Positions 1-64,000 of a stretch of 64,000 bases of DNA are shown one piece after another. Location of the stretch: the NCBI GenBank assembly GCA_005116835.1, contig SWDM01000014.1:1-64000 (forward strand), written 5' to 3'. The notes below the pieces were generated by a model. The model was not told where the DNA came from. It saw only the letters and a program-made list of their open reading frames with translations, and did no database searches. The position numbers and the translations under genes are program-made. Each line of letters opens with the position of its first letter. Within the stretch, counting starts at the first letter, position 1. The stretch is from Nitrospira sp. GTDB taxonomy: Bacteria > Nitrospirota > Nitrospiria > Nitrospirales > Nitrospiraceae.

Positions 1-74
1 CCGTCCGATCGTTGATCCTAGGGCCACGGTGTGCGAGACATGTTCGGCGCACGGCTGAAATAGGTGGAGAGAAG

Positions 75-123
75 AACCGGACAGATCACGTGCTACAAAA
101 ACCGGACAAGTTAACTTGCTATC
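75..123. repeat. Two degenerate direct repeats, possible insertion-sequence end
   Basis: Two adjacent copies of about 22 bases begin with AACCGGACA (75 and 100) and end with TGCTA. Tandem terminal repeats of this kind occur at ends of some IS families such as IS21. No transposase is visible downstream, so if this is an IS end, the element lies to the left of the window or is a remnant. The call is inference. Confidence 0.3.
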
Positions 124-175
124 TACATGCTTATCGATAGATGAATGAGATTTTTGCAGAATGAAGCGGGATACT

Positions 176-1093
176 CTAGAGATTGGCAGAATTCTTGGCA
201 ATCGCCCGCAATGTTATCGAGACTTCCCTGAAAGAATGCGCCAGTTTGTCGAGCTGTGATCCCTTCGATAGAACTTCACTTGCGATAGACTTGAGCTGAC
301 TGTCGTAACTCCCCACCTCGGAGACAACCTCCGCAACCTTCGCGAGCATCTCTTTGCAAGAAGTCAGTTCCTGCTGTAATTGCTGAGCATTGGCTTGGGC
401 AGCCTTCATTTCTTCCATAGAGGCTTGCAGCTGTTGCGTTAATCGGCCGACATAGGCCTCCCGCGTCCGCATGTCTGATTCCAGGTTGATTTGTATTTCT
501 TCGCTTTCGCGACGACGCTCTTCCAGATTCCGAATGGCTTGGATCCAGGGAGCGATATCTCCGCCGAGCTTTGATGACTCGGGCAACGGCTCCCCACGTT
601 CCAACGCCTTGACCCCAAGTTGGAACCATTCGACGAATGCCATCACTTCTCCCAGCTTCAGATCGGTTGTGGGAGCGGAACGTGGGGCAGGCGCGCTGTC
701 GCGATTCGTGGGGGGCTCTGCCGGCTGTGGGGCTGGAGATGCTTTTGATTTTTTTTGCTGATTGTTTCTTGGCTGTGCCCAACGATGATACTCAAGCAGG
801 ACCGCAATGGAATGGCGACACATTGGCTCTTCAGGCAGCGCGCAGCTGCACTTGGAGATGAGGTGTCCTTCTTTGAGACGGATCGTCTGTTCGTAAAGCC
901 CGGAATTTCCAATGACGGCAGATGTAATCTGGGCATCGTCTGCCTCAACGATCCGAACGCGATTTTGAGAGAGATACTGATTCCCGATGTGAAAGGCATT
1001 ACGGTCAACTACCGCTTGGATCATGGGAGGATCCAGGAGACTTAACCGCTCAGCAGAGCAGGGGATTTTGTTTCGCATGCGCTGAGTTTCCAT
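176..1093 (-). CDS. SWIM zinc-finger protein with coiled coil
   Basis: Protein of 305 residues. Residues 82-94 form a SWIM-type zinc site, C-x-C-x7-C-x-H (C82, C84, C92, H94), a module used for DNA or protein binding. A Pro/Ala-rich linker follows (about 110-142). Residues about 180-265 are rich in Glu, Gln and Leu in heptad-like spacing, a predicted coiled coil. There is no signal peptide and no catalytic domain, although SWIM domains often accompany SNF2 helicases. It is likely a cytoplasmic scaffold or DNA-binding protein of unknown role. The upstream ribosome site is weak, so the start is not certain. Confidence 0.7.
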   Translation of the reverse strand: METQRMRNKIPCSAERLSLLDPPMIQAVVDRNAFHIGNQYLSQNRVRIVEADDAQITSAVIGNSGLYEQTIRLKEGHLISKCSCALPEEPMCRHSIAVLLEYHRWAQPRNNQQKKSKASPAPQPAEPPTNRDSAPAPRSAPTTDLKLGEVMAFVEWFQLGVKALERGEPLPESSKLGGDIAPWIQAIRNLEERRRESEEIQINLESDMRTREAYVGRLTQQLQASMEEMKAAQANAQQLQQELTSCKEMLAKVAEVVSEVGSYDSQLKSIASEVLSKGSQLDKLAHSFREVSITLRAIAKNSANL

Positions 1094-1515
1094 TCATTAC
1101 CAAGGGCATCTAACCATGCGGCGTAGTCTGAAACAGGCTGTAAGAACTGTCAAGAATTCATGGGTTTTCAGCAAGCGGTTGCGTCGCGTCAGAATCTTCC
1201 CATGGGTCCACCAAGCAGAATAATAGTCGTTGCCCGCGTCAGGCCAACTTGTATGGATCGTGGAGATGGATCGGTCAAAGGATGGAGTCGCACTCAGTTA
1301 CGGAGCGGATCCCAAGATAATACTATGGGCGGCGGATAGAGAAAGTCTGCCGGCTCCTCGGGCAGTAAGGCCCAATAGGTAAGGACTGGCTGATTTGTCC
1401 CTATGGGTGCGGGAACGGGTGGGGAATACAACCATCATAAATATTGCGGGCTAGTCCGCATTATTCATGATGGTACGTCGAGAAAAGGCCGTTGGCGGAC
1501 TTTTTCAGCAGCCTG
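1094..1515. other. Gene-free stretch with a palindrome and a repeat fragment
   Basis: No convincing coding sequence is seen in these 422 bases. They contain an imperfect hairpin at 1432-1473 (CCATCATAAATATTGCGG against CCGCATTATTCATGATGG, loop gctagt). A fragment of the long palindromic repeat family described at 51316 lies in reverse orientation at about 1478-1515. The region looks like a mobile-repeat graveyard between divergent or unrelated genes. Confidence 0.5.
1432..1473. repeat. Imperfect palindrome, about 18-bp arms
   Basis: Left arm 1432-1449 and right arm 1456-1473 are complementary with two or three mismatches around the loop gctagt. There is no T-run, so it does not look like a terminator. 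It abuts the truncated repeat copy at 1478-1515 and may be the end of a small non-autonomous element. Confidence 0.45.
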
Positions 1516-1755
1516 TTAGAGTCGCGTGTGAGACCCGTCGCAAATGGGTGGTTTCTTCGTCTGCTTACAGCCACAGAAGGCTACCCGTTTCTTCTCTTCA
1601 TAGTGGATTTTCATCGGCGAGAACTCTGTTCCTGTATGAGATCCATCACAAAACGGCTGGGTTTTTGATCGACCGCATTGACACCATAAAACAGTGCCCG
1701 GCCCCGCTTCGATAATACATGGCGTCCGTTGTGCAATCACCGGCTTATCTGGCAT
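1516..1755 (-). CDS. CDGSH-type iron-sulfur protein
   Basis: 79-residue protein with two CDGSH iron-sulfur motifs: C-x-C-x10 leading to FCDGSH, then a second C-x-C leading to ICDGSH. Each motif in this family binds a [2Fe-2S] cluster with three Cys and one His. The start at 1755 was chosen because AAGGAGGGG lies just upstream of this ATG; a longer frame reaching 1821 has no such site. Family members act in redox or iron-sulfur transfer, and the specific partner is unknown. Not obviously in an operon; the ChaN-like gene starts 3' of it on the same strand but is transcribed first. Confidence 0.85.
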   Translation of the reverse strand: MPDKPVIAQRTPCIIEAGPGTVLWCQCGRSKTQPFCDGSHTGTEFSPMKIHYEEKKRVAFCGCKQTKKPPICDGSHTRL

Positions 1756-1828
1756 CAACCCCTCCTTAGACGTAAACGATGAGATGGCGCACGACCGCCG
1801 AATGTCCTCTGTCGGTCGCACAGATTAT

Positions 1829-2851
1829 TCAACATCGGCGGGGTAGGCCCTTCGCACTGACGGGCGTCAGCCACAGGTAGTCCGCTACCCTCTCGCGAAC
1901 CATGGTTTGTAATTCTTGGATTCGCCCCACATCGAACGACGTCATATAAACACTCATATGGCGAACCTGACCAGCTAGCCTACGGGCCACTCGTTTTGGA
2001 ACCGGAAGGTTATATTGAATGTGTCCGGCCCCTGTATAGCTCACCAGCGGGCCTGCCATGGTATCGGTCTCCAAGTGAATCAAGCTAAGGCGATGCACCA
2101 GCGTCTTAGCCATTCCTTCGTCTCGAAACATAGAGGCTTCGAGCATCGATTGATAGAAGCTGTCGTCCCCTTTCCCATGACAAGCCTGGAGTTGCTCCAG
2201 GATTCGCTTTCGATAAATCTGATCATCGACAATATTTTCACCCTTCATGCCCCATTGCGCCATCAAGGGATCGGATTGGGCCTGAGCCATACCGTTCTTG
2301 GCGACCATCCGTACCAATGGTTTCGGGGGATTCATAGCATCCACAGTCCAATGGTGTTCTTTGGCAAGTTGAACCAGCGGTTCATAATCTTCAAATGCAC
2401 CGCCCCAGTTCTGTTGCCACCTGACGGTATCCAGGAACTCCTGGCGCGTTATCTCGAGCCCTGACACATATTGATCCAGTGCGGTTTGGCCGTCCCAGCC
2501 GAACATTTCCATAGCTAAGGCAGGCTTCCGCCCCTCTGCCTTCAGCCTCCGCAGCACCGTCAGCGCCGCATCGATATGAAACCGATTGTGGTGTTCTTCG
2601 CCCAGATAAATGATGTCCTGCTGGTGCCATAAGGCAGCCCATTGATCGAAAGGAACCGTCTGCCCTGTCGCCGTATCAATGATCTGCCATTCCTTGAACG
2701 GTACAGGCTGTCCGTCCTGTAAGGCCACAGATGGTGTAGCCACTCCTCCGTTCACGCAGGCTACGGCCAAGCCCAATACGCTAAGGGCCAAGAATATCTT
2801 GAGTGAAGCGACGATCGCACGTGCGGCGAGTAATCCCGGTGTCTTGAACAT
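1829..2851 (-). CDS. ChaN-family (DUF399) lipoprotein
   Basis: 340 residues. The N-terminal hydrophobic segment (about 16-31) ends in LAVAC, so Cys32 is a probable lipobox cysteine. The GEEHHN motif at 84-89 and the AMEMFGWDGQ stretch match the ChaN/Tiki-like fold (DUF399), whose members include haem-binding outer-membrane lipoproteins involved in iron uptake. Length fits a full-length member. It stands 3' to nothing obvious and is followed by the CDGSH protein gene 73 bases downstream, possibly co-transcribed. Haem or iron function is inferred from the family only. Confidence 0.75.
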   Translation of the reverse strand: MFKTPGLLAARAIVASLKIFLALSVLGLAVACVNGGVATPSVALQDGQPVPFKEWQIIDTATGQTVPFDQWAALWHQQDIIYLGEEHHNRFHIDAALTVLRRLKAEGRKPALAMEMFGWDGQTALDQYVSGLEITRQEFLDTVRWQQNWGGAFEDYEPLVQLAKEHHWTVDAMNPPKPLVRMVAKNGMAQAQSDPLMAQWGMKGENIVDDQIYRKRILEQLQACHGKGDDSFYQSMLEASMFRDEGMAKTLVHRLSLIHLETDTMAGPLVSYTGAGHIQYNLPVPKRVARRLAGQVRHMSVYMTSFDVGRIQELQTMVRERVADYLWLTPVSAKGLPRRC

Positions 2852-2988
2852 AGACTCTACCTAACACAGGTTTCTTAGGATGGGCAAGACGGAAGCCTTG
2901 ACGCTGATAGGACAGGTCGTTATGCTGCCATATTGGCTAATCGATCAACATCGACGGATCTGCATCCACGCCCCGCGACAAGCGACTC

Positions 2989-4302
2989 ATGAACTCTCCG
3001 GCACAGGCTCTTGCAGACTTTCGCTCACAAGTCACTCAACTCTTGCAGGAGCGTGACAAGGAGTGGGAGGACTCGCGTAAACTTGTCGAAGCGAAGCAAC
3101 TTGCTACGACCTTGAAACGTTTGATCGAGGAGGCCCATCGCGTCGATCTTCCCGTCGTTATCCGAGATGCGATCACCCTGGCGTTAGGAAACTCAGAATG
3201 CACCAGCATTCAGAGTTTGCCTGGTCCCAGGCTCAAGGAGCTGACAGGCCTTCCCCCGACCAAAGCCGTACGGGCTCTCTGTGTCTGGTTCGGAGTCATT
3301 GATGGGTCGGCGTCTCAGTGGCCGGTATCCTCACTGCAGAGCGCAGAGGTCGAGGCCTTCGCCCACTCTCATCCCAATCCGTTCGATCTCCTGCTCCATG
3401 CAGACGTAGCCTCCCTCCTCGATGTGGGAGCCGGCGATCTTTCATTTGCCACGGAACTTGTCGAGCTATATGTGGCCTCCCTTCAGCAGCGGCAACGCGA
3501 GCTGATCCTTCATGCGCTTGACCGGCTACAGCCTGGTTCACAGCTTGGCGGCCCGCTTCATCCAGAACGGGAACGACTCAACGGTTTGCGGTCTCGGGCG
3601 GGGCTCTCATTTCAATTTTACGGAAATCAGGACATGTTCAACCTGGAGAGCCTCGAACAGGCTGGAAAGCTTGCGCCCCGCTATACGATCGCAACTTGCT
3701 GGGCTCCTGCAACACCCACATTTGCCTATGAACCGACGAGACTGTCCGATCAGATCATCACTCAAGAACTCCATCGGACGAAAGGCGCATTCCGACAGAC
3801 CCACTTTTCCGGAGAGCCAGCTTTAGAAGTTCAGCATGATGGGCGCGCACTCCTCTTTCCCCCATGGAAGTTTGAGATTCGAGGCCCGCTCGCTTTGCTT
3901 GACCTGCTGGCGCGACGGGGTCTTTTCTCCGTCATCGGGGCGGCCGATACCCAAGTCTTCTGGGAAATCTTGGCACAGCTCCTTGAAGACGTCCGCTATC
4001 GACCGAGCAGTCAGCCATTTACATCAGGTAATTTTTCAACAGTGTTCGGAGAGATCTTCGAGCGGCTCTCAGGCCTGGAGCTGGGTGAGACTATGAACTT
4101 GTCAACCCTCGGCCCATTGCGCCGGCAAATTCCTCGGATCCTTCCCCTCCATCCGACGTGGGCTCCGTCCTACCGTTTCCGGTCCGTTCAGGTTCGCCGT
4201 GGCGCTGTTTTCCCAGGAACTCCTGCTAGCAGTACCGCTCGACGGTTTCCCGACATGGTGGAAGAAAGCCCACCCTGGATGCTGATCCTCGTGCCGGAAT
4301 AA
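2989..4302 (+). CDS. Hypothetical protein with methyltransferase-like glycine motif
   Basis: 437 residues, no signal peptide. Residues 143-153 read LLDVGAGDLSF, like motif I of class I SAM-dependent methyltransferases. The usual following acidic and catalytic motifs are not obvious, so activity is uncertain. The C-terminal part is rich in aromatic residues and ends in a hydrophobic WMLILVPE tail. It stands alone, with flanking gaps of 137 and 369 bases. No family was recognised beyond the motif. Confidence 0.6.
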   Translation: MNSPAQALADFRSQVTQLLQERDKEWEDSRKLVEAKQLATTLKRLIEEAHRVDLPVVIRDAITLALGNSECTSIQSLPGPRLKELTGLPPTKAVRALCVWFGVIDGSASQWPVSSLQSAEVEAFAHSHPNPFDLLLHADVASLLDVGAGDLSFATELVELYVASLQQRQRELILHALDRLQPGSQLGGPLHPERERLNGLRSRAGLSFQFYGNQDMFNLESLEQAGKLAPRYTIATCWAPATPTFAYEPTRLSDQIITQELHRTKGAFRQTHFSGEPALEVQHDGRALLFPPWKFEIRGPLALLDLLARRGLFSVIGAADTQVFWEILAQLLEDVRYRPSSQPFTSGNFSTVFGEIFERLSGLELGETMNLSTLGPLRRQIPRILPLHPTWAPSYRFRSVQVRRGAVFPGTPASSTARRFPDMVEESPPWMLILVPE

Positions 4303-4671
4303 CAGAGGTTGAACAAGTCGGCTTTCTCACCTGCCCACCCTGGAACCTACTTCACCCACCCCTGAGGCTGCCAAGACAGCCTCTTTGCCCTAGGACGCGC
4401 CTTTTCCCCTGCGGCGTTCTTGAGACCCGTGAAGCGTATCTCGTGTTTCCGAGGAATTTTCAATTGAACATCGAGCATTGAGCATTACGGTTGCTTGTGT
4501 TTCACGAACTGCGAGATCGACCCAGCCTTCGCAAAGCCTTGCCAATCACGATCTCCTGGCCGGTTGATGCAAAAACTCATGTGAAAATTGACCATATACA
4601 GACCCTTTGTTAGACTTCGAGCGTGTTAGATCACCATCCATGCCTGAATCACCAGGGCCACTAATCCCAAC
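4303..4671. other. Gene-free stretch
   Basis: 369 bases without a supported gene. A small hairpin at 4364-4383 (GAGGCTG, loop ccaaga, CAGCCTC) followed by TTT could terminate the upstream gene. The remainder is unremarkable; it must contain the promoter of the moxR gene, but no clear -35/-10 pair stood out. Confidence 0.4.
4364..4387 (+). terminator. Weak intrinsic terminator candidate
   Basis: Seven-base-pair hairpin with loop of six, followed by CTTTG, 62 bases after the stop of the unknown gene ending at 4302. The short T-run makes it a weak candidate. Confidence 0.3.
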
Positions 4672-5613
4672 ATGAATTCATCTCACACCATCCGGTCGAT
4701 CCAGGACAATATTGCGCTTGTCATCAAGGGGAAAGCCCATGTGATTGAAATGGCGGTGGTTTGCCTTCTGGCCCGTGGCCATCTTCTACTGGAAGATGTA
4801 CCTGGTGTCGGTAAAACCACATTGGCGCACAGCTTGGCCAGATCACTGGATTGTTCGTTCAAGCGCATCCAATTCACCAGCGATCTCTTGCCTTCCGATA
4901 TCGTGGGTGTTTCCATGTTTAACCGGCAAAAGCAAGGATTTGAGTTCATACCTGGCCCAATTTTCGCCAACGTGGTCTTGGCCGACGAGATCAACCGCAC
5001 AACCCCGAAGACACAGAGTAGCCTCCTTGAGGCGATGAGCGAAGCACAGATCTCCGTCGATAACCAAACGCATCTTCTTGAACAGCCATTTATGGTCATT
5101 GCCACACAGAACCCATCAGAATATCACGGAACATTCCCCCTTCCAGAGTCTCAGCTCGACCGGTTTCTTATGCGTCTCTGTATTGGATATCCCACGGTTG
5201 AGGAAGAGAGAAAGGTGCTCGATCGTCCCTATTCGTTGCATCCAGCTGAGGCGCTGGATGCGGTGTTGTCGGCTCAGGAAGTATTGGCATTGCAGGCCCG
5301 TGTGGATCAGGTCCATATGGAAGAGAGCTTGACGGACTATCTGCTCGCGATTGTGCAGGCGACTCGCCAGAGTGAGCTATTATCCCTGGGAGTCAGCACA
5401 CGTGGAGCCCTAGGGTTGAGCAAGGCAGCTAAGGCCTTGGCGGTCGTCCGCGGACGGGATTATTGTCTCCCTGACGACATTAAAGAGCTGGCGCCGATCG
5501 TGCTGTCGCACCGAGTCATGCTGAACCGGACCCATGGTATGCGGACACAAAGCTTCGAACATGCAGAGCGCATGGTGCTCGACATTGTCGACACAGTTCC
5601 CGTTCCTGTCTAG
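4672..5613 (+). CDS. moxR: MoxR-family AAA ATPase
   Basis: 313 residues. Walker A VPGVGKTT at 43-50, Walker B VVLADEINRT with D105 and E106, and an ATQNP sensor at about 145 identify the MoxR branch of AAA+ ATPases. MoxR proteins act as chaperones that help assemble or activate multi-protein complexes, typically with the DUF58 protein encoded next to them. The DUF58 and transglutaminase genes follow, giving the common moxR-DUF58-transglutaminase set. A palindromic repeat (5645-5754) is inserted between this gene and its DUF58 neighbour. Confidence 0.92.
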   Translation: MNSSHTIRSIQDNIALVIKGKAHVIEMAVVCLLARGHLLLEDVPGVGKTTLAHSLARSLDCSFKRIQFTSDLLPSDIVGVSMFNRQKQGFEFIPGPIFANVVLADEINRTTPKTQSSLLEAMSEAQISVDNQTHLLEQPFMVIATQNPSEYHGTFPLPESQLDRFLMRLCIGYPTVEEERKVLDRPYSLHPAEALDAVLSAQEVLALQARVDQVHMEESLTDYLLAIVQATRQSELLSLGVSTRGALGLSKAAKALAVVRGRDYCLPDDIKELAPIVLSHRVMLNRTHGMRTQSFEHAERMVLDIVDTVPVPV

Positions 5614-5644
5614 CCGGATATCGCGCAACAGCAGAATCGTCCCG

Positions 5645-5754
5645 CAGCATGCTCAGTAAGGCCGCAGCGTGCAAAGCCCCGGAGGCGTATCCTCCTTTGA
5701 TACGTTATGGGTCTAAACGATGTGAGAGCGAAGCCGGCGGACTTTTCAGTATCT
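5645..5754 (-). repeat. Long palindromic repeat, family 1, copy D (reverse)
   Basis: In reverse complement this matches the repeat at 51316-51437: terminal CTGAAAAG-TCCGCC, a central GTA/TAC-containing part, the CGCTGCGGCCTTACTG stretch and the end GAGCATGCTG. It is about 110 bp and sits between moxR and the DUF58 gene. Confidence 0.75.
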
Positions 5755-5771
5755 CCCCAGCTAGATAAGCG

Positions 5772-6926
5772 ATGCGCGTGAAGCACCTATTCCTCAACCA
5801 CCGTGTCTCCTCGGCGTTTTCCTTCCTCCGGAGCATGTCTCGGCGGCGGTCGATCCATTTCACCCCTGAAGGGACCAGATTTCTGTTGTTCACCTTGGGG
5901 ATCGGACTCGCCGCCATCAACACAGGCAACAACTTGTTCTACTTACTTCTCGCGATGATGCTCAGCCTCATTGTGATTTCCGGATTGCTTTCGGAGCACT
6001 GTCTTCGGCGATTGGAATTTCATCGCCATGTGCCTGATCTCATCATGGCTAACGAGCCGACCAATCTCACCCTCTCTGTTACCAACCGTAACCGATACTT
6101 GCCCAGCTTCTCGCTGCGCCTGCTCGACATTGTCGAAGGTCAAGATATCGACCGTGGACTCTCCATTCACCTCCTGCCGGCGCAGGGTTCTGTGCTGTTA
6201 TCCTATCCTCTGCTTGCCACGAAACGGGGTCGGATCCGGTTTGAAGCCATTGGGGTGCAGACTCATTTCCCCTTTGGGTTGTTTCGAAAGATAGGGCGTT
6301 ACGACATGGCAGCGGATCTCCTGGTTAGTCCTCCCATCAAGCCGCTCACCTTACGGTTCGTGGATGAGTTGTTCAGCGAGGGGCAAGGAGAGTCCCTTTC
6401 TCGGCGAGGAGACGGGACGCAACTGTACAATCTCCGGTTGTATCATCCGGGCGATGATTCACGAGCGATCCATTGGATGACCACTGCCCGGACCTCTCAG
6501 CTGATCGTGCGGGAAACCGAAGCAGAGGATCAGCGACGCATCACGGTTGTGCTCTCCCTCGTAGCCCCGGACGAAGGAGAAGCCCTTTTCGAACGGAGCA
6601 TCACGTTTGTGGCGTCACTTCTTTGGCAATTGACTGACCGTGCCTACCCGGTACGGCTTATCGTAGGGGGAGAGGATTCAGGGTTCGGGGCCGGGCCCAC
6701 TCATCTCTTGGCGACGTTGCGCCTGTTAGCGTTGTGCGAAAGGCAGCGGCCTTCCATAGGTCTAGATGGCCATGAATGGCAGCATCCCAGGCTCAATAGT
6801 CGCGACGAGGATAGCTATACGGTGGCGGTCATTCCCTGGTCGGGCCAGTCGGATCCCTTAAACGGGGTGCCAGCCGATCGGGTGCTCTACGCCGCGCAAT
6901 TGGAAGAGTTGACGCATGCCTTTTAA
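5772..6926 (+). CDS. DUF58 domain protein
   Basis: 384 residues. Two hydrophobic segments at about 35-70 predict membrane anchoring. The C-terminal part holds the DUF58 signature: GDDSRAIHWMTTAR, then a conserved ETEAED stretch. DUF58 proteins are von Willebrand-like partners of MoxR ATPases. The gene overlaps the next one by 11 bases, which supports co-translation. Substrate or target complex is unknown. The start could lie somewhat downstream, because a palindromic repeat ends only 17 bases upstream. Confidence 0.85.
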   Translation: MRVKHLFLNHRVSSAFSFLRSMSRRRSIHFTPEGTRFLLFTLGIGLAAINTGNNLFYLLLAMMLSLIVISGLLSEHCLRRLEFHRHVPDLIMANEPTNLTLSVTNRNRYLPSFSLRLLDIVEGQDIDRGLSIHLLPAQGSVLLSYPLLATKRGRIRFEAIGVQTHFPFGLFRKIGRYDMAADLLVSPPIKPLTLRFVDELFSEGQGESLSRRGDGTQLYNLRLYHPGDDSRAIHWMTTARTSQLIVRETEAEDQRRITVVLSLVAPDEGEALFERSITFVASLLWQLTDRAYPVRLIVGGEDSGFGAGPTHLLATLRLLALCERQRPSIGLDGHEWQHPRLNSRDEDSYTVAVIPWSGQSDPLNGVPADRVLYAAQLEELTHAF

Positions 6927-9108
6927 CCAGGCCTTTGCCCTCAGCTCCATCCTCCTCGCCACTGTGGCATTTAGTGGGCTTGTACTTGGCCAGAGCGTCC
7001 CGCTCTGGCTTGCCCTTCCCACGACAATCATCATTACGATTTCGATACTCCACGCATACGGGGTCGGTTTCATTCGACGAGCGGTAACACAGGTCACAGT
7101 TTCGCCGACGTTGTTGAACGGGTTGTTGGTCGGCGCTTTTATCATATTGCTGATCGATCTCATCGCTGTGTCGCAAGACCTTCTTCCCGCTGGTATCCAT
7201 TTCTTAGTCGTGTTGCTTGGTGTTAAGTTGCTCACCCTTCAGCAGAGGCGCGATTATCGGCATCTCTATGCCATTAGTCTGATGGCAATCCTCGCTTCTG
7301 CCGCATTGACATCCGAAGCATGGTATGTGCCGGTTTTCCTCCTGTATTTACTCGCGGCAGTTTGGACGCTCCTGCTGTATCATGTCACCCAGGAAACAGG
7401 GGAAACCACTTCGTCCGTCTCGCCCTTGAGCACGTCAGCCTGTCACACGACATTTCCAGTCTGCATCACTCGCCGATTTTTTTGGCTGACAAACGGTACT
7501 GCTGTTCTGACAGTTGCTTTGACGCTCGCCATATTCTTCCTCATTCCTCGCATGGGCGCAGGTGTGTTGCAGAAGACGAGTGGGGAGGCGTTGCGCACGA
7601 CCGGGTTTTCCGATCGGGTCGATCTCGGGACGATCGGGTCTGTTAAGCAAGATCCTCAGATCGTCATGCGGGTTGAAATGCCGGATCAGACGGCTGTTAA
7701 CAAAATCCGCCTCTATCTGAGAGGCCTCGCTTACGATCAGTACAATGGGCAGTCATGGAGCCACAGTGGAACTCGTCGCCGCTCGTTGAGCCTCGTGGCT
7801 GAGGGAACATTTCTGGTTCCCCCGGCCGGCAGCTATCCCCCAGACAGTCTGTCAGGACCTATCAGGCAAGATATTATGCTTGAAACGCTCGATACCGAGG
7901 TGCTATTCGCGGCTCCTTTGGCAGAACTCGTGAGGGGGGAGTTTTTGACGGTACAGGACGATGTCATGGGCGGGCTCCGTTTACCGGCTCCTCCTTCCTC
8001 ACGCATCAGATACTCGGTTACTTCGCGTGAGCCACAGCTTGCCCCCGACGACCAGACCGCGTCGACCCTCGTCTATCCCGACTCGGTTCGTGCCCACTAC
8101 CTTCAGGTTCCTGAGGGATCACAGCTGGTTGCGGAGTTGGCGCATCGCGTCAGCCATGAGGCCATGACCCCATTCGCGCGGACGAAGGTGATCCAGCAAC
8201 ATCTCTTGGAAAATTATGGTTATAGCCTTGATGCCGATACGGCCACGCTCAGCCATCCGCTTGAAGAGTTTCTCTTCACACGAAAAACTGGGTACTGTGA
8301 ACATTACGCGACCGCAATGGTTGTGATGCTGCGAACGATAGGCATTCCTGCTCGACTTGTCACAGGGTTTCTGGCCACGGAATGGAACGAGTACGGGGGC
8401 TATTTCACCGTGCGACAGCGGGATGCCCATGCCTGGGTCGAGGTCTATTTCCCTCGCTCGGGCTGGGTCACTATGGATCCTACCCCCACCGTTATTGCAG
8501 CAGTTGCCCCTTCTCGATGGGAGCCTCTCGGCCGATTCGGAGAATCCATTCGATTACAGTGGGATCGGCTATTCATCCATTACAGCGCAAAGGATCAATT
8601 GGCCGTTGTTCATGGGGTACGAGAAAGCGGTGATGTCATGCGTGAGAAGGGAAGCCGCTGGATTTCGGCGCTCAGTGCCCCGATAGGACAGCTGTTCAAA
8701 CGCCTAACAGAAATAGCTCGCACGTTTGAGCCTGGGTTACCTGAACTTGTCGCAGGGGGGATCGTGGTCGGTTTGGCTCTATTCATCCTCATGGTTCGGG
8801 ACAGGATCGCGCTTTGGGCTACCACTCATCTTCCGACTTCGCATGCGCAGCTCGCAATTGTACAGCTTTACGCTCGCATGCTTCGCACGGTTGAAAGGCA
8901 AGGCGTGAGTAAGCCATCATCTGTCACTGCCAGCGAATTTGCCAGACTGGTTGAACGGGAATGGGAAGCAGGCGCTCCTATCGTGGCAACCATAACTGCC
9001 CTCTATCACCAAGGGCGATTTAGTCGAACGCCACTGACCCCGGAAGATCTTTCTCGTGCGGCCGAACAGGTGGGGCAACTGCAATCACTCACACGTGTGG
9101 CTCGCTAG
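6916..9108 (+). CDS. TgpA-like membrane transglutaminase (DUF3488/transglutaminase core)
   Basis: 730 residues. The N-terminal third holds about six membrane segments (DUF3488-like), followed by a periplasmic transglutaminase core and a further membrane segment near 610-630 with a C-terminal cytoplasmic tail (DUF4129-like). The catalytic triad is visible: C461 in KTGYCEHYATA, H505 in RDAHAWVEVYF and D521 in WVTMDPTP. It belongs to the moxR-DUF58-transglutaminase gene set. The natural substrate is unknown; TgpA itself is essential in Pseudomonas. Confidence 0.9.
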   Translation: MPFNQAFALSSILLATVAFSGLVLGQSVPLWLALPTTIIITISILHAYGVGFIRRAVTQVTVSPTLLNGLLVGAFIILLIDLIAVSQDLLPAGIHFLVVLLGVKLLTLQQRRDYRHLYAISLMAILASAALTSEAWYVPVFLLYLLAAVWTLLLYHVTQETGETTSSVSPLSTSACHTTFPVCITRRFFWLTNGTAVLTVALTLAIFFLIPRMGAGVLQKTSGEALRTTGFSDRVDLGTIGSVKQDPQIVMRVEMPDQTAVNKIRLYLRGLAYDQYNGQSWSHSGTRRRSLSLVAEGTFLVPPAGSYPPDSLSGPIRQDIMLETLDTEVLFAAPLAELVRGEFLTVQDDVMGGLRLPAPPSSRIRYSVTSREPQLAPDDQTASTLVYPDSVRAHYLQVPEGSQLVAELAHRVSHEAMTPFARTKVIQQHLLENYGYSLDADTATLSHPLEEFLFTRKTGYCEHYATAMVVMLRTIGIPARLVTGFLATEWNEYGGYFTVRQRDAHAWVEVYFPRSGWVTMDPTPTVIAAVAPSRWEPLGRFGESIRLQWDRLFIHYSAKDQLAVVHGVRESGDVMREKGSRWISALSAPIGQLFKRLTEIARTFEPGLPELVAGGIVVGLALFILMVRDRIALWATTHLPTSHAQLAIVQLYARMLRTVERQGVSKPSSVTASEFARLVEREWEAGAPIVATITALYHQGRFSRTPLTPEDLSRAAEQVGQLQSLTRVAR

Positions 9109-9164
9109 CCCGACCTTGCTATGATGAAGGGAGAGACGAGAAGTTTTGACAGGACTATCTATAT

Positions 9165-9239
9165 TGGAGCGGGAAACGGGATTTGAACCCGCGACCCTCG
9201 CCTTGGCAAGGCGATGCTCTACCACTGAGCTATTCCCGC
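9165..9239 (-). tRNA. tRNA-Gly (anticodon GCC)
   Basis: On the minus strand the 75 bases fold as a cloverleaf: acceptor GCGGGAA/TTCCCGC, D arm with AGCTCAGTGGTAGAGC, anticodon stem GCCTT-GCC-AAGGC, and T arm GCGGG-TTCAAAT-CCCGT. The loop TTGCCAA gives anticodon GCC. The 3' CCA is encoded. It lies between the transglutaminase gene and the nxrA upstream region. Confidence 0.97.
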
Positions 9240-9763
9240 TCGACTTAAGGACTGTCAGAGGGGTGGGATTTTACTGAGGCGCGAAGGAAGCTGTCAAGCA
9301 GTCTTCTATTGAGTTGTAGGATCACTTTTAGCCCAACACCTTCGTTACTATAGCCCAATTACGCTACCAAAACGTAACGGGTCATTTATTTATTCAAGTT
9401 ATTGATTTTGCGTGTTCTTATAGCAGGCATCCTGGCGATGGCCCTTGAAGAGGATACATTAGGTACTCAGAGTCCCATCCAGGGCCAATCACGATTATGA
9501 TAGATTCACTCCGCAACAAACCCCCTATTCATGCGCCATTTTTCAATTTTACCCAATCACATTTTCCTCTATCAAAGATGGCTCACATATTGCTAATGTG
9601 GCATGGGCTTTATTGAATGAGCTCATATGGATCATGATAATGCATCCATGCGCTAATTGTAAGCTAAGTTATTAAAATATTTCATGTTCGATTCATTCAC
9701 ATACTACATCTAGAGCATTTGCATTGGCTTGATGGAAGCCTTCAACTTTAGGAGGTATGACCC
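9240..9763 (+). promoter_or_regulatory. Long AT-rich upstream region of nxrA
   Basis: 524 bases without a gene and clearly more AT-rich than their surroundings, particularly 9490-9720. It contains a candidate promoter (TTGAAT at 9613, 17-base spacer, GATAAT at 9636). An inverted repeat, ATGGAT (9627-9632) and ATCCAT (9644-9649), overlaps the -10 element. The nxrA ribosome site AGGAGG is at 9750-9755, eight bases before the ATG. Such a long leader fits a highly expressed, regulated respiratory operon. I looked for a -24/-12 sigma-54 site and found no good match. Confidence 0.5.
9613..9649 (+). promoter_or_regulatory. Candidate nxrAB promoter with overlapping palindrome
   Basis: TTGAAT, 17 bases, GATAAT matches the sigma-70 pattern at four and five of six positions. 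The inverted repeat at 9627-9649 would place a bound regulator over the -10 box. Prediction by eye only. Confidence 0.3.
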
Positions 9764-12700
9764 ATGTTTTTGTCACGTAGGCAGTTTTTAAAAGTCTCTG
9801 TGGGGACTGTCGCAGCGGTGGCAGTGGCGGACAAGGTCTTGGCCTTGACTGCACTTCAGCCGGTGATTGAGGTCGGGAACCCATTGGGTGACTATCCGGA
9901 TCGGTCCTGGGAGCGGGTCTATCACGATCAATACAGGTATGACTCCTCCTTTACCTGGGTCTGCTCACCAAACGATACCCATGCCTGCCGCGTTCGGGCT
10001 TTTGTCCGCAACGGCGTCGTCATGCGGGTTGAACAGAACTACGACCACCAGACCTATGAAGATCTCTATGGCAATCGAGGGACATTTGCACACAACCCAC
10101 GCATGTGCTTGAAGGGTTTCACCTTCCACCGACGTGTCTATGGCCCCTATCGATTGAAAGGGCCCTTGATGCGCAAGGGTTGGAAGGAATGGATGGATGC
10201 CGGTTCACCGGAGCTGACGCAGGAGACGAAGAGGAAATATAAATTTGACAGCCGGTTCCTGGACGATATGTTGCGGGTGTCTTGGGATACTGCCTTCACC
10301 TATGCCGCCAAGTCTATGATCATCATTGCCACACGATACAGCGGAGAAGCTGGGGCACGTCGGCTTCGTGAACAGGGGTATGCACCGGAAATGATCGAGA
10401 TGATGAAGGGTGCGGGGACCCGAACCTTTAAGCATCGCGCTGGTATGCCGGTTCTCGGTATCATCGGGAAGATGGGCAACACGAGAATTAACGGTGGGGT
10501 CAACGCCCTGCTCGATACCTGGATAAGAAAAGTCAGTCCTGAACAGGCCCAGGGCGGTCGCTATTGGTCGAACTATACCTGGCATGGAGACCAGAATCCT
10601 TCCCATCCTTGGTGGTGCGGCGCTCAGGGGTCTGACTGCGACCTCTCCGACATGCGCTTCTCTAAGCTGAACACTAGTTGGGGTAAGAACTTTGTCGAGA
10701 ACAAGATGCCGGAAGCCCACTGGAAACTTGAAAGCATCGAACGTGGCGCCAGGATTGTGGTGATTACGCCCGAGTATAATCCCACGGCCTATCGCGCCGA
10801 CTACTGGATGCCGCTCCGGCCTGCGTCGGATGGCGCCATTTTTCTGGGGGCCATGAAGATCATTGTCGATGAGAACATGCATGATACTGACTTCCTGAAG
10901 GGCTATACCGACTCACCGATGCTCGTTCGCACGGATACTCTGCAGTTCCTCGATCCACGGGATGTGGTAGCTGACTACAAGTTCCCGGATTTCTCTAAGA
11001 GCTATTCGGGGCGGGTACAGTCCTTGAAGCCGGCTCAGGTTGAGAGGCTCGGCGGGATGATGGTTTGGGATCTAAACAAGAAGCAGGCCGTTCCACTCCA
11101 CCGCGAGCAAGTTGGGTGGCATTATCAGAATAGCGGCATCGACGCCGCCCTCACCGGGACCTATCGCGTGAAGTTGCTTAATGGACGCGAGGTCGATGCG
11201 ATGCCGGTCTGGCAGATGTACCTGGTGCATTTCCAGGACTACGACCTGGACACGGTCCATCAAATTTGCCGGACACCGAAGGATCTCTTGGTCCGATGGG
11301 CGCGCGATTCCGGCTCGATCAAGCCCGCCGCGATTCATAACGGCGAAGGAACGAATCACTACTTCCATATGACTATCAACTCTCGCGGCGCCGCGATGGT
11401 GCTCATCGTCACCGGCAACGTTGGCAAGTTCGGCACAGGGCAGCATACCTGGGCTGGAAACTATAAGGCTGGCGCATGGACGGCTACTCCCTGGTCTGGC
11501 GCTGGTCTGGCAGTGCATACGGGTGAGGATCCATTCAACATCAATCTGGATCCGAACGCCCACGGTAAGGAAATTAAGACCAACTCCTATTACTACGGCG
11601 AAGAAGTCGGGTATTGGAACCATGGAGACACGGCCTTGATCGTCAGCACGCCGAAGTACGGGCGCAAGGTCTTCACAGGTAAGACCCATATGCCGACCCC
11701 GAGCAAATTCCGGTGGGTGGTCAACGTCAATGTGCTCAACAACGCCAAGCACCACTATGACATGGTGCGTAACGTCGATCCGAACATCGAGACCCTAATC
11801 ACTCAGGATATCGAGATGACCTCGGACATCAACCATAATGATATTGCCTTCGCGGCAAACACATGGATGGAGTTCACCTATCCCGAAATGACGATCACGG
11901 TGTCCAATCCGTGGGTGCAAATCTGGAAAGGCGGGATCAGGCCTCTGTACGACACGCGTAACGACCTCGATGCCTTTGCAGGCGTGGCGGCCAAGTTGTC
12001 GGACATGACTGGCGATAAACGGATGAAAGACTACTTCAAGTTCGTCTACGAGAACCGCGTCGATGTCTATGCGCAGCGGTTGCTCGATGCCTCCAGCACC
12101 TTCTATGGCTACAGCGCGGACGTCATGCTGAAGTCTGAAAAGGGCTGGATGGTGATGGTGCGGACCTATCCTCGGACGCCCTTCTGGGAAGAGACGAATG
12201 AATCGAAGCCGATGTGGACCAGGACCGGGCGGTACGAGAATTATCGCACCGAGCCAGAAGCGATCGAATATGGCGAAAACTTCATCTCGCACCGTGAAGG
12301 GACTGAAGCGACGCCCTATCTGCCAAACGCCATCATGACCAGCAACCCCTATGTTAGGCCTGACGACTACGGCATTCCGATCACGGCACAACATCATGAT
12401 GACAAAACGGTTCGGAACATCAAGTTGCCGTGGCAGGAAATTAAGCGGCATGCAAACCCCTTATGGGAGAAGGGGTACCAGTTCTATTGCGTGACCCCAA
12501 AGACTCGTCATCGTGTGCATAGCCAATGGTCAGTGAATGACTGGGTGCAGATCTATGAGTCGAATTTCGGCGATCCGTACCGCATGGACAAACGGACACC
12601 GGGCGTCGGCGAGCACCAGTTGCACATCAATCCTCAGGCGGCCAAAGACCGTGGCATTAACGACGGGGACTATGTCTATGTCGACGGTAACCCGGTAGAT

Positions 12701-13201
12701 CGGCCCTATCGAGGTTGGAAGCCGTCCGATCCTTACTATAAGGTCGCGCGTCTCATGATCAGAGCCAAATACAATCCTGCATACCCGTACCACGTGACGA
12801 TGTCGAAGCATGCGCCCTATGTCGCCACCCCGAAGTCGGTCAAGGGGCATGAGACACGTCCGGACGGACGCGCCATTGCGGTGGATACGGGCTATCAGTC
12901 CAACTTCCGATACGGGGCCCAACAGTCCTTTACCAGGAACTGGTTGATGCCGATGCACCAAACGGATTCGTTACCGGGCAAGCATGCGATTGCCTGGAAG
13001 TTTAAGTGGGGCTATCAAGTCGACCACCATGCAATCAATACAGTGCCGAAGGAATGCCTCATCCGTATCACTAAAGCGGAAGACGGCGGGATTGGAGCTC
13101 GAGGGCCCTGGGAACCGGTGCGGACAGGCTTTACCCCTGGTCAAGAAAATGAGTTCATGATCAAGTGGCTCAAAGGCGAACACATTAAGATTAAAGTCTG
13201 A
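9764..13201 (+). CDS. nxrA: Nitrite oxidoreductase alpha subunit
   Basis: 1145 residues, the usual size of Nitrospira NxrA. It oxidises nitrite to nitrate at a molybdenum bis-MGD centre, as a type II member of the DMSO reductase family. The N-terminus SRRQFLK (4-10) with a following hydrophobic run is a twin-arginine signal, consistent with a periplasmic enzyme. C67, D71, C75 and C115 have the spacing of the FS0 [4Fe-4S] site, with Asp at the second position as in related type II enzymes. The SDCDLSD stretch at 290-296 probably holds the molybdenum-ligating Asp. Start fixed by AGGAGG. nxrB follows after 81 bases. Confidence 0.97.
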   Translation: MFLSRRQFLKVSVGTVAAVAVADKVLALTALQPVIEVGNPLGDYPDRSWERVYHDQYRYDSSFTWVCSPNDTHACRVRAFVRNGVVMRVEQNYDHQTYEDLYGNRGTFAHNPRMCLKGFTFHRRVYGPYRLKGPLMRKGWKEWMDAGSPELTQETKRKYKFDSRFLDDMLRVSWDTAFTYAAKSMIIIATRYSGEAGARRLREQGYAPEMIEMMKGAGTRTFKHRAGMPVLGIIGKMGNTRINGGVNALLDTWIRKVSPEQAQGGRYWSNYTWHGDQNPSHPWWCGAQGSDCDLSDMRFSKLNTSWGKNFVENKMPEAHWKLESIERGARIVVITPEYNPTAYRADYWMPLRPASDGAIFLGAMKIIVDENMHDTDFLKGYTDSPMLVRTDTLQFLDPRDVVADYKFPDFSKSYSGRVQSLKPAQVERLGGMMVWDLNKKQAVPLHREQVGWHYQNSGIDAALTGTYRVKLLNGREVDAMPVWQMYLVHFQDYDLDTVHQICRTPKDLLVRWARDSGSIKPAAIHNGEGTNHYFHMTINSRGAAMVLIVTGNVGKFGTGQHTWAGNYKAGAWTATPWSGAGLAVHTGEDPFNINLDPNAHGKEIKTNSYYYGEEVGYWNHGDTALIVSTPKYGRKVFTGKTHMPTPSKFRWVVNVNVLNNAKHHYDMVRNVDPNIETLITQDIEMTSDINHNDIAFAANTWMEFTYPEMTITVSNPWVQIWKGGIRPLYDTRNDLDAFAGVAAKLSDMTGDKRMKDYFKFVYENRVDVYAQRLLDASSTFYGYSADVMLKSEKGWMVMVRTYPRTPFWEETNESKPMWTRTGRYENYRTEPEAIEYGENFISHREGTEATPYLPNAIMTSNPYVRPDDYGIPITAQHHDDKTVRNIKLPWQEIKRHANPLWEKGYQFYCVTPKTRHRVHSQWSVNDWVQIYESNFGDPYRMDKRTPGVGEHQLHINPQAAKDRGINDGDYVYVDGNPVDRPYRGWKPSDPYYKVARLMIRAKYNPAYPYHVTMSKHAPYVATPKSVKGHETRPDGRAIAVDTGYQSNFRYGAQQSFTRNWLMPMHQTDSLPGKHAIAWKFKWGYQVDHHAINTVPKECLIRITKAEDGGIGARGPWEPVRTGFTPGQENEFMIKWLKGEHIKIKV

Positions 13202-13282
13202 CACGTTAATCGTGAAACGTGAGTCCTGCGAGATAGCTGACGTGGAACGAATAACGAATAACGGGTAACGAGGAGGAATAAC
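13202..13282 (+). other. nxrA-nxrB spacer with hairpin and short tandem repeats
   Basis: The spacer holds CACGTT and AACGTG in inverted orientation around about eight bases right after the nxrA stop. Iterated AACGAAT-like units (AACGAATAACGAATAACGGG) follow, then the nxrB ribosome site GAGGAGG. It may set subunit stoichiometry by RNA structure or processing; this is inference. Confidence 0.4.
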
Positions 13283-14572
13283 ATGCCTGAAGTGTATAAC
13301 TGGCAACTGGGACGGAAGATGCTGTATCCCTACGAGGAGCGGCACCCGAAGTGGCAGTTTGCCTTTGTGTTCAATATCAATCGCTGTCTAGCCTGTCAAA
13401 CCTGCTCCATGGCGGACAAGTCCACCTGGCTCTTCTCTAAGGGGCAAGAATACATGTGGTGGAACAATGTGGAAACCAAGCCCTACGGCGGGTATCCCCA
13501 GTTCTACGACGTGAAGATTACCCAGCTGATTGAGCAGGTCAATCCTGGCGGGCAGGTCTGGAACGTCCGCGTCGGCCGCAAGCACCATGCGCCGTACGGT
13601 GTGTTTGAAGGGATGACCATTTTTGACGCAGGCGCGAAGGTCGGTCAGGCGGCAATCGGCTACATTCCAACCGACCAGGAGTGGCGGTTTGTGAACATCT
13701 ATGAGGATACGGCGACCTCTATGCGCGCCCTCGTGGAAGGCATCGACAAGACGGGATTCTCACGGGACGAACCCTGGAAGATGACCGGCAGCAGTCTGCC
13801 AGAGCACGAAACATTTTTCTTCTATCTCCAGCGGATTTGTAACCACTGTACCTACCCCGGGTGCTTGGCGGCTTGCCCGCGGAAGGCGATCTACAAGCGA
13901 CCAGAAGACGGGATTGTGTTGATCGACCAGAATCGCTGCCGGGGCTATAAGAAGTGCGTGGAACAATGTCCCTACAAGAAGCCGATGTATCGAGGCACGA
14001 CCCGGGTGTCGGAGAAGTGTATTGCCTGCTATCCGAGGATTGAAGGCAAGGATCCGCTGACGGGCGGCGAGCCGATGGAAACGCGCTGCATGGCGGCCTG
14101 CGTCGGCAAGATCCGGATGCAGAGCTTGATGCGCATAGGCGACGATGGCCTCTGGGCTGAAGATCGCTGGCATCCGCTCTACTACGCGATTCGCGTGGAG
14201 CAAGTGGCGCTCCCGCTCTACCCACAGTGGGGCACGGAGCCGAACGGCTACTACATCCCCCCACGGCATAGCCCGCGCGGCTATGCCCGCCAGATGTTCG
14301 GGCCTGGGGTTGATAATGCCATCGAGAAGTATCTCGTGCCGAGCCGGGAACTGCTCGCGGTGCTCCAACTTTGGCGAGCCAGCCAGCAGATCATCTTCCG
14401 GTACGATGTCATTCCTGGCCCCAAGGTGTTTGAGACCCAGATCCACGGGAAGCGGTTTGAGATGTACAACGACACCGTCTTGGGCTTTAACAAGTCGGGC
14501 AAGGAAGTAGCCAGGATTCAGGTCGAAGAGCCGATCTACATTCGGCCGGCCGAGCGTGTCACCTGGCTATAA
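13283..14572 (+). CDS. nxrB: Nitrite oxidoreductase beta subunit
   Basis: 429 residues, the standard Nitrospira NxrB length. It is a NarH-like electron-transfer subunit with cysteine sets for three [4Fe-4S] and one [3Fe-4S] cluster. They are C35/C38/C41 (CLACQTC), C186/C189/C194/C198, C219/C225/C229, and later CIAC and TRCMAAC groups. No signal peptide is present, so it is presumably carried out with the Tat-signal-bearing NxrA. It passes electrons from NxrA towards a haem subunit or cytochrome that is not in this window. A strong terminator follows at 14601. Confidence 0.97.
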   Translation: MPEVYNWQLGRKMLYPYEERHPKWQFAFVFNINRCLACQTCSMADKSTWLFSKGQEYMWWNNVETKPYGGYPQFYDVKITQLIEQVNPGGQVWNVRVGRKHHAPYGVFEGMTIFDAGAKVGQAAIGYIPTDQEWRFVNIYEDTATSMRALVEGIDKTGFSRDEPWKMTGSSLPEHETFFFYLQRICNHCTYPGCLAACPRKAIYKRPEDGIVLIDQNRCRGYKKCVEQCPYKKPMYRGTTRVSEKCIACYPRIEGKDPLTGGEPMETRCMAACVGKIRMQSLMRIGDDGLWAEDRWHPLYYAIRVEQVALPLYPQWGTEPNGYYIPPRHSPRGYARQMFGPGVDNAIEKYLVPSRELLAVLQLWRASQQIIFRYDVIPGPKVFETQIHGKRFEMYNDTVLGFNKSGKEVARIQVEEPIYIRPAERVTWL

Positions 14573-14600
14573 GTTTTAGGTAGACCAATGTTTTTCAGGG

Positions 14601-14637
14601 GGGCGGAGTCCATCTAAGGGCTCCGCCCTTTGTTTTT
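14601..14637 (+). terminator. Intrinsic terminator of nxrAB
   Basis: Eleven-base-pair stem GGGCGGAGTCC (14601-14611) with GGGCTCCGCCC (14618-14628), one G-T pair, six-base loop, then TTTGTTTTT. It lies 28 bases after the nxrB stop and clearly ends the nxr transcript. Confidence 0.9.
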
Positions 14638-14780
14638 GCACAAAAGGCTCTTGGGGACCTTCACTGGCCTTTCGGCTCAGGCTTTAACTGCACCTTCTGC
14701 GCACTTGACGTGCCCCGGGGGGTTCAGTAAAGTTGAGGAGATTCAGAAGTGCTTTTATCATCAGCCGGGGTACCATTAGC

Positions 14781-15110
14781 GTGACCTCTAGTCAGCAGCC
14801 ACCCATTCCCTATGCGGCGCAAGCGATACCCTTCGACGAGTTCCTAGCGGCAGGTAAGATCCCAGATGGTTACCTGGCCAGTGAGTATGTGGCTCAGCAA
14901 TTCGTCGAGCGCCTTGTACACTATGTCCTCAGCGTGCCGCCCGGCAGCTATACCATGGCTCAGTTGGGTCAATTATTGGAACAGATTAATCCTCGCGCAC
15001 AGGTGCTCTTTTTTAAACGACTCAAGGAGACCAGCCCCGAAAGCCTCAAAGATTTCGCCCCGCTCTATTACGGATTCATGAACGAGTTTCATTCTCTCCT
15101 CTTTACCTAG
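14781..15110 (+). CDS. Conserved-looking hypothetical protein downstream of nxrAB
   Basis: 109 residues from a GTG at 14781; a TTG at 14733 would add 16 residues, and neither start has a convincing ribosome site. No membrane segment or signal peptide is visible. The sequence is rich in Phe, Leu and Gln and predicted mainly helical (residues from IPFDEFLAAGKIPDGYL onwards). I do not recognise the family. It lies behind the nxr terminator, so it is probably transcribed independently of nxrAB. Confidence 0.6.
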   Translation: MTSSQQPPIPYAAQAIPFDEFLAAGKIPDGYLASEYVAQQFVERLVHYVLSVPPGSYTMAQLGQLLEQINPRAQVLFFKRLKETSPESLKDFAPLYYGFMNEFHSLLFT

Positions 15111-15186
15111 TTCAAGAACTTTTTTCTTGTCGCTTCGGCATTCTCGTGTATAATCGTAAAGATAATATTTTGAGCAAAGGAGTGTC

Positions 15187-15558
15187 ATGAATCCAACCCT
15201 ACAGCGAGCAGTTACCAGCTTCTATAATCTCATCTACGAAGCCCAAACATTTGCCACCACGATGTCGCGTATCGACACCGCAGAGCAAGAACATTACGCC
15301 GGGCGAATCGAGGGGTTGAATTGGGTTCTCGATCGCTGTCAAGAACTTGAAGACATGGATGCCAATTTGACCCCGTCTTCTCTCCAGCGAGTACTCACAG
15401 AAGTGAAATCGGACCTCGATCACGAATTATCGGTCCAGCGAAGAGAAAAGGGACGACGTGCAGATGGCCGAGAAGAAGCGCTGAATTTTGTCGCTGATTA
15501 TTTATCGAGCTTGATCACGGCCACGGATATTGAGTCAGCCAAGACGCCGGCGGTGTAA
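15187..15558 (+). CDS. Small helical hypothetical protein
   Basis: 123 residues, soluble, charged and likely all-helical. The start ATG at 15187 has AAAGGAG six bases upstream. No catalytic motif is seen. It is 76 bases downstream of another small unknown gene on the same strand and may share its transcript. Confidence 0.65.
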   Translation: MNPTLQRAVTSFYNLIYEAQTFATTMSRIDTAEQEHYAGRIEGLNWVLDRCQELEDMDANLTPSSLQRVLTEVKSDLDHELSVQRREKGRRADGREEALNFVADYLSSLITATDIESAKTPAV

Positions 15559-15634
15559 TCGCCCGCCTCAGCTACAGGCTATCCCGTAACAACTTCACCT
15601 GTCGTCTTCAATGGTGACGGGGCCAATCGTTAAA

Positions 15635-15865
15635 ATGACGCAAGAATGGATCATTTTCGCGCTTTGTCTTGGAGTCGGCGGTCACATTGCGCTCGGCGGC
15701 GTCATGCATGCTCCAGGATTGTGGCCATGGAGTACAACCGGACTCCATGCCATATTGTGCGGGCTAGCAGCCTACGGTCTCGTGCAAGGCGCGCGTGTAT
15801 TTTGGAAACTCTTCAGGCAGAACCCAAAGCTCCAATCGAAGAACCAACTCAACGTCTTATGGTGA
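15635..15865 (+). CDS. Small membrane protein
   Basis: 76 residues from the ATG at 15635 (an in-frame ATG at 15611 would add eight). Two hydrophobic segments, about 5-22 and 33-52, predict two membrane helices with a positively charged cytoplasmic tail. No family recognised. Neither start has a good ribosome site. Confidence 0.5.
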   Translation: MTQEWIIFALCLGVGGHIALGGVMHAPGLWPWSTTGLHAILCGLAAYGLVQGARVFWKLFRQNPKLQSKNQLNVLW

Positions 15866-15943
15866 AGAGGGAAATATCGCTAATTTCTTAAAGATCGTCT
15901 CCCAAGTCAAACCGCGCTCAATTTATCTACTCCTCATTCTTTG

Positions 15944-16207
15944 ATGGCACGCCCCCCACAAAGACCCGCAATGCCTACTTGGCAGACTTCTATGCCTCCA
16001 AGGGCGAATCGTCCGTTGAGACCCGATGTGCCAGAACAGCCAGGGCAATTTAGATCGTTGAATGCCACGTTACTCTACTGCCCCTCCTGCAGAGTGGCGA
16101 CTCCGACTCGCCAACGACTGCTGCTGGTACTGCCGGAAGGGAATCTATATGAATATCTCTGTCAGCAGTGCGGGGCATCTACCGGATCGAAAACTGATAA
16201 CCGATAG
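15944..16207 (+). CDS. Small protein with CPSC/CQQC zinc-ribbon-like motif
   Basis: 87 residues. The N-terminal 35 residues are rich in Pro and Arg. The C-terminal half contains CPSC and CQQC pairs about 30 residues apart, the spacing of a zinc ribbon. Function unknown; it could bind nucleic acid or serve as a metal-binding adaptor. Confidence 0.5.
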   Translation: MARPPQRPAMPTWQTSMPPRANRPLRPDVPEQPGQFRSLNATLLYCPSCRVATPTRQRLLLVLPEGNLYEYLCQQCGASTGSKTDNR

Positions 16208-16370
16208 GCGAGTGTCGAGTTCCGACAAGCATCGAGGCAATGTTTTCTTCTCTCGCCCTCATGGCACAACTCATGTGCAGATCGATTCATCCTACGCCAG
16301 GGCAGAATGCTTTTCACAGCGGCGACGGCGTATATGTGTATGCGGGATGAAGTGGAAATGACGGGTGGGT

Positions 16371-16661
16371 CTAGATGATCCCTTCCAGAGGGATACCTTC
16401 TTCGATGAGCATGACAGGGATATCTTCGCGGATAGGATACAGGATCTTTCGGTCGCCTCTGATTAATCCTCCATCGAGAGTCTCAGTGACAGGCTTATTC
16501 GCTCTATTTTTTAATTGCCCACGGCTGACAGCTTCGTTTAGCTTTTCAATCAACAGATCCTCGGCCAATCGAACATCCTGTTTTGTGTCTGGGCAACAGA
16601 GAATCGCGAGAAGATCCTTGTCGATATTGACCGGACGCCTTGCTTGCGTAGGTTCCGCCAT
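16371..16661 (-). CDS. Trm112/YcaR-like (UPF0434) small protein
   Basis: 96 residues with the Trm112-like core: LLAILCCPDTKQDVRL, later ILYPIREDIPVMLIEEG. Trm112 proteins activate methyltransferases in eukaryotes; the bacterial members are poorly defined. The start at 16661 has GGAGG seven bases upstream; the longer frame to 16730 does not. It points away from the DUF502 gene, so 16662-16814 should hold divergent promoters. Confidence 0.8.
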   Translation of the reverse strand: MAEPTQARRPVNIDKDLLAILCCPDTKQDVRLAEDLLIEKLNEAVSRGQLKNRANKPVTETLDGGLIRGDRKILYPIREDIPVMLIEEGIPLEGII

Positions 16662-16814
16662 AACATTCCTCCGAGTGAACCGGCCCGACATGACATGGCA
16701 AGAATAGATCACCGATACCGACGAGATCAAGCCCCGTGTAGAGGCACAGTTTCGGATAACCTTTTCTGTTACACTTCAAAACTCGATTGATTGTAGAGAA
16801 GGAAGCAAAGGGTG

Positions 16815-17429
16815 ATGTCGAAGAAGCTGTGGAAATACTTCTTGGCCGGACTATTGACCCTTGTACCGGCCTGGGCCACATTCTTGATCCTTTCTACGCT
16901 GTTTCACGCCCTCAATGAATTAATCAACGATGTCACTGGGAATATTGGAGCGCAAGAAAGGCCAGGACTCAGCCTTGTCCTGTTTCTATTCCTTGTTATC
17001 ACAGTCGGCGCAATCGCCACCCATGTAATCGGACGTCGGGTCATCGCTCAAACAGAGCTATGGATCGAGCAGGTTCCATTGGTCCGCAGCATCTACCTTA
17101 CCCTGAAGGGATTGACCGACCTCCTCAATTTCCGTTCTCGCTTCGGGCGAAGTGCCGTCGTGGCTTTCCCCTTTCCTCGCGACGGACTCTGGGCGATCGG
17201 TTTTGTTATGGGGGCCGCTCCGGCGCCGCTGCAAATCACACAAGCCACTATGCAGATGGTGTTTGTGCCCACGGCCATCCATCCGTTCACCGGATTACTG
17301 GCGTTTATTCCCGATACACAGTTGCATCCGATCAATCTGCCGCCTGAAGATGCCATCAAAATGGAATTTACGGCCGGTCTGTACAAGCCCGAGACCGGGT
17401 GGTTGCAATCTCCAAAGTCAATCAAATGA
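16815..17429 (+). CDS. DUF502 family membrane protein
   Basis: 204 residues. Two strong membrane segments (about 8-30 and 50-75) are followed by a soluble domain. The stretches TLVPAWATFLIL, LVRSIYLTLKGL and FPFPRDGLWAIGFVMG are typical of DUF502. Function in bacteria is unknown. It overlaps nothing; the GNAT gene starts five bases after its stop, suggesting one transcript. Confidence 0.8.
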   Translation: MSKKLWKYFLAGLLTLVPAWATFLILSTLFHALNELINDVTGNIGAQERPGLSLVLFLFLVITVGAIATHVIGRRVIAQTELWIEQVPLVRSIYLTLKGLTDLLNFRSRFGRSAVVAFPFPRDGLWAIGFVMGAAPAPLQITQATMQMVFVPTAIHPFTGLLAFIPDTQLHPINLPPEDAIKMEFTAGLYKPETGWLQSPKSIK

Positions 17430-17433
17430 ACCT

Positions 17434-17982
17434 ATGCCAGGCCTTGACCACTTGAACATTCGACGTGCCAAGCTGGAAGATGCGGCGACAATTGCGTCTT
17501 TCAGTGCAGCGATGGCACTTGAAACAGAAGGCATGCGTCTCGACCTTGAGCGCCTGTATAAGGGAACCATTGCCCTCCTGGAGTCTCCTGACCGAGGATA
17601 TTTTGTGGTTGCCGAACTCGGGCAGGCGGGCGAACACCAATTGTTGGGTCAGCTGATGATTACCTATGAATGGAGCGATTGGCGGAACGGAACATTTTGG
17701 TGGATTCAGAGTGTGTATGTTGCTTCGCCCTGGCGTCGCCAGAATGTCTTCCGTCGAATGCATGAATACGTGCTGGCCAGCGCCAAGGCAGGCTCAACTG
17801 TTTGCGGCATTCGTCTGTATGTTGAGAAGAGCAACGATGTCGCGCAAGCGGTATACCGTAAAGTGGGACTCGCTCCGTCATCCTATGCTGTATTTGAAAC
17901 CGATTTCGTTCTGGCACGTACGAATAACCAGAGTCCGGTGCGATCAACGCCCGATGGAAGGAGTCATTGTGTTATTGAATAG
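17434..17982 (+). CDS. GNAT family N-acetyltransferase
   Basis: 182 residues with a GNAT fold pattern: IRRAKLEDAATIASF at the start, the strand SVYVASPWRRQNVFRRMHEYV matching the acetyl-CoA pyrophosphate loop (R-R-x-x-V/G), and a late VEKSNDVAQAVYRKVGL motif typical of the family's last helix. It probably acetylates an amine on a small molecule or protein. It is preceded by the DUF502 gene and overlaps the start of the next lipoprotein gene. Confidence 0.85.
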   Translation: MPGLDHLNIRRAKLEDAATIASFSAAMALETEGMRLDLERLYKGTIALLESPDRGYFVVAELGQAGEHQLLGQLMITYEWSDWRNGTFWWIQSVYVASPWRRQNVFRRMHEYVLASAKAGSTVCGIRLYVEKSNDVAQAVYRKVGLAPSSYAVFETDFVLARTNNQSPVRSTPDGRSHCVIE

Positions 17983-18361
17983 ACCGCTGATTGGCATGAT
18001 TCTCGTCCTGATCTTGGTCATACTTGAAGGCTGTGTGGTGACCAGAGGAACAATCGGCGAGCCGTTTAAAGAGGAAGCCATCTCTGCCATTAAGAAAGGC
18101 AAAACAACCATGGCGGAAGTTGTCTCCTCGATCGGTGCGCCGGATCGGATTGTCAGAGGCAACGATCGAGAGATCTTTCACTACTATTACTATGACGGCA
18201 AGTCCCCGGCATTGTTGCTCCTGGTGCTGAATTTCGCTCGCATGGATATCAAAAGCGATAATCTCTATGTATTCTTCAATAGGGACGGGATAGCTGAGGA
18301 AGTGATCTACGGCAATCGCACTGATCGAACTCGATTCAGACTATGGCCCTTTGGTGACTAA
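17969..18361 (+). CDS. Small lipoprotein, SmpA/OmlA-like
   Basis: 130 residues from the GTG at 17969, supported by GGAAGGAG five bases upstream. The hydrophobic leader ends in ILEGC, a plausible lipobox. The mature part has the IKKGKTTMAEVVSSIGAPD pattern found in SmpA/BamE-like proteins. It ends in RLWPFGD, echoed by the WFWPF end of the next gene, so the two are tandem paralogs. Their coding frames overlap by eight bases. Confidence 0.7.
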   Translation: MLLNRPLIGMILVLILVILEGCVVTRGTIGEPFKEEAISAIKKGKTTMAEVVSSIGAPDRIVRGNDREIFHYYYYDGKSPALLLLVLNFARMDIKSDNLYVFFNRDGIAEEVIYGNRTDRTRFRLWPFGD

Positions 18362-18791
18362 CGTGGCGGCACGTTTCCTCTCGATCAGATCGGCCATCGG
18401 CGCGCTCTGCATCCTTCTCCTCTGTGCTGGATGTAGCGTTCGCCGAGCAACACTCAACGAGATCGTGACTCCGGAACAGGTTAACTTTATTCGTATCGGG
18501 CAGACGACAATATTCGAACTGGCCGCTAAGATCGGAGCCCCAGACGAAATTGCCGAATCTGATTTCGGATCCCTCGCACTCTATTATTGGAGCGATACCA
18601 AGTCTGCGGGCCTGGACTTTGGAGCTATCGGTCGGCTGTTCTTGCCCTATTCCCCGTCGATGAGGCTAAACAAGACGGGAATTACACCTGAACAATTACA
18701 GGTCATGTTTGATCCTCAGTGGACCGTGCGCGCATACGGGTTTTCTCGAAAATCCTCAGATGAGCCTGTCATTTGGTTCTGGCCGTTCTAG
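18354..18791 (+). CDS. Second tandem lipoprotein, SmpA/OmlA-like
   Basis: 145 residues from a GTG at 18354 (the start could also be 18351 or 18363). The leader ends in LLCAGC, a clear lipobox. The mature domain repeats the IRIGQTTIFELAAKIGAPDEI pattern of the preceding lipoprotein, and it ends in VIWFWPF. Likely an outer-membrane lipoprotein; whether it serves the Bam machinery cannot be told from sequence alone. Confidence 0.7.
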   Translation: MTNVAARFLSIRSAIGALCILLLCAGCSVRRATLNEIVTPEQVNFIRIGQTTIFELAAKIGAPDEIAESDFGSLALYYWSDTKSAGLDFGAIGRLFLPYSPSMRLNKTGITPEQLQVMFDPQWTVRAYGFSRKSSDEPVIWFWPF

Positions 18792-18848
18792 GCCAGGACG
18801 GCATTTCCCGAATTGCTGGACATCTAAGTACTCGCTATAATCGCCTGT

Positions 18849-19697
18849 ATGATTCCTCCATCTGATTCAGATTTCTTCAACCCCGCAGTAGAATCCTCTT
18901 CCTATATCCCGGCTGATAAGGACACAGAGTTTCTTCAGCGAGATGAACTCCGTCCCATCCGCATTGGCCTCGAACTTCTCAAGCCGGAGTTGATCCAGCA
19001 TGAAGAGGGGATCCAGTCGACCATCGTCGTATTTGGGAGTGCAAGGCTGCAAGAACCAGACGCCGCTCTACGCGCGCTTCACATGGCGGAGGAAGAAGCG
19101 GCTCGATCTCCCAGCAATCCAACATGCCAGCACAAGGCGTCGGTTGCGCGACGGCAGCTCGCGCTTTCCAAGTACTATGACGTGGCGCGTGAGTTTGGCC
19201 GGCTGGTTTCTTCGACCTGCCAAGTCGAAGGCCGCTGCGACTACGTTATTGTCACCGGTGGAGGACCAGGCATCATGGAGGCGGCAAATCGTGGAGCAGC
19301 AGATGTTGGAGCGAAATCGATCGGTCTGAATATCACTTTACCGCACGAGCAACACCCGAACTCCTACATCACGCCGAAACTCTGTTTTCAGTTTCGCTAT
19401 TTCGCCATCAGGAAAATGCATTTCTTAATCCGCGCCAAGGCGCTGGTCGCCTTTCCCGGAGGGTTCGGCACACTTGATGAACTGTTCGAAACGCTGACGC
19501 TGCTCCAAACAGGTAAGACTCAAAATGTCATGGTTGTGCTGATCGGGCGAGATTTTTGGGAGCGCTTGATCAATTGGCAATGGCTCGTTGAGAATGGGCT
19601 CATTGCTCAGCAGGATCTTCAACTGTTCCACTATGCCGAAACGGCTCAGGAAGCCTGGGATTTGATCAGCCGAAACAATGGAGTGCCTCTATCATGA
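18849..19697 (+). CDS. LOG family protein (TIGR00730-like)
   Basis: 282 residues with both LOG signatures: GGGPGIMEAANRGA and PGGFGTLDELFE. Members are nucleotide 5'-monophosphate phosphoribohydrolases and were long annotated as lysine decarboxylases. The N-terminal 60 residues are an extension outside the core fold. It overlaps the following beta-CASP nuclease gene by four bases, so the two are translationally coupled. Confidence 0.85.
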   Translation: MIPPSDSDFFNPAVESSSYIPADKDTEFLQRDELRPIRIGLELLKPELIQHEEGIQSTIVVFGSARLQEPDAALRALHMAEEEAARSPSNPTCQHKASVARRQLALSKYYDVAREFGRLVSSTCQVEGRCDYVIVTGGGPGIMEAANRGAADVGAKSIGLNITLPHEQHPNSYITPKLCFQFRYFAIRKMHFLIRAKALVAFPGGFGTLDELFETLTLLQTGKTQNVMVVLIGRDFWERLINWQWLVENGLIAQQDLQLFHYAETAQEAWDLISRNNGVPLS

Positions 19698-21091
19698 AAC
19701 TTTCCTTCCACGGTGCTGCGCGTTCGGTGACAGGCAGCCGTCACCTGCTCGAGATGCCAGGGTTTCGCCTGTTGCTCGATTGCGGACTCTTTCAAGGACG
19801 CAGAGACGAAGCCAGCCGGCAAAACAGGGATTTAGGTTTTGATCCAAAATCGCTCAATGCTGTGTTGCTGTCCCATGCCCACATCGACCATTCCGGCGCC
19901 TTGCCAATGCTTGCAAAGCATGGGTTTTCAGGAAAGGTGCACCTGACCAGAGCGACCGCTGATTTGACGGAGCTCATGCTGGAAGATTCTGCGCGTGTGC
20001 AAGTGAGTGACTGTCGCTATGTCAATAAGCAGGAGAAGCGGAGGGCAAGGGCCTGTGTCCGACCACTCTACGATACCGATGATGTTCGAAAGCTCGTCCG
20101 GCAATTCGAGGGTGCGCGATATGGAGACTTGCTCAAAATCGCCCCACGCGTAACAATCTCCTTTCACGATGCCGGCCACATTTTGGGATCGGCGGCCATT
20201 CGGGTGAAGTATACCGTTCGTGGCACGACAACTACCGTGCTCTTCAGCGGCGACCTTGGGCGTTCCAATATGCCCATCCTTCGCGACCCTGAGCCGCCGC
20301 CTCCATGCGATGTGTTGATTCTTGAGTCGACCTACGGAGATCGTCTGCACGAAACCGATCGTGAGGTCATGAAACAGAAGGCGCTAGACCTTCTCACTCA
20401 TGCTAAAACCCACAAGAGCAAGATCATCGTTCCCGCATTTGCGGTTGGACGGACCCAGGAACTAGTCATGAGGATCAAAGAACTCGTCGGTGAGGGGCGC
20501 CTCGACCCCATCCCGATCTATATCGATTCTCCACTGGCATCGCGGGCTACGGAGGTCTTCCGCCGTCACCCGGAATGCTACGATGAAGAAACGACCAAAA
20601 CCTTCACCTCCTCGGGCGATCCCTTCGCTTCACGCTATATTCGTTTTGTCTCATCGCCGGAAGACAGCAAGCGCCTCAACAGCATGAAAGGCCCCTGCGT
20701 CATCATTTCGGCATCCGGTATGTGTGAAGGCGGTCGCGTCGTGCACCATCTCAAACATGCGATTCAAGACGAAGCGAATGTAATCGTCTTTGTGGGGTTT
20801 CAGGCCGAGCATACCCTTGGCCGTAAATTAGTTGAGGGGTGGGATGTCGTGCCGATTTTTGGGGTGCCGACTCCGCGCAGGGCGCAAATCGTCAAGCTCA
20901 ACGGGCTGTCTGCCCATGCGGATCGCCAGGATCTTTTGGCCTATGTCCGTGCAATTAAACCGAGTCCGAGCAAGGTGTTCCTGGTCCATGGGGAAGAGAA
21001 ACAGGCCCTGTCCTTGGCCGCTGCCATTCAGGCGGAACAACCGAAAACCGAGGTCGTCGTTCCCCACGTCGGATCGAGCCATGAGGCATAA
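19694..21091 (+). CDS. MBL-fold / beta-CASP RNA exonuclease-like protein
   Basis: 465 residues. The metallo-beta-lactamase motif HAHIDH lies near 57-62, followed by further metal ligands in DAGHILGSA. The beta-CASP part contains SGMCEGGRVVHHL and GFQAEHTLGRKL, and the end has GLSAHADRQDL and VHGE. This is the CPSF-73/YSH1-like subgroup that cuts or trims RNA. It is translationally coupled to the LOG gene upstream, and the P1 peptidase gene overlaps its end by 11 bases. Confidence 0.88.
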   Translation: MKLSFHGAARSVTGSRHLLEMPGFRLLLDCGLFQGRRDEASRQNRDLGFDPKSLNAVLLSHAHIDHSGALPMLAKHGFSGKVHLTRATADLTELMLEDSARVQVSDCRYVNKQEKRRARACVRPLYDTDDVRKLVRQFEGARYGDLLKIAPRVTISFHDAGHILGSAAIRVKYTVRGTTTTVLFSGDLGRSNMPILRDPEPPPPCDVLILESTYGDRLHETDREVMKQKALDLLTHAKTHKSKIIVPAFAVGRTQELVMRIKELVGEGRLDPIPIYIDSPLASRATEVFRRHPECYDEETTKTFTSSGDPFASRYIRFVSSPEDSKRLNSMKGPCVIISASGMCEGGRVVHHLKHAIQDEANVIVFVGFQAEHTLGRKLVEGWDVVPIFGVPTPRRAQIVKLNGLSAHADRQDLLAYVRAIKPSPSKVFLVHGEEKQALSLAAAIQAEQPKTEVVVPHVGSSHEA

Positions 21092-22286
21092 ATTCGGTCT
21101 TAGCCTGACAATCTCTGCGTTGATCATGGTCGCAGGGTCTTGTCTGCCTCCGACTGCTTCCGCCAAAGCTGATGAGCCAGAAGAGTCACGACTACGATCT
21201 CGCGCCCTTGGCATTGTCGTCGGTTCCTATCCCCCTGGACCGTTCAACGCCATAACCGACGTGGCTGGCGTCACCGTAGGCCAGACTACTTTAATTTCAG
21301 GCGATGGGCCCCTCAAGCCAGGCCTCGGCCCAATACGAACCGGCGTGACCGTCGTCATTCCTCGCGACGATGTGTGGCACAAGAAAGTGCCGGCCGGATC
21401 GTTCGTTCTCAACGGGACCGGAGAGATGACAGGGCTTGCGTGGATTAGCGAATCGGGTTTCCTTGAGTATCCGATCGCCCTGACCAATACATTGAATGTG
21501 CCGCGAGTGGCCGATGGGATTGTGAGTTGGATGATCGCCCGCTATCCGGAGATCGGCATTACCGACGACACAGTGACACCAGTGGTCGCGGAGTGCGACG
21601 ACGGGAGGCTCAACGACATTCAAGGGCGGCATGTCTCGGAAACGGATGTGGTGCGCGCGCTCAACGGCGCTACTTCCGGAGTCGTGCAGGAAGGATCCGT
21701 CGGTGGTGGAGCCGGAATGGTATCCTACGGGTTCAAGGGGGGTATCGGAACCTCGTCGCGGAAATTGCCTGAGGCTGAAGGTGGGTATACGATCGGTGTA
21801 CTGGTCAATGCGAACCACGGGCGAAGGCCCGAGCTCGTCGTGGCTGGAGTACCGGTCGGTCGACTCTATGAGGCTGCGACTTCCGTCTCACAGGCTTTTT
21901 CACCTGGGCAAAGCGAAGGTTCGATCATCGTCATCATCGCCACGGATGCTCCGCTCGATAGTCGTCAGCTCGCGCGGCTGGCGAAACGTGCCGCGCTGGG
22001 ACTGGCGCGGACAGGCTCTACCGCGCGCCATGGCAGCGGCGACTTCATGCTGGCCTTCTCCACGGCAAACATTATTCCGCATTACCCGAAAGAGCCGACA
22101 TTTCAGCAGGCGCATCTTGCCGATACGCATCTGAATCCATTGATCTCGGCCACGGTTGAAGCGACAGAGGAAGCCATTCTCAACGCCCTTACCATGGCCA
22201 CGACTATGGTAGGCCGCGATGGCCACCGCGTCGAGGCTATTTCCCTTGCCAGGCTCCGCGCTATTCTCGATCGTCAGACCAAGTAA
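21081..22286 (+). CDS. P1 family (DmpA-like) peptidase, exported
   Basis: 401 residues from the ATG at 21081. An N-terminal signal peptide is followed by the DmpA/P1 core: GPFNAITDVAGVTVGQTT, NGTGEMTGL, SVGGGAGM and KGGIGTSSR, the last holding the Ser that becomes the nucleophile after self-cleavage. Family members are aminopeptidases acting on small peptides or beta-aminopeptides. Export suggests periplasmic peptide processing. A Cys in MVAGSC could act as a lipobox, but the fit is poor. Confidence 0.88.
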   Translation: MRHKFGLSLTISALIMVAGSCLPPTASAKADEPEESRLRSRALGIVVGSYPPGPFNAITDVAGVTVGQTTLISGDGPLKPGLGPIRTGVTVVIPRDDVWHKKVPAGSFVLNGTGEMTGLAWISESGFLEYPIALTNTLNVPRVADGIVSWMIARYPEIGITDDTVTPVVAECDDGRLNDIQGRHVSETDVVRALNGATSGVVQEGSVGGGAGMVSYGFKGGIGTSSRKLPEAEGGYTIGVLVNANHGRRPELVVAGVPVGRLYEAATSVSQAFSPGQSEGSIIVIIATDAPLDSRQLARLAKRAALGLARTGSTARHGSGDFMLAFSTANIIPHYPKEPTFQQAHLADTHLNPLISATVEATEEAILNALTMATTMVGRDGHRVEAISLARLRAILDRQTK

Positions 22287-22387
22287 CTGAGAGAATCAGC
22301 CTCCGCAGGTCAGAGGATTCCCTCACTTGCATTTTCCTCTCTCGCCTCGCTATCCTCTCGCGACTCTTTTGCGCCAGGAGGATTAGT

Positions 22388-22615
22388 ATGGATGGGTACC
22401 AACTCGGTGGGAGCCTGAGTCTCATAACCGCTCTGGGCAAAACCAGTGCGTTCGGCAAATTCTTAGAAGACCGCATGGCTCGGGCTCTGGAGACAGAAGA
22501 TCCGGCTGAACTGCACTATCTTCTGGCCCAGCTTGACGACTACCATTCCTACATGTGGCGCTACTATAAAAAGCTGGCGAAGGATCGTCCGGAGCGGATG
22601 GACCCAGGGGTTTAA
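22388..22615 (+). CDS. Small hypothetical protein
   Basis: 75 residues, soluble and helical, with YHSYMWRYYKKLAKDRPERMDPGV at the end split into aromatic and basic parts. AGGAGG lies seven bases before the ATG. No family recognised. It precedes the FIST gene by 32 bases and may be co-transcribed. Confidence 0.6.
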   Translation: MDGYQLGGSLSLITALGKTSAFGKFLEDRMARALETEDPAELHYLLAQLDDYHSYMWRYYKKLAKDRPERMDPGV

Positions 22616-22647
22616 TTTACGGAGATTGACGGGCGTACGATCATCTC

Positions 22648-23868
22648 ATGACGACTCATTCCACAAGCGCTACCACTCGGACTACCCTTCAGTTCGCGAC
22701 GGCACTTTCTCGTAAGACCGATACGGAAGCAGCCACGCGCGATCTCGCCGATGCCATATTGATGCAAATCGGCAGGGCTCCTATCGACCTGGCGTTCGTG
22801 TTCTTCTCCGCCCACCATGCATCGAAAGCATCCATGATTTCAGCCATGCTGCAAAAGGAACTGCGGGTAAAGGTCTGTTTGGGCTGCTCCGGTGAAGGTG
22901 TCATCGCCAACGCCCAAGAGATTGAAACTGCGGCGGCGCTGACCGTCTGGGCTGCATGTCTGCCCGATGTGAAATTGACACCCCTGCAGCTTTCCGTGTC
23001 TCAATTGCAGGACCAAATTCGCATGCCTGGGTGGCCGGATTCTGGAGTCGAGGATTCGACCTTTCTTCTCCTTGCCGATCCCTTTTCGACACCGATGCAG
23101 GAGGTGCTCTCTGTCATCAATGACCGGTATCCTCAGAGCAAGGTTGGTGGAGGCCTTGCTGGCGGCGGGCAGGATGCGGGAGAGAATCGGTTACTCCTCA
23201 ATGATCAGGGCTTCGATGGTGGTGTAGTGGGCGTGCAACTCACCGGACCGATTACCGTGCGAACAGTAACTTCCCAAGGCTGCCGTCCGATCGGCGAACG
23301 GTTTGTCGTGACGAGAGCGGAGCAAAACCTTATCTATGAGCTGGGTGGCGTCTCGGCCTTGAAACGGCTCCAGGACGTCTTCGAATCCATGGAGGGAGTC
23401 CAACGCAGCGATGCGCATCGCGCGTTGCATCTAGGCATCGTCATCGATGAGCACGGGAGCCATTTCGAGCGGGGAGACTTCCTCGTTCGGAATCTCATCG
23501 GAGCGGACCAACAGGCCGGAGCCGTCGCAATCGGAGACGTGATCCAGGAGGGCCAGACCGTGCAGTTCCACCTTCGCGATGCGAAGTCTGCAAGCGACGA
23601 TTTACACTTTCTCCTGGCCGCGGATCGGTTAAGGCACCGCAGCCCACCACTTGGAGCACTCCTGTTCAGCTGTTGTGGAAGAGGGGAAGGACTCTTCGGC
23701 CAGCCCCATCACGATATCGGGGTCGTGCAAGAACGGCTCGGTCCGATTCCAACAGCCGGGTTTTTTGCACAAGGCGAGATTGGCTCAGTCGGAGGGCGTA
23801 ACTTCCTGCATGGTTACACAGCAAGCGTGGTCATTTTTTCCGAACCAGATCCCTGCAAGGAACCGTAG
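22648..23868 (+). CDS. FIST domain protein
   Basis: 406 residues with FIST N-terminal (about 15-215) and FIST C-terminal (about 230-385) domains. Recognisable stretches are CLGCSGEGVIANAQEIE, GGGLAGGGQDAGENRLL, and SCCGRGEGLFGQPHHDI. FIST domains bind small ligands, possibly amino acids, in signalling proteins; here no kinase or GGDEF output domain is attached, so it must act with partners. Cytoplasmic. Confidence 0.88.
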   Translation: MTTHSTSATTRTTLQFATALSRKTDTEAATRDLADAILMQIGRAPIDLAFVFFSAHHASKASMISAMLQKELRVKVCLGCSGEGVIANAQEIETAAALTVWAACLPDVKLTPLQLSVSQLQDQIRMPGWPDSGVEDSTFLLLADPFSTPMQEVLSVINDRYPQSKVGGGLAGGGQDAGENRLLLNDQGFDGGVVGVQLTGPITVRTVTSQGCRPIGERFVVTRAEQNLIYELGGVSALKRLQDVFESMEGVQRSDAHRALHLGIVIDEHGSHFERGDFLVRNLIGADQQAGAVAIGDVIQEGQTVQFHLRDAKSASDDLHFLLAADRLRHRSPPLGALLFSCCGRGEGLFGQPHHDIGVVQERLGPIPTAGFFAQGEIGSVGGRNFLHGYTASVVIFSEPDPCKEP

Positions 23869-24003
23869 TGGGATTAGCAGGTGCATGGAAACCTCAGCAG
23901 GGATTAGCTGGTGGCCAGAGATTCGGTGCACTGGGAATGCATGTTGTAGTGTCGTCCATACATAGTTGCGGTAGAGCAGCTAACGCTTAGAAAAGGAGCC
24001 GTT

Positions 24004-24375
24004 ATGCCGTATCAGGAAGCTGGTGCCAAAGGGAACGAGGTGACGACGTCGTCGGGGTTGCAGTATGTCGATCTCACAGTCGGAACCGGGGCTATCGCAG
24101 AAGCAGGACAGACCGTTTCCGTGCATTACACCGGGTGGCTGGAGAACGGAAAGAAATTCGACAGTTCGGTGGACCGGGGCCAACCATTCTCGTTTCCTCT
24201 GGGTGCCGGACGAGTCATCAAGGGGTGGGATGAGGGAGTGAAGGGCATGAAAGTCGGCGGGAAGCGAAAGCTGACCATTCCTTCCAAGCTCGGTTATGGC
24301 GCACAGGGGGCAGGTGGCGTCATTCCACCGAATGCCACTTTGATCTTCGATGTTGAGTTGCTCGGTGTCCGATAG
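24004..24375 (+). CDS. FKBP-type peptidyl-prolyl isomerase
   Basis: 123 residues with the complete FKBP core: VHYTGWLENGKKFDSS, GAGRVIKGWDEGVKGMKVGGKRKL, and GVIPPNATLIFDVELL. It speeds proline isomerisation in folding proteins. No signal peptide, so it is cytoplasmic. AAAAGGAG precedes the ATG. The gcvT gene follows directly. Confidence 0.95.
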   Translation: MPYQEAGAKGNEVTTSSGLQYVDLTVGTGAIAEAGQTVSVHYTGWLENGKKFDSSVDRGQPFSFPLGAGRVIKGWDEGVKGMKVGGKRKLTIPSKLGYGAQGAGGVIPPNATLIFDVELLGVR

Positions 24376-24405
24376 TTGGCTGATACGTATGTCAGCGCGA
24401 CCCTG

Positions 24406-25506
24406 ATGCACCAGACTCCCCTCATTCAGCAGCATCGTGTGAGCGGCGCCAAACTTGTCGACTTCGCTGGCTGGGAAATGCCCATCCAATATACAGGTGT
24501 GGTGGACGAGTACCATGCAATCCGTTCCCAGGTCGGGCTCTTCGATGTGAGCCATATGGGAAGGATGCGGATCGCAGGAACTGGCGCGGTCTCCTTCCTC
24601 CAGCGAGTCACCACCAACGACATCGGCAAACTTGCCGTTTCTCAAGCCCAATACTCCATGGTCTGCAACGAGAGCGGCGGCATCAAGGACGATGTGTTCG
24701 TCTATCGGCTTGCCACGGACGAATTCCTCTTGTGCGTGAATGCCTCGAACCGCGAGAAGATCAGGTCGTGGCTGCAATTCCAGCTGGCCCAGGACGAGAC
24801 TGTTTGTTTTGAAGACCGGTCAGTCGAATTGGCTCAGATCGCTCTTCAAGGTCCCAAATCTCGCGAGCTACTCGTGAGTCTTGGCGGGGCGGCACTTGAC
24901 GGACTCAAGCTTCATCACACCGCTGAGGCCATGATCGGCGGCCTGTCCTGCTTGCTGGCCCGGACCGGCTACACCGGTGAATTGGGCTATGAGATTTACA
25001 TCGACGCAGATAAAGTTGGACGACTCTGGGATCTGCTCATCGACAAGGGCCAGGCCTGGGGCATCAAGCCGGCAGGGCTAGGAGCCAGGGATCTCCTCCG
25101 GTTAGAAATGGGATATCTGCTCTATGGCAACGATATGGGGGAAGACACAACGCCACTCGAAGCCAATGCGGAATGGACCGTCAACTTTGTGAAAGGTGAA
25201 TTCATCGGCAGCCGGGCGTTGTTGGCACAAAAACAGGCAGGAGTGACTCGCCGATTTGTCGCCTTCGAACTTGCCGAGAAAGCCGTGCCTCGCCACGGAT
25301 TCAGAATTCTTGACCCCGCGACATCCCACCACATAGGGGACGTCACCAGCGGTAATCTCTCACCGCTTCTCCAGAAGGGTATTGGACTGGGATATGTGCC
25401 TATACGATTTGCGGAGCCCGGCAGCTCTATCCTGATCGAAATTCGCAACAAGAATGTCCCCGCATACGTCGTCAAGCCGCCGTTCTATAAGAAGCGCAAG
25501 GCCTAG
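24406..25506 (+). CDS. gcvT: Glycine cleavage system T protein (aminomethyltransferase)
   Basis: 366 residues from the ATG at 24406; a TTG at 24376 would add ten. The N-terminus HQTPLIQQHRVSGAKLVDFAGWEMPIQY and the late GARDLLRLEMGYLLYGNDM are diagnostic of GcvT when read in parts. It transfers the aminomethyl group from H-protein to tetrahydrofolate, giving methylene-THF and ammonia. No gcvH or gcvP is beside it. I see no glycine riboswitch upstream; the FKBP gene ends only 30 bases away. Confidence 0.93.
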   Translation: MHQTPLIQQHRVSGAKLVDFAGWEMPIQYTGVVDEYHAIRSQVGLFDVSHMGRMRIAGTGAVSFLQRVTTNDIGKLAVSQAQYSMVCNESGGIKDDVFVYRLATDEFLLCVNASNREKIRSWLQFQLAQDETVCFEDRSVELAQIALQGPKSRELLVSLGGAALDGLKLHHTAEAMIGGLSCLLARTGYTGELGYEIYIDADKVGRLWDLLIDKGQAWGIKPAGLGARDLLRLEMGYLLYGNDMGEDTTPLEANAEWTVNFVKGEFIGSRALLAQKQAGVTRRFVAFELAEKAVPRHGFRILDPATSHHIGDVTSGNLSPLLQKGIGLGYVPIRFAEPGSSILIEIRNKNVPAYVVKPPFYKKRKA

Positions 25507-25622
25507 CCTTGCAAAGGCACGAGGCTATGGGCCAGAGGCTAGAGGCGCTAAGTAAGATGATATCGATCTCTGACCTGTATTCAGCTCCTCACCCCTTGCC
25601 TCTCTCCTCAGGCCTCTAGCCA

Positions 25623-26171
25623 ATGCATATCAAACACATCTATACAGGCATTGTTGTAAATTTGAACGTCGATACTGTCACGTTGCCCAACGGCCTCACG
25701 GTCGACCTGGAGGTTGTACGCCATCCTGGAGCCGCAGCAGTAGTGCCGTTGAAAGACGATGGCACGGTCGTCTTGATCAGGCAGTTCCGGCATGCAGCAG
25801 GTGGGTTCATATATGAAATTCCTGCTGGGAAGCTTCATCCCGGTGAGGATCCAAGCGTTTGTGCGATACGAGAGCTTGAAGAAGAAATTGGATACAGAGC
25901 CGGTACCCTTGAGCTCCTCTCCAGCATTTTCACTGCGCCGGGGTTCACCGACGAAGTGATCCACATCTACAAGGCGACCGAGTTGTCAGTGGGGCGGCAA
26001 CAGCTCGACCGTGACGAGGTTCTTGAAGTGGTTGAGATGTCTCTGCCGGAGGCGATGAGGATGATCCTGAACGGTGAGATCAGGGACGCCAAGTCCATTG
26101 TGGGATTACAAATGGTCTATCTTCAGGATGCACCAACGTGGGAAAAGCGCCGAGAGGGTCTCCCGCTCTAG
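25623..26171 (+). CDS. NUDIX hydrolase, ADP-ribose pyrophosphatase-like
   Basis: 182 residues with a full NUDIX box, G-x5-E-x7-RELEEEIGY (from GKLHPGE onward). The preceding FRHAAGGFIYEIPAG is typical of ADP-ribose pyrophosphatases. It likely cleans up ADP-ribose or related nucleotide sugars in the cytoplasm. A long hairpin spans its stop codon and serves as a terminator between it and the convergent small gene. Confidence 0.9.
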   Translation: MHIKHIYTGIVVNLNVDTVTLPNGLTVDLEVVRHPGAAAVVPLKDDGTVVLIRQFRHAAGGFIYEIPAGKLHPGEDPSVCAIRELEEEIGYRAGTLELLSSIFTAPGFTDEVIHIYKATELSVGRQQLDRDEVLEVVEMSLPEAMRMILNGEIRDAKSIVGLQMVYLQDAPTWEKRREGLPL

Positions 26172-26188
26172 GCAGGAGACCCTCTCGG
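26150..26188. terminator. Bidirectional terminator hairpin between convergent genes
   Basis: Perfect 14-bp stem, CCGAGAGGGTCTCC (26150-26163) with GGAGACCCTCTCGG (26175-26188), loop of 11 containing the NUDIX stop codon. On the minus strand it is followed by GCGCTTTTCC, on the plus strand by no T-run, so it works best for the minus-strand gene. Confidence 0.75.
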
Positions 26189-26215
26189 TAACGAGTCTCG
26201 AAGAAGAAAAGGAGA

Positions 26216-26428
26216 TTACTTGCCGCCCGCTTTCTTCTCTTCTTTCTTCTCTTCGCCGAATGTATCGATGTATCCGCCCTTCTTCTCTTCTTTCTTCTTC
26301 TCTTCGGCAGACACGACGACGTGGCCGCCCTTCTTCTCATCCTTCTTCTTCTCTTCATTGGCGAAGGCTGGAGCGCTGAACGTCACTGCCACTGCCACTG
26401 CCATGATTGCCATCAACATGCTCTTCAT
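26216..26428 (-). CDS. Small exported Lys/Glu-repeat peptide
   Basis: 70 residues. The first 23 form a signal peptide (cleavage after SAPAFA). The mature part is almost entirely charged and contains three copies of an EEKKKxEKKGG unit, separated by HVVVSA and YIDTF. An AGGGGGT site lies nine bases before the ATG. Function unknown; strong charge alternation suggests an extended or helical periplasmic peptide. The low complexity is real and not a frameshift, since the signal peptide is intact. Confidence 0.7.
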   Translation of the reverse strand: MKSMLMAIMAVAVAVTFSAPAFANEEKKKDEKKGGHVVVSAEEKKKEEKKGGYIDTFGEEKKEEKKAGGK

Positions 26429-26764
26429 AATCTGTTACCCCCTAAAGTTAGTGTTTGGCGATTGTGCCACCCATCGGCACTCGGTGGGGTAATCAGCAAG
26501 CTTGGTGCCAACCACCAAAGTCTATGCCTCGCTATACCTATCAATCAGTTACGTGATTTTCGTTCTGTATAGGTGTAGCTGGATATGGAGTTTCTGTGGC
26601 AAAATAGTAGGGGCTCGGCTAAACCGCCTCAATGCCTGAAAGCCGACTCTCAGTCAAAATCGACAAGGGGTCGGCTTCTAGCCATGCCACCATTCGTGAT
26701 GGCGGGCAACAATCACGGTGAAGGAATGAGCAGTCTCTGTGAACAATCGAGAAAGAAAACAGTT

Positions 26765-27313
26765 ATGCGATCATCACAAAAAGCCCTGTCTGACCAACGG
26801 CTTACTGATCATATTAGACCAGGGGGGCGAATCCTCTTTGTCGGGATCAATCCAGGCCTTCGTTCAGCCGCGACCGGCCATCACTTTGCCGGGCACTCCA
26901 ACCGTTTTTGGAAACTCTTGTTCGAATCCAAGCTTACAGCCGAACCTCTCACGCATCGAGACGATTGGCGTGTTCCTGATTGGGGGCTTGGTCTGACCAA
27001 CATCATTCAGCGGGCAAGCGCAGGGATCGATGTGCTTAAGCCAAGGGACTATGCGGTAGGCAAGAAAAGGCTTCTGGTCACTGTGGAACAGTATCGCCCT
27101 CGCATCGTTGCCTTGCTAGGTGTCACGATCTTTCGCGCATTATTCCCTGAATGCGGGACCGGACGAATCAATCTCGGGCTGCAAGCCCAGACTTTGGCCG
27201 GCCGGCCCCTATTCGTTCTGCCTAATCCGAGCGGTCGTAATGCTCATTATTCGTATCGAACGATGCTCGACGCATTTCGTTCACTGTGCGATTTGGCAGG
27301 TAAGCCTGATTAG
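26765..27313 (+). CDS. mug: Mug-type mismatch-specific DNA glycosylase
   Basis: 182 residues from the ATG at 26765; the open frame extends upstream and an ATG at 26726 is possible. The GINPGLRSA motif holds the catalytic Asn region and VLPNPSGRNAH is the second Mug/TDG signature. The enzyme removes uracil or ethenocytosine opposite G in DNA. It stands alone between two unrelated genes. Confidence 0.88.
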   Translation: MRSSQKALSDQRLTDHIRPGGRILFVGINPGLRSAATGHHFAGHSNRFWKLLFESKLTAEPLTHRDDWRVPDWGLGLTNIIQRASAGIDVLKPRDYAVGKKRLLVTVEQYRPRIVALLGVTIFRALFPECGTGRINLGLQAQTLAGRPLFVLPNPSGRNAHYSYRTMLDAFRSLCDLAGKPD

Positions 27314-27528
27314 ATGGGAAAAGGGAACGGCTGGCGTGGGACGCCAGAGCCAGCTGTAGTATATTTCTCACACGCACTGTGTTGCCGCGACAACAGCGCC
27401 AGGCTCAATTGTGAAGGAGGCGCGGTTAGTTAGGGATTTCAAGATGGCTATAGCTCCCCCCCGGCTGGCACATAGATTGCTCAATCCCGACATCAAGCTT
27501 GCAGGTTCCCCTTCAATTGGTAGAAAAG

Positions 27529-28170
27529 ATGAAGAACCCACTCCTTATTTTGGTCACCTGCTCGATCTTGGCAATCCCCAACGTCCTCCTCGCGGAACAG
27601 TTATCCCAGCCATTGATTCAAGGGGCGATGAAAGAGTGCCATGATGGCCGGGTCGCTCATGATCGGAGCAGCAAAGTCGGCCATTTCGAGAAGGGGCAAG
27701 CTCTGGGAGAACAAGCCGTGGCCTTGGACGATCGATCGGCTGAAGCCCACTTTTCTCTCTTCTGTAATTTGGGCGAACTATTGCGGATTGATGGAGAAGT
27801 AAGCATTACGTCGGTTATGGGTTTCCGCCGCATGACGAAAGAGCTGGACCGGACATTGGAACTCGCACCTGATCACCTTGACGCCCTGTCGGCAAAAGGA
27901 ACCTTCCTTCTCAGGCTGCCTTCCCTGCTTGGGGGAGACAGAGAAAATGGTGAGAAGCTCCTCCGGTATGTACTCCTGAAATCACCACAGTCGGTCAATG
28001 CCAGGCTCAGTTTAGCCAAGAGCTACTGTGCTAACGGTCGCCATAATGAGGCAATTTCACTCGCGTCCGAAGCGCTGAACCTCGCTCAAGCCCAACGACT
28101 AGATGACTTCACCCCTGAAGCGGAAAAAGTCTTGGCTCTCCTCCAGGCAAATAGCCCCAAGGTAAATTAG
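27529..28170 (+). CDS. Exported TPR-like protein
   Basis: 213 residues from the ATG at 27529. A hydrophobic signal peptide (1-22, ending VLLAE) is followed by helix pairs with TPR-like spacing (HFEKGQALGEQAVALDDRSAEAHF, LAPDHLDALSAKGTFLL, and RHNEAISLASEALNLA in parts). Probably a periplasmic scaffold. No enzymatic motif seen. Confidence 0.7.
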   Translation: MKNPLLILVTCSILAIPNVLLAEQLSQPLIQGAMKECHDGRVAHDRSSKVGHFEKGQALGEQAVALDDRSAEAHFSLFCNLGELLRIDGEVSITSVMGFRRMTKELDRTLELAPDHLDALSAKGTFLLRLPSLLGGDRENGEKLLRYVLLKSPQSVNARLSLAKSYCANGRHNEAISLASEALNLAQAQRLDDFTPEAEKVLALLQANSPKVN

Positions 28171-28349
28171 TCTCTCTTTCCTTACCCAGGCCTCCTTCCT
28201 GGCACCAGGCGGCAAATCATGCTATCTTGGGCTCCGTTTGGAAGCGTCATCGGTCAATCGTCGACCTTGTCGTCTTACGATCAATGATTGACGAGAACAA
28301 CAAGAGGCCACATCGATTCGACTAGCTGCAGCGAGGAGCAAGCACAACT

Positions 28350-29129
28350 ATGTTACTGACTGGCAAGAAGGGACTGATTATCGGTGTAGCGAACAAGCAC
28401 AGTATTGCTTGGGCCATTGCCCAATCGGCAGCAGGCCAAGGGGCACAACTCATTTTTAACTATCAGAATGAGCGGCTGAGAGAAAACGTCGAGGAACTCG
28501 TTGCTACTATGCCTGGCGCGAAAGCGTTCCCCTGCGACGTAGGAGACGACGCTCAAATCGCCGCCTTGATACAGCAAGTGCAAAAAGAGGCCGGCACACT
28601 TGATTTCCTGGTCCATTCGGTCGCGTTCGCGCCGCGCGAAGAACTCACGGGCCAGTTCGTGAATACCTCGCGTCAGGGCTTTGCGATGGCATTGGACGTC
28701 AGCGCCTATTCACTCGTTGCCGTGACAAAGGCAGCCTTGCCGTTGATGACCAACGGCGGCTCCGTCGTCACTTTGACCTATCTCGGGGCAGAGCGGGTGG
28801 TGCCCCACTACAACGTCATGGGGGTGGCAAAGGCCGCGCTCGAAGCGACGGTTCGCTATCTCGCCCATGACCTCGGTCCCAAGAATATCCGTGTGAATGC
28901 CATCTCCGCAGGCCCTATCAAGACTCTGGCGGCACGCGGTGTCTCTGGGATCAGCAAGATGGTGGATCACCATCGGGAGTTCGCGCCTCTCCGTCGGGCG
29001 ACGGAACAAGGCGAAGTCGGCGATACGGCATTGTTTCTGGTCAGTCCGTTAGGACGTGGAATTACGGGAGAAGTGATTTACGTCGATGGTGGCTATCACA
29101 TTCTCGGATCGTTGGCGGCCGCGGAATGA
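28350..29129 (+). CDS. fabI: Enoyl-[acyl-carrier-protein] reductase (NADH)
   Basis: 259 residues. Short-chain dehydrogenase fold with the FabI-type start GKKGLIIGVANKHSIAWAIA, the YNVMGVAKAALE active-site Tyr-x6-Lys, and the end EVIYVDGGYHILG. It reduces trans-2-enoyl-ACP in the last step of each fatty acid elongation cycle. Single gene; a hairpin at 29257-29292 separates it from the convergent HU gene. Confidence 0.95.
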   Translation: MLLTGKKGLIIGVANKHSIAWAIAQSAAGQGAQLIFNYQNERLRENVEELVATMPGAKAFPCDVGDDAQIAALIQQVQKEAGTLDFLVHSVAFAPREELTGQFVNTSRQGFAMALDVSAYSLVAVTKAALPLMTNGGSVVTLTYLGAERVVPHYNVMGVAKAALEATVRYLAHDLGPKNIRVNAISAGPIKTLAARGVSGISKMVDHHREFAPLRRATEQGEVGDTALFLVSPLGRGITGEVIYVDGGYHILGSLAAAE

Positions 29130-29256
29130 TGTGAAGGTACGTTGAAAGCACTTCAGGGTATTTTAATCTGATGAATGGATACTCTGAGCTTTCTACGGAT
29201 CAGCGGCTCAACCGATCTATGTTTCTCGGTAGGCGGCTACGCTGAAATGCAAAAGA

Positions 29257-29292
29257 GAAGGGAGCATATCCCAAATAGCATATGCCCCCTTC
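29257..29292 (-). terminator. Terminator hairpin of the HU gene
   Basis: Thirteen-base stem with one mismatch (29257-29269 against 29280-29292, centred on GCATAT/ATATGC), loop of ten. Reading the minus strand, it is followed by CTCTTTTGC. It lies about 30 bases beyond the HU stop codon. Confidence 0.55.
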
Positions 29293-29321
29293 CCTCTCGC
29301 TGTTCCGATGGTCGTAAGACG

Positions 29322-29594
29322 TTACCTGACCGCTGACTTCAAGATCTTCCCTGCCGAGAACTTGGGGACTCTGGCCGCGGGAATTCTCAGCGCTTCACCG
29401 GTCCTGGGGTTCCGGCCCAGCCGGGCCTTCCGTCTGGCTACGGTAAAGGTTCCAAAGTTCACCAATGATACGCGTTGTCCCTTTTTCAGGGATGTGGTCA
29501 CAGCCCCGGTGAAAGCCTGTAACGCTGTGCCTGCCGCAACTTTCGTGATGCCGGCTGATGCCGCCATCTTCGCGATCAGTTCCTCTTTTGTCAT
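29322..29594 (-). CDS. HU family DNA-binding protein
   Basis: 90 residues, full HU length. MTKEELIAKMAASAGITK start, then VNFGTFTVARRKARLGRNPRTGE, the DNA-binding arm signature. It bends and compacts DNA. The start at 29594 is fixed by AGGAGG seven bases upstream; the longer frame to 29642 is not. It is transcribed in the same direction as the Fis-type gene 105 bases upstream. Confidence 0.95.
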   Translation of the reverse strand: MTKEELIAKMAASAGITKVAAGTALQAFTGAVTTSLKKGQRVSLVNFGTFTVARRKARLGRNPRTGEALRIPAARVPKFSAGKILKSAVR

Positions 29595-29698
29595 CGAGCA
29601 CCTCCTGTTATTAGGTTGAACTGCGTAATCCCCTGCCACCACCGATCGCTGTCACCGCATACATTCCCACGAATCTAGTGTTCGAAACATCCGGCGCA

Positions 29699-30289
29699 TC
29701 AGACCTCACGCGCATGTGCGTGACGGTTCCGTTTCACCGGGATGTGTAAGTCATGGATCTTTTTCCTGAGGGTATTTCGATTCAGGCCTAGTAGTTGTGC
29801 TGCTTGGATCTGGTTGCCTCTGGTTTCCTGGAGCGCTTTGGTAATCAAGGGCCGTTCAATGGCATTGATCAACATAGGATGCAGGTTCCGTCCCGACCCA
29901 TCGCGCATCCCTTTCACAAAATCCCCCATCTTCCATTCGAGATAGTCCTCCAAGGACAGGGCTTCCTTTTTACTCGCTCCCGCAGCATTCTGTCGGGCCA
30001 TTACCTGCATGAGCTTTGAGGTTCGTTTCAGTACGGATCGGGATCCGGTGATGACCAATGTGTGGGAGTGGTCAATGTTGGTGGGGATGGCGGTGGTTCC
30101 GTCGGATGAGCCTGGTTTCACTTCGACAATGACCGCGTCAAACGGGCGACGAGCCAGATCCTTCGGCAGCGTGGAGGCGTATTTCGCTCCGGTTACGGTG
30201 GCATCTTTGAACGCATGCTTAAAGTGACTCTGGATGTCGGGGTCACCGCTGAGCACTAAAATATTGTAGACGGACGACGTAATCGACAT
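29699..30289 (-). CDS. Fis-type transcriptional regulator with degenerate receiver domain
   Basis: 196 residues from the ATG at 30289 (GGAG seven bases upstream). Residues 8-100 resemble a response-regulator receiver (NILVLSGDPDIQ, FDAVIVEVKPG), but the phosphoacceptor Asp is replaced by Glu56. The C-terminus LLGLNRNTLRKKIHDLHI is a Fis-type helix-turn-helix. No AAA+ domain is present, so it does not activate sigma-54 itself. A Glu in this position may mimic phosphorylation. Target genes unknown; next to the HU gene. Confidence 0.75.
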   Translation of the reverse strand: MSITSSVYNILVLSGDPDIQSHFKHAFKDATVTGAKYASTLPKDLARRPFDAVIVEVKPGSSDGTTAIPTNIDHSHTLVITGSRSVLKRTSKLMQVMARQNAAGASKKEALSLEDYLEWKMGDFVKGMRDGSGRNLHPMLINAIERPLITKALQETRGNQIQAAQLLGLNRNTLRKKIHDLHIPVKRNRHAHAREV

Positions 30290-30805
30290 GCACGCTCCAG
30301 GGAACGTTGGGAAAGAGGTGCGGATTATTGCCCAGAGCCAATTTGATGTCAACCAAGAAAATAGAGAGGAGGCGGCGACATGTGGCTCTAATAGAGGAGC
30401 TAAGATGATTTTCTCTTCGCAGGCAAGTAGCATTTCTTGCAAAAAATTGGGGCAATATCTTGCTCAAGACATTGCTCTGCTCGGATGGTTTGCGTTCAGG
30501 GAATCTCGCACGACCAAGATAACAACAGACTCAAATCTCTTGGCAGGTTTGTTTTGGTTCCTGAAGCAACGGCCCTGAAATAGGCAGTGGGATCCGTAGC
30601 AGTACGAGAAAATAGTCGGGGCGCGAGAGATTGGCTGAAGGAGTGTGGTGTGAGGTTCTCGGGCTTCCACCCCAACCCCCTGATCGTGTTGTCATGTGCA
30701 TCATGCGTTGCTGCATGACGGTCTGTGGCTTGACTTGTTGGCGAGCTGTTTAATCAACATTATTAGATTAGGGCTACACCCTCCGCCTGCTCAGAGAGTG
30801 GTCGC

Positions 30806-30835
30806 TTGACAGCAGAGTCTGGCGGAGAGTATAAA
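30806..30835 (+). promoter_or_regulatory. Sigma-70-like promoter of the cys operon
   Basis: TTGACA (30806-30811), 18 bases, TATAAA (30830-30835). Both boxes are near consensus. The rrf2 ATG is at 30874. Confidence 0.6.
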
Positions 30836-30851
30836 GCAAAAAGCAATTTCA

Positions 30852-30865
30852 ATTCCTACCGGAAT
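30852..30865 (+). promoter_or_regulatory. Palindrome in the rrf2 leader, possible operator
   Basis: ATTCC (30852-30856), TACC, GGAAT (30861-30865), a perfect five-base inverted repeat just downstream of the expected transcription start and eight bases before the rrf2 ATG. A binding site for the Rrf2 protein itself would fit but is inferred. Confidence 0.35.
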
Positions 30866-30873
30866 AGTCGTGT

Positions 30874-31323
30874 ATGAAAGTATCGCTTAGGGCCACCTAT
30901 GGAATCATGGCGGCTGTCGATTTAGCCATGCATCTTGGTATAGCGCCGGTGCAAGCCAAGTCGATCGCACGTCGCCAAGCTATTCCTGCACGCTTTCTTG
31001 AGCAGGTCCTTCATGGGATGAAGAAGGCAGGCCTTGTATCGAGCCTTCGCGGAGCCCAGGGGGGGTATGTGCTGTCCAAGAAACCGTCGGAGGTGTCGCT
31101 CGTTGAGATCCTTGAGGCGCTTGACGGCCCACTCTCATATCCGAGCGGTGGAGCTGGTCGTGCCGAAGGGCGCCGACTCAGCAAACCGGAACTGCTGCTC
31201 GGGAAGGTCTGGGAACAGGTCCATCAAGCTGAGCGCCATGTGCTGGAGGCTATCAGTGTGGAAGAATTAGCCGGGCAGCAACGAGTGATCGAGCAAGAAC
31301 GGTCGCTGATGTATCACATTTGA
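30874..31323 (+). CDS. Rrf2 family transcriptional regulator
   Basis: 149 residues. Winged-helix Rrf2 core: IPARFLEQVLHGMKKAGLV and LRGAQGGYVLSKKPSEVSLVEILEALDGP when read in two parts. It contains no cysteine at all, so unlike IscR or NsrR it cannot ligate an iron-sulfur cluster through Cys. In this respect it resembles CymR, the cysteine-metabolism repressor. It opens the sulfate assimilation operon, seven bases before the sulfite reductase gene, and is probably its regulator. Confidence 0.88.
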   Translation: MKVSLRATYGIMAAVDLAMHLGIAPVQAKSIARRQAIPARFLEQVLHGMKKAGLVSSLRGAQGGYVLSKKPSEVSLVEILEALDGPLSYPSGGAGRAEGRRLSKPELLLGKVWEQVHQAERHVLEAISVEELAGQQRVIEQERSLMYHI

Positions 31324-31330
31324 GGTTACC

Positions 31331-33826
31331 ATGAGTCACGCACCAGCCAGCACGGTTCCCATCAAGACAGAGCCTATTTCGCCTGACATTCTTGAGGAAA
31401 TTGAGACATTCGAGGCCGAAGCCAGACGGATGGTTTCCGGCGATGTGTCGGGCGATCTGTTCAGGCCTTTCCGCCTTCAGTACGGCATTTACGGCCAGAG
31501 GCAAGCCGGTGTCCAGATGGTCCGAATCAAGATCCCCTTCGGGGGGCTGACGGCCAATCAGCTTCGTCGGGTCGCGGAACTCACCGAGCAATTTGCGACC
31601 GGCGTCGGGCATGTCACCACACGCCAGGACATCCAACTGCACTTTGTTGAACTCAAGGATGTGCCGGCCATCATGCGCGGGCTGGCTGAGGTCGGCTTGA
31701 CTACCAGAGAAGCGTGCGCCAACACGGTTCGTAATGTGACAGCCTGCCACCTTGCCGGGATCTGCCAAGGTGAAGTATTCGACGTCACCACTTACGCAAA
31801 AACCGTCGCGCTGCATCTCTTGCGGAATCCGCTCAACCAGAGCCTTCCACGCAAATTTAAAATTGCCTTTTCCGGCTGCAAACAGGACTGCGCGCTCACA
31901 CCGATTCACGATATCGGGCTTCTCGCCGCCAAGCGCGCGGATGGAGTCATTGGTTTTCGCATGGTTGTTGGTGGCGGCCTGGGCTCAGCCCCACGGATCG
32001 CGCAGGTGCTTCGTGACTTCACTCCGATGGACGAGCTCATCCCGAGTGTAGAAGCCGTGATTCGGGTATTCGACACCTTGGGCAATCGAAAAAACCGCAC
32101 GAAGGCCCGGATGAAGTTCGTCATCGAAAAGCTGGGCTTCGCGGAATTCAAGCGTCGCTGGGAAGAGGCCTACGTGTCGATGGGCCATGCCCGTCCGACC
32201 CATGAGCCCATCAAGTTGCTGCCCTATCCGGATGAGCCGATTCCCCTCATTATGCCGACGTCAAACGGTTCGAAGCGGGCGGTGGCGCAGACCAACGGGT
32301 CTGTAAACGGCGCGCCGACGGAGACACCCTTTGAGATGTGGCGACGAACGAATGTGGTGCGCCAGAAGCAAGAGGGCTATGTCGCCGCGGTAACCAAGTT
32401 ATTCATGGGCGATCTCACGACCGAACAGATGCTGCTCATTGCCGATCTCGCAGATCGTTACTCCAATGGCAACATTCGGACGACGATCAATCAAAACATG
32501 ATTATTCGATGGATTCCTGAGTCGCGCATCGCCGATCTCTATACCGACTTGGCCTCACAGGGGTTGGCCGATCCTGGCGCTGAATTGGTTGAAGATATTA
32601 TTGCCTGCCCTGGCACCGATACCTGCGGTTTGGGGATCACATCCTCCAAGGGGCTCGCGCGAGCTTTGGCAGAGGTATTCCCGGCTGGGCGGGTCCCCGA
32701 GGATTTGAAAGATGTGACGGTCAAGATCAGCGGGTGTCACAACTCCTGCGCACAGCACCATATCGCTACGATCGGTTTGCATGGAGTAGGGAAGCGAATC
32801 GGCGAGCATGTCGCGCCTTTCTATGAATTGCATTTGGGTGGACGGGTTAACGGGACGGCGAAGATCGGACAGATGGTCGTCAAGCTGCCGGCCAAGAGTG
32901 TATCGGCTGCGATTACGCACCTGATCGACGTCTATCGGCGCGACCGGCTCTCAGGCGAAGGGTTGCCTGCCTTCATCGATCGTGCGGGTAAGGTCAAGCT
33001 CAAGGATGAATTGATCCCCTACACCATCGTTCCGACCTTTCAAGATGACGCGACCTTCTACTACGACTGGGAAGGAGAAGCAGAGTTTGTCTTGGAGGAT
33101 CTCGGGCCAGGTGAATGTGCAGGTGGCGCGCTTGAAATGATCGAGAACGGCATTCTCGAAGCCGATCAAGAACTCTATCAGGCGAAACTGCTCGTCGATA
33201 ACCATCAGTATTCCGTGTCGGTCAACAAGTCTTATCGAGCGGTGTTAGCCGCTGCCAAGGCCTTGCTGGTCACGGAAGGACTTGAGCCATCGACGGATTC
33301 AGAAACCTTCATCGAGTTCGACAGCCGGATCGCGCAAAAGGGTATCGTGCCGATGATGTATCGGGAACTGAGGAGCCGGGTTGGCGATTTAGGGCCCAAA
33401 GACACAACGGGAGAATCGGCCCGCGACAAGATGGCCTTTGCCAAGGGGTTCGTCGATGCCTGTCGTGCCGCTACGGAGCAGATGGGCAAAGATCTGAAAT
33501 TGGCGCCAGTAGATAAGGCAGCGGTGGTCACGACCAAAGTGCCATCCGAGGTCAAGCCGGTAGTGGCTGCCGTGGCTGCGCCGGCTGCGTCTAGCGCGCC
33601 GGTCTACGATTTGCGCGGGGTTGCCTGTCCGATGAATTATGTGAAGACCAAGCTAAAGCTGGAGATGATGGATGCGGGTGAGCGTTTGGAAGTCTGGCTC
33701 GATGCGGGTGAGCCGATCAAGAATGTGCCGATGAGCTTGAAAAACGACGGGCATCTGTTGTTGCTGCAAGAACCACTCGAAGTCGCCGCCGAACATTATC
33801 GGATTTTGGTCGAAAAAGTTGAGTGA
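31331..33826 (+). CDS. Sulfite reductase hemoprotein with C-terminal TusA-like domain
   Basis: 831 residues. Two nitrite/sulfite reductase halves are present. Each has a full Cys set for a sirohaem-[4Fe-4S] site: C139-x5-C145 with C183-x3-C187, and C426-x5-C432 with C469-x3-C473. A helical, HEPN-like segment follows (about 605-715). The C-terminal 75 residues form a TusA/SirA-like sulfur-carrier domain with C766 in RGVACPMNY. The cys gene neighbours point to assimilatory sulfite reduction to sulfide. Nitrite as a substrate cannot be excluded by sequence. Unusual for having four pairs of cluster ligands. Confidence 0.85.
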   Translation: MSHAPASTVPIKTEPISPDILEEIETFEAEARRMVSGDVSGDLFRPFRLQYGIYGQRQAGVQMVRIKIPFGGLTANQLRRVAELTEQFATGVGHVTTRQDIQLHFVELKDVPAIMRGLAEVGLTTREACANTVRNVTACHLAGICQGEVFDVTTYAKTVALHLLRNPLNQSLPRKFKIAFSGCKQDCALTPIHDIGLLAAKRADGVIGFRMVVGGGLGSAPRIAQVLRDFTPMDELIPSVEAVIRVFDTLGNRKNRTKARMKFVIEKLGFAEFKRRWEEAYVSMGHARPTHEPIKLLPYPDEPIPLIMPTSNGSKRAVAQTNGSVNGAPTETPFEMWRRTNVVRQKQEGYVAAVTKLFMGDLTTEQMLLIADLADRYSNGNIRTTINQNMIIRWIPESRIADLYTDLASQGLADPGAELVEDIIACPGTDTCGLGITSSKGLARALAEVFPAGRVPEDLKDVTVKISGCHNSCAQHHIATIGLHGVGKRIGEHVAPFYELHLGGRVNGTAKIGQMVVKLPAKSVSAAITHLIDVYRRDRLSGEGLPAFIDRAGKVKLKDELIPYTIVPTFQDDATFYYDWEGEAEFVLEDLGPGECAGGALEMIENGILEADQELYQAKLLVDNHQYSVSVNKSYRAVLAAAKALLVTEGLEPSTDSETFIEFDSRIAQKGIVPMMYRELRSRVGDLGPKDTTGESARDKMAFAKGFVDACRAATEQMGKDLKLAPVDKAAVVTTKVPSEVKPVVAAVAAPAASSAPVYDLRGVACPMNYVKTKLKLEMMDAGERLEVWLDAGEPIKNVPMSLKNDGHLLLLQEPLEVAAEHYRILVEKVE

Positions 33827-33829
33827 GAA

Positions 33830-33923
33830 GGAGAGGCACCAGGATTAGTCTGTGCTCCCAGAACGCGCACGATGGGAATGTGCTCGTTCGATGGGCGCAG
33901 TGGACTAACCCTGATGCCTCTCC
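33830..33923. repeat. Palindromic repeat, family 2, copy 1
   Basis: GGAGAGGCA (33830-33838) pairs with TGCCTCTCC (33915-33923), and AGGATTAGTC pairs with GACTAACCCT with one mismatch. The centre (CTGTGCTC, AACGCGC, GTGCTCGTT, GCGCAGTGG) matches copy 2 at 47581. It lies between the sulfite reductase and cysH genes. Confidence 0.75.
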
Positions 33924-33955
33924 TAATGAAAGTGTGGAGGGGGAGAGAGGGTAGC

Positions 33956-34675
33956 GTGGAGAATAGAGAGCATTCAACTTTTATTGAGGAGCTTGCTGCC
34001 TGGGGTGAGTCGTTCGAGGCGAAGCAGCCGCAAGAGGTGCTGGTTGCTGCGATCGAACGGTATGTGCCGAAGATCGTGCTGGCTTGCAGTTTCGGAGCGG
34101 AAGACGTCGTGCTCTTGGACATGGTCCATCGCATTGATCCCTCCGTGCCGCTCTTTTATCTCGATACAGAGTTTCTCTTTCCAGAGACCTATGCCACGCG
34201 AGATCGCGTGATCGAACGGTATGGGTTGCAGCCTCAACAAGTGATGCAGGTGAAGTCGTTGCTCACGCCGGAGCAACAGGCAGCTCAGCATGGCGAGGCT
34301 TTGTGGGCGCGCCAGCCCGATCAATGTTGCGACCTGCGCAAAGTGGAACCACTCACGCGCGTGCTCAAGGGGTTCGATGCCTGGATTACCGGGATCAGAC
34401 GGGACCAGTCTCCTGCAAGGGCCAGTGCAAGACTGATCGAGTGGGACCAGAAGTTTCAGCTGGTGAAGGTCAATCCACTCGCGAAATGGACCTGGGAGGA
34501 TGTCTGGACTTACATTCGTGTCTATGAAGTGCCCTACAACGAATTGCATGACCGCAACTATCCCAGCATCGGCTGTACCTACTGTACGAGTCCTGTGATG
34601 CCAGGCGAAGATTCCCGCGCGGGGCGGTGGAAAAATTTTACTAAGACCGAATGCGGGCTACACAAGGCTTCGTAA
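33956..34675 (+). CDS. cysH: Adenylyl-sulfate reductase (thioredoxin-dependent), CysH family
   Basis: 239 residues from the GTG at 33956; an open frame reaches 33872, but that part overlaps repeat family 2. It has the PP-loop ACSFGAEDVVLLDM and both Cys pairs, CC in QCCDLRK and CxxC in GCTYC, plus the late ECGLH motif. Presence of the CC/CxxC set, which binds [4Fe-4S], marks the APS-reducing rather than PAPS-reducing type. It reduces activated sulfate to sulfite for the enzyme encoded upstream. Its stop overlaps the next start by one base. Confidence 0.88.
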   Translation: MENREHSTFIEELAAWGESFEAKQPQEVLVAAIERYVPKIVLACSFGAEDVVLLDMVHRIDPSVPLFYLDTEFLFPETYATRDRVIERYGLQPQQVMQVKSLLTPEQQAAQHGEALWARQPDQCCDLRKVEPLTRVLKGFDAWITGIRRDQSPARASARLIEWDQKFQLVKVNPLAKWTWEDVWTYIRVYEVPYNELHDRNYPSIGCTYCTSPVMPGEDSRAGRWKNFTKTECGLHKAS

Positions 34676-35736
34676 TGTCGATGCAGGAATTCATTGCCAA
34701 GATTGCCAAGGGGCCACGAGCGGCCAAGGATCTCACCTGGGACGAAGCAAAACGGGCGATGAAATTTCTCATCGAAGGAGAGGCCACGCAAGCGCAGGTG
34801 GGGGCTTTTCTCGTGGCGATGCGGATCAAGATGGAATCCGTCACCGAACTGGCCTCGATGACCGCGACCGCCCGCTCCTATGTGGCGCCTGTGCCTATCC
34901 CTCGTGAACTCGGCGTCGTCGATCTGCCGAGCTACGCGGGGAAACAAGACACCTTCCATGCCCTTGCCGCCGCCGCCGTGATAGCTGCATCGGCAGGGGC
35001 GTCGGTGTTGATGCACGGGTATGACGGGATTCCCGGTCGAGCGGGGAATGCCGGGGTGCTCAAGGCCTTGGGCCTGCCGGTTGAGATGGATCCAAAAGCA
35101 GCGGCAGAGGCCGTGACGCGGCACGGATTCGCCTATCTCGACATCGCGCTCTACCACCCTCCGATCTATCGTTATTTAGAGATGCGCCAAGAGTTGGGAG
35201 CGCGGAACGTCTTTCATCCGATTGCGCGGCTCTTGAATCCGGCACGCGCCTTGTCGCAGGTCGTCGGCCTGTCCCATCCTCCCCATTTTGAAAAGACGGC
35301 AGAGGTATTGCGGATGCTCGCGTGTCCGCGCGCACTGGTGGTCAGTGGCGTTGAAGGCGATCCTGAGCTATCGATTGCCGGCCTCACAAGGGTGTTGGAA
35401 TTACGAGATGAACGGATTACGCCCCTCTCGTTCGCATCGAAAGATGTTGGATTGCCGCTCGGTACGCCACGAGATATGGCTGGGTTTCCGTCGAACCAGC
35501 GAGATAAGGAAGCGGATCTGCTCCGACGGATTCTCCACAATCAAGTGCCTGGCGGATCTTCCAATTGGGTGGTGATGAACGCAGCATTGATTCTGTACGC
35601 CGCAGGCAAAGGGACGACATGGGCAGCTTGCGTCCCGCTGGCGCGTCGAGCGCTTGAAGAAGGAGCGGCGGCACGTAAGCTGGAGGAGTTGACTCAGGAG
35701 CCGGTGGGTATTGGTGTCACCGGACGAACACATTGA
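34675..35736 (+). CDS. Anthranilate phosphoribosyltransferase-like protein (TrpD2/YbiB type)
   Basis: 353 residues. It shows the TrpD fold: [42 protein letters not shown] and the late [20 protein letters not shown]. The GTGGD phosphate loop of true TrpD (Pro-Gly-rich in this family) is replaced, as in TrpD2/YbiB proteins, which bind nucleic acid or have unknown substrates. It is tightly packed between cysH and cysD, so a role linked to sulfur assimilation is possible. Tryptophan synthesis is unlikely in this context. Confidence 0.8.
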
Positions 35737-35758
35737 CCATAACGAGGGGATCGAGACC

Positions 35759-36556
35759 GTGCAACATCTTCGTCATCTAGAAGACCAAAGTGTCTACATT
35801 CTTCGGGAAGCCTATAAGCATTTTGACAACCTGGGCATGCTCTGGTCGATGGGGAAGGATTCGACCGTGTTGCTGTGGTTGGCCAGAAAGGCCTTTTTCG
35901 GCCATGTCCCATTTCCGCTCCTGCACGTCGACACGAGTTATAAAATTCCCGCCATGATTGAATATCGCGATCGCGTGGCCCGTGAGTGGGGCCTCAAGTT
36001 GGTCGTGGGGCAAAACAAGGAAGCGCTTGCGGCTGGGATGAACCATACACTGGGCCGCGTGACCTGCTGTACGGCCTTGAAAACCAACGGGCTAAAACAA
36101 TTGATCGAGCAAAAGGGCTATACCGGGATCATCCTCGGTGTGCGCGCAGATGAGGAAGGAACGAGAGCCAAGGAGCGCTACTTCTCGCCCCGTGACAAGC
36201 ATGGCGATTGGGATTTCCGCGATCAGCCGCCGGAGCTCTGGGATCAATTCAAGACGACCTTTCCGCCAGGAACACACATCCGAATCCATCCGCTCCTGGA
36301 CTGGACGGAAATCAACATCTGGGAGTACATCAAGTACGAAAACATTCCCTTCATCGATCTCTATCTCGACAAGGGGGAGGGAACTCGCTATCGCAGTCTC
36401 GGCTGCGCGCCCTGCACGACGCCGATTAAGTCGACGGCAAAGTCCGTAGACGACATCCTCGAGGAGTTGCGACACACCACGGTGGCGGAGCGATCAGGCC
36501 GTGCGCAGGATGAAGGGCGTGGGATGGAGCTCCTCCGCAAAGACGGGTACATGTAG
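35759..36556 (+). CDS. cysD: Sulfate adenylyltransferase subunit 2
   Basis: 265 residues from the GTG at 35759, chosen for GAGGGG eight bases upstream; the frame is open to 35711. The PP-loop [17 protein letters not shown] is near the N-terminus, followed by [20 protein letters not shown]. Together with CysN it forms APS from ATP and sulfate. The palindromic repeat at 36560-36684 separates it from cysNC. Confidence 0.93.
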
Positions 36557-36559
36557 CGG

Positions 36560-36684
36560 CAGAATGTTGAAACAGACATCCAGCTTCGTTCTCGGTCGCG
36601 TGCCTCCCTGCGACGTACCGCAAGGGTACGCCTCAGTCGTCCCGCTTCCTGCGGCCTTGCTGGGCTGCCTGTTTGAACATTCTG
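36560..36684. repeat. Long palindromic repeat, family 1, copy A
   Basis: Outer arms AGAATGTTGAAACAG (36561-36575) and CTGTTTGAACATTCT (36669-36683) are near-perfect complements. Inside are CAGCTTCGTTCTCGG, GTACCGCAAGGGTACGCCTC and CTGCGGCCTTGCTGG, shared with the other copies. It fills the cysD-cysNC gap and ends at the cysN ribosome site (GGAG, 36684-36687). Confidence 0.8.
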
Positions 36685-36693
36685 GAGTCTAAA

Positions 36694-38538
36694 ATGGAAG
36701 AAGCAAACTCGAAACCATCGGACAATTTAAACATCGTTATCGTCGGGCATGTGGACCATGGGAAGTCCACCCTGCTGGGTCGTCTCTATGCAGACACAGG
36801 CTCGTTACCTGACGGCAAGCTTGAAAAGGTCCAAGCCATCTGTCGACAGCAGGGGAAGGAATTCGAGTACGCATTCCTGTTCGATGCCTTTCTTGAAGAA
36901 CAAGAACAGGGCATCACCATCGACACGGCGCGGACATTTTTTGGTTGGAAGGGCCGGCAATACATCATTATCGATGCTCCGGGGCACAAGGAATTTCTCA
37001 AGAACATGATCTCCGGAGCGGCCAGAGCCGAAGGGGCGTTGCTGCTGATCGATGCCGTAGAGGGCGTGAAAGAACAGTCGAAAAAGCATGGCTATCTCTT
37101 GTCGCTCCTGGGCGTACGGCAGTTTGCCGTCGTGGTGAATAAGATGGATTTGGTCGGTTATCGACAGGATGTGTTCGACGCAATCGAAAAGGAATATCGA
37201 GAATTCCTCGGGCAGTTCAAGGCGGTTCCACAACAGATCATTCCGGTCAGCGCCAAGCTGGGAGATAATATCGCCAACCGGAGCGAGCAGATGCCCTGGT
37301 ACAGCGGCCCCACCGTGCTGGATGCGCTCAGTGCCTTTCGGAAGGAACCAGGACGTTCCGAACAGCCGCTTCGATTGCCGGTTCAAGACGTGTACAAGTT
37401 CGACGCCCGCCGCATCATTACAGGGCGCGTCACAGCCGGACGTGTGAAGGTCGGCGACTCCCTGGTCTTTTCCCCATCGAACAAACGGGCCACGGTCAAG
37501 TCGATTGAAGCGTTCAACATTGATCCTCCGCCAACAGAGGGCCTGGCAGGCCAGTCAGTCGGTGTGACGCTCGATGAGCAGATTTTTGTGGAACGGGGAG
37601 AGGTCGCGTCACATCAAGACGAACTCCCGCTGGTGTCGACGGCCTTGCGCGCGAATGTGTTCTGGTTGGGCCGGAAGCCATTGGAGCGGGGACGGCGCTA
37701 TCAGCTCAGAGTGGCGACGAAAGAAGTGGATTGTGAGGTGGCTACTATTCACCGGATCATCGACACGATGGATCTGGCGCAGCAGCAAGGCAGCCATGTG
37801 GTGAATAAGAATCAGGTCGCTGAATTGACGATTCGGACCAAAACACCGGTGGCATTCGATCTCTCCGCTTCGTTTGAGTCGACCGGCCGGTTCGTGCTCG
37901 TGGACGAATATGACATTGCCGGCGGCGGCATCGTGACTGAACTGGTCCATGACGATCAGGAGTTTCTCCGCGAAGAAGCCAGGCAGCGAGATTTTGCCTG
38001 GGTGAAGGGCCAAGTCGGTGTCGAGGATCGCGCGCAGCAATATGGCCACCGAGCCGCCATTGTCCTGGTGACAGGCGGGCGGCATACAGGGAAGTCTTTC
38101 CTTGCCAGAACCATAGAAGCCAGACTTGTGGCGGACGGTCGGCATGCCTATTTGCTCGACGGGGAGAATCTCCGGCGAGGTCTCGATGCAGATCTTTCGG
38201 AAGGAGAGCGCGGCCAGGCGACCGAGATGGCTCGTCGCTATGGAGAGGTGGCACGGTTGCTGGTCGACACGGGGCTGATCGTCGTCTCGACGACCAATCC
38301 CTTCGGCTTAGCCTATATTGAAGCGGCTCAAACCATCAGGACGCTCGTGCATCCAGTCCCGGTCATTGCTATTCATATGAGTAAGACACCAGAAGAAGCC
38401 CCACCCAATACAGACATTGTGTTATCAGGCCCAGCAGACTTTGATGCGGCCACTCGAAGAATTCTTGATGAGCTCAAGCGTCGTGGGGTCTTGGCGCAGG
38501 CGATTGGGGCGAAGCCGATCTTTCAGTATTCAATTTAG
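36694..38538 (+). CDS. cysN: Bifunctional sulfate adenylyltransferase GTPase / APS kinase-like protein
   Basis: 614 residues from the ATG at 36694 (GGAG six bases upstream). Residues 1-430 are CysN, an EF-Tu-like GTPase with GHVDHGKS at 18-25, DAPGHKEF and NKMDLVG. The C-terminal 170 residues resemble CysC APS kinase, with a P-loop GGRHTGKS and DGENLRRGL. The kinase part is unusual: the typical FISPF loop reads STTNPFG, so kinase activity needs testing. It closes the operon; a family 1 repeat begins right at its stop codon. Confidence 0.9.
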
Positions 38539-38663
38539 CAGGATGCTCCAAAAGCCCGCCAGCTTCGTTCTCGGCTCATCGAAATCCTCAACGTGCCCCT
38601 GAAGGTACGCCTCCGGTTTCGATTCGCCTGCGGCCTCGCTGGACGACCTTTTTGAGCATCCTG
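38539..38663. repeat. Long palindromic repeat, family 1, copy B
   Basis: CAGGATGCTC (38539-38548) and GAGCATCCTG (38654-38663) are exact complements. The interior keeps CCGCCAGCTTCGTTCTCGGC, the GGTACGCCTC centre and CTGCGGCCTCGCTGG. It directly follows cysNC and forms the left edge of the accessory region. Confidence 0.85.
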
Positions 38664-38917
38664 CAGGGAGTTGCCCCAATGGTAGAGTTTGTCGCGCATG
38701 TTTCAGGAGAACCGATGGCGTGGTATGCGTATAGAAATTGGCAGATCCAGCCCTTATGCGGATCCGCCTAAACGTTGTTAGGCATCAAGACGATGCAGCC
38801 CACCTTGTCGACTGATCGCGCGCGTTCGAGCCAGGAAACATTCGCAGGGTTATGCGGGTTATGGCGGTGGGGGATGCACACACGTACCTTCAAAACTCAT
38901 TCTAGTCCCGAGTCTCG
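38664..38917. other. Left edge of the accessory region with an attC-like end
   Basis: No gene seen. Bases 38724-38783 share about 60 bases with 42178-42239 (GGCAGATCCAG and TAAAC-x-TWGTTAG parts) and end in GTTAGGC at 38777-38783, a perfect GTTRRRY core. The matching RYYYAAC half is not present upstream; the family 1 repeat abuts it. Confidence 0.5.
38777..38783 (+). other. attC/attI-like core GTTAGGC, first cassette boundary
   Basis: A GTTRRRY core 135 bases before the nuclease gene. Its complement GCCTAAC is approached by GCCCAAC at 41178, at the end of the same presumed cassette. Confidence 0.45.
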
Positions 38918-40291
38918 ATGGCGCTTTTCAGGCCGCGTCTAACCGATCATTACGGAATACTCGTCCCGCAGGCGGACTTGGATTTCGCGATTCCGTTTCT
39001 GGATGAGGATATTCCTTTGTATGCAGACCCCTTCCTGCTGTGGCGCTCGCCGTCGCAGCAGGATCAGGCTCTGCATGCCAGCCTGCTCAACGCATTCAAT
39101 CACCTTGGTCACCTGTGTGCGAGCGGCCAAAACGTGCAAGCAGTGACGACACTCATCGCCGCCTCTGAGTGCGATGAAGTCGGACTTGGTTCATCCGCCA
39201 ACAGACTGGGGAAAAGAATCGGCGAGGCGAAGGCGCAGGAGATCCTCGATCTGTTCAAGCTCATCCCTCAATATAATCGCGCCGGCTTCCGTCACTTCGA
39301 GGAAATCCAGTTCTTCGTGGATGGGATATCGAAGGATCGCATCAGCGACTTCACCTGCAGCTTCTTGAAGTCGTTTTTGATCGATTTCACCATCCAGCAG
39401 TGTGAGCAGCTCCGCATCCCGACGTCGCCGTCAGACATTCCTCGGCTCTATGACTCGCGCAAGAACCTATTTAAGGAGGCGCACGGCATTCCGTTGCCGA
39501 CCAATCCGAGGAACGGCAATCCGCTTCTCTTTGTGCCGAAACGCTGGCTGCGATTCGTTCCGTGGATCAGCTACGACGACTACTTCGAGAAATACTGTCC
39601 CCAAGATGAGATTTCCCACAAGCCAGAAGAGCTCACGCGCGTCGCCGTCCTAAACTACAACCGCGACCACTATGGGATGATCGAGACGTACGTGAAAACC
39701 AAGGAACGCACCCTTAAAGACTGCCACAACGATCCGCTCTTTGCGCAGATACCGATTACCTCGGCCAAGCGAAAATTCTCGGCCATCAAAAAGCTACCGA
39801 CCGGTAAGGACGACGGCGTCGACAAGCAGTACGAGGACCTCATGGGGCAGCTACTGCCGTCCTTGCTCTACCCGCAACTCGATTTTGCCCAGGATCAGGC
39901 ACGCACAGATAGCGGCGTAAGCATTCGCGACCTCATCTTCTACAACACTGCCTCGACGCCATTCCTCAAGGATATTTTTGATACCTACGGTTCCAGGCAG
40001 ATCACTATGGAGATGAAGAATGTTGCGGCGATCGAACGCCAGCACGTTGATCAGCTCAACCGGTATCTGGCCGACGAGTTGGGAAGATTTGGTCTTTTCA
40101 TCACGCGCCACCCCCTTAAGAGCGCCGAATTCACGAGGACAATCGACCTCTGGTCGGGCCAGCGCAAGGCGATCGTGACACTCACCGACGCTGACATAGC
40201 TCTGATGGTTGAGCTATTCGAAAGTAGACAACGCAATCCCATTGACGTTATCGTCAAAAAATATGGTGAATTCCGTGCAAAATGTCCCTGA
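38918..40291 (+). CDS. PD-(D/E)XK-like nuclease, first gene of a three-gene operon
   Basis: 457 residues, no signal peptide or membrane segment. Near residues 335-375 the order is IRDLIFYN, then a Gly-containing turn, ITMEMKNV, and QLNRYLADELG. This D...E-x-K pattern followed by a helix fits a PD-(D/E)XK nuclease core. The N-terminal 330 residues are not recognised. The next gene starts 29 bases before its stop and a third overlaps that by four, so the three proteins are made together. Context in a cassette array with toxin-antitoxin and SEFIR genes suggests a defence role; that is inference. Confidence 0.65.
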   Translation: MALFRPRLTDHYGILVPQADLDFAIPFLDEDIPLYADPFLLWRSPSQQDQALHASLLNAFNHLGHLCASGQNVQAVTTLIAASECDEVGLGSSANRLGKRIGEAKAQEILDLFKLIPQYNRAGFRHFEEIQFFVDGISKDRISDFTCSFLKSFLIDFTIQQCEQLRIPTSPSDIPRLYDSRKNLFKEAHGIPLPTNPRNGNPLLFVPKRWLRFVPWISYDDYFEKYCPQDEISHKPEELTRVAVLNYNRDHYGMIETYVKTKERTLKDCHNDPLFAQIPITSAKRKFSAIKKLPTGKDDGVDKQYEDLMGQLLPSLLYPQLDFAQDQARTDSGVSIRDLIFYNTASTPFLKDIFDTYGSRQITMEMKNVAAIERQHVDQLNRYLADELGRFGLFITRHPLKSAEFTRTIDLWSGQRKAIVTLTDADIALMVELFESRQRNPIDVIVKKYGEFRAKCP

Positions 40292-40688
40292 CTCGGTACT
40301 GAAATCCGAGGACGACGTCCGGGATCTCGAGAAGTTGGTCGTCCAGCTTCAAGGGTTGCACACCGAGATCTCTATCCTCGCGAAAAAGGCGCCGAACGAC
40401 GGGCTCAATCTGTTCAAGCTCAAGCTTGTCAACAACATCTTGGCCAAGGGGAACTCGATCCTGGTGGGGCACTACAAGCCACTTGAGAATTTCACCAACT
40501 TCGACGAGTCCGCGCTCCCGACGAACAGCGATGTGACTATGGTCTTGGCGCTGTACATCGAGCAAGCTGAGCGCTTCCGCTCCAACAACATGATCTATCA
40601 TGGCCACAGGTGGAAATACTTGGTTAAGGGAGCCGCAAGTCAAATTGAAGGTCGCCAACCGACGAAGATCGGAACGGAGAGAAAGTGA
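40263..40688 (+). CDS. Small partner protein, paralog 1
   Basis: 141 residues from the ATG at 40263, inside the end of the nuclease gene. The protein is helical and charged. Residues from LHTEISILAKKAPNDGLN, through KLVNNILAKGNSIL, to ALPTNSDVTMVLAL match the next gene position by position, so the two are tandem paralogs. No known domain recognised. The GTGA overlap with the next gene indicates translational coupling. Confidence 0.65.
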   Translation: MVNSVQNVPDSVLKSEDDVRDLEKLVVQLQGLHTEISILAKKAPNDGLNLFKLKLVNNILAKGNSILVGHYKPLENFTNFDESALPTNSDVTMVLALYIEQAERFRSNNMIYHGHRWKYLVKGAASQIEGRQPTKIGTERK

Positions 40689-41092
40689 GCAACGAGTACG
40701 AGTTCGAAGACGTAACGACCGATGCGGCGATTGCAACGTACCAGGCATCCACACCGATATTCGAAGGCCTCATCAAGGAGATCCGGGAGCTCTCGAGGAA
40801 GAAGCCCGACGCGACCATGAGCGCGAGCAAGGTCAAGATTGTTAATCGCGTACTTAACGACCTGTTGAACATCTTGAAAGCTGAGCCCACAGGCAAATAC
40901 CTAGAAATTCTCAACGACGAGTCTTTGCCACAAGTGAGTGACGCAGTGTTGACGATGGTTCAGTTCGAATCAGCGTTGGAAGCATTCAAGTCCAAGTACC
41001 GTCAATACGTCGACGATGAACGCCACTGGATTACTCAAGAGAATCTGGATGCATGGAATGCCGATTCGCAAGAGGAAGATTCAGAAAACTAA
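40685..41092 (+). CDS. Small partner protein, paralog 2
   Basis: 135 residues from the GTG at 40685 (GGAGAGAAA upstream, overlap GTGA with the preceding stop). It shares with the preceding protein the pattern K-KPD...K-x-KIVN-x2-L...ILKAEP...ESLP-x2-SD...FESALEAFKSKYRQ. It is acidic at the C-terminus. Unknown family; duplication within one operon suggests a heteromeric partner, inhibitor or sensor for the nuclease. Confidence 0.65.
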   Translation: MSNEYEFEDVTTDAAIATYQASTPIFEGLIKEIRELSRKKPDATMSASKVKIVNRVLNDLLNILKAEPTGKYLEILNDESLPQVSDAVLTMVQFESALEAFKSKYRQYVDDERHWITQENLDAWNADSQEEDSEN

Positions 41093-41177
41093 ACCGGTGC
41101 ATTTCAAGACAAAACAAGGGGTCAGGCCCCGTTTCTTTTCATCAACAGGCTGACTTGGATGTCATGACGGGGTTGTC

Positions 41178-41407
41178 GCCCAACAAGGCGCTCCAGCTGA
41201 CGCTTCGCGTCGTCTCAACGGCCCCGCGGATGGTCATCCGCCGGCTGGTCCGCGAAGCGCGTCCCAACCCAGCGATGAGGGTCAGGCATGAGTATTGACT
41301 TGTTGAACAGTGCTGCGGGCACTCATGTCGCGTCATCCTCAAATAAATCAATACACAGGCCTGACCCTCAGACTTTGGGATGCGGATACGCATAAACATT
41401 GTTGGGC
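41178..41407 (+). other. attC-like recombination site, probably interrupted
   Basis: R'' GCCCAAC (41178) and R' GTTGGGC (41401) are perfect complements, 230 bases apart. Removing the 95-base mini-element leaves 135, inside the usual attC size range. L'' GCTCCAGCTGACGC follows R'' after a five-base spacer, but its L' partner is not recognisable, so the site is degenerate. Confidence 0.4.
41276..41370. mobile_element. 95-bp mini-element with 12-bp perfect inverted ends
   Basis: TGAGGGTCAGGC (41276-41287) and GCCTGACCCTCA (41359-41370) are exact complements. The interior has no coding potential. The same 12-base end occurs alone at 44862-44873, and a related GGGGTCAGGCCCC lies at about 41118. 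It looks like a MITE or REP-type sequence. Confidence 0.5.
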
Positions 41408-41443
41408 CGCACGATGAACGCTTCCTGCCACACTTGACGCGTA

Positions 41444-41458
41444 TACGGCATTGCCGTA
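41444..41458 (+). promoter_or_regulatory. Palindromic operator candidate of the decayed toxin-antitoxin locus
   Basis: TACGGC (41444-41449), ATT, GCCGTA (41453-41458), a perfect inverted repeat 11 bases before the presumed toxin start. Toxin-antitoxin operons are commonly autoregulated at such sites. Confidence 0.45.
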
Positions 41459-41468
41459 CGCTGTTCGC

Positions 41469-41781
41469 GTGTTCACGGTTATCGAAACTCTACGTTTGCC
41501 CGCCTCGCCAGCAACTGCTGGAACGATGAAGATCGAACAAACTTCATTACCTTCATCGCCCAAATCCAGATGCCGGTGATGTTGTACCCGGGTCAGGAGG
41601 CATACGAAAAGTTCGTTGGGGGAGTGCTGGCCGTGGCAAGCGTGGTGGGGTGCGCGTGATTTACTTCAATCGCCTCGCCAATGGGGAAATCTGGTTACTA
41701 CTGGTCTACGGAAAGTCCATGCGTGAAAACATCCCGGCGCATGTGCTTCGTCAAATCAAAGAGGAGATCGAAAATGCGTAA
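41469..41781 (+). pseudogene. RelE/HigB-type toxin pseudogene, two frameshifts
   Basis: Read across three frames, the region gives FTVIET, then STFARLASNCWNDEDRTNF and ITFIA, then NPDAGDVVPGSGGIRKVRW and RGGVRVIYFNRLANGEIWLL, ending IPAHVLRQIKEEIENA. This is the order of a RelE/HigB-like toxin. Frame changes lie near 41486 (after IET) and near 41550 (before NPDAGD), consistent with two single-base losses. The end overlaps the antitoxin ATG by eight bases, as in intact loci. Confidence 0.75.
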
Positions 41782-42082
41782 AGCCCAACAGAAACCTACT
41801 GGTCGTCAGCCCAAAGTGGACATTGGCGCCGAGCTGCTCTCGTCGGTGCCGTAAATGAAGGCCGGTATCCGTGCTCGCGTCCATCGTCCCAAAATTTCAG
41901 AAGTCGCCCACGCTCGTTTGGTGTCCGAGCTTTCTCAAACCGCCTTTGCGGCACTGCTTGGAGTTTCTGTACGCACCCTCCAAGACTGGGAACAAGGTCG
42001 TCGCGAACCATCAGGGGCGGCAAAAACACTTTTCAAGATCGCCGAGCGCCATCCTGAAGTTCTGCAAGAACTCGTTGCGTGA
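41774..42082 (+). pseudogene. Helix-turn-helix antitoxin with an internal stop
   Basis: From the ATG at 41774 the frame runs MRKAQQKPTGRQPKVD and on to a TAA at 41852-41854, then continues in the same frame from an ATG at 41855. The downstream part (LSQTAFAALLGVSVRTLQDW, EQGRREPSGAAKTL) is a complete XRE-type helix-turn-helix with 75 residues. A single G-to-T change (GAA to TAA) would explain the stop. A shortened repressor could still be made from 41855. Confidence 0.7.
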
Positions 42083-42091
42083 AGTGGTACG

Positions 42092-42239
42092 GCCCAGCAG
42101 AAGATTTTCAGGTCCCTTAAATCTTCTCATTGGACCACCGTCAATTATGGGATATTGTTTACGATTATTGAAGGTGTGTTACGCGTATGGAAAATGGCAG
42201 ATCCAGTTCTTATATAGACCCGTTTAAACATAGTTAGCT
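42092..42239 (+). other. attC-like recombination site
   Basis: R' GTTAGCT is at 42233-42239. GCCCAGC at 42092-42098 is a possible R'', matching six of seven bases of the complement of the cassette's start core GTTGGGC (41401). The last 60 bases resemble 38724-38783. The length of 148 is at the upper end for attC sites. Confidence 0.4.
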
Positions 42240-42255
42240 CACTTTGGAGGTATCG

Positions 42256-43689
42256 TTGAGTCCGCGAGTGTTCATCTCCTACAGCTGGTCATCGCCGGGG
42301 CATCAAGCTCGTATACGCCAGTGGGCTGAGCAGATGGTGAGCGATGGTGTTGACGTCGTTCTCGATGTCTGGGGCCTAAAGGAAGGAGATGACAAATACG
42401 CGTTCATGGAAAAGATGGTCACGGATGAGTCTGTCACCCACGTGCTTGTCTTCTCCGATTCGGAATATGCCGCCAAAGCCGACGCAAGGAAGGCAGGCGT
42501 AGGCACTGAATCACAGATCATCTCGCGTGAGGTGTACGCGAAAGTTCAACAATCCAAGTTCATCCCCGTTGTCTGCGAATTTGAGGACTCAGGTGAACCA
42601 TTCCTGCCCACCTTCCTTAAGTCTCGCATCTGGATTGACTTCTCCAGCTCCGAGGCTGCGAACGAGAACTGGGAGCAACTGATCCGGCTCCTCTACGGCA
42701 AGCCAGCTCACGAGAAGCCGAGCCTGGGAAAGGCACCCACTTACATCACAACGGATGTCACTGTGCCCGCCAGCCCGGCGATTGCGAAGTTTGCTGCACT
42801 TAAGCAAGCTATCCTTCAGGAAAAACGGGGGCTGAAGCTTTATCGGAAGGACTTTCTCGACGCGTGTTACGTTTACTCGGATGCTCTGCGCATCAGAGAG
42901 CGGCCCGACATCACGAACATGGGCGAGCGGGTTTTGGAGGACTGCGGAAAACTTAAACTAGTGCGCGACCATATCGTGGATTGGGTCCTGCTCGAATCCG
43001 ATGCCAATCCCTCGGAAGAGTTCGCCGAGGCCCTAATTGCCATGCTTGAGCGGTTAGTTGAACTCAAGTCCAGGCCACCAGAAGTCAATTCTTGGAGCGA
43101 CGTTTGGTTCGAGGCACACCGTGTGTTTGTCTACGAGACCTTCCTCTACGTCGTAGCTGCTCTGATCAAGACCGACTCGTTCCGCATACTTCACCTTATT
43201 CTTACTAGCCACTATCTCCTGCCGGAGACGGCGGCGCAGGGATCCAACCGATTCGACACCTTCGATGCGTTTTACGACCACTCCGACACGCTACAGGTGC
43301 TCGCACCCGAAGGACAGAAGCTTTACGCACCTGCAGCAGAGCTCATTAAGCGACAGGCGGGTCGTACAGACTTGCCTTTCGCGGAGGTTATGCAAGCAGA
43401 ATTGCTTGTCCTGATGATGGCATTCATCACCGATGGTTCTCGATGGTATCCGCAGACACTTCACTATTCATCGCGTGCAGGCGCATTCCCGTTCTTCGTG
43501 AGAGCAGCACAGCGCCGCAACTTCCAGAAGCTTGCGAAGATCACGGGAATTGATAGCGCAGACAAACTTCGTGAGGCCGTGAAAGCGGGGCATCAGCGGT
43601 TGGGAGTGAACCAGTGGCACAACTTCTGGATGAGCGACCGATCGTTCTGGGGCAGTATGAATATGGATGCACTGGATACGCTTAAGTGA
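42256..43689 (+). CDS. SEFIR-domain protein
   Basis: 477 residues from the TTG at 42256, chosen because GGAGG lies five bases upstream. Residues 1-150 are a SEFIR (TIR-like) domain: RVFISYSWSSPGHQARIRQWA, VDVVLDVWGLKEGDDKY, SVTHVLVFSDSEYA, and IISREVY...FIPVVCEF. The C-terminal 300 residues are helical and unrecognised. TIR/SEFIR proteins in bacteria are frequent in immune systems, as signalling or NAD-cleaving modules. The stop codon's last base is the first base of the following attC-like site. Confidence 0.8.
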   Translation: MSPRVFISYSWSSPGHQARIRQWAEQMVSDGVDVVLDVWGLKEGDDKYAFMEKMVTDESVTHVLVFSDSEYAAKADARKAGVGTESQIISREVYAKVQQSKFIPVVCEFEDSGEPFLPTFLKSRIWIDFSSSEAANENWEQLIRLLYGKPAHEKPSLGKAPTYITTDVTVPASPAIAKFAALKQAILQEKRGLKLYRKDFLDACYVYSDALRIRERPDITNMGERVLEDCGKLKLVRDHIVDWVLLESDANPSEEFAEALIAMLERLVELKSRPPEVNSWSDVWFEAHRVFVYETFLYVVAALIKTDSFRILHLILTSHYLLPETAAQGSNRFDTFDAFYDHSDTLQVLAPEGQKLYAPAAELIKRQAGRTDLPFAEVMQAELLVLMMAFITDGSRWYPQTLHYSSRAGAFPFFVRAAQRRNFQKLAKITGIDSADKLREAVKAGHQRLGVNQWHNFWMSDRSFWGSMNMDALDTLK

Positions 43690-43745
43690 GCTAACAACAG
43701 TATGCAGCGGACGGCGCTTCGTGCCGCTGCTGCTGGGTGTTAGTC
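43689..43745 (+). other. attC site candidate after the SEFIR gene
   Basis: R'' AGCTAAC (43689-43695) is an exact complement of GTTAGCT at the beginning of the same cassette (42233). GCAGCGG (43704-43710) pairs with CCGCTGC (43724-43730), with ACG/CGT extending the stem past one bulged G. R' is GTTAGTC (43739-43745). Length 57, like the shortest known attC sites. Confidence 0.6.
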
Positions 43746-43850
43746 GTGAGTCGACATTGATTGACGGTCTACGCACCGCCGGAGGTCTTTGTGTCACGCA
43801 CTCGAGACGAGAGACGGAAACAATGGGGCAGACCTCTTAATCTCACTCTA

Positions 43851-44144
43851 ATGGCTATGCACAATTCTCCCCATCCCGGCGAGTTCATTATCCAGGCCTA
43901 TCTGGATCTCAACAATCTGAGCGGCCGCGAATTAGCCGGGAAGCTCGGTGTGGCTGCTTCAACGCTGAATCGCATTCTTACGGGTACCAGCTGCATCAGC
44001 TCTGAAATGGCGCTACGCCTATCCAAGCCGCTTGGCCGTTCTCCGGAGAGTTGGCTTGCCATACAGTCCAACCACGATCTCTGGCAAGCCAAGCAGCATG
44101 TGAAGCTCGGCAAGGTTGGGAAAGTCCGGCTCACAGCGGTCTAA
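43851..44144 (+). CDS. higA: HigA family antitoxin, without toxin
   Basis: 97 residues from the ATG at 43851. HPGEFIIQAYLDLNNLSGRE begins the HigA domain, followed by the helix-turn-helix VAASTLNRILTG and the GRSPESWLAIQSNHDLW end. No HigB toxin frame or remnant lies upstream within the cassette. The orphan antitoxin could neutralise an invading HigB. It lies alone between two attC-like sites. Confidence 0.85.
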   Translation: MAMHNSPHPGEFIIQAYLDLNNLSGRELAGKLGVAASTLNRILTGTSCISSEMALRLSKPLGRSPESWLAIQSNHDLWQAKQHVKLGKVGKVRLTAV

Positions 44145-44164
44145 GAGCCGCTTCTACGGAAAGG

Positions 44165-44773
<609 letters not shown>

Positions 44774-44775
44774 CT

Positions 44776-44846
44776 TAGCCTTAGGCATCGGAATGTGCGC
44801 CATCTGACGGTCTGGATGTGTGAAGTTTGACTCTGCTGAAATCCGA
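44776..44846. repeat. Imperfect direct repeat, left copy
   Basis: About 70 bases are shared with 48562-48632: CGGAAT-TGCGCCATCTG, CGG-CTGGAT, and GTTTGACTC...GAAATCC segments in the same order. The left copy begins inside the R' end of the attC site at 44724. Confidence 0.7.
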
Positions 44847-45118
44847 GAGTGAAGCAAAGGGGCCTGACCCTCATGGCGCTACCTTAAGCATCGGCCCAAC
44901 GCACGGTCACGGACTCCCCTCGCTCGGGATAAAGGCGCATCCCGGGAAATCGATTGCGAAACAATTGGAGGGCAGGGCGGGTGAAAAATATCTGCCAGTG
45001 GGTGGGCGGGTGAGAAGGTTGCGCGCACTCGAGGATCGACCAGGCTACCCTTGAAAATGAAATTGAGGATGAGGATAACGCGCAGAGTGGAGATCCTGCC
45101 AGCCGACGCGCTTGACTG
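44787..45118. other. Gene-free stretch after the last clear attC site
   Basis: 332 bases without a supported gene. It holds the left ~70-bp direct repeat, the 12-base GCCTGACCCTCA end at 44862-44873, and a fragment (about 44895-44930) of the family 2 repeat centre (CGGTCACGGACTCCCCTCG). A stray GCCCAAC core lies at 44894-44900. Confidence 0.4.
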
Positions 45119-45349
45119 TCAGGAAATCTGGTACCTCTGCCCAAGCGAGGGCGGAACGATGACTTTGCTGAGAAAGTTTTCACGCACTTGTTCGAGATGC
45201 CGCATGGCCTCGGTTGAGTAATAGGCCTTGCCACATTCGTCGCACACCTCCGTTACTACCGGGACCATGAGATGGTCGGTTCCGATTCGAAGTTCCGCCT
45301 GGACTGTTCCCGATTTGACCGTACCTCTCTTGCAGATGACGCAGTGCAT
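45119..45349 (-). CDS. MqsA/YgiT-type zinc-finger protein
   Basis: 76 residues from the ATG at 45349, with AAGGAGG eight bases upstream. CVICKRG and CDECGKAYYS form the zinc-binding CxxC pairs of YgiT-type domains, typically the N-terminal half of MqsA antitoxins. The helix-turn-helix half is absent. It is followed on the transcript by nothing recognisable. A remnant of another gene precedes it (45350-45487). Confidence 0.75.
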   Translation of the reverse strand: MHCVICKRGTVKSGTVQAELRIGTDHLMVPVVTEVCDECGKAYYSTEAMRHLEQVRENFLSKVIVPPSLGQRYQIS

Positions 45350-45487
45350 TAGGGCTTCCTCCTTCGTAAGTCCTGGTCCCATCGGTTTGGGTCCGGCTGG
45401 TAGGTCGTAATCACAATTAATTACTCCTCTTTCGATAATCTGCAAGACTTCTTCGACGTGAATGCGGGCCAAAGGCTCTTCGTCCAT
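45350..45487 (-). pseudogene. Possible DUF4258-toxin remnant, in frame with the zinc-finger gene
   Basis: The frame runs from an ATG at 45487 into the zinc-finger gene. Its IHVEEVLQIIERGVINCDYD stretch resembles the middle of DUF4258 proteins, the usual partner of YgiT-type antitoxins. What should follow is missing. A deletion within an ancestral toxin-antitoxin pair would explain this; the match is by eye only. Confidence 0.3.
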
Positions 45488-45990
45488 CTTCTATCGAGCG
45501 TGGTCTGTGAATCGGCAAGAGTTTGCACATCGACGAACTTCAGCAGCATTCATCTATCGGTCGTTCCTGTCCTGGTTCGGCAACGTCAACGGCGTAAGCT
45601 TATGAAATAGAGTCCAGATTGAGGCAATGGCAACAGACTTTCAAGGAGGGTCGTTGCTGAACGTGAGATGTCTGCAAGACCGACCGCTGTAAGAAGCGGG
45701 GTGGGTTTGGAGGGGTGAAGAACTCCACGCAATCGGTTCCGTCTCGTACTTGACGAAGCCTGTGAAGCGGTTGAGAATGTGCCGCGCTTATTCATGCGCT
45801 TCTGGGTCGGAGGTATCCCCCGGACTGCTATAGGCAGCCGGGAACTCAAACGTTCGGCCAAGAAAAATGAGGAATCATGTCCGCGCACATGCACTCACCA
45901 CCGGCGACCATTCACAGGATTATTGTTGATATTCCAAACAAGACACCCATTCCCGATTCCGGTTCTTCTCTCTGCACTAAGGAGGCCAAC
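45488..45990. other. Gene-free stretch before the exported protein
   Basis: 503 bases without a supported gene; the frame open from 45877 lacks a ribosome site. A hairpin CCCGG/CCGGG followed by AACTCAAACGTTCGGCC at about 45850-45866 looks like a worn attC end, but has no R'' partner. Confidence 0.35.
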
Positions 45991-47403
45991 ATGTTCATGT
46001 TTCTACCACGTACGTTCCTGGCCATTTTTGCGACTGTTCTCGCCGTTAGTATGGGACTCGCCTCGTCCGCTTTTGCTAAAGACTTCGAGGTCTGGCTCGT
46101 GGATCAATCGAACTCCAATGGCAAGACCTTCGGCGGAACGATTCATATTTTTGATGGCGATGACCTCAAGGGGAGGGCCGCTTCGTCGGTAACTCCCACC
46201 GACGTTCTCGATCTTTCGGGAGCCACCTCGGCTTTATGCTCGGCGAGCACCGGAGTCAATCCTGTTCGCCCGCATATGATTCAGTTTAACTCCACCCAAA
46301 GCCACGCTGTTCTGAGCTTTGTCACGAGTGGCCATGTCGTGATTTTCAATGCGGCAACTCGCGCGCCTGTGGCGTGCCTTCGCATGTCAGTCGGTGCTGG
46401 CGGCGCTCGTCAAGCGCACGCGGCGTTTCCTGCTCCGGATGATTCGTACATTCTCGTATCGAACCAGAATGGGAAATTGCTCGAACGTATCAACGCCAGC
46501 TTTGCCACTAACACGTTTACTCTGGATACTCTGGCGACGATTAATCTAGCGACGTGTATAACGCCCAATGGATTTGCTTGTCAGGATGCGGTACGGAGGC
46601 CCGACAACGCGCCGATTGTCCCGGTGGTAGATTCGAGCAGCACGCTGGGATTCATCACATTGCGTGGCGGAGGATTGTTCGTGGTTAATCCCAAAGCCAC
46701 GCCGATGCAGATTATTGCCGAGTATGATCGCGAAACGGTGCGCGGCGCAGGCTTTGCTGGCGCCCAAGCTGCTGGGACAATGTATGTAAATTCAGGCGGT
46801 GGCTCGGTACTCGATCCGTATAGATTCGATGTTTATGCCTTTCCTCTCTCAGGCTACAGTGCCGCAAACTTTCCCAATACTCCGACGCCTGATCTCTTGC
46901 ACTCAGACGATGGCGGCCCGCGGGATGCTCATGGGTTGGTGGTCACAAAACGCGAACGCTTTGTCTGGGTGCTTGATCGCGATCGGAACGTCGCGGAGAT
47001 CATTGATACAGACACAGGCGCGAACATTAACACGGTCGATTTGAATAAAGGCGGGCCCGCAGGATTGGCTCCAGATCTCGCCGGTCGGTCTCCTTCCGGG
47101 AATCGCATCTTCGTCTCCCTGCGTGGCCCGAACCCGCTCAGCGGGGATCCGCATCTCTCTACAGGCAGTACGCCTGGACTCGGCGTCATCCAAGTGAATA
47201 AGAAGGGGAAGAACGGTAAGTTGAAAAATATCATTCCTATCCACAACATCGATGTTGGCGGTGTTGAGCGCGCGGACGCGCATGGCATTGGTGTACGATT
47301 GAAAAAAACGGCGCGTTCCCAAGGGGGCGATATGCACGATCCAGATGAGGAGGAGGATGAAGACAAGGAAGAGGACAAGGATAAACCGATGACGAAAAAA
47401 TAA
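45991..47403 (+). CDS. Exported propeller-like protein with acidic C-terminal tail
   Basis: 470 residues from the ATG at 45991 (AAGGAGG six bases upstream). Residues 1-29 form a signal peptide ending SSAFA. The body has repeated strand-turn units (HAVLSFVTSGHVVIFNAATR, DDSYILVSNQNGKLLERI, RFVWVLDRDRNVAEIIDTDT) like YncE-type beta-propellers. The last 25 residues are an Asp/Glu/Lys tail. Binding partner unknown. It lies among toxin-antitoxin genes, with no link to them visible. Confidence 0.75.
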   Translation: MFMFLPRTFLAIFATVLAVSMGLASSAFAKDFEVWLVDQSNSNGKTFGGTIHIFDGDDLKGRAASSVTPTDVLDLSGATSALCSASTGVNPVRPHMIQFNSTQSHAVLSFVTSGHVVIFNAATRAPVACLRMSVGAGGARQAHAAFPAPDDSYILVSNQNGKLLERINASFATNTFTLDTLATINLATCITPNGFACQDAVRRPDNAPIVPVVDSSSTLGFITLRGGGLFVVNPKATPMQIIAEYDRETVRGAGFAGAQAAGTMYVNSGGGSVLDPYRFDVYAFPLSGYSAANFPNTPTPDLLHSDDGGPRDAHGLVVTKRERFVWVLDRDRNVAEIIDTDTGANINTVDLNKGGPAGLAPDLAGRSPSGNRIFVSLRGPNPLSGDPHLSTGSTPGLGVIQVNKKGKNGKLKNIIPIHNIDVGGVERADAHGIGVRLKKTARSQGGDMHDPDEEEDEDKEEDKDKPMTKK

Positions 47404-47580
47404 GGATCGAGCTCAGGCAGACGCCCTTGTGGTCCTCATACAGGGAAACCCGCTCCGGTTGGACCTATTTTATCCGGCGAGGCGTGAGCAAGGGTTGCAG
47501 GGAAGTTTCTGCCTGACTGGATGCTGAAAAATGGGTGACGGGGTAGCTGGGATGATCCCCTTGCTCTCGGAACAGAAGAG

Positions 47581-47677
47581 GGGATGGAGGCTGATGATCG
47601 TCTGTGCTCGCGCAACGCGCGGTCGCGGACTCCCCTCGTTGGACGCGCGCAGTGGAAGATCAATCAGCCTCCATCCC
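47581..47677. repeat. Palindromic repeat, family 2, copy 2
   Basis: GGGATGGAGGCTGATGATC (47581-47599) pairs with GATCAATCAGCCTCCATCCC (47658-47677) with one or two interruptions. The centre, CTGTGCTCGCGCAACGCGCG and GCGCGCAGTGG, matches copy 1 at 33830. Confidence 0.8.
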
Positions 47678-47723
47678 TAAAAAGATATCGAGCAAGCCTG
47701 GAGGGATATTAGGAGGGGCGGCG

Positions 47724-47764
47724 TTGACGTGAAATGGCAACGATGTATATTGTTATCGTATACA
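47724..47764 (+). promoter_or_regulatory. Promoter and operator of the second BrnT/BrnA pair
   Basis: TTGACG (47724), 18 bases, TATTGT (47748). TGTATA (47744-47749) and TATACA (47759-47764) form a perfect inverted repeat over the -10 box, consistent with autorepression by the toxin-antitoxin complex. Confidence 0.45.
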
Positions 47765-47777
47765 GACTGGGTCGTCG

Positions 47778-48098
47778 ATGAAGAGACTGCTAGGGCTTGA
47801 AGGATTTGATTGGAATGAGGCCGGTCTCACGAAGAATTGGGAAAAGCATCACGTTACACCGTGGGAATGTGAACAAGCATTTTTTAACCTTCCGCTGGTT
47901 GTGGCGGAAGACTCAGCCCACTCCACAATTGAGTCGCGCTATTATGTGTTGGGGCAAACCGACGGAGGGCGGCAACTCTTTCTCGTTTTTACCATCCGAA
48001 AGCGGAGGATTCGTGTTATTTCGGCGAGGGACATGAGTGCGAAGGAGCGGAGGACTTACGATGAGCAAATTAAAACCAAGACCGACGTTCAAGAATGA
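47778..48098 (+). CDS. brnT: BrnT family toxin, second copy
   Basis: 106 residues. FDWNEAGLTKNWEKHHVTPWE, RYYVLGQTDGGRQLFLVFTI, and RIRVISARDMSAKERRTYDE are the three BrnT blocks. It is a predicted ribonuclease and is distinct in sequence from the BrnT at 44251. The antitoxin gene overlaps its end by 38 bases. Confidence 0.9.
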   Translation: MKRLLGLEGFDWNEAGLTKNWEKHHVTPWECEQAFFNLPLVVAEDSAHSTIESRYYVLGQTDGGRQLFLVFTIRKRRIRVISARDMSAKERRTYDEQIKTKTDVQE

Positions 48099-48351
48099 AG
48101 CGCAGGAAGCCGTTTTCTGGGCCTCCCACGACTCAACGGATTATATCGATTACGCGAAAAGTCGCAGGATGATCTTCCCAAAGCTCAAACCATCAACGGA
48201 GACGATTTCGCTCCGGCTGCCAAAATCTCTTCTAGATCAACTCAAGACATTGGCCAACAAGCGCGATGTTCCTTATCAGACGCTGCTGAAACTCTTCCTG
48301 CTTGAGCGAGTGCAGTCGGAACTGCAGATCAAGACTGCCAAGGCCTCCTAG
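48061..48351 (+). CDS. brnA: BrnA/CopG-type antitoxin, second copy
   Basis: 96 residues from the ATG at 48061. TFKNEAQEAVFWASHDSTDYID, then ETISLRLPKSLLDQLKTLANKR, is the BrnA pattern with a ribbon-helix-helix DNA-binding end. It overlaps the toxin gene, so the pair is translated together. Confidence 0.88.
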   Translation: MSKLKPRPTFKNEAQEAVFWASHDSTDYIDYAKSRRMIFPKLKPSTETISLRLPKSLLDQLKTLANKRDVPYQTLLKLFLLERVQSELQIKTAKAS

Positions 48352-48681
48352 GGGTCGAAACAAGGGGGCAGACTCCTTTGACCCCCTCCTGGGCGATCTT
48401 GGTGCAAGGTTTCCGCGAAACGACAATGCGCCCAACCGTCCCATCGATCGGACATCTTCCGGCCTCCAGCCACCGCTTCGCATCGTCTAATGGCCCATGG
48501 ATGCAGCGGATTTTCACTGCTCAGACATAGTTTGCTCCGCGGCCGCCGCTGATCTGCGGGGCCTTTAGCCGTCGGAATCTGCGCCATCTGGCGGACTGGA
48601 TCGGTGGAGTTTGACTCCCCGGAAATCCCTGTGTTACGGTCAACCTCTGTGTAATCGCACAGTTAGCTAAGGAATCACGTT
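48352..48681. other. Gene-free stretch at the right edge of the accessory region
   Basis: 330 bases without a gene. They hold GGGGGCAGACTCC-type palindromic bases after the brnA stop, an attC-like fragment (GTCTAAT near 48486, GCAGCGG and CCGCTG arms), and the right copy of the ~70-base direct repeat at 48562-48632. Confidence 0.4.
48562..48632. repeat. Imperfect direct repeat, right copy
   Basis: Counterpart of 44776-44846. It begins at CCTTTAGCCGTCGGAAT and ends about 50 bases before the mrp gene. The two copies bracket the zinc-finger, propeller and second BrnT/BrnA genes. Confidence 0.7.
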
Positions 48682-49602
48682 ATGGCAGTCGAGAAAAATC
48701 TGAAGGCCATCCTCGGCAAACTCAAATACTCTGACGACGCGAAAGTCGGCCAACAGATCACCGAGCAGATGCGGCTGGTGCAGGCTCGTATGGCCGGCAT
48801 CAAGCACAAGCTGGTGGTCATGAGCGGCAAGGGTGGCGTGGGCAAGAGTATGACCACGGTCAATTTGGCCTTGGCCTTTGCGCGGCAAGGGGCGAAGGTC
48901 GGACTGTTGGACGTGGATTTGAACGGGCCCTGTGTGCCTCGTATGTTGGGCATGCATGGCCAGTCCTTGACCATGAGCCCTGCTGGAGCGATTCCCCCGG
49001 TCGGGCCGCTCGGGGTGAAGGTCGCATCGATGGATTTCTTCCTGGAGGATACGTCGCCGGTTCGCTGGAAGGGGCCGATGGACGTGAGCCCTGCCTGGTT
49101 GGGGCTGATGGAAATGAATGTGATTCGAGAGTTCTTGGCCGATGTCGTGTGGGGCGAACTCGATTATCTGCTGGTCGACCTGCCGCCTGGGGCCGCGGCG
49201 GACAAGCCACCGGTCATCGCCGGATTTATTCCCGATCTAGCGGGAGCAATTGTCGTCACGACTCCATCGGAAGTGGCATCGGATGTGGTGCAGAAGTCGG
49301 TCACCTATGCTCGCGACATCGGCATCAAGGTCATGGGTATGGTCGAAAATATGAGCGAGTACCGCTGTCCATCTTGTGGTGAAGTGAACGAGTTGTTCGA
49401 AGGCAATACCGAAGCGATGTGTGAGATGCTGGATTTGCCGTTGCTCGGACGAATTCCATTCGACCGGACACTCGCGCGTACCTTCGACAAGGGCCAACCG
49501 TTGCTCGACGACACGTATCCAACGATTCAACGGTATCAAGACATTGCCGGGCGCATCAGGACGCTGCTCGATTACAAGAAGGTGTTGGCCGAACAACTTT
49601 GA
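48682..49602 (+). CDS. mrp: Mrp/ApbC-family iron-sulfur carrier ATPase
   Basis: 306 residues. Deviant Walker A KGGVGKSMTT at about 51-60, LLDVDLNGPCVPRML, DLPPGAAADKPP and the YRCPSCGE CxxC pair for a bridging cluster match Mrp/NBP35 proteins, which load [4Fe-4S] clusters onto target enzymes. A cell with NXR and sulfite reductase would need such carriers. The PCP-reductase-domain gene follows after 24 bases, likely in one transcript. Confidence 0.93.
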   Translation: MAVEKNLKAILGKLKYSDDAKVGQQITEQMRLVQARMAGIKHKLVVMSGKGGVGKSMTTVNLALAFARQGAKVGLLDVDLNGPCVPRMLGMHGQSLTMSPAGAIPPVGPLGVKVASMDFFLEDTSPVRWKGPMDVSPAWLGLMEMNVIREFLADVVWGELDYLLVDLPPGAAADKPPVIAGFIPDLAGAIVVTTPSEVASDVVQKSVTYARDIGIKVMGMVENMSEYRCPSCGEVNELFEGNTEAMCEMLDLPLLGRIPFDRTLARTFDKGQPLLDDTYPTIQRYQDIAGRIRTLLDYKKVLAEQL

Positions 49603-49626
49603 CATGACGCACTGAAGGGGAGATCC

Positions 49627-50385
49627 ATGAAATTCGTATGCTTGAACTGTGAAACCTACATGAACTTCGAGAAGGTGGAGAAGCCTGGAGAGGACACGCT
49701 CGGCGTGTTCTTCGGCTGTCCCTCTTGCAATGCGAAGTTCTCTATGGTGACGAATCCAGGCGAAACCCAGATGGTCAGTTCTCTCGGTGTCAAGCTGGGC
49801 GGGCGTACCGTTGCAGCCGAGCCGTTTGAGATGACGCGGGGTACGTTGAAAGACGAAGCAGCGGCTGCTCCTGCTCAGATGGCGGCGCAGCTGAACGAGA
49901 AGATCCAAGGTGGTCAGCCGGCGGTCGCAACAGCGACGGCTGCACCGGCAGGCAAGCCTGGAGAGAAGTCCGGCGGCGGCTGCCCCTTCTCCGCGATGGT
50001 GGCTGAAATGGGATTGACGTCCGGTGGAAAGCCCGGCGATGCCGGTTCGGTCATCTCGGATTTTGCCTGGTCGGCCGATGCGAAAGAAAAGCTCGACCGG
50101 CTTCCCTCGTTTGTGAAGCCAATGGTGCAGAGTAGCGTGGAGGCCTTCGCTCGGAAGCAGGGGTATAAGACCATCACTTTGCAAGTGATGGACGATTCCA
50201 AGAGCGATTCGAGCAATGGGATCGCCTGGACGCCGGAAGCTGAAAAGCGGCTTGAAAATATCCCGGACTTTATCCGTCCCATGGCCCGCAAAGAAGTCGA
50301 GCGAGTGGCGAAGGAGCGTGGGCTGGTCAGCATTACGGCTCAAGTGATGGATGAGACAAAAGATAAGTTTATGAAGTTTATGTGA
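49627..50385 (+). CDS. Zinc-ribbon protein with two PCP-reductase-like domains
   Basis: 252 residues. The N-terminus has CLNC and CPSC pairs, a zinc ribbon. An Ala/Gly/Pro linker (about 80-120) leads to GGGCPFS, then two repeats of W-x2-DA/EA...RL..IP.F(V/I)(K/R)PM...(A/V)...G...IT.QVMD (about 140-185 and 198-245). This repeat is the domain found at the end of protochlorophyllide reductase subunit B, though this organism shows no photosynthesis genes here. Probably an iron-sulfur or metal-related helper beside Mrp. Confidence 0.8.
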   Translation: MKFVCLNCETYMNFEKVEKPGEDTLGVFFGCPSCNAKFSMVTNPGETQMVSSLGVKLGGRTVAAEPFEMTRGTLKDEAAAAPAQMAAQLNEKIQGGQPAVATATAAPAGKPGEKSGGGCPFSAMVAEMGLTSGGKPGDAGSVISDFAWSADAKEKLDRLPSFVKPMVQSSVEAFARKQGYKTITLQVMDDSKSDSSNGIAWTPEAEKRLENIPDFIRPMARKEVERVAKERGLVSITAQVMDETKDKFMKFM

Positions 50386-50518
50386 TCAGATAACGCGGAC
50401 GATGGGAATGATGGTGCGAGGGCCCATCCGGGCAGCCGGATGGGCTTTTCCTTTATGCGGTCGTGTCGACGGTGGCGGCCTACAGGGACCACTCGGTGGT
50501 TGCTTGGTGGGGTTCGTC

Positions 50519-51244
50519 ATGCTGCTCAGCCTACTCTTGTCAGGCCTGCCACTCTGGGCTCAGCATAGTGGACATGATCAGAACTCGGTGCATGAAGAGG
50601 TCGTAACCGGCCATGAACATCACGGGTCTGTTGGTGCCCCGTCTGGTTGGGAAGGGTCCATCTCAGGTATTGCCTACTCCGAGTTCAATCATCACCTCAC
50701 CGGCATGTTGGTCGTCATCATAGGGCTCAGTGAACTGCGCCATGCGTTGGCTACGCGGTTCTGGGCTTGGACCAGGTTCCTCCTGCCGGGAGCCCTGTTC
50801 GCGACAGGCTCCTTTCTCCTTATCTGGAGCGATCATAATGCTTGGCCCATTGGCCCACTTAGCTTTACGGAGACCTTCTTCGGTAGTGACCAGGAGATTT
50901 TCCAACACAAGAGTTACGGACTCCTGTCGTTGACGGTTGGCGCCATTGAACTGCTCCGAAGGGTCGGGCAGATCCGTCATGCGGTGTGGGTTGCGCCGTT
51001 GCCTGTGTTTGCCATTATCGGGGGGCTGATGTTGTTTGGCCATTCCCACGGCGACCATCCTTCAGCGCACCAGATTGCAATGGGCCACGCGATTATGGGT
51101 AGCATGGCGGTGACGGCTGGCTCGTCCAAACTGCTGGCTGATTGGTTCCGTTCCCCGTCGAATGCAGGATTTTCCAAATGGGAATTACCCTGGGCCTGCT
51201 TGATTCTGCTCATCGGGATACAGTTGCTGATGTATTCAGAGTAA
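50519..51244 (+). CDS. His-rich polytopic membrane protein
   Basis: 241 residues from the ATG at 50519; the frame is open from 50402 and hydrophobic residues begin before this ATG, so the start is uncertain. A signal-like segment is followed by HSGHD, HEHHG, then about five membrane segments, with GHSHGDHPSAHQIAMGH late in the protein. The His clusters suggest metal handling, such as copper. No exact family recognised. Confidence 0.65.
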   Translation: MLLSLLLSGLPLWAQHSGHDQNSVHEEVVTGHEHHGSVGAPSGWEGSISGIAYSEFNHHLTGMLVVIIGLSELRHALATRFWAWTRFLLPGALFATGSFLLIWSDHNAWPIGPLSFTETFFGSDQEIFQHKSYGLLSLTVGAIELLRRVGQIRHAVWVAPLPVFAIIGGLMLFGHSHGDHPSAHQIAMGHAIMGSMAVTAGSSKLLADWFRSPSNAGFSKWELPWACLILLIGIQLLMYSE

Positions 51245-51577
51245 CTGCGCTTGCCGTATGCTTCCCAGCGTAATTGACACCTTTCTAGGCCCTGTGCTAC
51301 GAGTACAAGCTCCGGCAGGATGCTGAAAAAGTCCGCCAGCGGCGTTCTCACGTCGTTCAGAGGCTCAACGTACAGAAGCGTACGCCTCGCCTCTTCACTC
51401 GCTGCGGCCTTGCTGGACAGCCTTTTTGAGCATCCTGATGTTATTGAGGCTTTAGTGCCATCTGTAATATATCAACGGTGTTTTATCTATACTCCGAGTT
51501 TTTCCGCAGCCTGCTAGTCGATTGACGTCACATTCTTGCGCGGCCAGCCTTTCTGAGTCCGGCTGCATGGAGTGAGC
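51245..51577. other. Intergenic stretch with a family 1 repeat
   Basis: 333 bases without a gene, one third of them a family 1 palindrome (51316-51437). The rest contains the presumed yebC promoter; no clear boxes stood out. Confidence 0.5.
51316..51437. repeat. Long palindromic repeat, family 1, copy C
   Basis: CAGGATGCTGAAAAAG at the left and CTTTTTGAGCATCCTG at the right are near-perfect complements. Inside are TCCGCCAGCGGCGTTCTC, a GTAC-AGAAGC-GTACGCCTC centre and GCTGCGGCCTTGCTGGACAG. This is the most complete copy and serves as the reference for the family. Confidence 0.85.
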
Positions 51578-52330
51578 ATGGGTGGACATAGCCATTGGGC
51601 GACAGTTAAACGGCACAAGGGGGCCATGGATGTCAAACGTGGGAAGATCTTCACCCGAATTATCCGCGAGGTGACGATTGCGGCGCGCACAGGCGCCGAC
51701 CCAGATGGCAATCCGAGGCTCCGACTGGCTATCTTGAAGGCCAAAGAAGCCAATATGCCGGGCGATACGCTAAAAAAAGCCATTCAGCGCGGCACGGGGG
51801 AATTGCCCGGCGTAGCCTATGAAGAATTCCATTTGGAAGCGTATGGTCCTGGAGGGACCGGTGTATTGATGGAAATCACGAGCGACAACCGGAACCGTAC
51901 CGTCGCCGAACTGCGCAACCTCCTCACGAAAAATCACGGCAATATGGCGGAAGCCGGTGCTGTCTCCTGGCAGTTCCACAAGAAGGGGCTGCTCACGATT
52001 GAAAAGGGCAAGGTGGATGAAGATACGTTGTTGTCCCTTGCGCTCGACGCGGGCGCCGAGGATGTGAAGGTGGGTGAAAAGCTTTTCGAGGTGGTCACGG
52101 ATCCGCACCACTTTGAAGCAGTGAAGAAGGCCCTTGTCGATGCGAAGATCGACACCTTGCTTGCCGAAGTCACCTCTGTTCCGCAGAACACGATCAGGCT
52201 CGAGGAGAAGGCGGCCGAACAAATGCTCAAGTTGATGGAAGCCCTGGATGAACATGACGATGTGCAGAAGGTTCATGCGAACTTCGATATTTCCGACGAG
52301 GTGATGGAGAAAGTAGCTGCAGCTGGATGA
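51578..52330 (+). CDS. yebC: YebC/PmpR family protein
   Basis: 250 residues from the ATG at 51578. GGHSHWATVKRHKGAMDVKR, ARTGADPDGNPRLRLAI and ITSDNRNRTVAELRN are the YebC blocks. Members act as DNA-binding regulators or relieve ribosome stalling. Located before ruvA as in many genomes, but without ruvC in between. Confidence 0.95.
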   Translation: MGGHSHWATVKRHKGAMDVKRGKIFTRIIREVTIAARTGADPDGNPRLRLAILKAKEANMPGDTLKKAIQRGTGELPGVAYEEFHLEAYGPGGTGVLMEITSDNRNRTVAELRNLLTKNHGNMAEAGAVSWQFHKKGLLTIEKGKVDEDTLLSLALDAGAEDVKVGEKLFEVVTDPHHFEAVKKALVDAKIDTLLAEVTSVPQNTIRLEEKAAEQMLKLMEALDEHDDVQKVHANFDISDEVMEKVAAAG

Positions 52331-52415
52331 AGAGCAGCGGTAGCTACGCAGGAGCTCAGACTGAAGGTCGGAGTTTCGAACACCTCGGTTCTCAGCCTAT
52401 GTTGCCCCTTAGAGT

Positions 52416-53024
52416 ATGATCGCCTCACTGACAGGCCGATTGGCCTTCAAGGCGCCGACCTATCTGATCCTGGATGTGCATGGGGTCGGATACGAAGTGT
52501 GTATTCCTCTCAGCACCTACTACGGGTTGCCCAACCTCAGCGAAAGTGTTTCGCTGAATGTGCATACCCATGTCCGCGAAGATGCCATTCAACTCTTTGG
52601 CTTTCTGACGGCCCAGGAAAAGGGCGCATTTGTGTTGCTCACCAGCGTATCTGGCGTGGGGCCCAAGCTGGCTCTGAGTGTTTTGTCGGCTCTTCCGGTG
52701 TCGGATCTGGCCTCAGCGATTCGGTCAGGAGATGTCGAGAAACTGACGACGGTTCCAGGAATCGGCAACAAGTCGGCCAGCCGTCTTGTGTTGGAGCTGA
52801 AGGATAAAGTCGAGAAACTCCATCCTGCCCTTGCGCAGGCAAACGAGTTACCCAGGCAGGGACAAGATGCGGTCTTCGACGACGCGTTATCGGCGCTCGT
52901 GAATTTGGGCTATCGTCCCCAAGATGCAAAAGAAGCCTTGAAGCAGGTCAAGAAATCCAATGCCGAGTCCATCGTACTCAAGGACATGATTCGTGAATCT
53001 CTCAAGGAGTTAGCAAGGGGGTAA
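52416..53024 (+). CDS. ruvA: Holliday junction helicase subunit RuvA
   Basis: 202 residues. MIASLTGRLAFKAPTYLILD start, VSGVGPKLALSVLSALP and VPGIGNKSASRLVLELKDK helix-hairpin-helix motifs, and the C-terminal domain VNLGYRPQDAKEAL that touches RuvB. It grips four-way DNA junctions for branch migration. The Cys-rich exported protein gene begins three bases after its stop. Confidence 0.95.
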   Translation: MIASLTGRLAFKAPTYLILDVHGVGYEVCIPLSTYYGLPNLSESVSLNVHTHVREDAIQLFGFLTAQEKGAFVLLTSVSGVGPKLALSVLSALPVSDLASAIRSGDVEKLTTVPGIGNKSASRLVLELKDKVEKLHPALAQANELPRQGQDAVFDDALSALVNLGYRPQDAKEALKQVKKSNAESIVLKDMIRESLKELARG

Positions 53025-53026
53025 GG

Positions 53027-53515
53027 ATGATGATGCGATCGATTCAACGGCTAGTCCGGGCACAATGGTCTATCGGGCTTGTGGTGTTCCTATTGGGGGT
53101 AGGGACTCTGCCTGCGCAAGCTGAGGAATCGAGCGAACCTAAAAGCATACGCAAAACGTGTGGGAAATGTCCAGAAGGCTATGCGACTACTGGTGTGACC
53201 GAGGCCAAGGAGATTTGCAAGGAGGGTGATCCCACCCTCGTTCAGTGTGTGCCGCTGGGGGGGAATCTTCTGTCGGTGTGTGGATCATGCCCTGATGGCT
53301 ATCGTGAAGTCGGCAGCTCGTCTGTGCCGGCTCGGTGCGGAAGCCAGGATGGGGGGCGGCTCACGCAATGCCAGCTGGAGAAAATGGAGTCGAACCTTCC
53401 GGATCCGACCCAAGGCCTCCAGACCTGTCCACCCAACTGCGGCAGTACAGCAACGCCGGGGCAGGGAGCTTTGCCGCCTCCACCGAAATACCTCCCAACA
53501 CCGGACAAGAAATAG
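53027..53515 (+). CDS. Exported Cys-rich repeat protein
   Basis: 162 residues. A signal peptide ends near 32 (TLPAQAEE). Two repeats follow, [12 protein letters not shown]...GDPTLVQC and [12 protein letters not shown]...GGRLTQC, each with paired Cys. A third CPPNC precedes a Pro-rich tail. The Cys pairs suggest disulfides or metal binding in the periplasm. It sits between ruvA and ruvB, an odd place for such a protein. The start may be one of three consecutive Met codons. Confidence 0.7.
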
Positions 53516-53537
53516 GGCTACGGAAAGAGATTCCCCC

Positions 53538-54545
53538 ATGGCAGAACGAGTCGTTAGTACGCAGATCACGGACGAAGAGCGAAGCATTGAATCAGTGCTG
53601 CGCCCGCAGACCTTGGAGGAATACGTCGGCCAGGAGCGGATGAAGGAGTCCCTGCGCATCTGTATCGAGGCGGCGAAGCAGCGGAACGAAGCGCTCGACC
53701 ACACGATATTTTATGGCCCTCCCGGCTTGGGGAAGACTACGATCGCCCACATCATTGCTCGTGAGATGGGGGCATCGCTCCGCTCGACATCCGGCCTTGT
53801 GTTGGCCCATGCAGGGGATTTGGCCGCCATCCTGACGAATCTGCAAGAGCACGATGTCCTCTTTATCGATGAGATTCACCGGCTCCCTGCGCCGGTCGAA
53901 GAAGCGCTGTACCCGGCGATGGAGGACTATCAGCTGGACCTTGTGATCGGCCAGGGGCCTGCAGCCAGAACGGTAAAATTGGATCTTCCGCGGTTTACGC
54001 TGGTCGGGGCTACGACCAGAGCTGGCGCCCTGACCTCCCCGCTCAGGGATCGGTTTGGCCTTGTCCACCGCCTGGAGTTCTACTCTCCGGTGGAATTGCA
54101 GACCATCGTGACACGTTCGGCCAGGGTGCTCGGTATCCCAATCGACTCCGAGGGGGCAAGCGAAATTGCCGGTCGCGCTCGAGGAACCCCTCGCATAGCC
54201 AACCGGCTTATCAAACGAGTGCGTGACTATGCCCAGGTCAAGGCGGAGGGGCGAGTGAGCAGGACTGTCGCTCAGGATGCATTGGCATGGCTGGGTATCG
54301 ATTCAGCGGGGTTCGATGAGATGGATCGTCAGATCCTCCTGACTGTTATCGACAAGTTTGCCGGTGGACCGGTCGGGGTTGAGTCTCTGGCGGCCGCGGT
54401 GCAGGAAGACAGAAGTACTCTTGAAGATGTCCATGAGCCCTATCTGATTCAGGCCGGCTTCCTCGAACGAACCGGCCGTGGCCGGCAAGCCACGAAACTG
54501 GCCTTCGATCATTTCAAAAGACCAGTTTCCCCCCTCTTTCCGTAA
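53538..54545 (+). CDS. ruvB: Holliday junction helicase motor RuvB
   Basis: 335 residues, the standard length. [19 protein letters not shown], Walker [10 protein letters not shown], Walker [31 protein letters not shown], and the winged-helix end [19 protein letters not shown]. It drives branch migration with RuvA. A longer reading frame upstream from 53226 is not used. Confidence 0.97.
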
Positions 54546-54736
54546 TACAGTTGTCTCCCATCAAGTCCTGCCGTTCCTATACAGGAACCGGCGGAGATCC
54601 TTACGCAAGCTTCTGAAACGCCGAGGGTCTCCTTGCATTGCCAGGAAGGGATCCTGTATCATTTCCCACTTAGCTTGTGCCATTCCAGCCAACGGACGGA
54701 TACCAGTATCCGTGGGCTGGGAAGAGGGGGTTAGCT
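54546..54736 (+). promoter_or_regulatory. Structured leader of the pheA operon
   Basis: Several hairpins are possible. They are GTTCCTATACAGGAAC (about 54572-54587), GGAGATCC with GGGTCTCC (8 bp, one wobble), and a strong one just before the start: ACGGATA (54696-54702) with TATCCGT (54707-54713), extended by CCAGCC/GGCTGG. The last one ends 17 bases before the ATG. Translational control of the aromatic operon is possible. No leader peptide rich in Phe or Tyr was found. Confidence 0.4.
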
Positions 54737-55813
54737 ATGTCCGAAGACTTTTCCGCGTATCGGGAAAAGATCGATCGCATTGACGACGAGATTTTACGAC
54801 TGCTGAATGAGCGATCCCATAGTGTCATTGAGATCGGTAAGCTCAAGAAACAGAAGGATGCGGGTGCCAATCTCCATACCCCGGCGCGGGAAGCGGCGAT
54901 AATCGAGCGCCTCACACGACAGAACTCAGGGCCTTTTCCCTCCGATGCGATCCGTCCGGTTTACCGGGAAATCATGTCTGCATCCCTCTCGCTGGAGGGG
55001 CCTCAGAAGGTCGCGTATCTTGGGCCCAGAGCCACATTTACGCATATGGCCTCTATGCAGAAATTTGGGTCGTCTGCCCACTATGTTCCGGTCAATAGCA
55101 TCAAGGATGTATTCAGCGAAGTCGAACGGGGGCGAGCCAACTTTGGGGTGGTCCCGATCGAGAACACGACAGAAGGGGTGGTCAACCACACGCTGGATAT
55201 GTTCATCGATTCGAATCTATTGATCTACGGCGAAGTGCTTCAAGAGGTATCCCATCATTTGATGTCCAAGTCCGGTAGCATGGAAGATGTGAAGCAAATT
55301 CATTCCCACCCCCATGCCATAGCCCAATGTAGAAATTGGCTGGAAACCAACTTCCCCAATGTCCCAGTGTCGGAGGTGGCGAGCACGGCCCGCGCCGCGG
55401 AATTATGTGTGGACAATCCCTCTGGCGCCGCCATCGCATCGGAGTTGGCAGCTCAGTTGTACGGCTTGAAGGTCATCAAGGCCCGTATCGAAGATAATTT
55501 GAATAACATGACCCGTTTTCTCATCCTGTCCCAGAAGCCGCCTGAACGTACAGGGAAAGACAAGACCTCTTTAATGCTTTCGGTCAAAGACAAAGTCGGC
55601 GCCCTGTACGATCTTCTTCGTCCGTTTGCCTCGCATGGCCTCAGCATGACCAAGATTGAGTCGCGCCCTTCCAGACGGAAAGCCTGGGAGTACATCTTCT
55701 TCGTCGATATCGAAGGACATATGGAGGAAGAGCGGGTCAAGAAGGCCATCGAAGAAATCACCGGTCGCTGCCTCTTCATGAAGGTTTTGGGCTCCTATCC
55801 AGCCCATAGCTAA
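54737..55813 (+). CDS. pheA: Bifunctional chorismate mutase / prephenate dehydratase
   Basis: 358 residues from the ATG at 54737 (GAGGGGG upstream). Residues 1-85 form an AroQ-type chorismate mutase (YREKIDRIDDEILRLLNERS), 95-275 prephenate dehydratase (AYLGPRATFTHMA, VVPIENTTEGVVNHTLD), and 285-358 an ACT regulatory domain (ESRPSRRKAWEYIFFVDIEGH). Makes phenylpyruvate and is probably inhibited by Phe. First gene of the aromatic operon; hisC starts four bases later. Confidence 0.96.
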   Translation: MSEDFSAYREKIDRIDDEILRLLNERSHSVIEIGKLKKQKDAGANLHTPAREAAIIERLTRQNSGPFPSDAIRPVYREIMSASLSLEGPQKVAYLGPRATFTHMASMQKFGSSAHYVPVNSIKDVFSEVERGRANFGVVPIENTTEGVVNHTLDMFIDSNLLIYGEVLQEVSHHLMSKSGSMEDVKQIHSHPHAIAQCRNWLETNFPNVPVSEVASTARAAELCVDNPSGAAIASELAAQLYGLKVIKARIEDNLNNMTRFLILSQKPPERTGKDKTSLMLSVKDKVGALYDLLRPFASHGLSMTKIESRPSRRKAWEYIFFVDIEGHMEEERVKKAIEEITGRCLFMKVLGSYPAHS

Positions 55814-55817
55814 TGCC

Positions 55818-56900
55818 ATGTCGTTAAAGGTCCATCCAGATATCGCTTCGCTGAGTCCCTATGTCCCTGGGAAGCCAATTGAGGAGCTCCAACGGGAACT
55901 AGGGATTCCACGAGTCATCAAACTGGCCTCCAACGAGAATCCATTGGGCTCTTCCCCAAAGGCGCTCGCCGCATTGAACGGGGGGATATCGACTTTGCAT
56001 CGCTATCCCGATGGCGGCGCTATTCGCTTGCGCGAAGCGCTGGCGGATCGTTGGAAAGTGACTCCGGATCAGGTTGTTCTTGGAAATGGATCGGATGAAA
56101 TCTTAGGCCTGCTCGCCCGAACCTTCCTGGCTCCTGGCGATGAAGCAGTCATGGCGGACCAGACCTTCGTGATTTATAAGATGGAGGTCACTGCGGCTCA
56201 CGGAAAACCTGTTATCGTCCCGTTAAAGCAGTGGCGGCACGATTTGCAGGCGATGGCGGATGCCATCACCGACCGGACGAGGCTCCTCTTCGTTTGCAAC
56301 CCCAATAATCCGACAGGAACAATGGTATCGGCCGCGGAGGTCGAACGTCTGCTTTCACGGGTGCCGGATCATGTCATCGTGGTGTTCGACGAAGCCTATT
56401 TCGAATATGTCAGGAGCGAGCAGTTTCCGGACTCCATGTCCTATGTGACACAGGGGCGGAATGTGATCGTGCTGCGGACCTTCTCGAAAATCTATGGCCT
56501 CGCGGGATTACGAATTGGGTACGGGGTGGCGACGGCGGAGATCACCAATTTCTTGAACCGAATCCGTCCCCCCTTCAACGCCAACAGCCTGGCACAGAGA
56601 GCCGCGCTTGCCGCGCTCGGCGACGACGAACATGTGGCGCAGAGCCGGGCGGTGAATGGGGCTGGTATGGAACAAATGGTCAAGGGATTGACCGCTCTCG
56701 GGTTTGAGCCGATTCCGAGCGAAGCGAATTTTGTGTATGTCGATATCGGGCGAGACGGCCGCACGGCATTTGAGGCTCTGCTGAGGGAAGGTATTATCGT
56801 TCGCCACATCGAGGGACGAATGATTCGAGTGACGATCGGTCTGGAAGAAGAAAACGGAGAATTCATGGCTGCGCTCAAGCGGGTCATTCAGCCGCATTGA
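55818..56900 (+). CDS. hisC: Histidinol-phosphate / aromatic aminotransferase
   Basis: 360 residues. Fold type I PLP enzyme with KLASNENPLGSSPKAL, CNPNNPTGT, FDEAYFEY and the TFSKIYGLAGLRIGYG stretch holding the PLP lysine. Its position between pheA and aroF suggests that it also transaminates phenylpyruvate or hydroxyphenylpyruvate, which HisC enzymes can do. Substrate range cannot be settled by sequence. Confidence 0.93.
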   Translation: MSLKVHPDIASLSPYVPGKPIEELQRELGIPRVIKLASNENPLGSSPKALAALNGGISTLHRYPDGGAIRLREALADRWKVTPDQVVLGNGSDEILGLLARTFLAPGDEAVMADQTFVIYKMEVTAAHGKPVIVPLKQWRHDLQAMADAITDRTRLLFVCNPNNPTGTMVSAAEVERLLSRVPDHVIVVFDEAYFEYVRSEQFPDSMSYVTQGRNVIVLRTFSKIYGLAGLRIGYGVATAEITNFLNRIRPPFNANSLAQRAALAALGDDEHVAQSRAVNGAGMEQMVKGLTALGFEPIPSEANFVYVDIGRDGRTAFEALLREGIIVRHIEGRMIRVTIGLEEENGEFMAALKRVIQPH

Positions 56901-56918
56901 GCGCAAGGTAAGGGTAAC

Positions 56919-57932
56919 ATGATCATTGTATTAAAACCGGAAGCGAGCGAACGGGAAGTCGACCATATTATCGATCGTCTTCGTGAATTGGGACTGAAGT
57001 CGCAACTCTCGACCGGTCAGGAGCGGACGATTATCGGGGTCATCGGCGACGATCGTGTTCTGCATAATCAGCCGCTCACGGCGTTGCCGGGTGTGGAAAG
57101 TGTCCTACCGATCCTTGCGCCCTGGAAACTTGTCAGCCGGGAATTCAAGCGTGAAGGCACGGTCATCGATGTCGGCGGTGTGAAGATCGGCGGCAACAAG
57201 GTGGTCATCATGGCCGGCCCCTGTGCGGTGGAGCGGCTCGAAATCACGGTCGGGATCGCCCATGATGTCAAGGCAGCCGGTGCGAGCATTTTACGAGGCG
57301 GCGCCTACAAACCACGCACCTCACCCTACTCTTTCCAGGGGTTGGGACGGGAAGGGTTGGATTATCTGATTGCGGCGAAGAAACAAACCGGGTTGCCGGT
57401 GGTCAGCGAGATTCTGGATACTCGCGATATCGAATTATTTCTCGAAAAAGCCGATATTATTCAGATCGGCGCCCGTAACATGCAGAACTTTGAGCTTCTC
57501 AAGGAAGTCGGGGCCTACGACAAACCGGTGCTGCTGAAGCGGGGACTTTCGGCGACGATCAAGGAATTCCTCCTATCGGCAGAGTACATCATGTCTCGCG
57601 GGAACCAGAACGTTATGTTGTGCGAACGGGGAATCAGAACATTCGAAACGCAATATCGCAATACGCTCGACCTTGCGGCGGTTCCGACATTAAAGGAACT
57701 GTCGCATTTGCCCGTCATTGTCGATCCCAGCCATGCCACGGGCAAGTGGAATTTGGTGGCACCGATGTCGAAAGCTGCCTTGGCAGCAGGGGCGGATGGC
57801 CTGCTCATCGAGGTCCACTCGAACCCGGAATGCGCGCTGTGCGACGGTGAGGAATCCATTAAGCCGAGTCAATTCAAGGAACTGATGCAAGACATGCGAA
57901 AAATCGCTGTGGCGATTGGCCGGGAAGTGTAA
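56919..57932 (+). CDS. aroF: 3-deoxy-7-phosphoheptulonate synthase (DAHP synthase)
   Basis: 337 residues. An N-terminal ferredoxin-like domain (about 1-70, MIIVLKPEASEREVDHIIDR) precedes the barrel: MAGPCAVERLE, RGGAYKPRTSPYSFQG, RGLSATIKEFL, and DPSHATGKWNLV. This is the KDO8P-synthase-like subtype of DAHP synthase. It condenses PEP and erythrose 4-phosphate, the entry step of the shikimate pathway. The N-terminal domain often confers feedback inhibition. Confidence 0.95.
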   Translation: MIIVLKPEASEREVDHIIDRLRELGLKSQLSTGQERTIIGVIGDDRVLHNQPLTALPGVESVLPILAPWKLVSREFKREGTVIDVGGVKIGGNKVVIMAGPCAVERLEITVGIAHDVKAAGASILRGGAYKPRTSPYSFQGLGREGLDYLIAAKKQTGLPVVSEILDTRDIELFLEKADIIQIGARNMQNFELLKEVGAYDKPVLLKRGLSATIKEFLLSAEYIMSRGNQNVMLCERGIRTFETQYRNTLDLAAVPTLKELSHLPVIVDPSHATGKWNLVAPMSKAALAAGADGLLIEVHSNPECALCDGEESIKPSQFKELMQDMRKIAVAIGREV

Positions 57933-57992
57933 ACGGAAAGACTGTCTGTGAAGGACTGAGGATTGAGGCGCGCCCTCGATCGAGTGTACAGC

Positions 57993-58886
57993 ATGACGTT
58001 GCATTTCAACCAGGTTGCGATTATCGGAGTCGGATTGATCGGCGGATCACTCGGTATGATTCTCCGCCGAAAGGGCTTGGCATCAACGGTCGTCGGGATC
58101 GGACGGCGAGTCGAAAATCTGAAAACCGCAGTCGAGCTTGGCGCGATCGATCGCTACGTGATGGATTCCAAAGAGGGAGTGAAGGATGCCGATCTGGTTG
58201 TGTTGGCCACGCCGGTCGATACCTATGACCGCCATCTCACTGAGTGGGCGTCCTGTTTGAAAAAAGGCGCGATTGTGACGGATGTCGGAAGCGTGAAGGG
58301 TCTGTTGGTGGAACAGGCTGAACGGGCTATGCCTGCGGGTGTCTATTTTGTCGGAGCCCATCCCATTGCCGGCAAGGAAAAGACCGGTGTGGCTGCAGGA
58401 TCGGATCAGCTCTTTATGGGGGCGCGCTGTATCATCACTCCGACGAGAACGACCGAGCTTCAGGCGCTCGAGCAAGTCCGAGCGATGTGGCAAGCAACCG
58501 GCTCCGTGGTGCTCACGATGGATGCTCATCTGCACGACAAGATTCTCGGCGCCGTGAGCCATTTGCCTCATGTGGCGGCCTTTGCTTTGATGAATGCCCT
58601 GTCCGAGATCCGCGATCAACAGATTCCCTCCCTCGATCTGGCGAGCCATTCGGGGGGTGGGTTGCGGGACACGACCAGGATTGCCGCCAGTTCGCCGGAA
58701 ATGTGGCGTGATATTTTCTTGTGGAATCGCGACAATGTAGTCGCCTTCATCGAGGCCTATGAACGTTCATTGAGTCAACTGAAGCAGCTCATTCAAGCGA
58801 GCGATGCCGCAGGTATTGAAAAGAAGCTCGATCAGGCAAAGCAAGAACGAGAAAAACTCTCTACCAGACCGTCGGTACCGGCGTAA
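57993..58886 (+). CDS. tyrA: Prephenate dehydrogenase
   Basis: 297 residues from the ATG at 57993; the frame is open to 57963 and no ribosome site decides the start. The NAD-binding loop GVGLIGGSLGMILR is at the N-terminus, followed by HPIAGKEKTGVAAG and SHLPHVAAFALMN. It oxidises prephenate towards tyrosine. The aroA ATG follows two bases after its stop. Confidence 0.95.
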   Translation: MTLHFNQVAIIGVGLIGGSLGMILRRKGLASTVVGIGRRVENLKTAVELGAIDRYVMDSKEGVKDADLVVLATPVDTYDRHLTEWASCLKKGAIVTDVGSVKGLLVEQAERAMPAGVYFVGAHPIAGKEKTGVAAGSDQLFMGARCIITPTRTTELQALEQVRAMWQATGSVVLTMDAHLHDKILGAVSHLPHVAAFALMNALSEIRDQQIPSLDLASHSGGGLRDTTRIAASSPEMWRDIFLWNRDNVVAFIEAYERSLSQLKQLIQASDAAGIEKKLDQAKQEREKLSTRPSVPA

Positions 58887-58887
58887 T

Positions 58888-60216
58888 ATGCCTATGACAT
58901 CGTTGACCATTACACCGGGACGCCCCTTGCAGGGGACGATCTCTGTCCCAGGCGATAAATCGATCACCCATCGCGCCGTCATAATGACCGCCTTGGCGAA
59001 TGGGGTGAGCAGAGTTGAAAGCTACTGTCGAGGAGAAGATTGTCTCAATACGGTCCGTGCGTTCCAAGCTCTTGGCATTCGTATTGACGAATCGGTCGGT
59101 GAACTTCTTGTGCATGGCAAGGGATTCTGGGGTCTGACAGAGCCGAATGGGCCGATCGATTGCGGGAATTCAGGAACAGGCATTCGTCTCCTGACGGGGC
59201 TGTTGGCAGGGCAGGACTTTTTTACGGTGCTGACCGGCGACGAGTCGATACGGCGCCGTCCCATGGGACGGATTGTCAAACCATTGCGGGAGATGGGGGC
59301 GAACATTGCCGGACGAAAAGGCGGTGAACTTGCGCCTTTGGCTGTGAAGGGGGGGCATCTCCATGCGATTACGTACCGCTCGCCGGTGGCGAGCGCGCAA
59401 ATCAAGTCGGCCCTGTTGCTCGCGGCTCTGTTTGCCGAAGGGACCACCAGCATCACAGAGCCGCGTCTTTCGCGGGACCATACGGAACGGATGTTTCAGT
59501 TTTTCGGCATTCCTTTTCGGCGGGATGGGACGACTCTCCTGCTTGACGGGCGACCGTCGGTTGGATGGCATGCGGCGCCACGATTGGTCGTGCCGGGGGA
59601 TTTCTCATCCGCCGCATTCTTCATCGTAGGCGCGACGATTGTCCCAGGCTCGGATGTAACGATACAGCAGGTGGGGATTAATCCGACCAGGACTGGTTTG
59701 TTGGACGTGATGACGAGAATGGGCGCGGACATTCAATTGCTCAATCGGCGTGAAGAGGCAGGTGAACCGGTTGCTGATGTCCGAGTGAAGTCGGCTAAAT
59801 TGCATGGGGTGACGATTGGGCCGGATTTGATTCCCCAGACGATCGATGAGTTTCCGATCCTCTGTGTTGCGGCTGCCGTTGCAGAGGGTGAGACCATCAT
59901 TTCCGGGGCTGAGGAATTGCGAGTCAAAGAGAGCGATCGGATTGCAACGATGTCCGCAGAGTTACGCGCGATGGGGGCGCAGATTACTGAAACTCCCGAC
60001 GGAATGGTCGTGCAGGGACTTGGTACGGCTGAGGGTAACGGTCGGCTGCAGGCTGCACACGGACAGAGTCATGGAGATCATCGGGTGGCGATGTCATTAG
60101 CCATCGCGGGCTTGACCGCCTCGGCTCCAACCTTGATCGGCGAGACCGCGTGCGTCGAGACATCGTTCCCCGATTTTCATCGCAGGCTGTTGGCGTTAGT
60201 TGGCGAGTGCAAGTAA
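58888..60216 (+). CDS. aroA: 5-enolpyruvylshikimate-3-phosphate synthase
   Basis: 442 residues. PGDKSITHRAVIMTALANG, CGNSGTGIRLLTGLL, and LRVKESDRIATMSAEL are the EPSP synthase signatures. It joins shikimate 3-phosphate and PEP. The ATG at 58888 follows the tyrA stop closely; a second ATG at 58894 is possible. Six-step operon neighbours aroB and aroE are not in the window. Confidence 0.95.
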   Translation: MPMTSLTITPGRPLQGTISVPGDKSITHRAVIMTALANGVSRVESYCRGEDCLNTVRAFQALGIRIDESVGELLVHGKGFWGLTEPNGPIDCGNSGTGIRLLTGLLAGQDFFTVLTGDESIRRRPMGRIVKPLREMGANIAGRKGGELAPLAVKGGHLHAITYRSPVASAQIKSALLLAALFAEGTTSITEPRLSRDHTERMFQFFGIPFRRDGTTLLLDGRPSVGWHAAPRLVVPGDFSSAAFFIVGATIVPGSDVTIQQVGINPTRTGLLDVMTRMGADIQLLNRREEAGEPVADVRVKSAKLHGVTIGPDLIPQTIDEFPILCVAAAVAEGETIISGAEELRVKESDRIATMSAELRAMGAQITETPDGMVVQGLGTAEGNGRLQAAHGQSHGDHRVAMSLAIAGLTASAPTLIGETACVETSFPDFHRRLLALVGECK

Positions 60217-60239
60217 CGGTAGTGACGCGAGGCCGAGAC

Positions 60240-60935
60240 GTGGGAACTGTAACGGAAGACAAGCGAGTGAAACGGTTGATCGTTGCGATCGATGGTCCGG
60301 CAGGTGTCGGCAAGAGCACCGCCGCTAGGTTGTTGGCCTCTCGATTGGGGTATCTCTATCTCGACACTGGGGCTCTCTACCGGGCGACGGCTTGGGCTGT
60401 GCTTGAGTCTGGTCTCGATCCGGCGGATACTGAGGCGGTTGCTGATCTGTTGCCCACGTTGTCACTCCAAATGCTGTTCCACGAGGGAGCTGCCGTCGTG
60501 TTGGTCAATGGCAGGGACGTGAGCAGCGAACTTCGAATACCTAGAGTATCGTCTGCGGCGTCGGTGGTCTCGGCAATTCCTGAGGTTCGGACTTGGTTGT
60601 TGCCCATCCAACGACAAATTGGACAGGGTGGTGCGGTGGTGGCTGAAGGACGGGATATGGGGACGAAGGTGTTTCCTTCGGCAGACGTGAAATTTTTTCT
60701 CGAAGCGGATCCGACGGTCAGAGCTCAACGCCGGCACAGAGAACTCGTTGCGGCAGGACATTCGGGAGCATTGGAAGAAACGAGCGCCGATTTAACGAGC
60801 CGTGACACGCGGGACCGTTCCCGCTCGATCGCGCCACTGGTTCCGGCAGAGGACGCTCAGTTTATCGATACGACGAACCTATCCGCTGCCGATGTGGTGG
60901 ATCAGCTGATGGCTGTGGTTACGGCCAAATTGTGA
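60240..60935 (+). CDS. cmk: Cytidylate kinase
   Basis: 231 residues from the GTG at 60240, which has GAGG about seven bases upstream; the frame is open further back into aroA. IDGPAGVGKSTAARLLA is the P-loop, followed by YLDTGALYRA, VAEGRDMGTKVFP and a late DTTNLSA. Phosphorylates CMP and dCMP. It overlaps the plsC start by four bases. Confidence 0.93.
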   Translation: MGTVTEDKRVKRLIVAIDGPAGVGKSTAARLLASRLGYLYLDTGALYRATAWAVLESGLDPADTEAVADLLPTLSLQMLFHEGAAVVLVNGRDVSSELRIPRVSSAASVVSAIPEVRTWLLPIQRQIGQGGAVVAEGRDMGTKVFPSADVKFFLEADPTVRAQRRHRELVAAGHSGALEETSADLTSRDTRDRSRSIAPLVPAEDAQFIDTTNLSAADVVDQLMAVVTAKL

Positions 60936-61588
60936 GTTCGTTCGTCTACGGGATCTTGTGGGTTCTTGCCAGAACCATCGGTTGGTGCTGTTTTCGCTAT
61001 CGAGTTGTCGGAGCAGTTCCACGGACGGGTGGGTTCATTGTGGCGGCGAATCATGCCAGCTACGTGGACATCCCGCTCCTGGGTTGCGGGATGCGTCGGC
61101 GGGCTTGGTTTTTAGGGCGTAGCGATCTCTTTCCGGTTCCAGGGCTGAAGGCGATCTGTCAATGGTTGGGATGGATTCCCTTGAAGACCGGAAGATTCGA
61201 TCGTGATGCGTTTGGGAAGGCGGTTGCTCTGATCAAGGAGGGAAAGGTCGTGGTGATTTTTCCTGAGGGCAGTCGCAGTTTGGATGGCCGGCTGCAATCC
61301 GCTAAACCGGGGATCGGTATGCTTGTGGCGCAAACCGGATGTCCCGTGGTTCCGGCCTTTCTCAAGGGCACGTTCGACGTCCTGCCGCCAGGAATTACGT
61401 GGCCGCGTTTCCGTCCCGTAACCGTTCTCTATGGGGACGCCCTCACTTTTCCCCGGGACGGCGAGGGCGAGGATGCCAAACAGTTTTATCAGAAGGTCAG
61501 TCGTACCGTGATGGATCGTATCGCCTCGCTGGGCGCCGTTGAGTCTCCGACCCAGCATTCCGGTGCCGGTATTCGCAACGCTGAGTGA
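60932..61588 (+). CDS. plsC: 1-acylglycerol-3-phosphate acyltransferase
   Basis: 218 residues. NHASYVDIP holds the HX4D catalytic motif and FPEGSRSLDG the second acyltransferase block. A hydrophobic N-terminus anchors it to the membrane. It makes phosphatidic acid. The cmk-plsC-rpsA order is common in bacteria. Confidence 0.93.
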   Translation: MSSFVYGILWVLARTIGWCCFRYRVVGAVPRTGGFIVAANHASYVDIPLLGCGMRRRAWFLGRSDLFPVPGLKAICQWLGWIPLKTGRFDRDAFGKAVALIKEGKVVVIFPEGSRSLDGRLQSAKPGIGMLVAQTGCPVVPAFLKGTFDVLPPGITWPRFRPVTVLYGDALTFPRDGEGEDAKQFYQKVSRTVMDRIASLGAVESPTQHSGAGIRNAE

Positions 61589-61635
61589 ATACCGGTGTAT
61601 AACCATCAGCACCCGACTCCTGTCGGAAGAGTAGG

Positions 61636-63360
61636 ATGTATCTCATGAGTATGGTTTCGCCATCGAGTGATCAACAATTGGATAGAGCGGCCTTAGCCGC
61701 CTTGTATGAGGAGACATTCAAAAACCTCGAAGAGGGCACGATTACGGAGGGCCGCATTGTCGCCGTGACCAAAGACAAGGTGGTCGTGGACATCGGGTAT
61801 AAGTCCGAAGGGATGATTCCGAACGATCAGTTCTCCACCGAGGAACTTCAGAACGTCAAGGTGGGCGATCGGCTTCAAGTCTATATCGAGGAATGTGAAG
61901 ACGCCGACGGCAATCTGGTTCTCTCCAAAGAAAAAGCCGACAAGATGAAGATTTGGGAAGAGCTGGAGAAGCTCTTCAATGACGGCAAGAGTATCGACGG
62001 CAAGATTGTGGCGCGGATCAAGGGCGGCATGATGGTGGATATCGGCGTGAAGGCCTTTTTGCCAGGTTCGCAAATCGACCTTCATCCGGTGCGGGATCTT
62101 GACGGGTTGGTGGGCCGCACATTCCCTCTGAAGATTATCAAGATCAATCATCGGCGCGGCAATGTCGTCGTGTCCAGGCGCGTGCTTCTGGAAGAGACGA
62201 GGGATTCGAAACGGAAGACGACCCTCTCCACTCTGAAGGAAGGGCAATTGATTCAAGGTGTGGTGAAGAACATCACGGACTACGGAGCGTTCATCGACCT
62301 GGGCGGCATCGACGGGTTGCTCCACATTACGGACATGTCCTGGGGGCGAGTCGGTCATCCGTCTGAAATGTTCAACATCGGCGACAAGGTGGAAGTGAGC
62401 GTGCTCAAATATGATCGGGAGACCGGGCGTATTTCGCTCGGGTTGAAACAGAAGAGCGCCGATCCTTGGAGCGGCGTTGCCACGAAGTACGCGATCGGCA
62501 CCCGTGTTCGAGGTCGTGTCGTGAGCCTGACAGACTATGGCGCCTTCATCGAGCTCGAGCCGGGCGTCGAGGGTTTGGTGCATGTTTCTGTGATGTCCTG
62601 GACACACGAGGTGCGCCATCCGTCACGCGTTGTGTCCATCGGGGATCAGGTTGAAGCGGCGGTACTGAATGTGGACCCGGCCAGCAGAAAGATCTCGCTC
62701 GGCATGAAGCAAACTGCGCCGAATCCCTGGGACATGGTGGAAGGGAAGTATGCGATCGGCACGAAAATCGAAGGGAAGGTGAAGAGCCTCACCGACTTTG
62801 GCGCGTTCGTCGGACTTGAAGAGGGCATCGACGGATTAATCCATATTTCCGATATGTCCTGGACAAAACACATCAAGCATCCATCCGAGCTCTTCAAGAA
62901 GGGACAAAAGGTCGAGGCTGTCGTCTTGCGGATCGACAAAGAAAAAGAGCGGTTGTCGCTTGGGTATAAACAGCTGAAGAGCGATCCATGGGACGATGAA
63001 ATTCCGAGCCGGTATGGGGTCGGGGATGTGGCCGTTGGAAAGGTCAGCAAGGTTGCCGACTTCGGTATTTTCGTCGAACTGGACGGGGGAGTCGAAGGAT
63101 TGATTCATATCAGCGAGGCTGGGCTCGATGCCCAGGCCAAGCTTGAAGAAAAGTTCAAACTGCAGGATGAAGTGACAGCCAAGATCATCAAGGTTGATCG
63201 TGAAGAACGGAAGATCGCGCTCAGCCTGCGCGACCATCAAATGGATTCCGATCGCCGCACGGTCGATGAGTTTCATGCCACGCAAGGCGCATTGGACCAA
63301 AGCTTGGGCCGTGCGGTGAAACAGAATCGGAAGCGAGGCCAAGACGAGGACGAGAAATAG
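61636..63360 (+). CDS. rpsA: 30S ribosomal protein S1
   Basis: 574 residues with six S1 RNA-binding domains; each of the later ones carries the pattern DYGAF-(I/V)-x-L...G-(I/V)-(D/E)-GL-(L/I/V)-H-(I/V)-S/T. It unfolds mRNA for translation initiation. The ATG at 61636 lies 9 bases before another in-frame ATG. C-terminal 25 residues are basic and Gln/Arg-rich. A hairpin (63386-63408) separates it from sppA. Confidence 0.96.
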   Translation: MYLMSMVSPSSDQQLDRAALAALYEETFKNLEEGTITEGRIVAVTKDKVVVDIGYKSEGMIPNDQFSTEELQNVKVGDRLQVYIEECEDADGNLVLSKEKADKMKIWEELEKLFNDGKSIDGKIVARIKGGMMVDIGVKAFLPGSQIDLHPVRDLDGLVGRTFPLKIIKINHRRGNVVVSRRVLLEETRDSKRKTTLSTLKEGQLIQGVVKNITDYGAFIDLGGIDGLLHITDMSWGRVGHPSEMFNIGDKVEVSVLKYDRETGRISLGLKQKSADPWSGVATKYAIGTRVRGRVVSLTDYGAFIELEPGVEGLVHVSVMSWTHEVRHPSRVVSIGDQVEAAVLNVDPASRKISLGMKQTAPNPWDMVEGKYAIGTKIEGKVKSLTDFGAFVGLEEGIDGLIHISDMSWTKHIKHPSELFKKGQKVEAVVLRIDKEKERLSLGYKQLKSDPWDDEIPSRYGVGDVAVGKVSKVADFGIFVELDGGVEGLIHISEAGLDAQAKLEEKFKLQDEVTAKIIKVDREERKIALSLRDHQMDSDRRTVDEFHATQGALDQSLGRAVKQNRKRGQDEDEK

Positions 63361-63385
63361 GTCCGAGTACCGGATCTCGAGGTAA

Positions 63386-63408
63386 GCCGGGGGCCTAGTG
63401 CCCTCGGC
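63386..63408 (+). other. Hairpin in the rpsA-sppA gap
   Basis: GCCGGGGGC (63386-63394) pairs with GCCCTCGGC (63400-63408) with one G-T pair and a five-base loop. Only GCTTT follows, so it is more likely an attenuator or mRNA-stabilising hairpin than a full terminator. Confidence 0.4.
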
Positions 63409-63427
63409 GCTTTGAGTGAACTGAACG

Positions 63428-64000
63428 ATGTTGGATGAAAAGACACAAAGGCCGCCGAAGCGAGGGATCGTGCGCAGGGCACTCTGGGCGCTTGGGATCG
63501 GGCTTGGCTTGCTCTTTCTGGTGAGCCTATTTTTCCCAGACCTCGATTTTTCGATGGAGGATCGGGTCGGGTTGATCCGTATTGAAGGAGTCATTGTGGA
63601 TGCGCAATCCACGATCAGCGAACTGAAGCGTTTTGCCGACAACCCTTCCGTGAAGGCGATTGTCTTACGGATCGACAGCCCCGGCGGCGGAGTCGTGCCG
63701 TCTCAAGAAATTCACGATGCGGTCCAGCGCGTGCGCAGCAAGAGCAACAAGACCGTGATCACTTCGATGGGAACGGTGGCGGCGTCAGGCGGTTACTATA
63801 TTGCGGTGGCGACCGATCGGATCATGGCCAATTCCGGGACGTTGACCGGAAGTATCGGTGTCATCATGGAAATGGCGAACGTTGAGGGTCTGCTCAAGAA
63901 GATCGGGGTTGAAGGTGTCGTGATTAAAAGTGGGAAATTCAAAGATGTGGGATCGCCGCTGCGGAAGATGAGCGATGAAGAACAGGCGTTGCTTCAGTCC
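63428..64000 (+). CDS. sppA: Signal peptide peptidase SppA, partial
   Basis: 191 codons are visible; the gene continues beyond the window. The N-terminus has a positively charged stretch and one membrane segment (about 17-37). GLIRIEGVI, RIDSPGGGVVPSQEI and VAASGGYYIA (with the catalytic Ser) mark the short SppA family of membrane-bound serine proteases that degrade cleaved signal peptides. It starts 67 bases after rpsA. Confidence 0.93.
   Translation, partial: MLDEKTQRPPKRGIVRRALWALGIGLGLLFLVSLFFPDLDFSMEDRVGLIRIEGVIVDAQSTISELKRFADNPSVKAIVLRIDSPGGGVVPSQEIHDAVQRVRSKSNKTVITSMGTVAASGGYYIAVATDRIMANSGTLTGSIGVIMEMANVEGLLKKIGVEGVVIKSGKFKDVGSPLRKMSDEEQALLQS

Follow-up and report, generated by a model that had tools for sequence, protein, structure and literature searches.

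A catalogued phage defence candidate in Nitrospira sp.: a PDC-M36 cassette with a predicted PD-(D/E)XK nuclease and two small paralogous proteins

Within the 64,000 nucleotides of a Nitrospira sp. contig analysed here (the window), three adjacent genes, named A, B1 and B2 in this study, form a genuine, intact copy of PDC-M36, a candidate listed in PADLOC-DB 2.0.0. A defence role of this cassette is well supported, while its mechanism is something we infer. On the whole, we lean towards seeing the trio as a stand-alone, horizontally spread cassette directed against phages or plasmids, in which A would act as a nuclease effector that is held or licensed by B1-B2. The features concerned are listed in Table 1.

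Table 1. Positions, strands and supporting evidence for the cassette and its surroundings, numbered along the window.
Feature	Position	Strand	Evidence
Gene A, predicted nuclease protein, 457 aa (PDC-M36A)	38918..40291	+	PADLOC E 2.2e-225, residues 1-457; AlphaFold pLDDT 91
A residues 8-235, N-terminal domain without a name	38939..39622	+	homology to distant proteins with another nuclease half; no Pfam match
A residues 286-445, PD-(D/E)XK nuclease domain	39773..40252	+	residues invariant in 82 sequences; core topology; fusion in L008
A codon D338	39929-39931	+
A codon E365	40010-40012	+
A codon K367	40016-40018	+
Gene B1, small helical protein, ORF of 141 aa (PDC-M36B)	40263..40688	+	PADLOC PDLC04599, E 1.5e-42
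Gene B2, paralog of B1, 135 aa (PDC-M36B)	40685..41092	+	PADLOC PDLC04600, E 3.4e-39; paralogy; model pLDDT 94.6
Variable insertion between cysN and mrp, with the cassette inside	38574..48608	.	near-empty site in G008/L135, other congeners
bSEFIR-type defence gene, neighbour of the cassette, not a member	42244..43689	+	PADLOC bSEFIR, E 1.1e-93

Identity and composition of the cassette

In PADLOC, PDC denotes a phage defence candidate. PDC-M36 (models PDLC04597-04600) aligns with A from end to end, and its two B models correspond to B1 and B2, which lie directly downstream of A and are covered over most of their length. With an A + B make-up equal to that of the window and no difference in gene content, the window cassette is one further copy of this candidate. 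The first-pass annotation had proposed an undescribed system and, for a nuclease combined with a pair of small proteins, a new arrangement; neither proposal can be upheld, the trio and its one-A, two-B layout both being in the catalogue already. According to the citing text of a 2026 paper (PMC12988326), PDCs were introduced in a preprint by Payne et al. from 2024, which it gives as their source, and are still unvalidated. PADLOC candidates are themselves picked by genomic context. The papers searched contained no mention of PDC-M36 and no functional or experimental report on it; the cassette is a catalogued, apparently untested defence candidate, for which the term “undescribed” is not tenable. 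Beyond the catalogue entry, the present analysis adds the insertion site, the modular nature of the N-terminal domain of A and the strictness with which the three genes keep together.

Other resources gave the proteins no name. Neither Pfam nor NCBIfam revealed a match above cut-off for A, B1 or B2; in PHROGs, A matched families of unknown function, B1 and B2 were matched weakly, and no usable function emerged. PDB sequence searches with the cassette proteins gave nothing credible and hence no solved relative by sequence.

All three reading frames, of 457, 141 and 135 aa, were confirmed, as was the overlap of 4 nt between B1 and B2, the latter starting with GTG. The reported overlap of 29 bases between A and B1, counted from an ATG at 40263, is doubtful in the light of the homologs, in which B1 begins at a median of 11 nt past the stop of A, mostly preceded by a Shine-Dalgarno-like stretch. 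At this usual position the window has CTG (40299), and the in-frame alternatives ATG 40263 (29-nt overlap) and GTG 40275 (17-nt overlap) both lack a Shine-Dalgarno-like stretch, so that B1 may start at any of 40263, 40275 and 40299. The two small proteins, both of them helical, proved to be paralogs as had been proposed, as evidenced by BLASTP (E 2e-7, 32% identity over 88 aa) and profile-profile comparison (probability 99.8%, E 3e-29).

Seventy-five loci, spread over about a dozen phyla, drawn from GTDB genomes, plasmids and IMG/VR contigs and counted without seven odd or duplicate ones, have the order A, B1, B2, which bears out the reading of the trio as a fixed three-gene unit. In 72 of the 75, the gap between A and B1 is no larger than 20 nt. 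A fourth conserved partner was sought in 86 loci and not found. Small genes away from A, named in the first-pass annotation as an outcome speaking against its reading, were not encountered on plasmids, on viral contigs or in 385 genomes, a contig cut inside A excepted: searches with B alone led to three plasmid records and six viral contigs, all of which also carry A, and, among 385 sampled genomes from the class to which locus L013 belongs, to the seed and to that cut contig. Conversely, an intact A without any B was never seen, except at a contig end. The three proteins have mutually consistent distance matrices (Mantel r 0.67-0.78, null maximum 0.14), which co-inheritance by itself would also produce.

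Some loci depart from this composition. Three from Acidobacteria (L049, L060, L065) have a single B, one (L046) has two B1-like genes, and in another (L014:7758-9319), where A and B1 are intact, a transposase gene encoding HTH and DDE_3 domains disrupts B2. In two further loci (L084, L086), A contains an in-frame stop and B1 and B2 are intact. Loci of the last kind, together with the constant company of at least one B for every intact A, would suit a toxin-antitoxin or addiction module, in which A would be toxic alone, B1 and B2 would be its antitoxins, and the main effect would be maintenance of the element and not defence against viruses. The B proteins are small and mostly acidic (median pI 5.3) and some copies are plasmid-borne, as such a module would have it. 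We nevertheless consider this explanation improbable, as A persists next to a disrupted B2 in L014 and next to one B in the Acidobacteria, and as most loci, with other defence genes next to them, lie on chromosomes or large contigs.

The nuclease protein and its domains

The PD-(D/E)XK core, which had been proposed for A on the basis of a D...E-x-K motif (IRD338 ... ME365MK367), is supported by conserved residues as well as by predicted topology. In an alignment of 82 sequences, 81 of which share about 50-73% of their residues with the window protein, E306, D338, E365, K367, Q379 and Y383 are invariant; with D338, E365 and K367 kept in 82/82, the motif is therefore not a product of chance. The AlphaFold model (mean pLDDT 91.4, with a loop at 330-335 under pLDDT 50) places the conserved residues in an alpha-beta-beta-beta-alpha-beta core, predicted as helix 298-317, strands 321-326, 338-343 and 361-366, helix 374-383 and strand 391-395. 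RPB5, Nt.BspD6I, FokI and MspJI, all of which we take to have the PD-(D/E)XK fold, were the leading Foldseek matches, the best having an E of 1.2e-3 and none reaching E 0.001. A viral fold library also gave RPB5-like and restriction-enzyme matches, none of them significant, and Pfam PDDEXK_3 scored 14.6 bits, under its cut-off of 22 bits. A match to a non-nuclease family, named beforehand as a finding that would overturn the assignment, did not occur. The nuclease fold of A is well supported, and A is predicted to be active as a nuclease. At the C-terminal end of the protein, Cys-Pro (40283-40288), mostly extended to Cys-Pro-Ser in homologs, hardly varies across the 82 sequences, and P457 does not vary at all.

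Residues 8-235 of A match a different family of about 490 aa and a 695-aa protein of Calothrix. Fourteen residues of this N-terminal domain (D31, D37, P38, E84, G91, G98, E128, D140, S143, D144, L154, T158, L193 and P207) are kept in 27/27 sequences, 15 near and 12 far, the acidic ones being D31, D37, E84, E128, D140 and D144. Members of the ~490-aa family, which are borne by plasmids and viruses, include proteins from Sinorhizobium (L005:4917-6395), Roseomonas (L145:4001-5470) and Paenarthrobacter (L147:3962-5452); their N-terminal domain is homologous to that of A, whereas their C-terminal half, unlike the nuclease half of A, has its own VD-x-K ... E-x-K motif, PD-(D/E)XK-like as read by eye. 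They have no Pfam name, and no B genes were annotated or found adjoining those inspected. Since it is shared with distant proteins carrying a different nuclease half, the N-terminal domain is a reusable module. The copy from Paenarthrobacter adjoins methyltransferase, helicase and GIY-YIG genes.

The C-terminal domain of A also has relatives in another setting. ATPases encoded on enterobacterial plasmids and in one Klebsiella phage record (examples being L008 and L154) end in a homologous nuclease domain (hhalign E 8e-11) and carry an AAA/ORC-CDC6-like ATPase in place of the N-terminal domain of A; many plasmids from enterobacteria have stretches related to it. Shedu, a single-gene PD-(D/E)XK defence nuclease with DUF4263 and without small partner genes, offers an analogy, as its C-terminal nuclease likewise sits behind a separate N-terminal part. 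In contrast to Shedu, the cassette has small partners, and DUF4263 was absent among the Pfam matches of A up to E 1.

The distant resemblance of A to Nt.BspD6I, FokI and MspJI, and an N-terminal module joined to two nuclease types, could also point to modification-dependent or methylase-free restriction. In that case, a feature of foreign DNA would be recognised by the N-terminal domain, with B1 and B2 aiding A in binding or cutting and the host staying unharmed; no recurrent methylase was found in the unit among the 86 loci, as a methylase-free system would have it. However, the fold matches are below significance and Pfam and PDB sequence searches revealed no known DNA-binding domain in A, B1 or B2, and we regard restriction of this kind as unlikely.

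Genomic neighbourhood and insertion site

With genes called by a simple longest-ORF rule and a matching threshold of E 1e-15, the nearest genes on both sides of the cassettes (134 proteins) matched 226 PADLOC families, a number of families and not of proteins that is inflated by overlapping models and behind which stand about a dozen or more proteins, judged from the names listed, versus 4 families for 134 control genes, whose lineage match is only rough because of their mixed sources (the genus and order of the window, genomes sampled from L013's class, and a few other A-bearing genomes). PD-T4-6, Drt2, KwaB, HerA, restriction-modification and bSEFIR are among the families matched. This enrichment, together with an insertion hotspot, substantiates the defence context suggested by the first-pass annotation. 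A DNA repair or replication accessory unit, which umuC-type genes adjoining A on two plasmids might suggest, is highly improbable, because such a partner is not general, no neighbour family occurs in more than five of the 86 loci, and the strong defence-gene enrichment and patchy distribution are unlike those of a repair gene.

The hotspot lies between cysN and mrp. The distance between the two genes is 0.2-0.4 kb in six genomes of the genus sample (G001, G006, G007, G008, G011, G016), 10.1 kb in the window and between 0.85 and 11.5 kb in other congeners, and flank alignment revealed a near-empty site in G008. Elsewhere, the interval harbours an AbiU/AIPR gene (G018, L134) or a helicase-like gene whose product has relatives in DISARM and BREX families (G009, L128); in the window, it also carries bSEFIR and BrnT-type toxin genes. 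The BrnT-type genes are located at 44230-44529 and 47778-48351, the second being overlapped at its end by a gene for a CopG-type antitoxin, and at 41855-42082 there is a gene for a short HTH protein resembling the C-terminal part of the antitoxin MqsA, for which no toxin partner was identified. A segment following cysN (38538-38670) has ends forming an inverted repeat (aggatgctc ... gagcatcct); the near-empty site in L135 likewise has the gagcatcct end.

Full copies of A are patchy, amounting to 2 in 61 genomes; the only other one in the order of the window (G057) is 53% identical. In the tree, the window protein is placed among Pseudomonadota (98/93). The rarity of full copies and this placement indicate that the cassette was horizontally acquired.

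Possible mode of action

In the anti-phage or anti-plasmid reading that we prefer, A would be the effector, its C-terminal domain acting as a metal-dependent nuclease, probably on DNA, and its N-terminal domain bearing a putative site for recognition or for binding a ligand. The two small proteins would most likely form a hetero-oligomer on A, either suppressing its activity or licensing it for foreign DNA. Upon infection, A would be released or recruited, and phage DNA or all cell DNA would be degraded. Nuclease activity, an A-B1-B2 complex, the direction of control and the trigger are thus all things that we infer, binding and control of A by the small proteins being suggested by fixed gene order and paralogy. 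A broken A with intact B genes, seen twice, fits inhibition, while an A with a broken B2 or a single B implies that the full B pair is not always needed; inhibition and licensing both fit, and the loci do not tell them apart. Fold comparison of B2 gave only weak helical-bundle matches (proteasome activator Bpa, Foldseek E 0.18), and no function was therefore assigned to it. More tentatively, and with rather less confidence than in the reading above, we consider that the N-terminal half of A, with its strictly conserved acidic residues, might be a new enzymatic or signal-binding domain joined to several different PD-(D/E)XK nucleases and, at the same time, B1-B2 a new hetero-oligomeric controller, duplicated from a single-B form still present in Acidobacteria.

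For the genus, the interval between cysN and mrp is a cargo-swapping site and a place to look for further defence genes. For the family, a bare catalogue entry becomes testable: the three-gene composition is kept over about a dozen phyla, the predicted catalytic residues have been named, the culturable genera Proteus, Shewanella, Marinobacter and Halopseudomonas carry homologs, and the uncharacterised N-terminal domain of A offers conserved residues for mutation.
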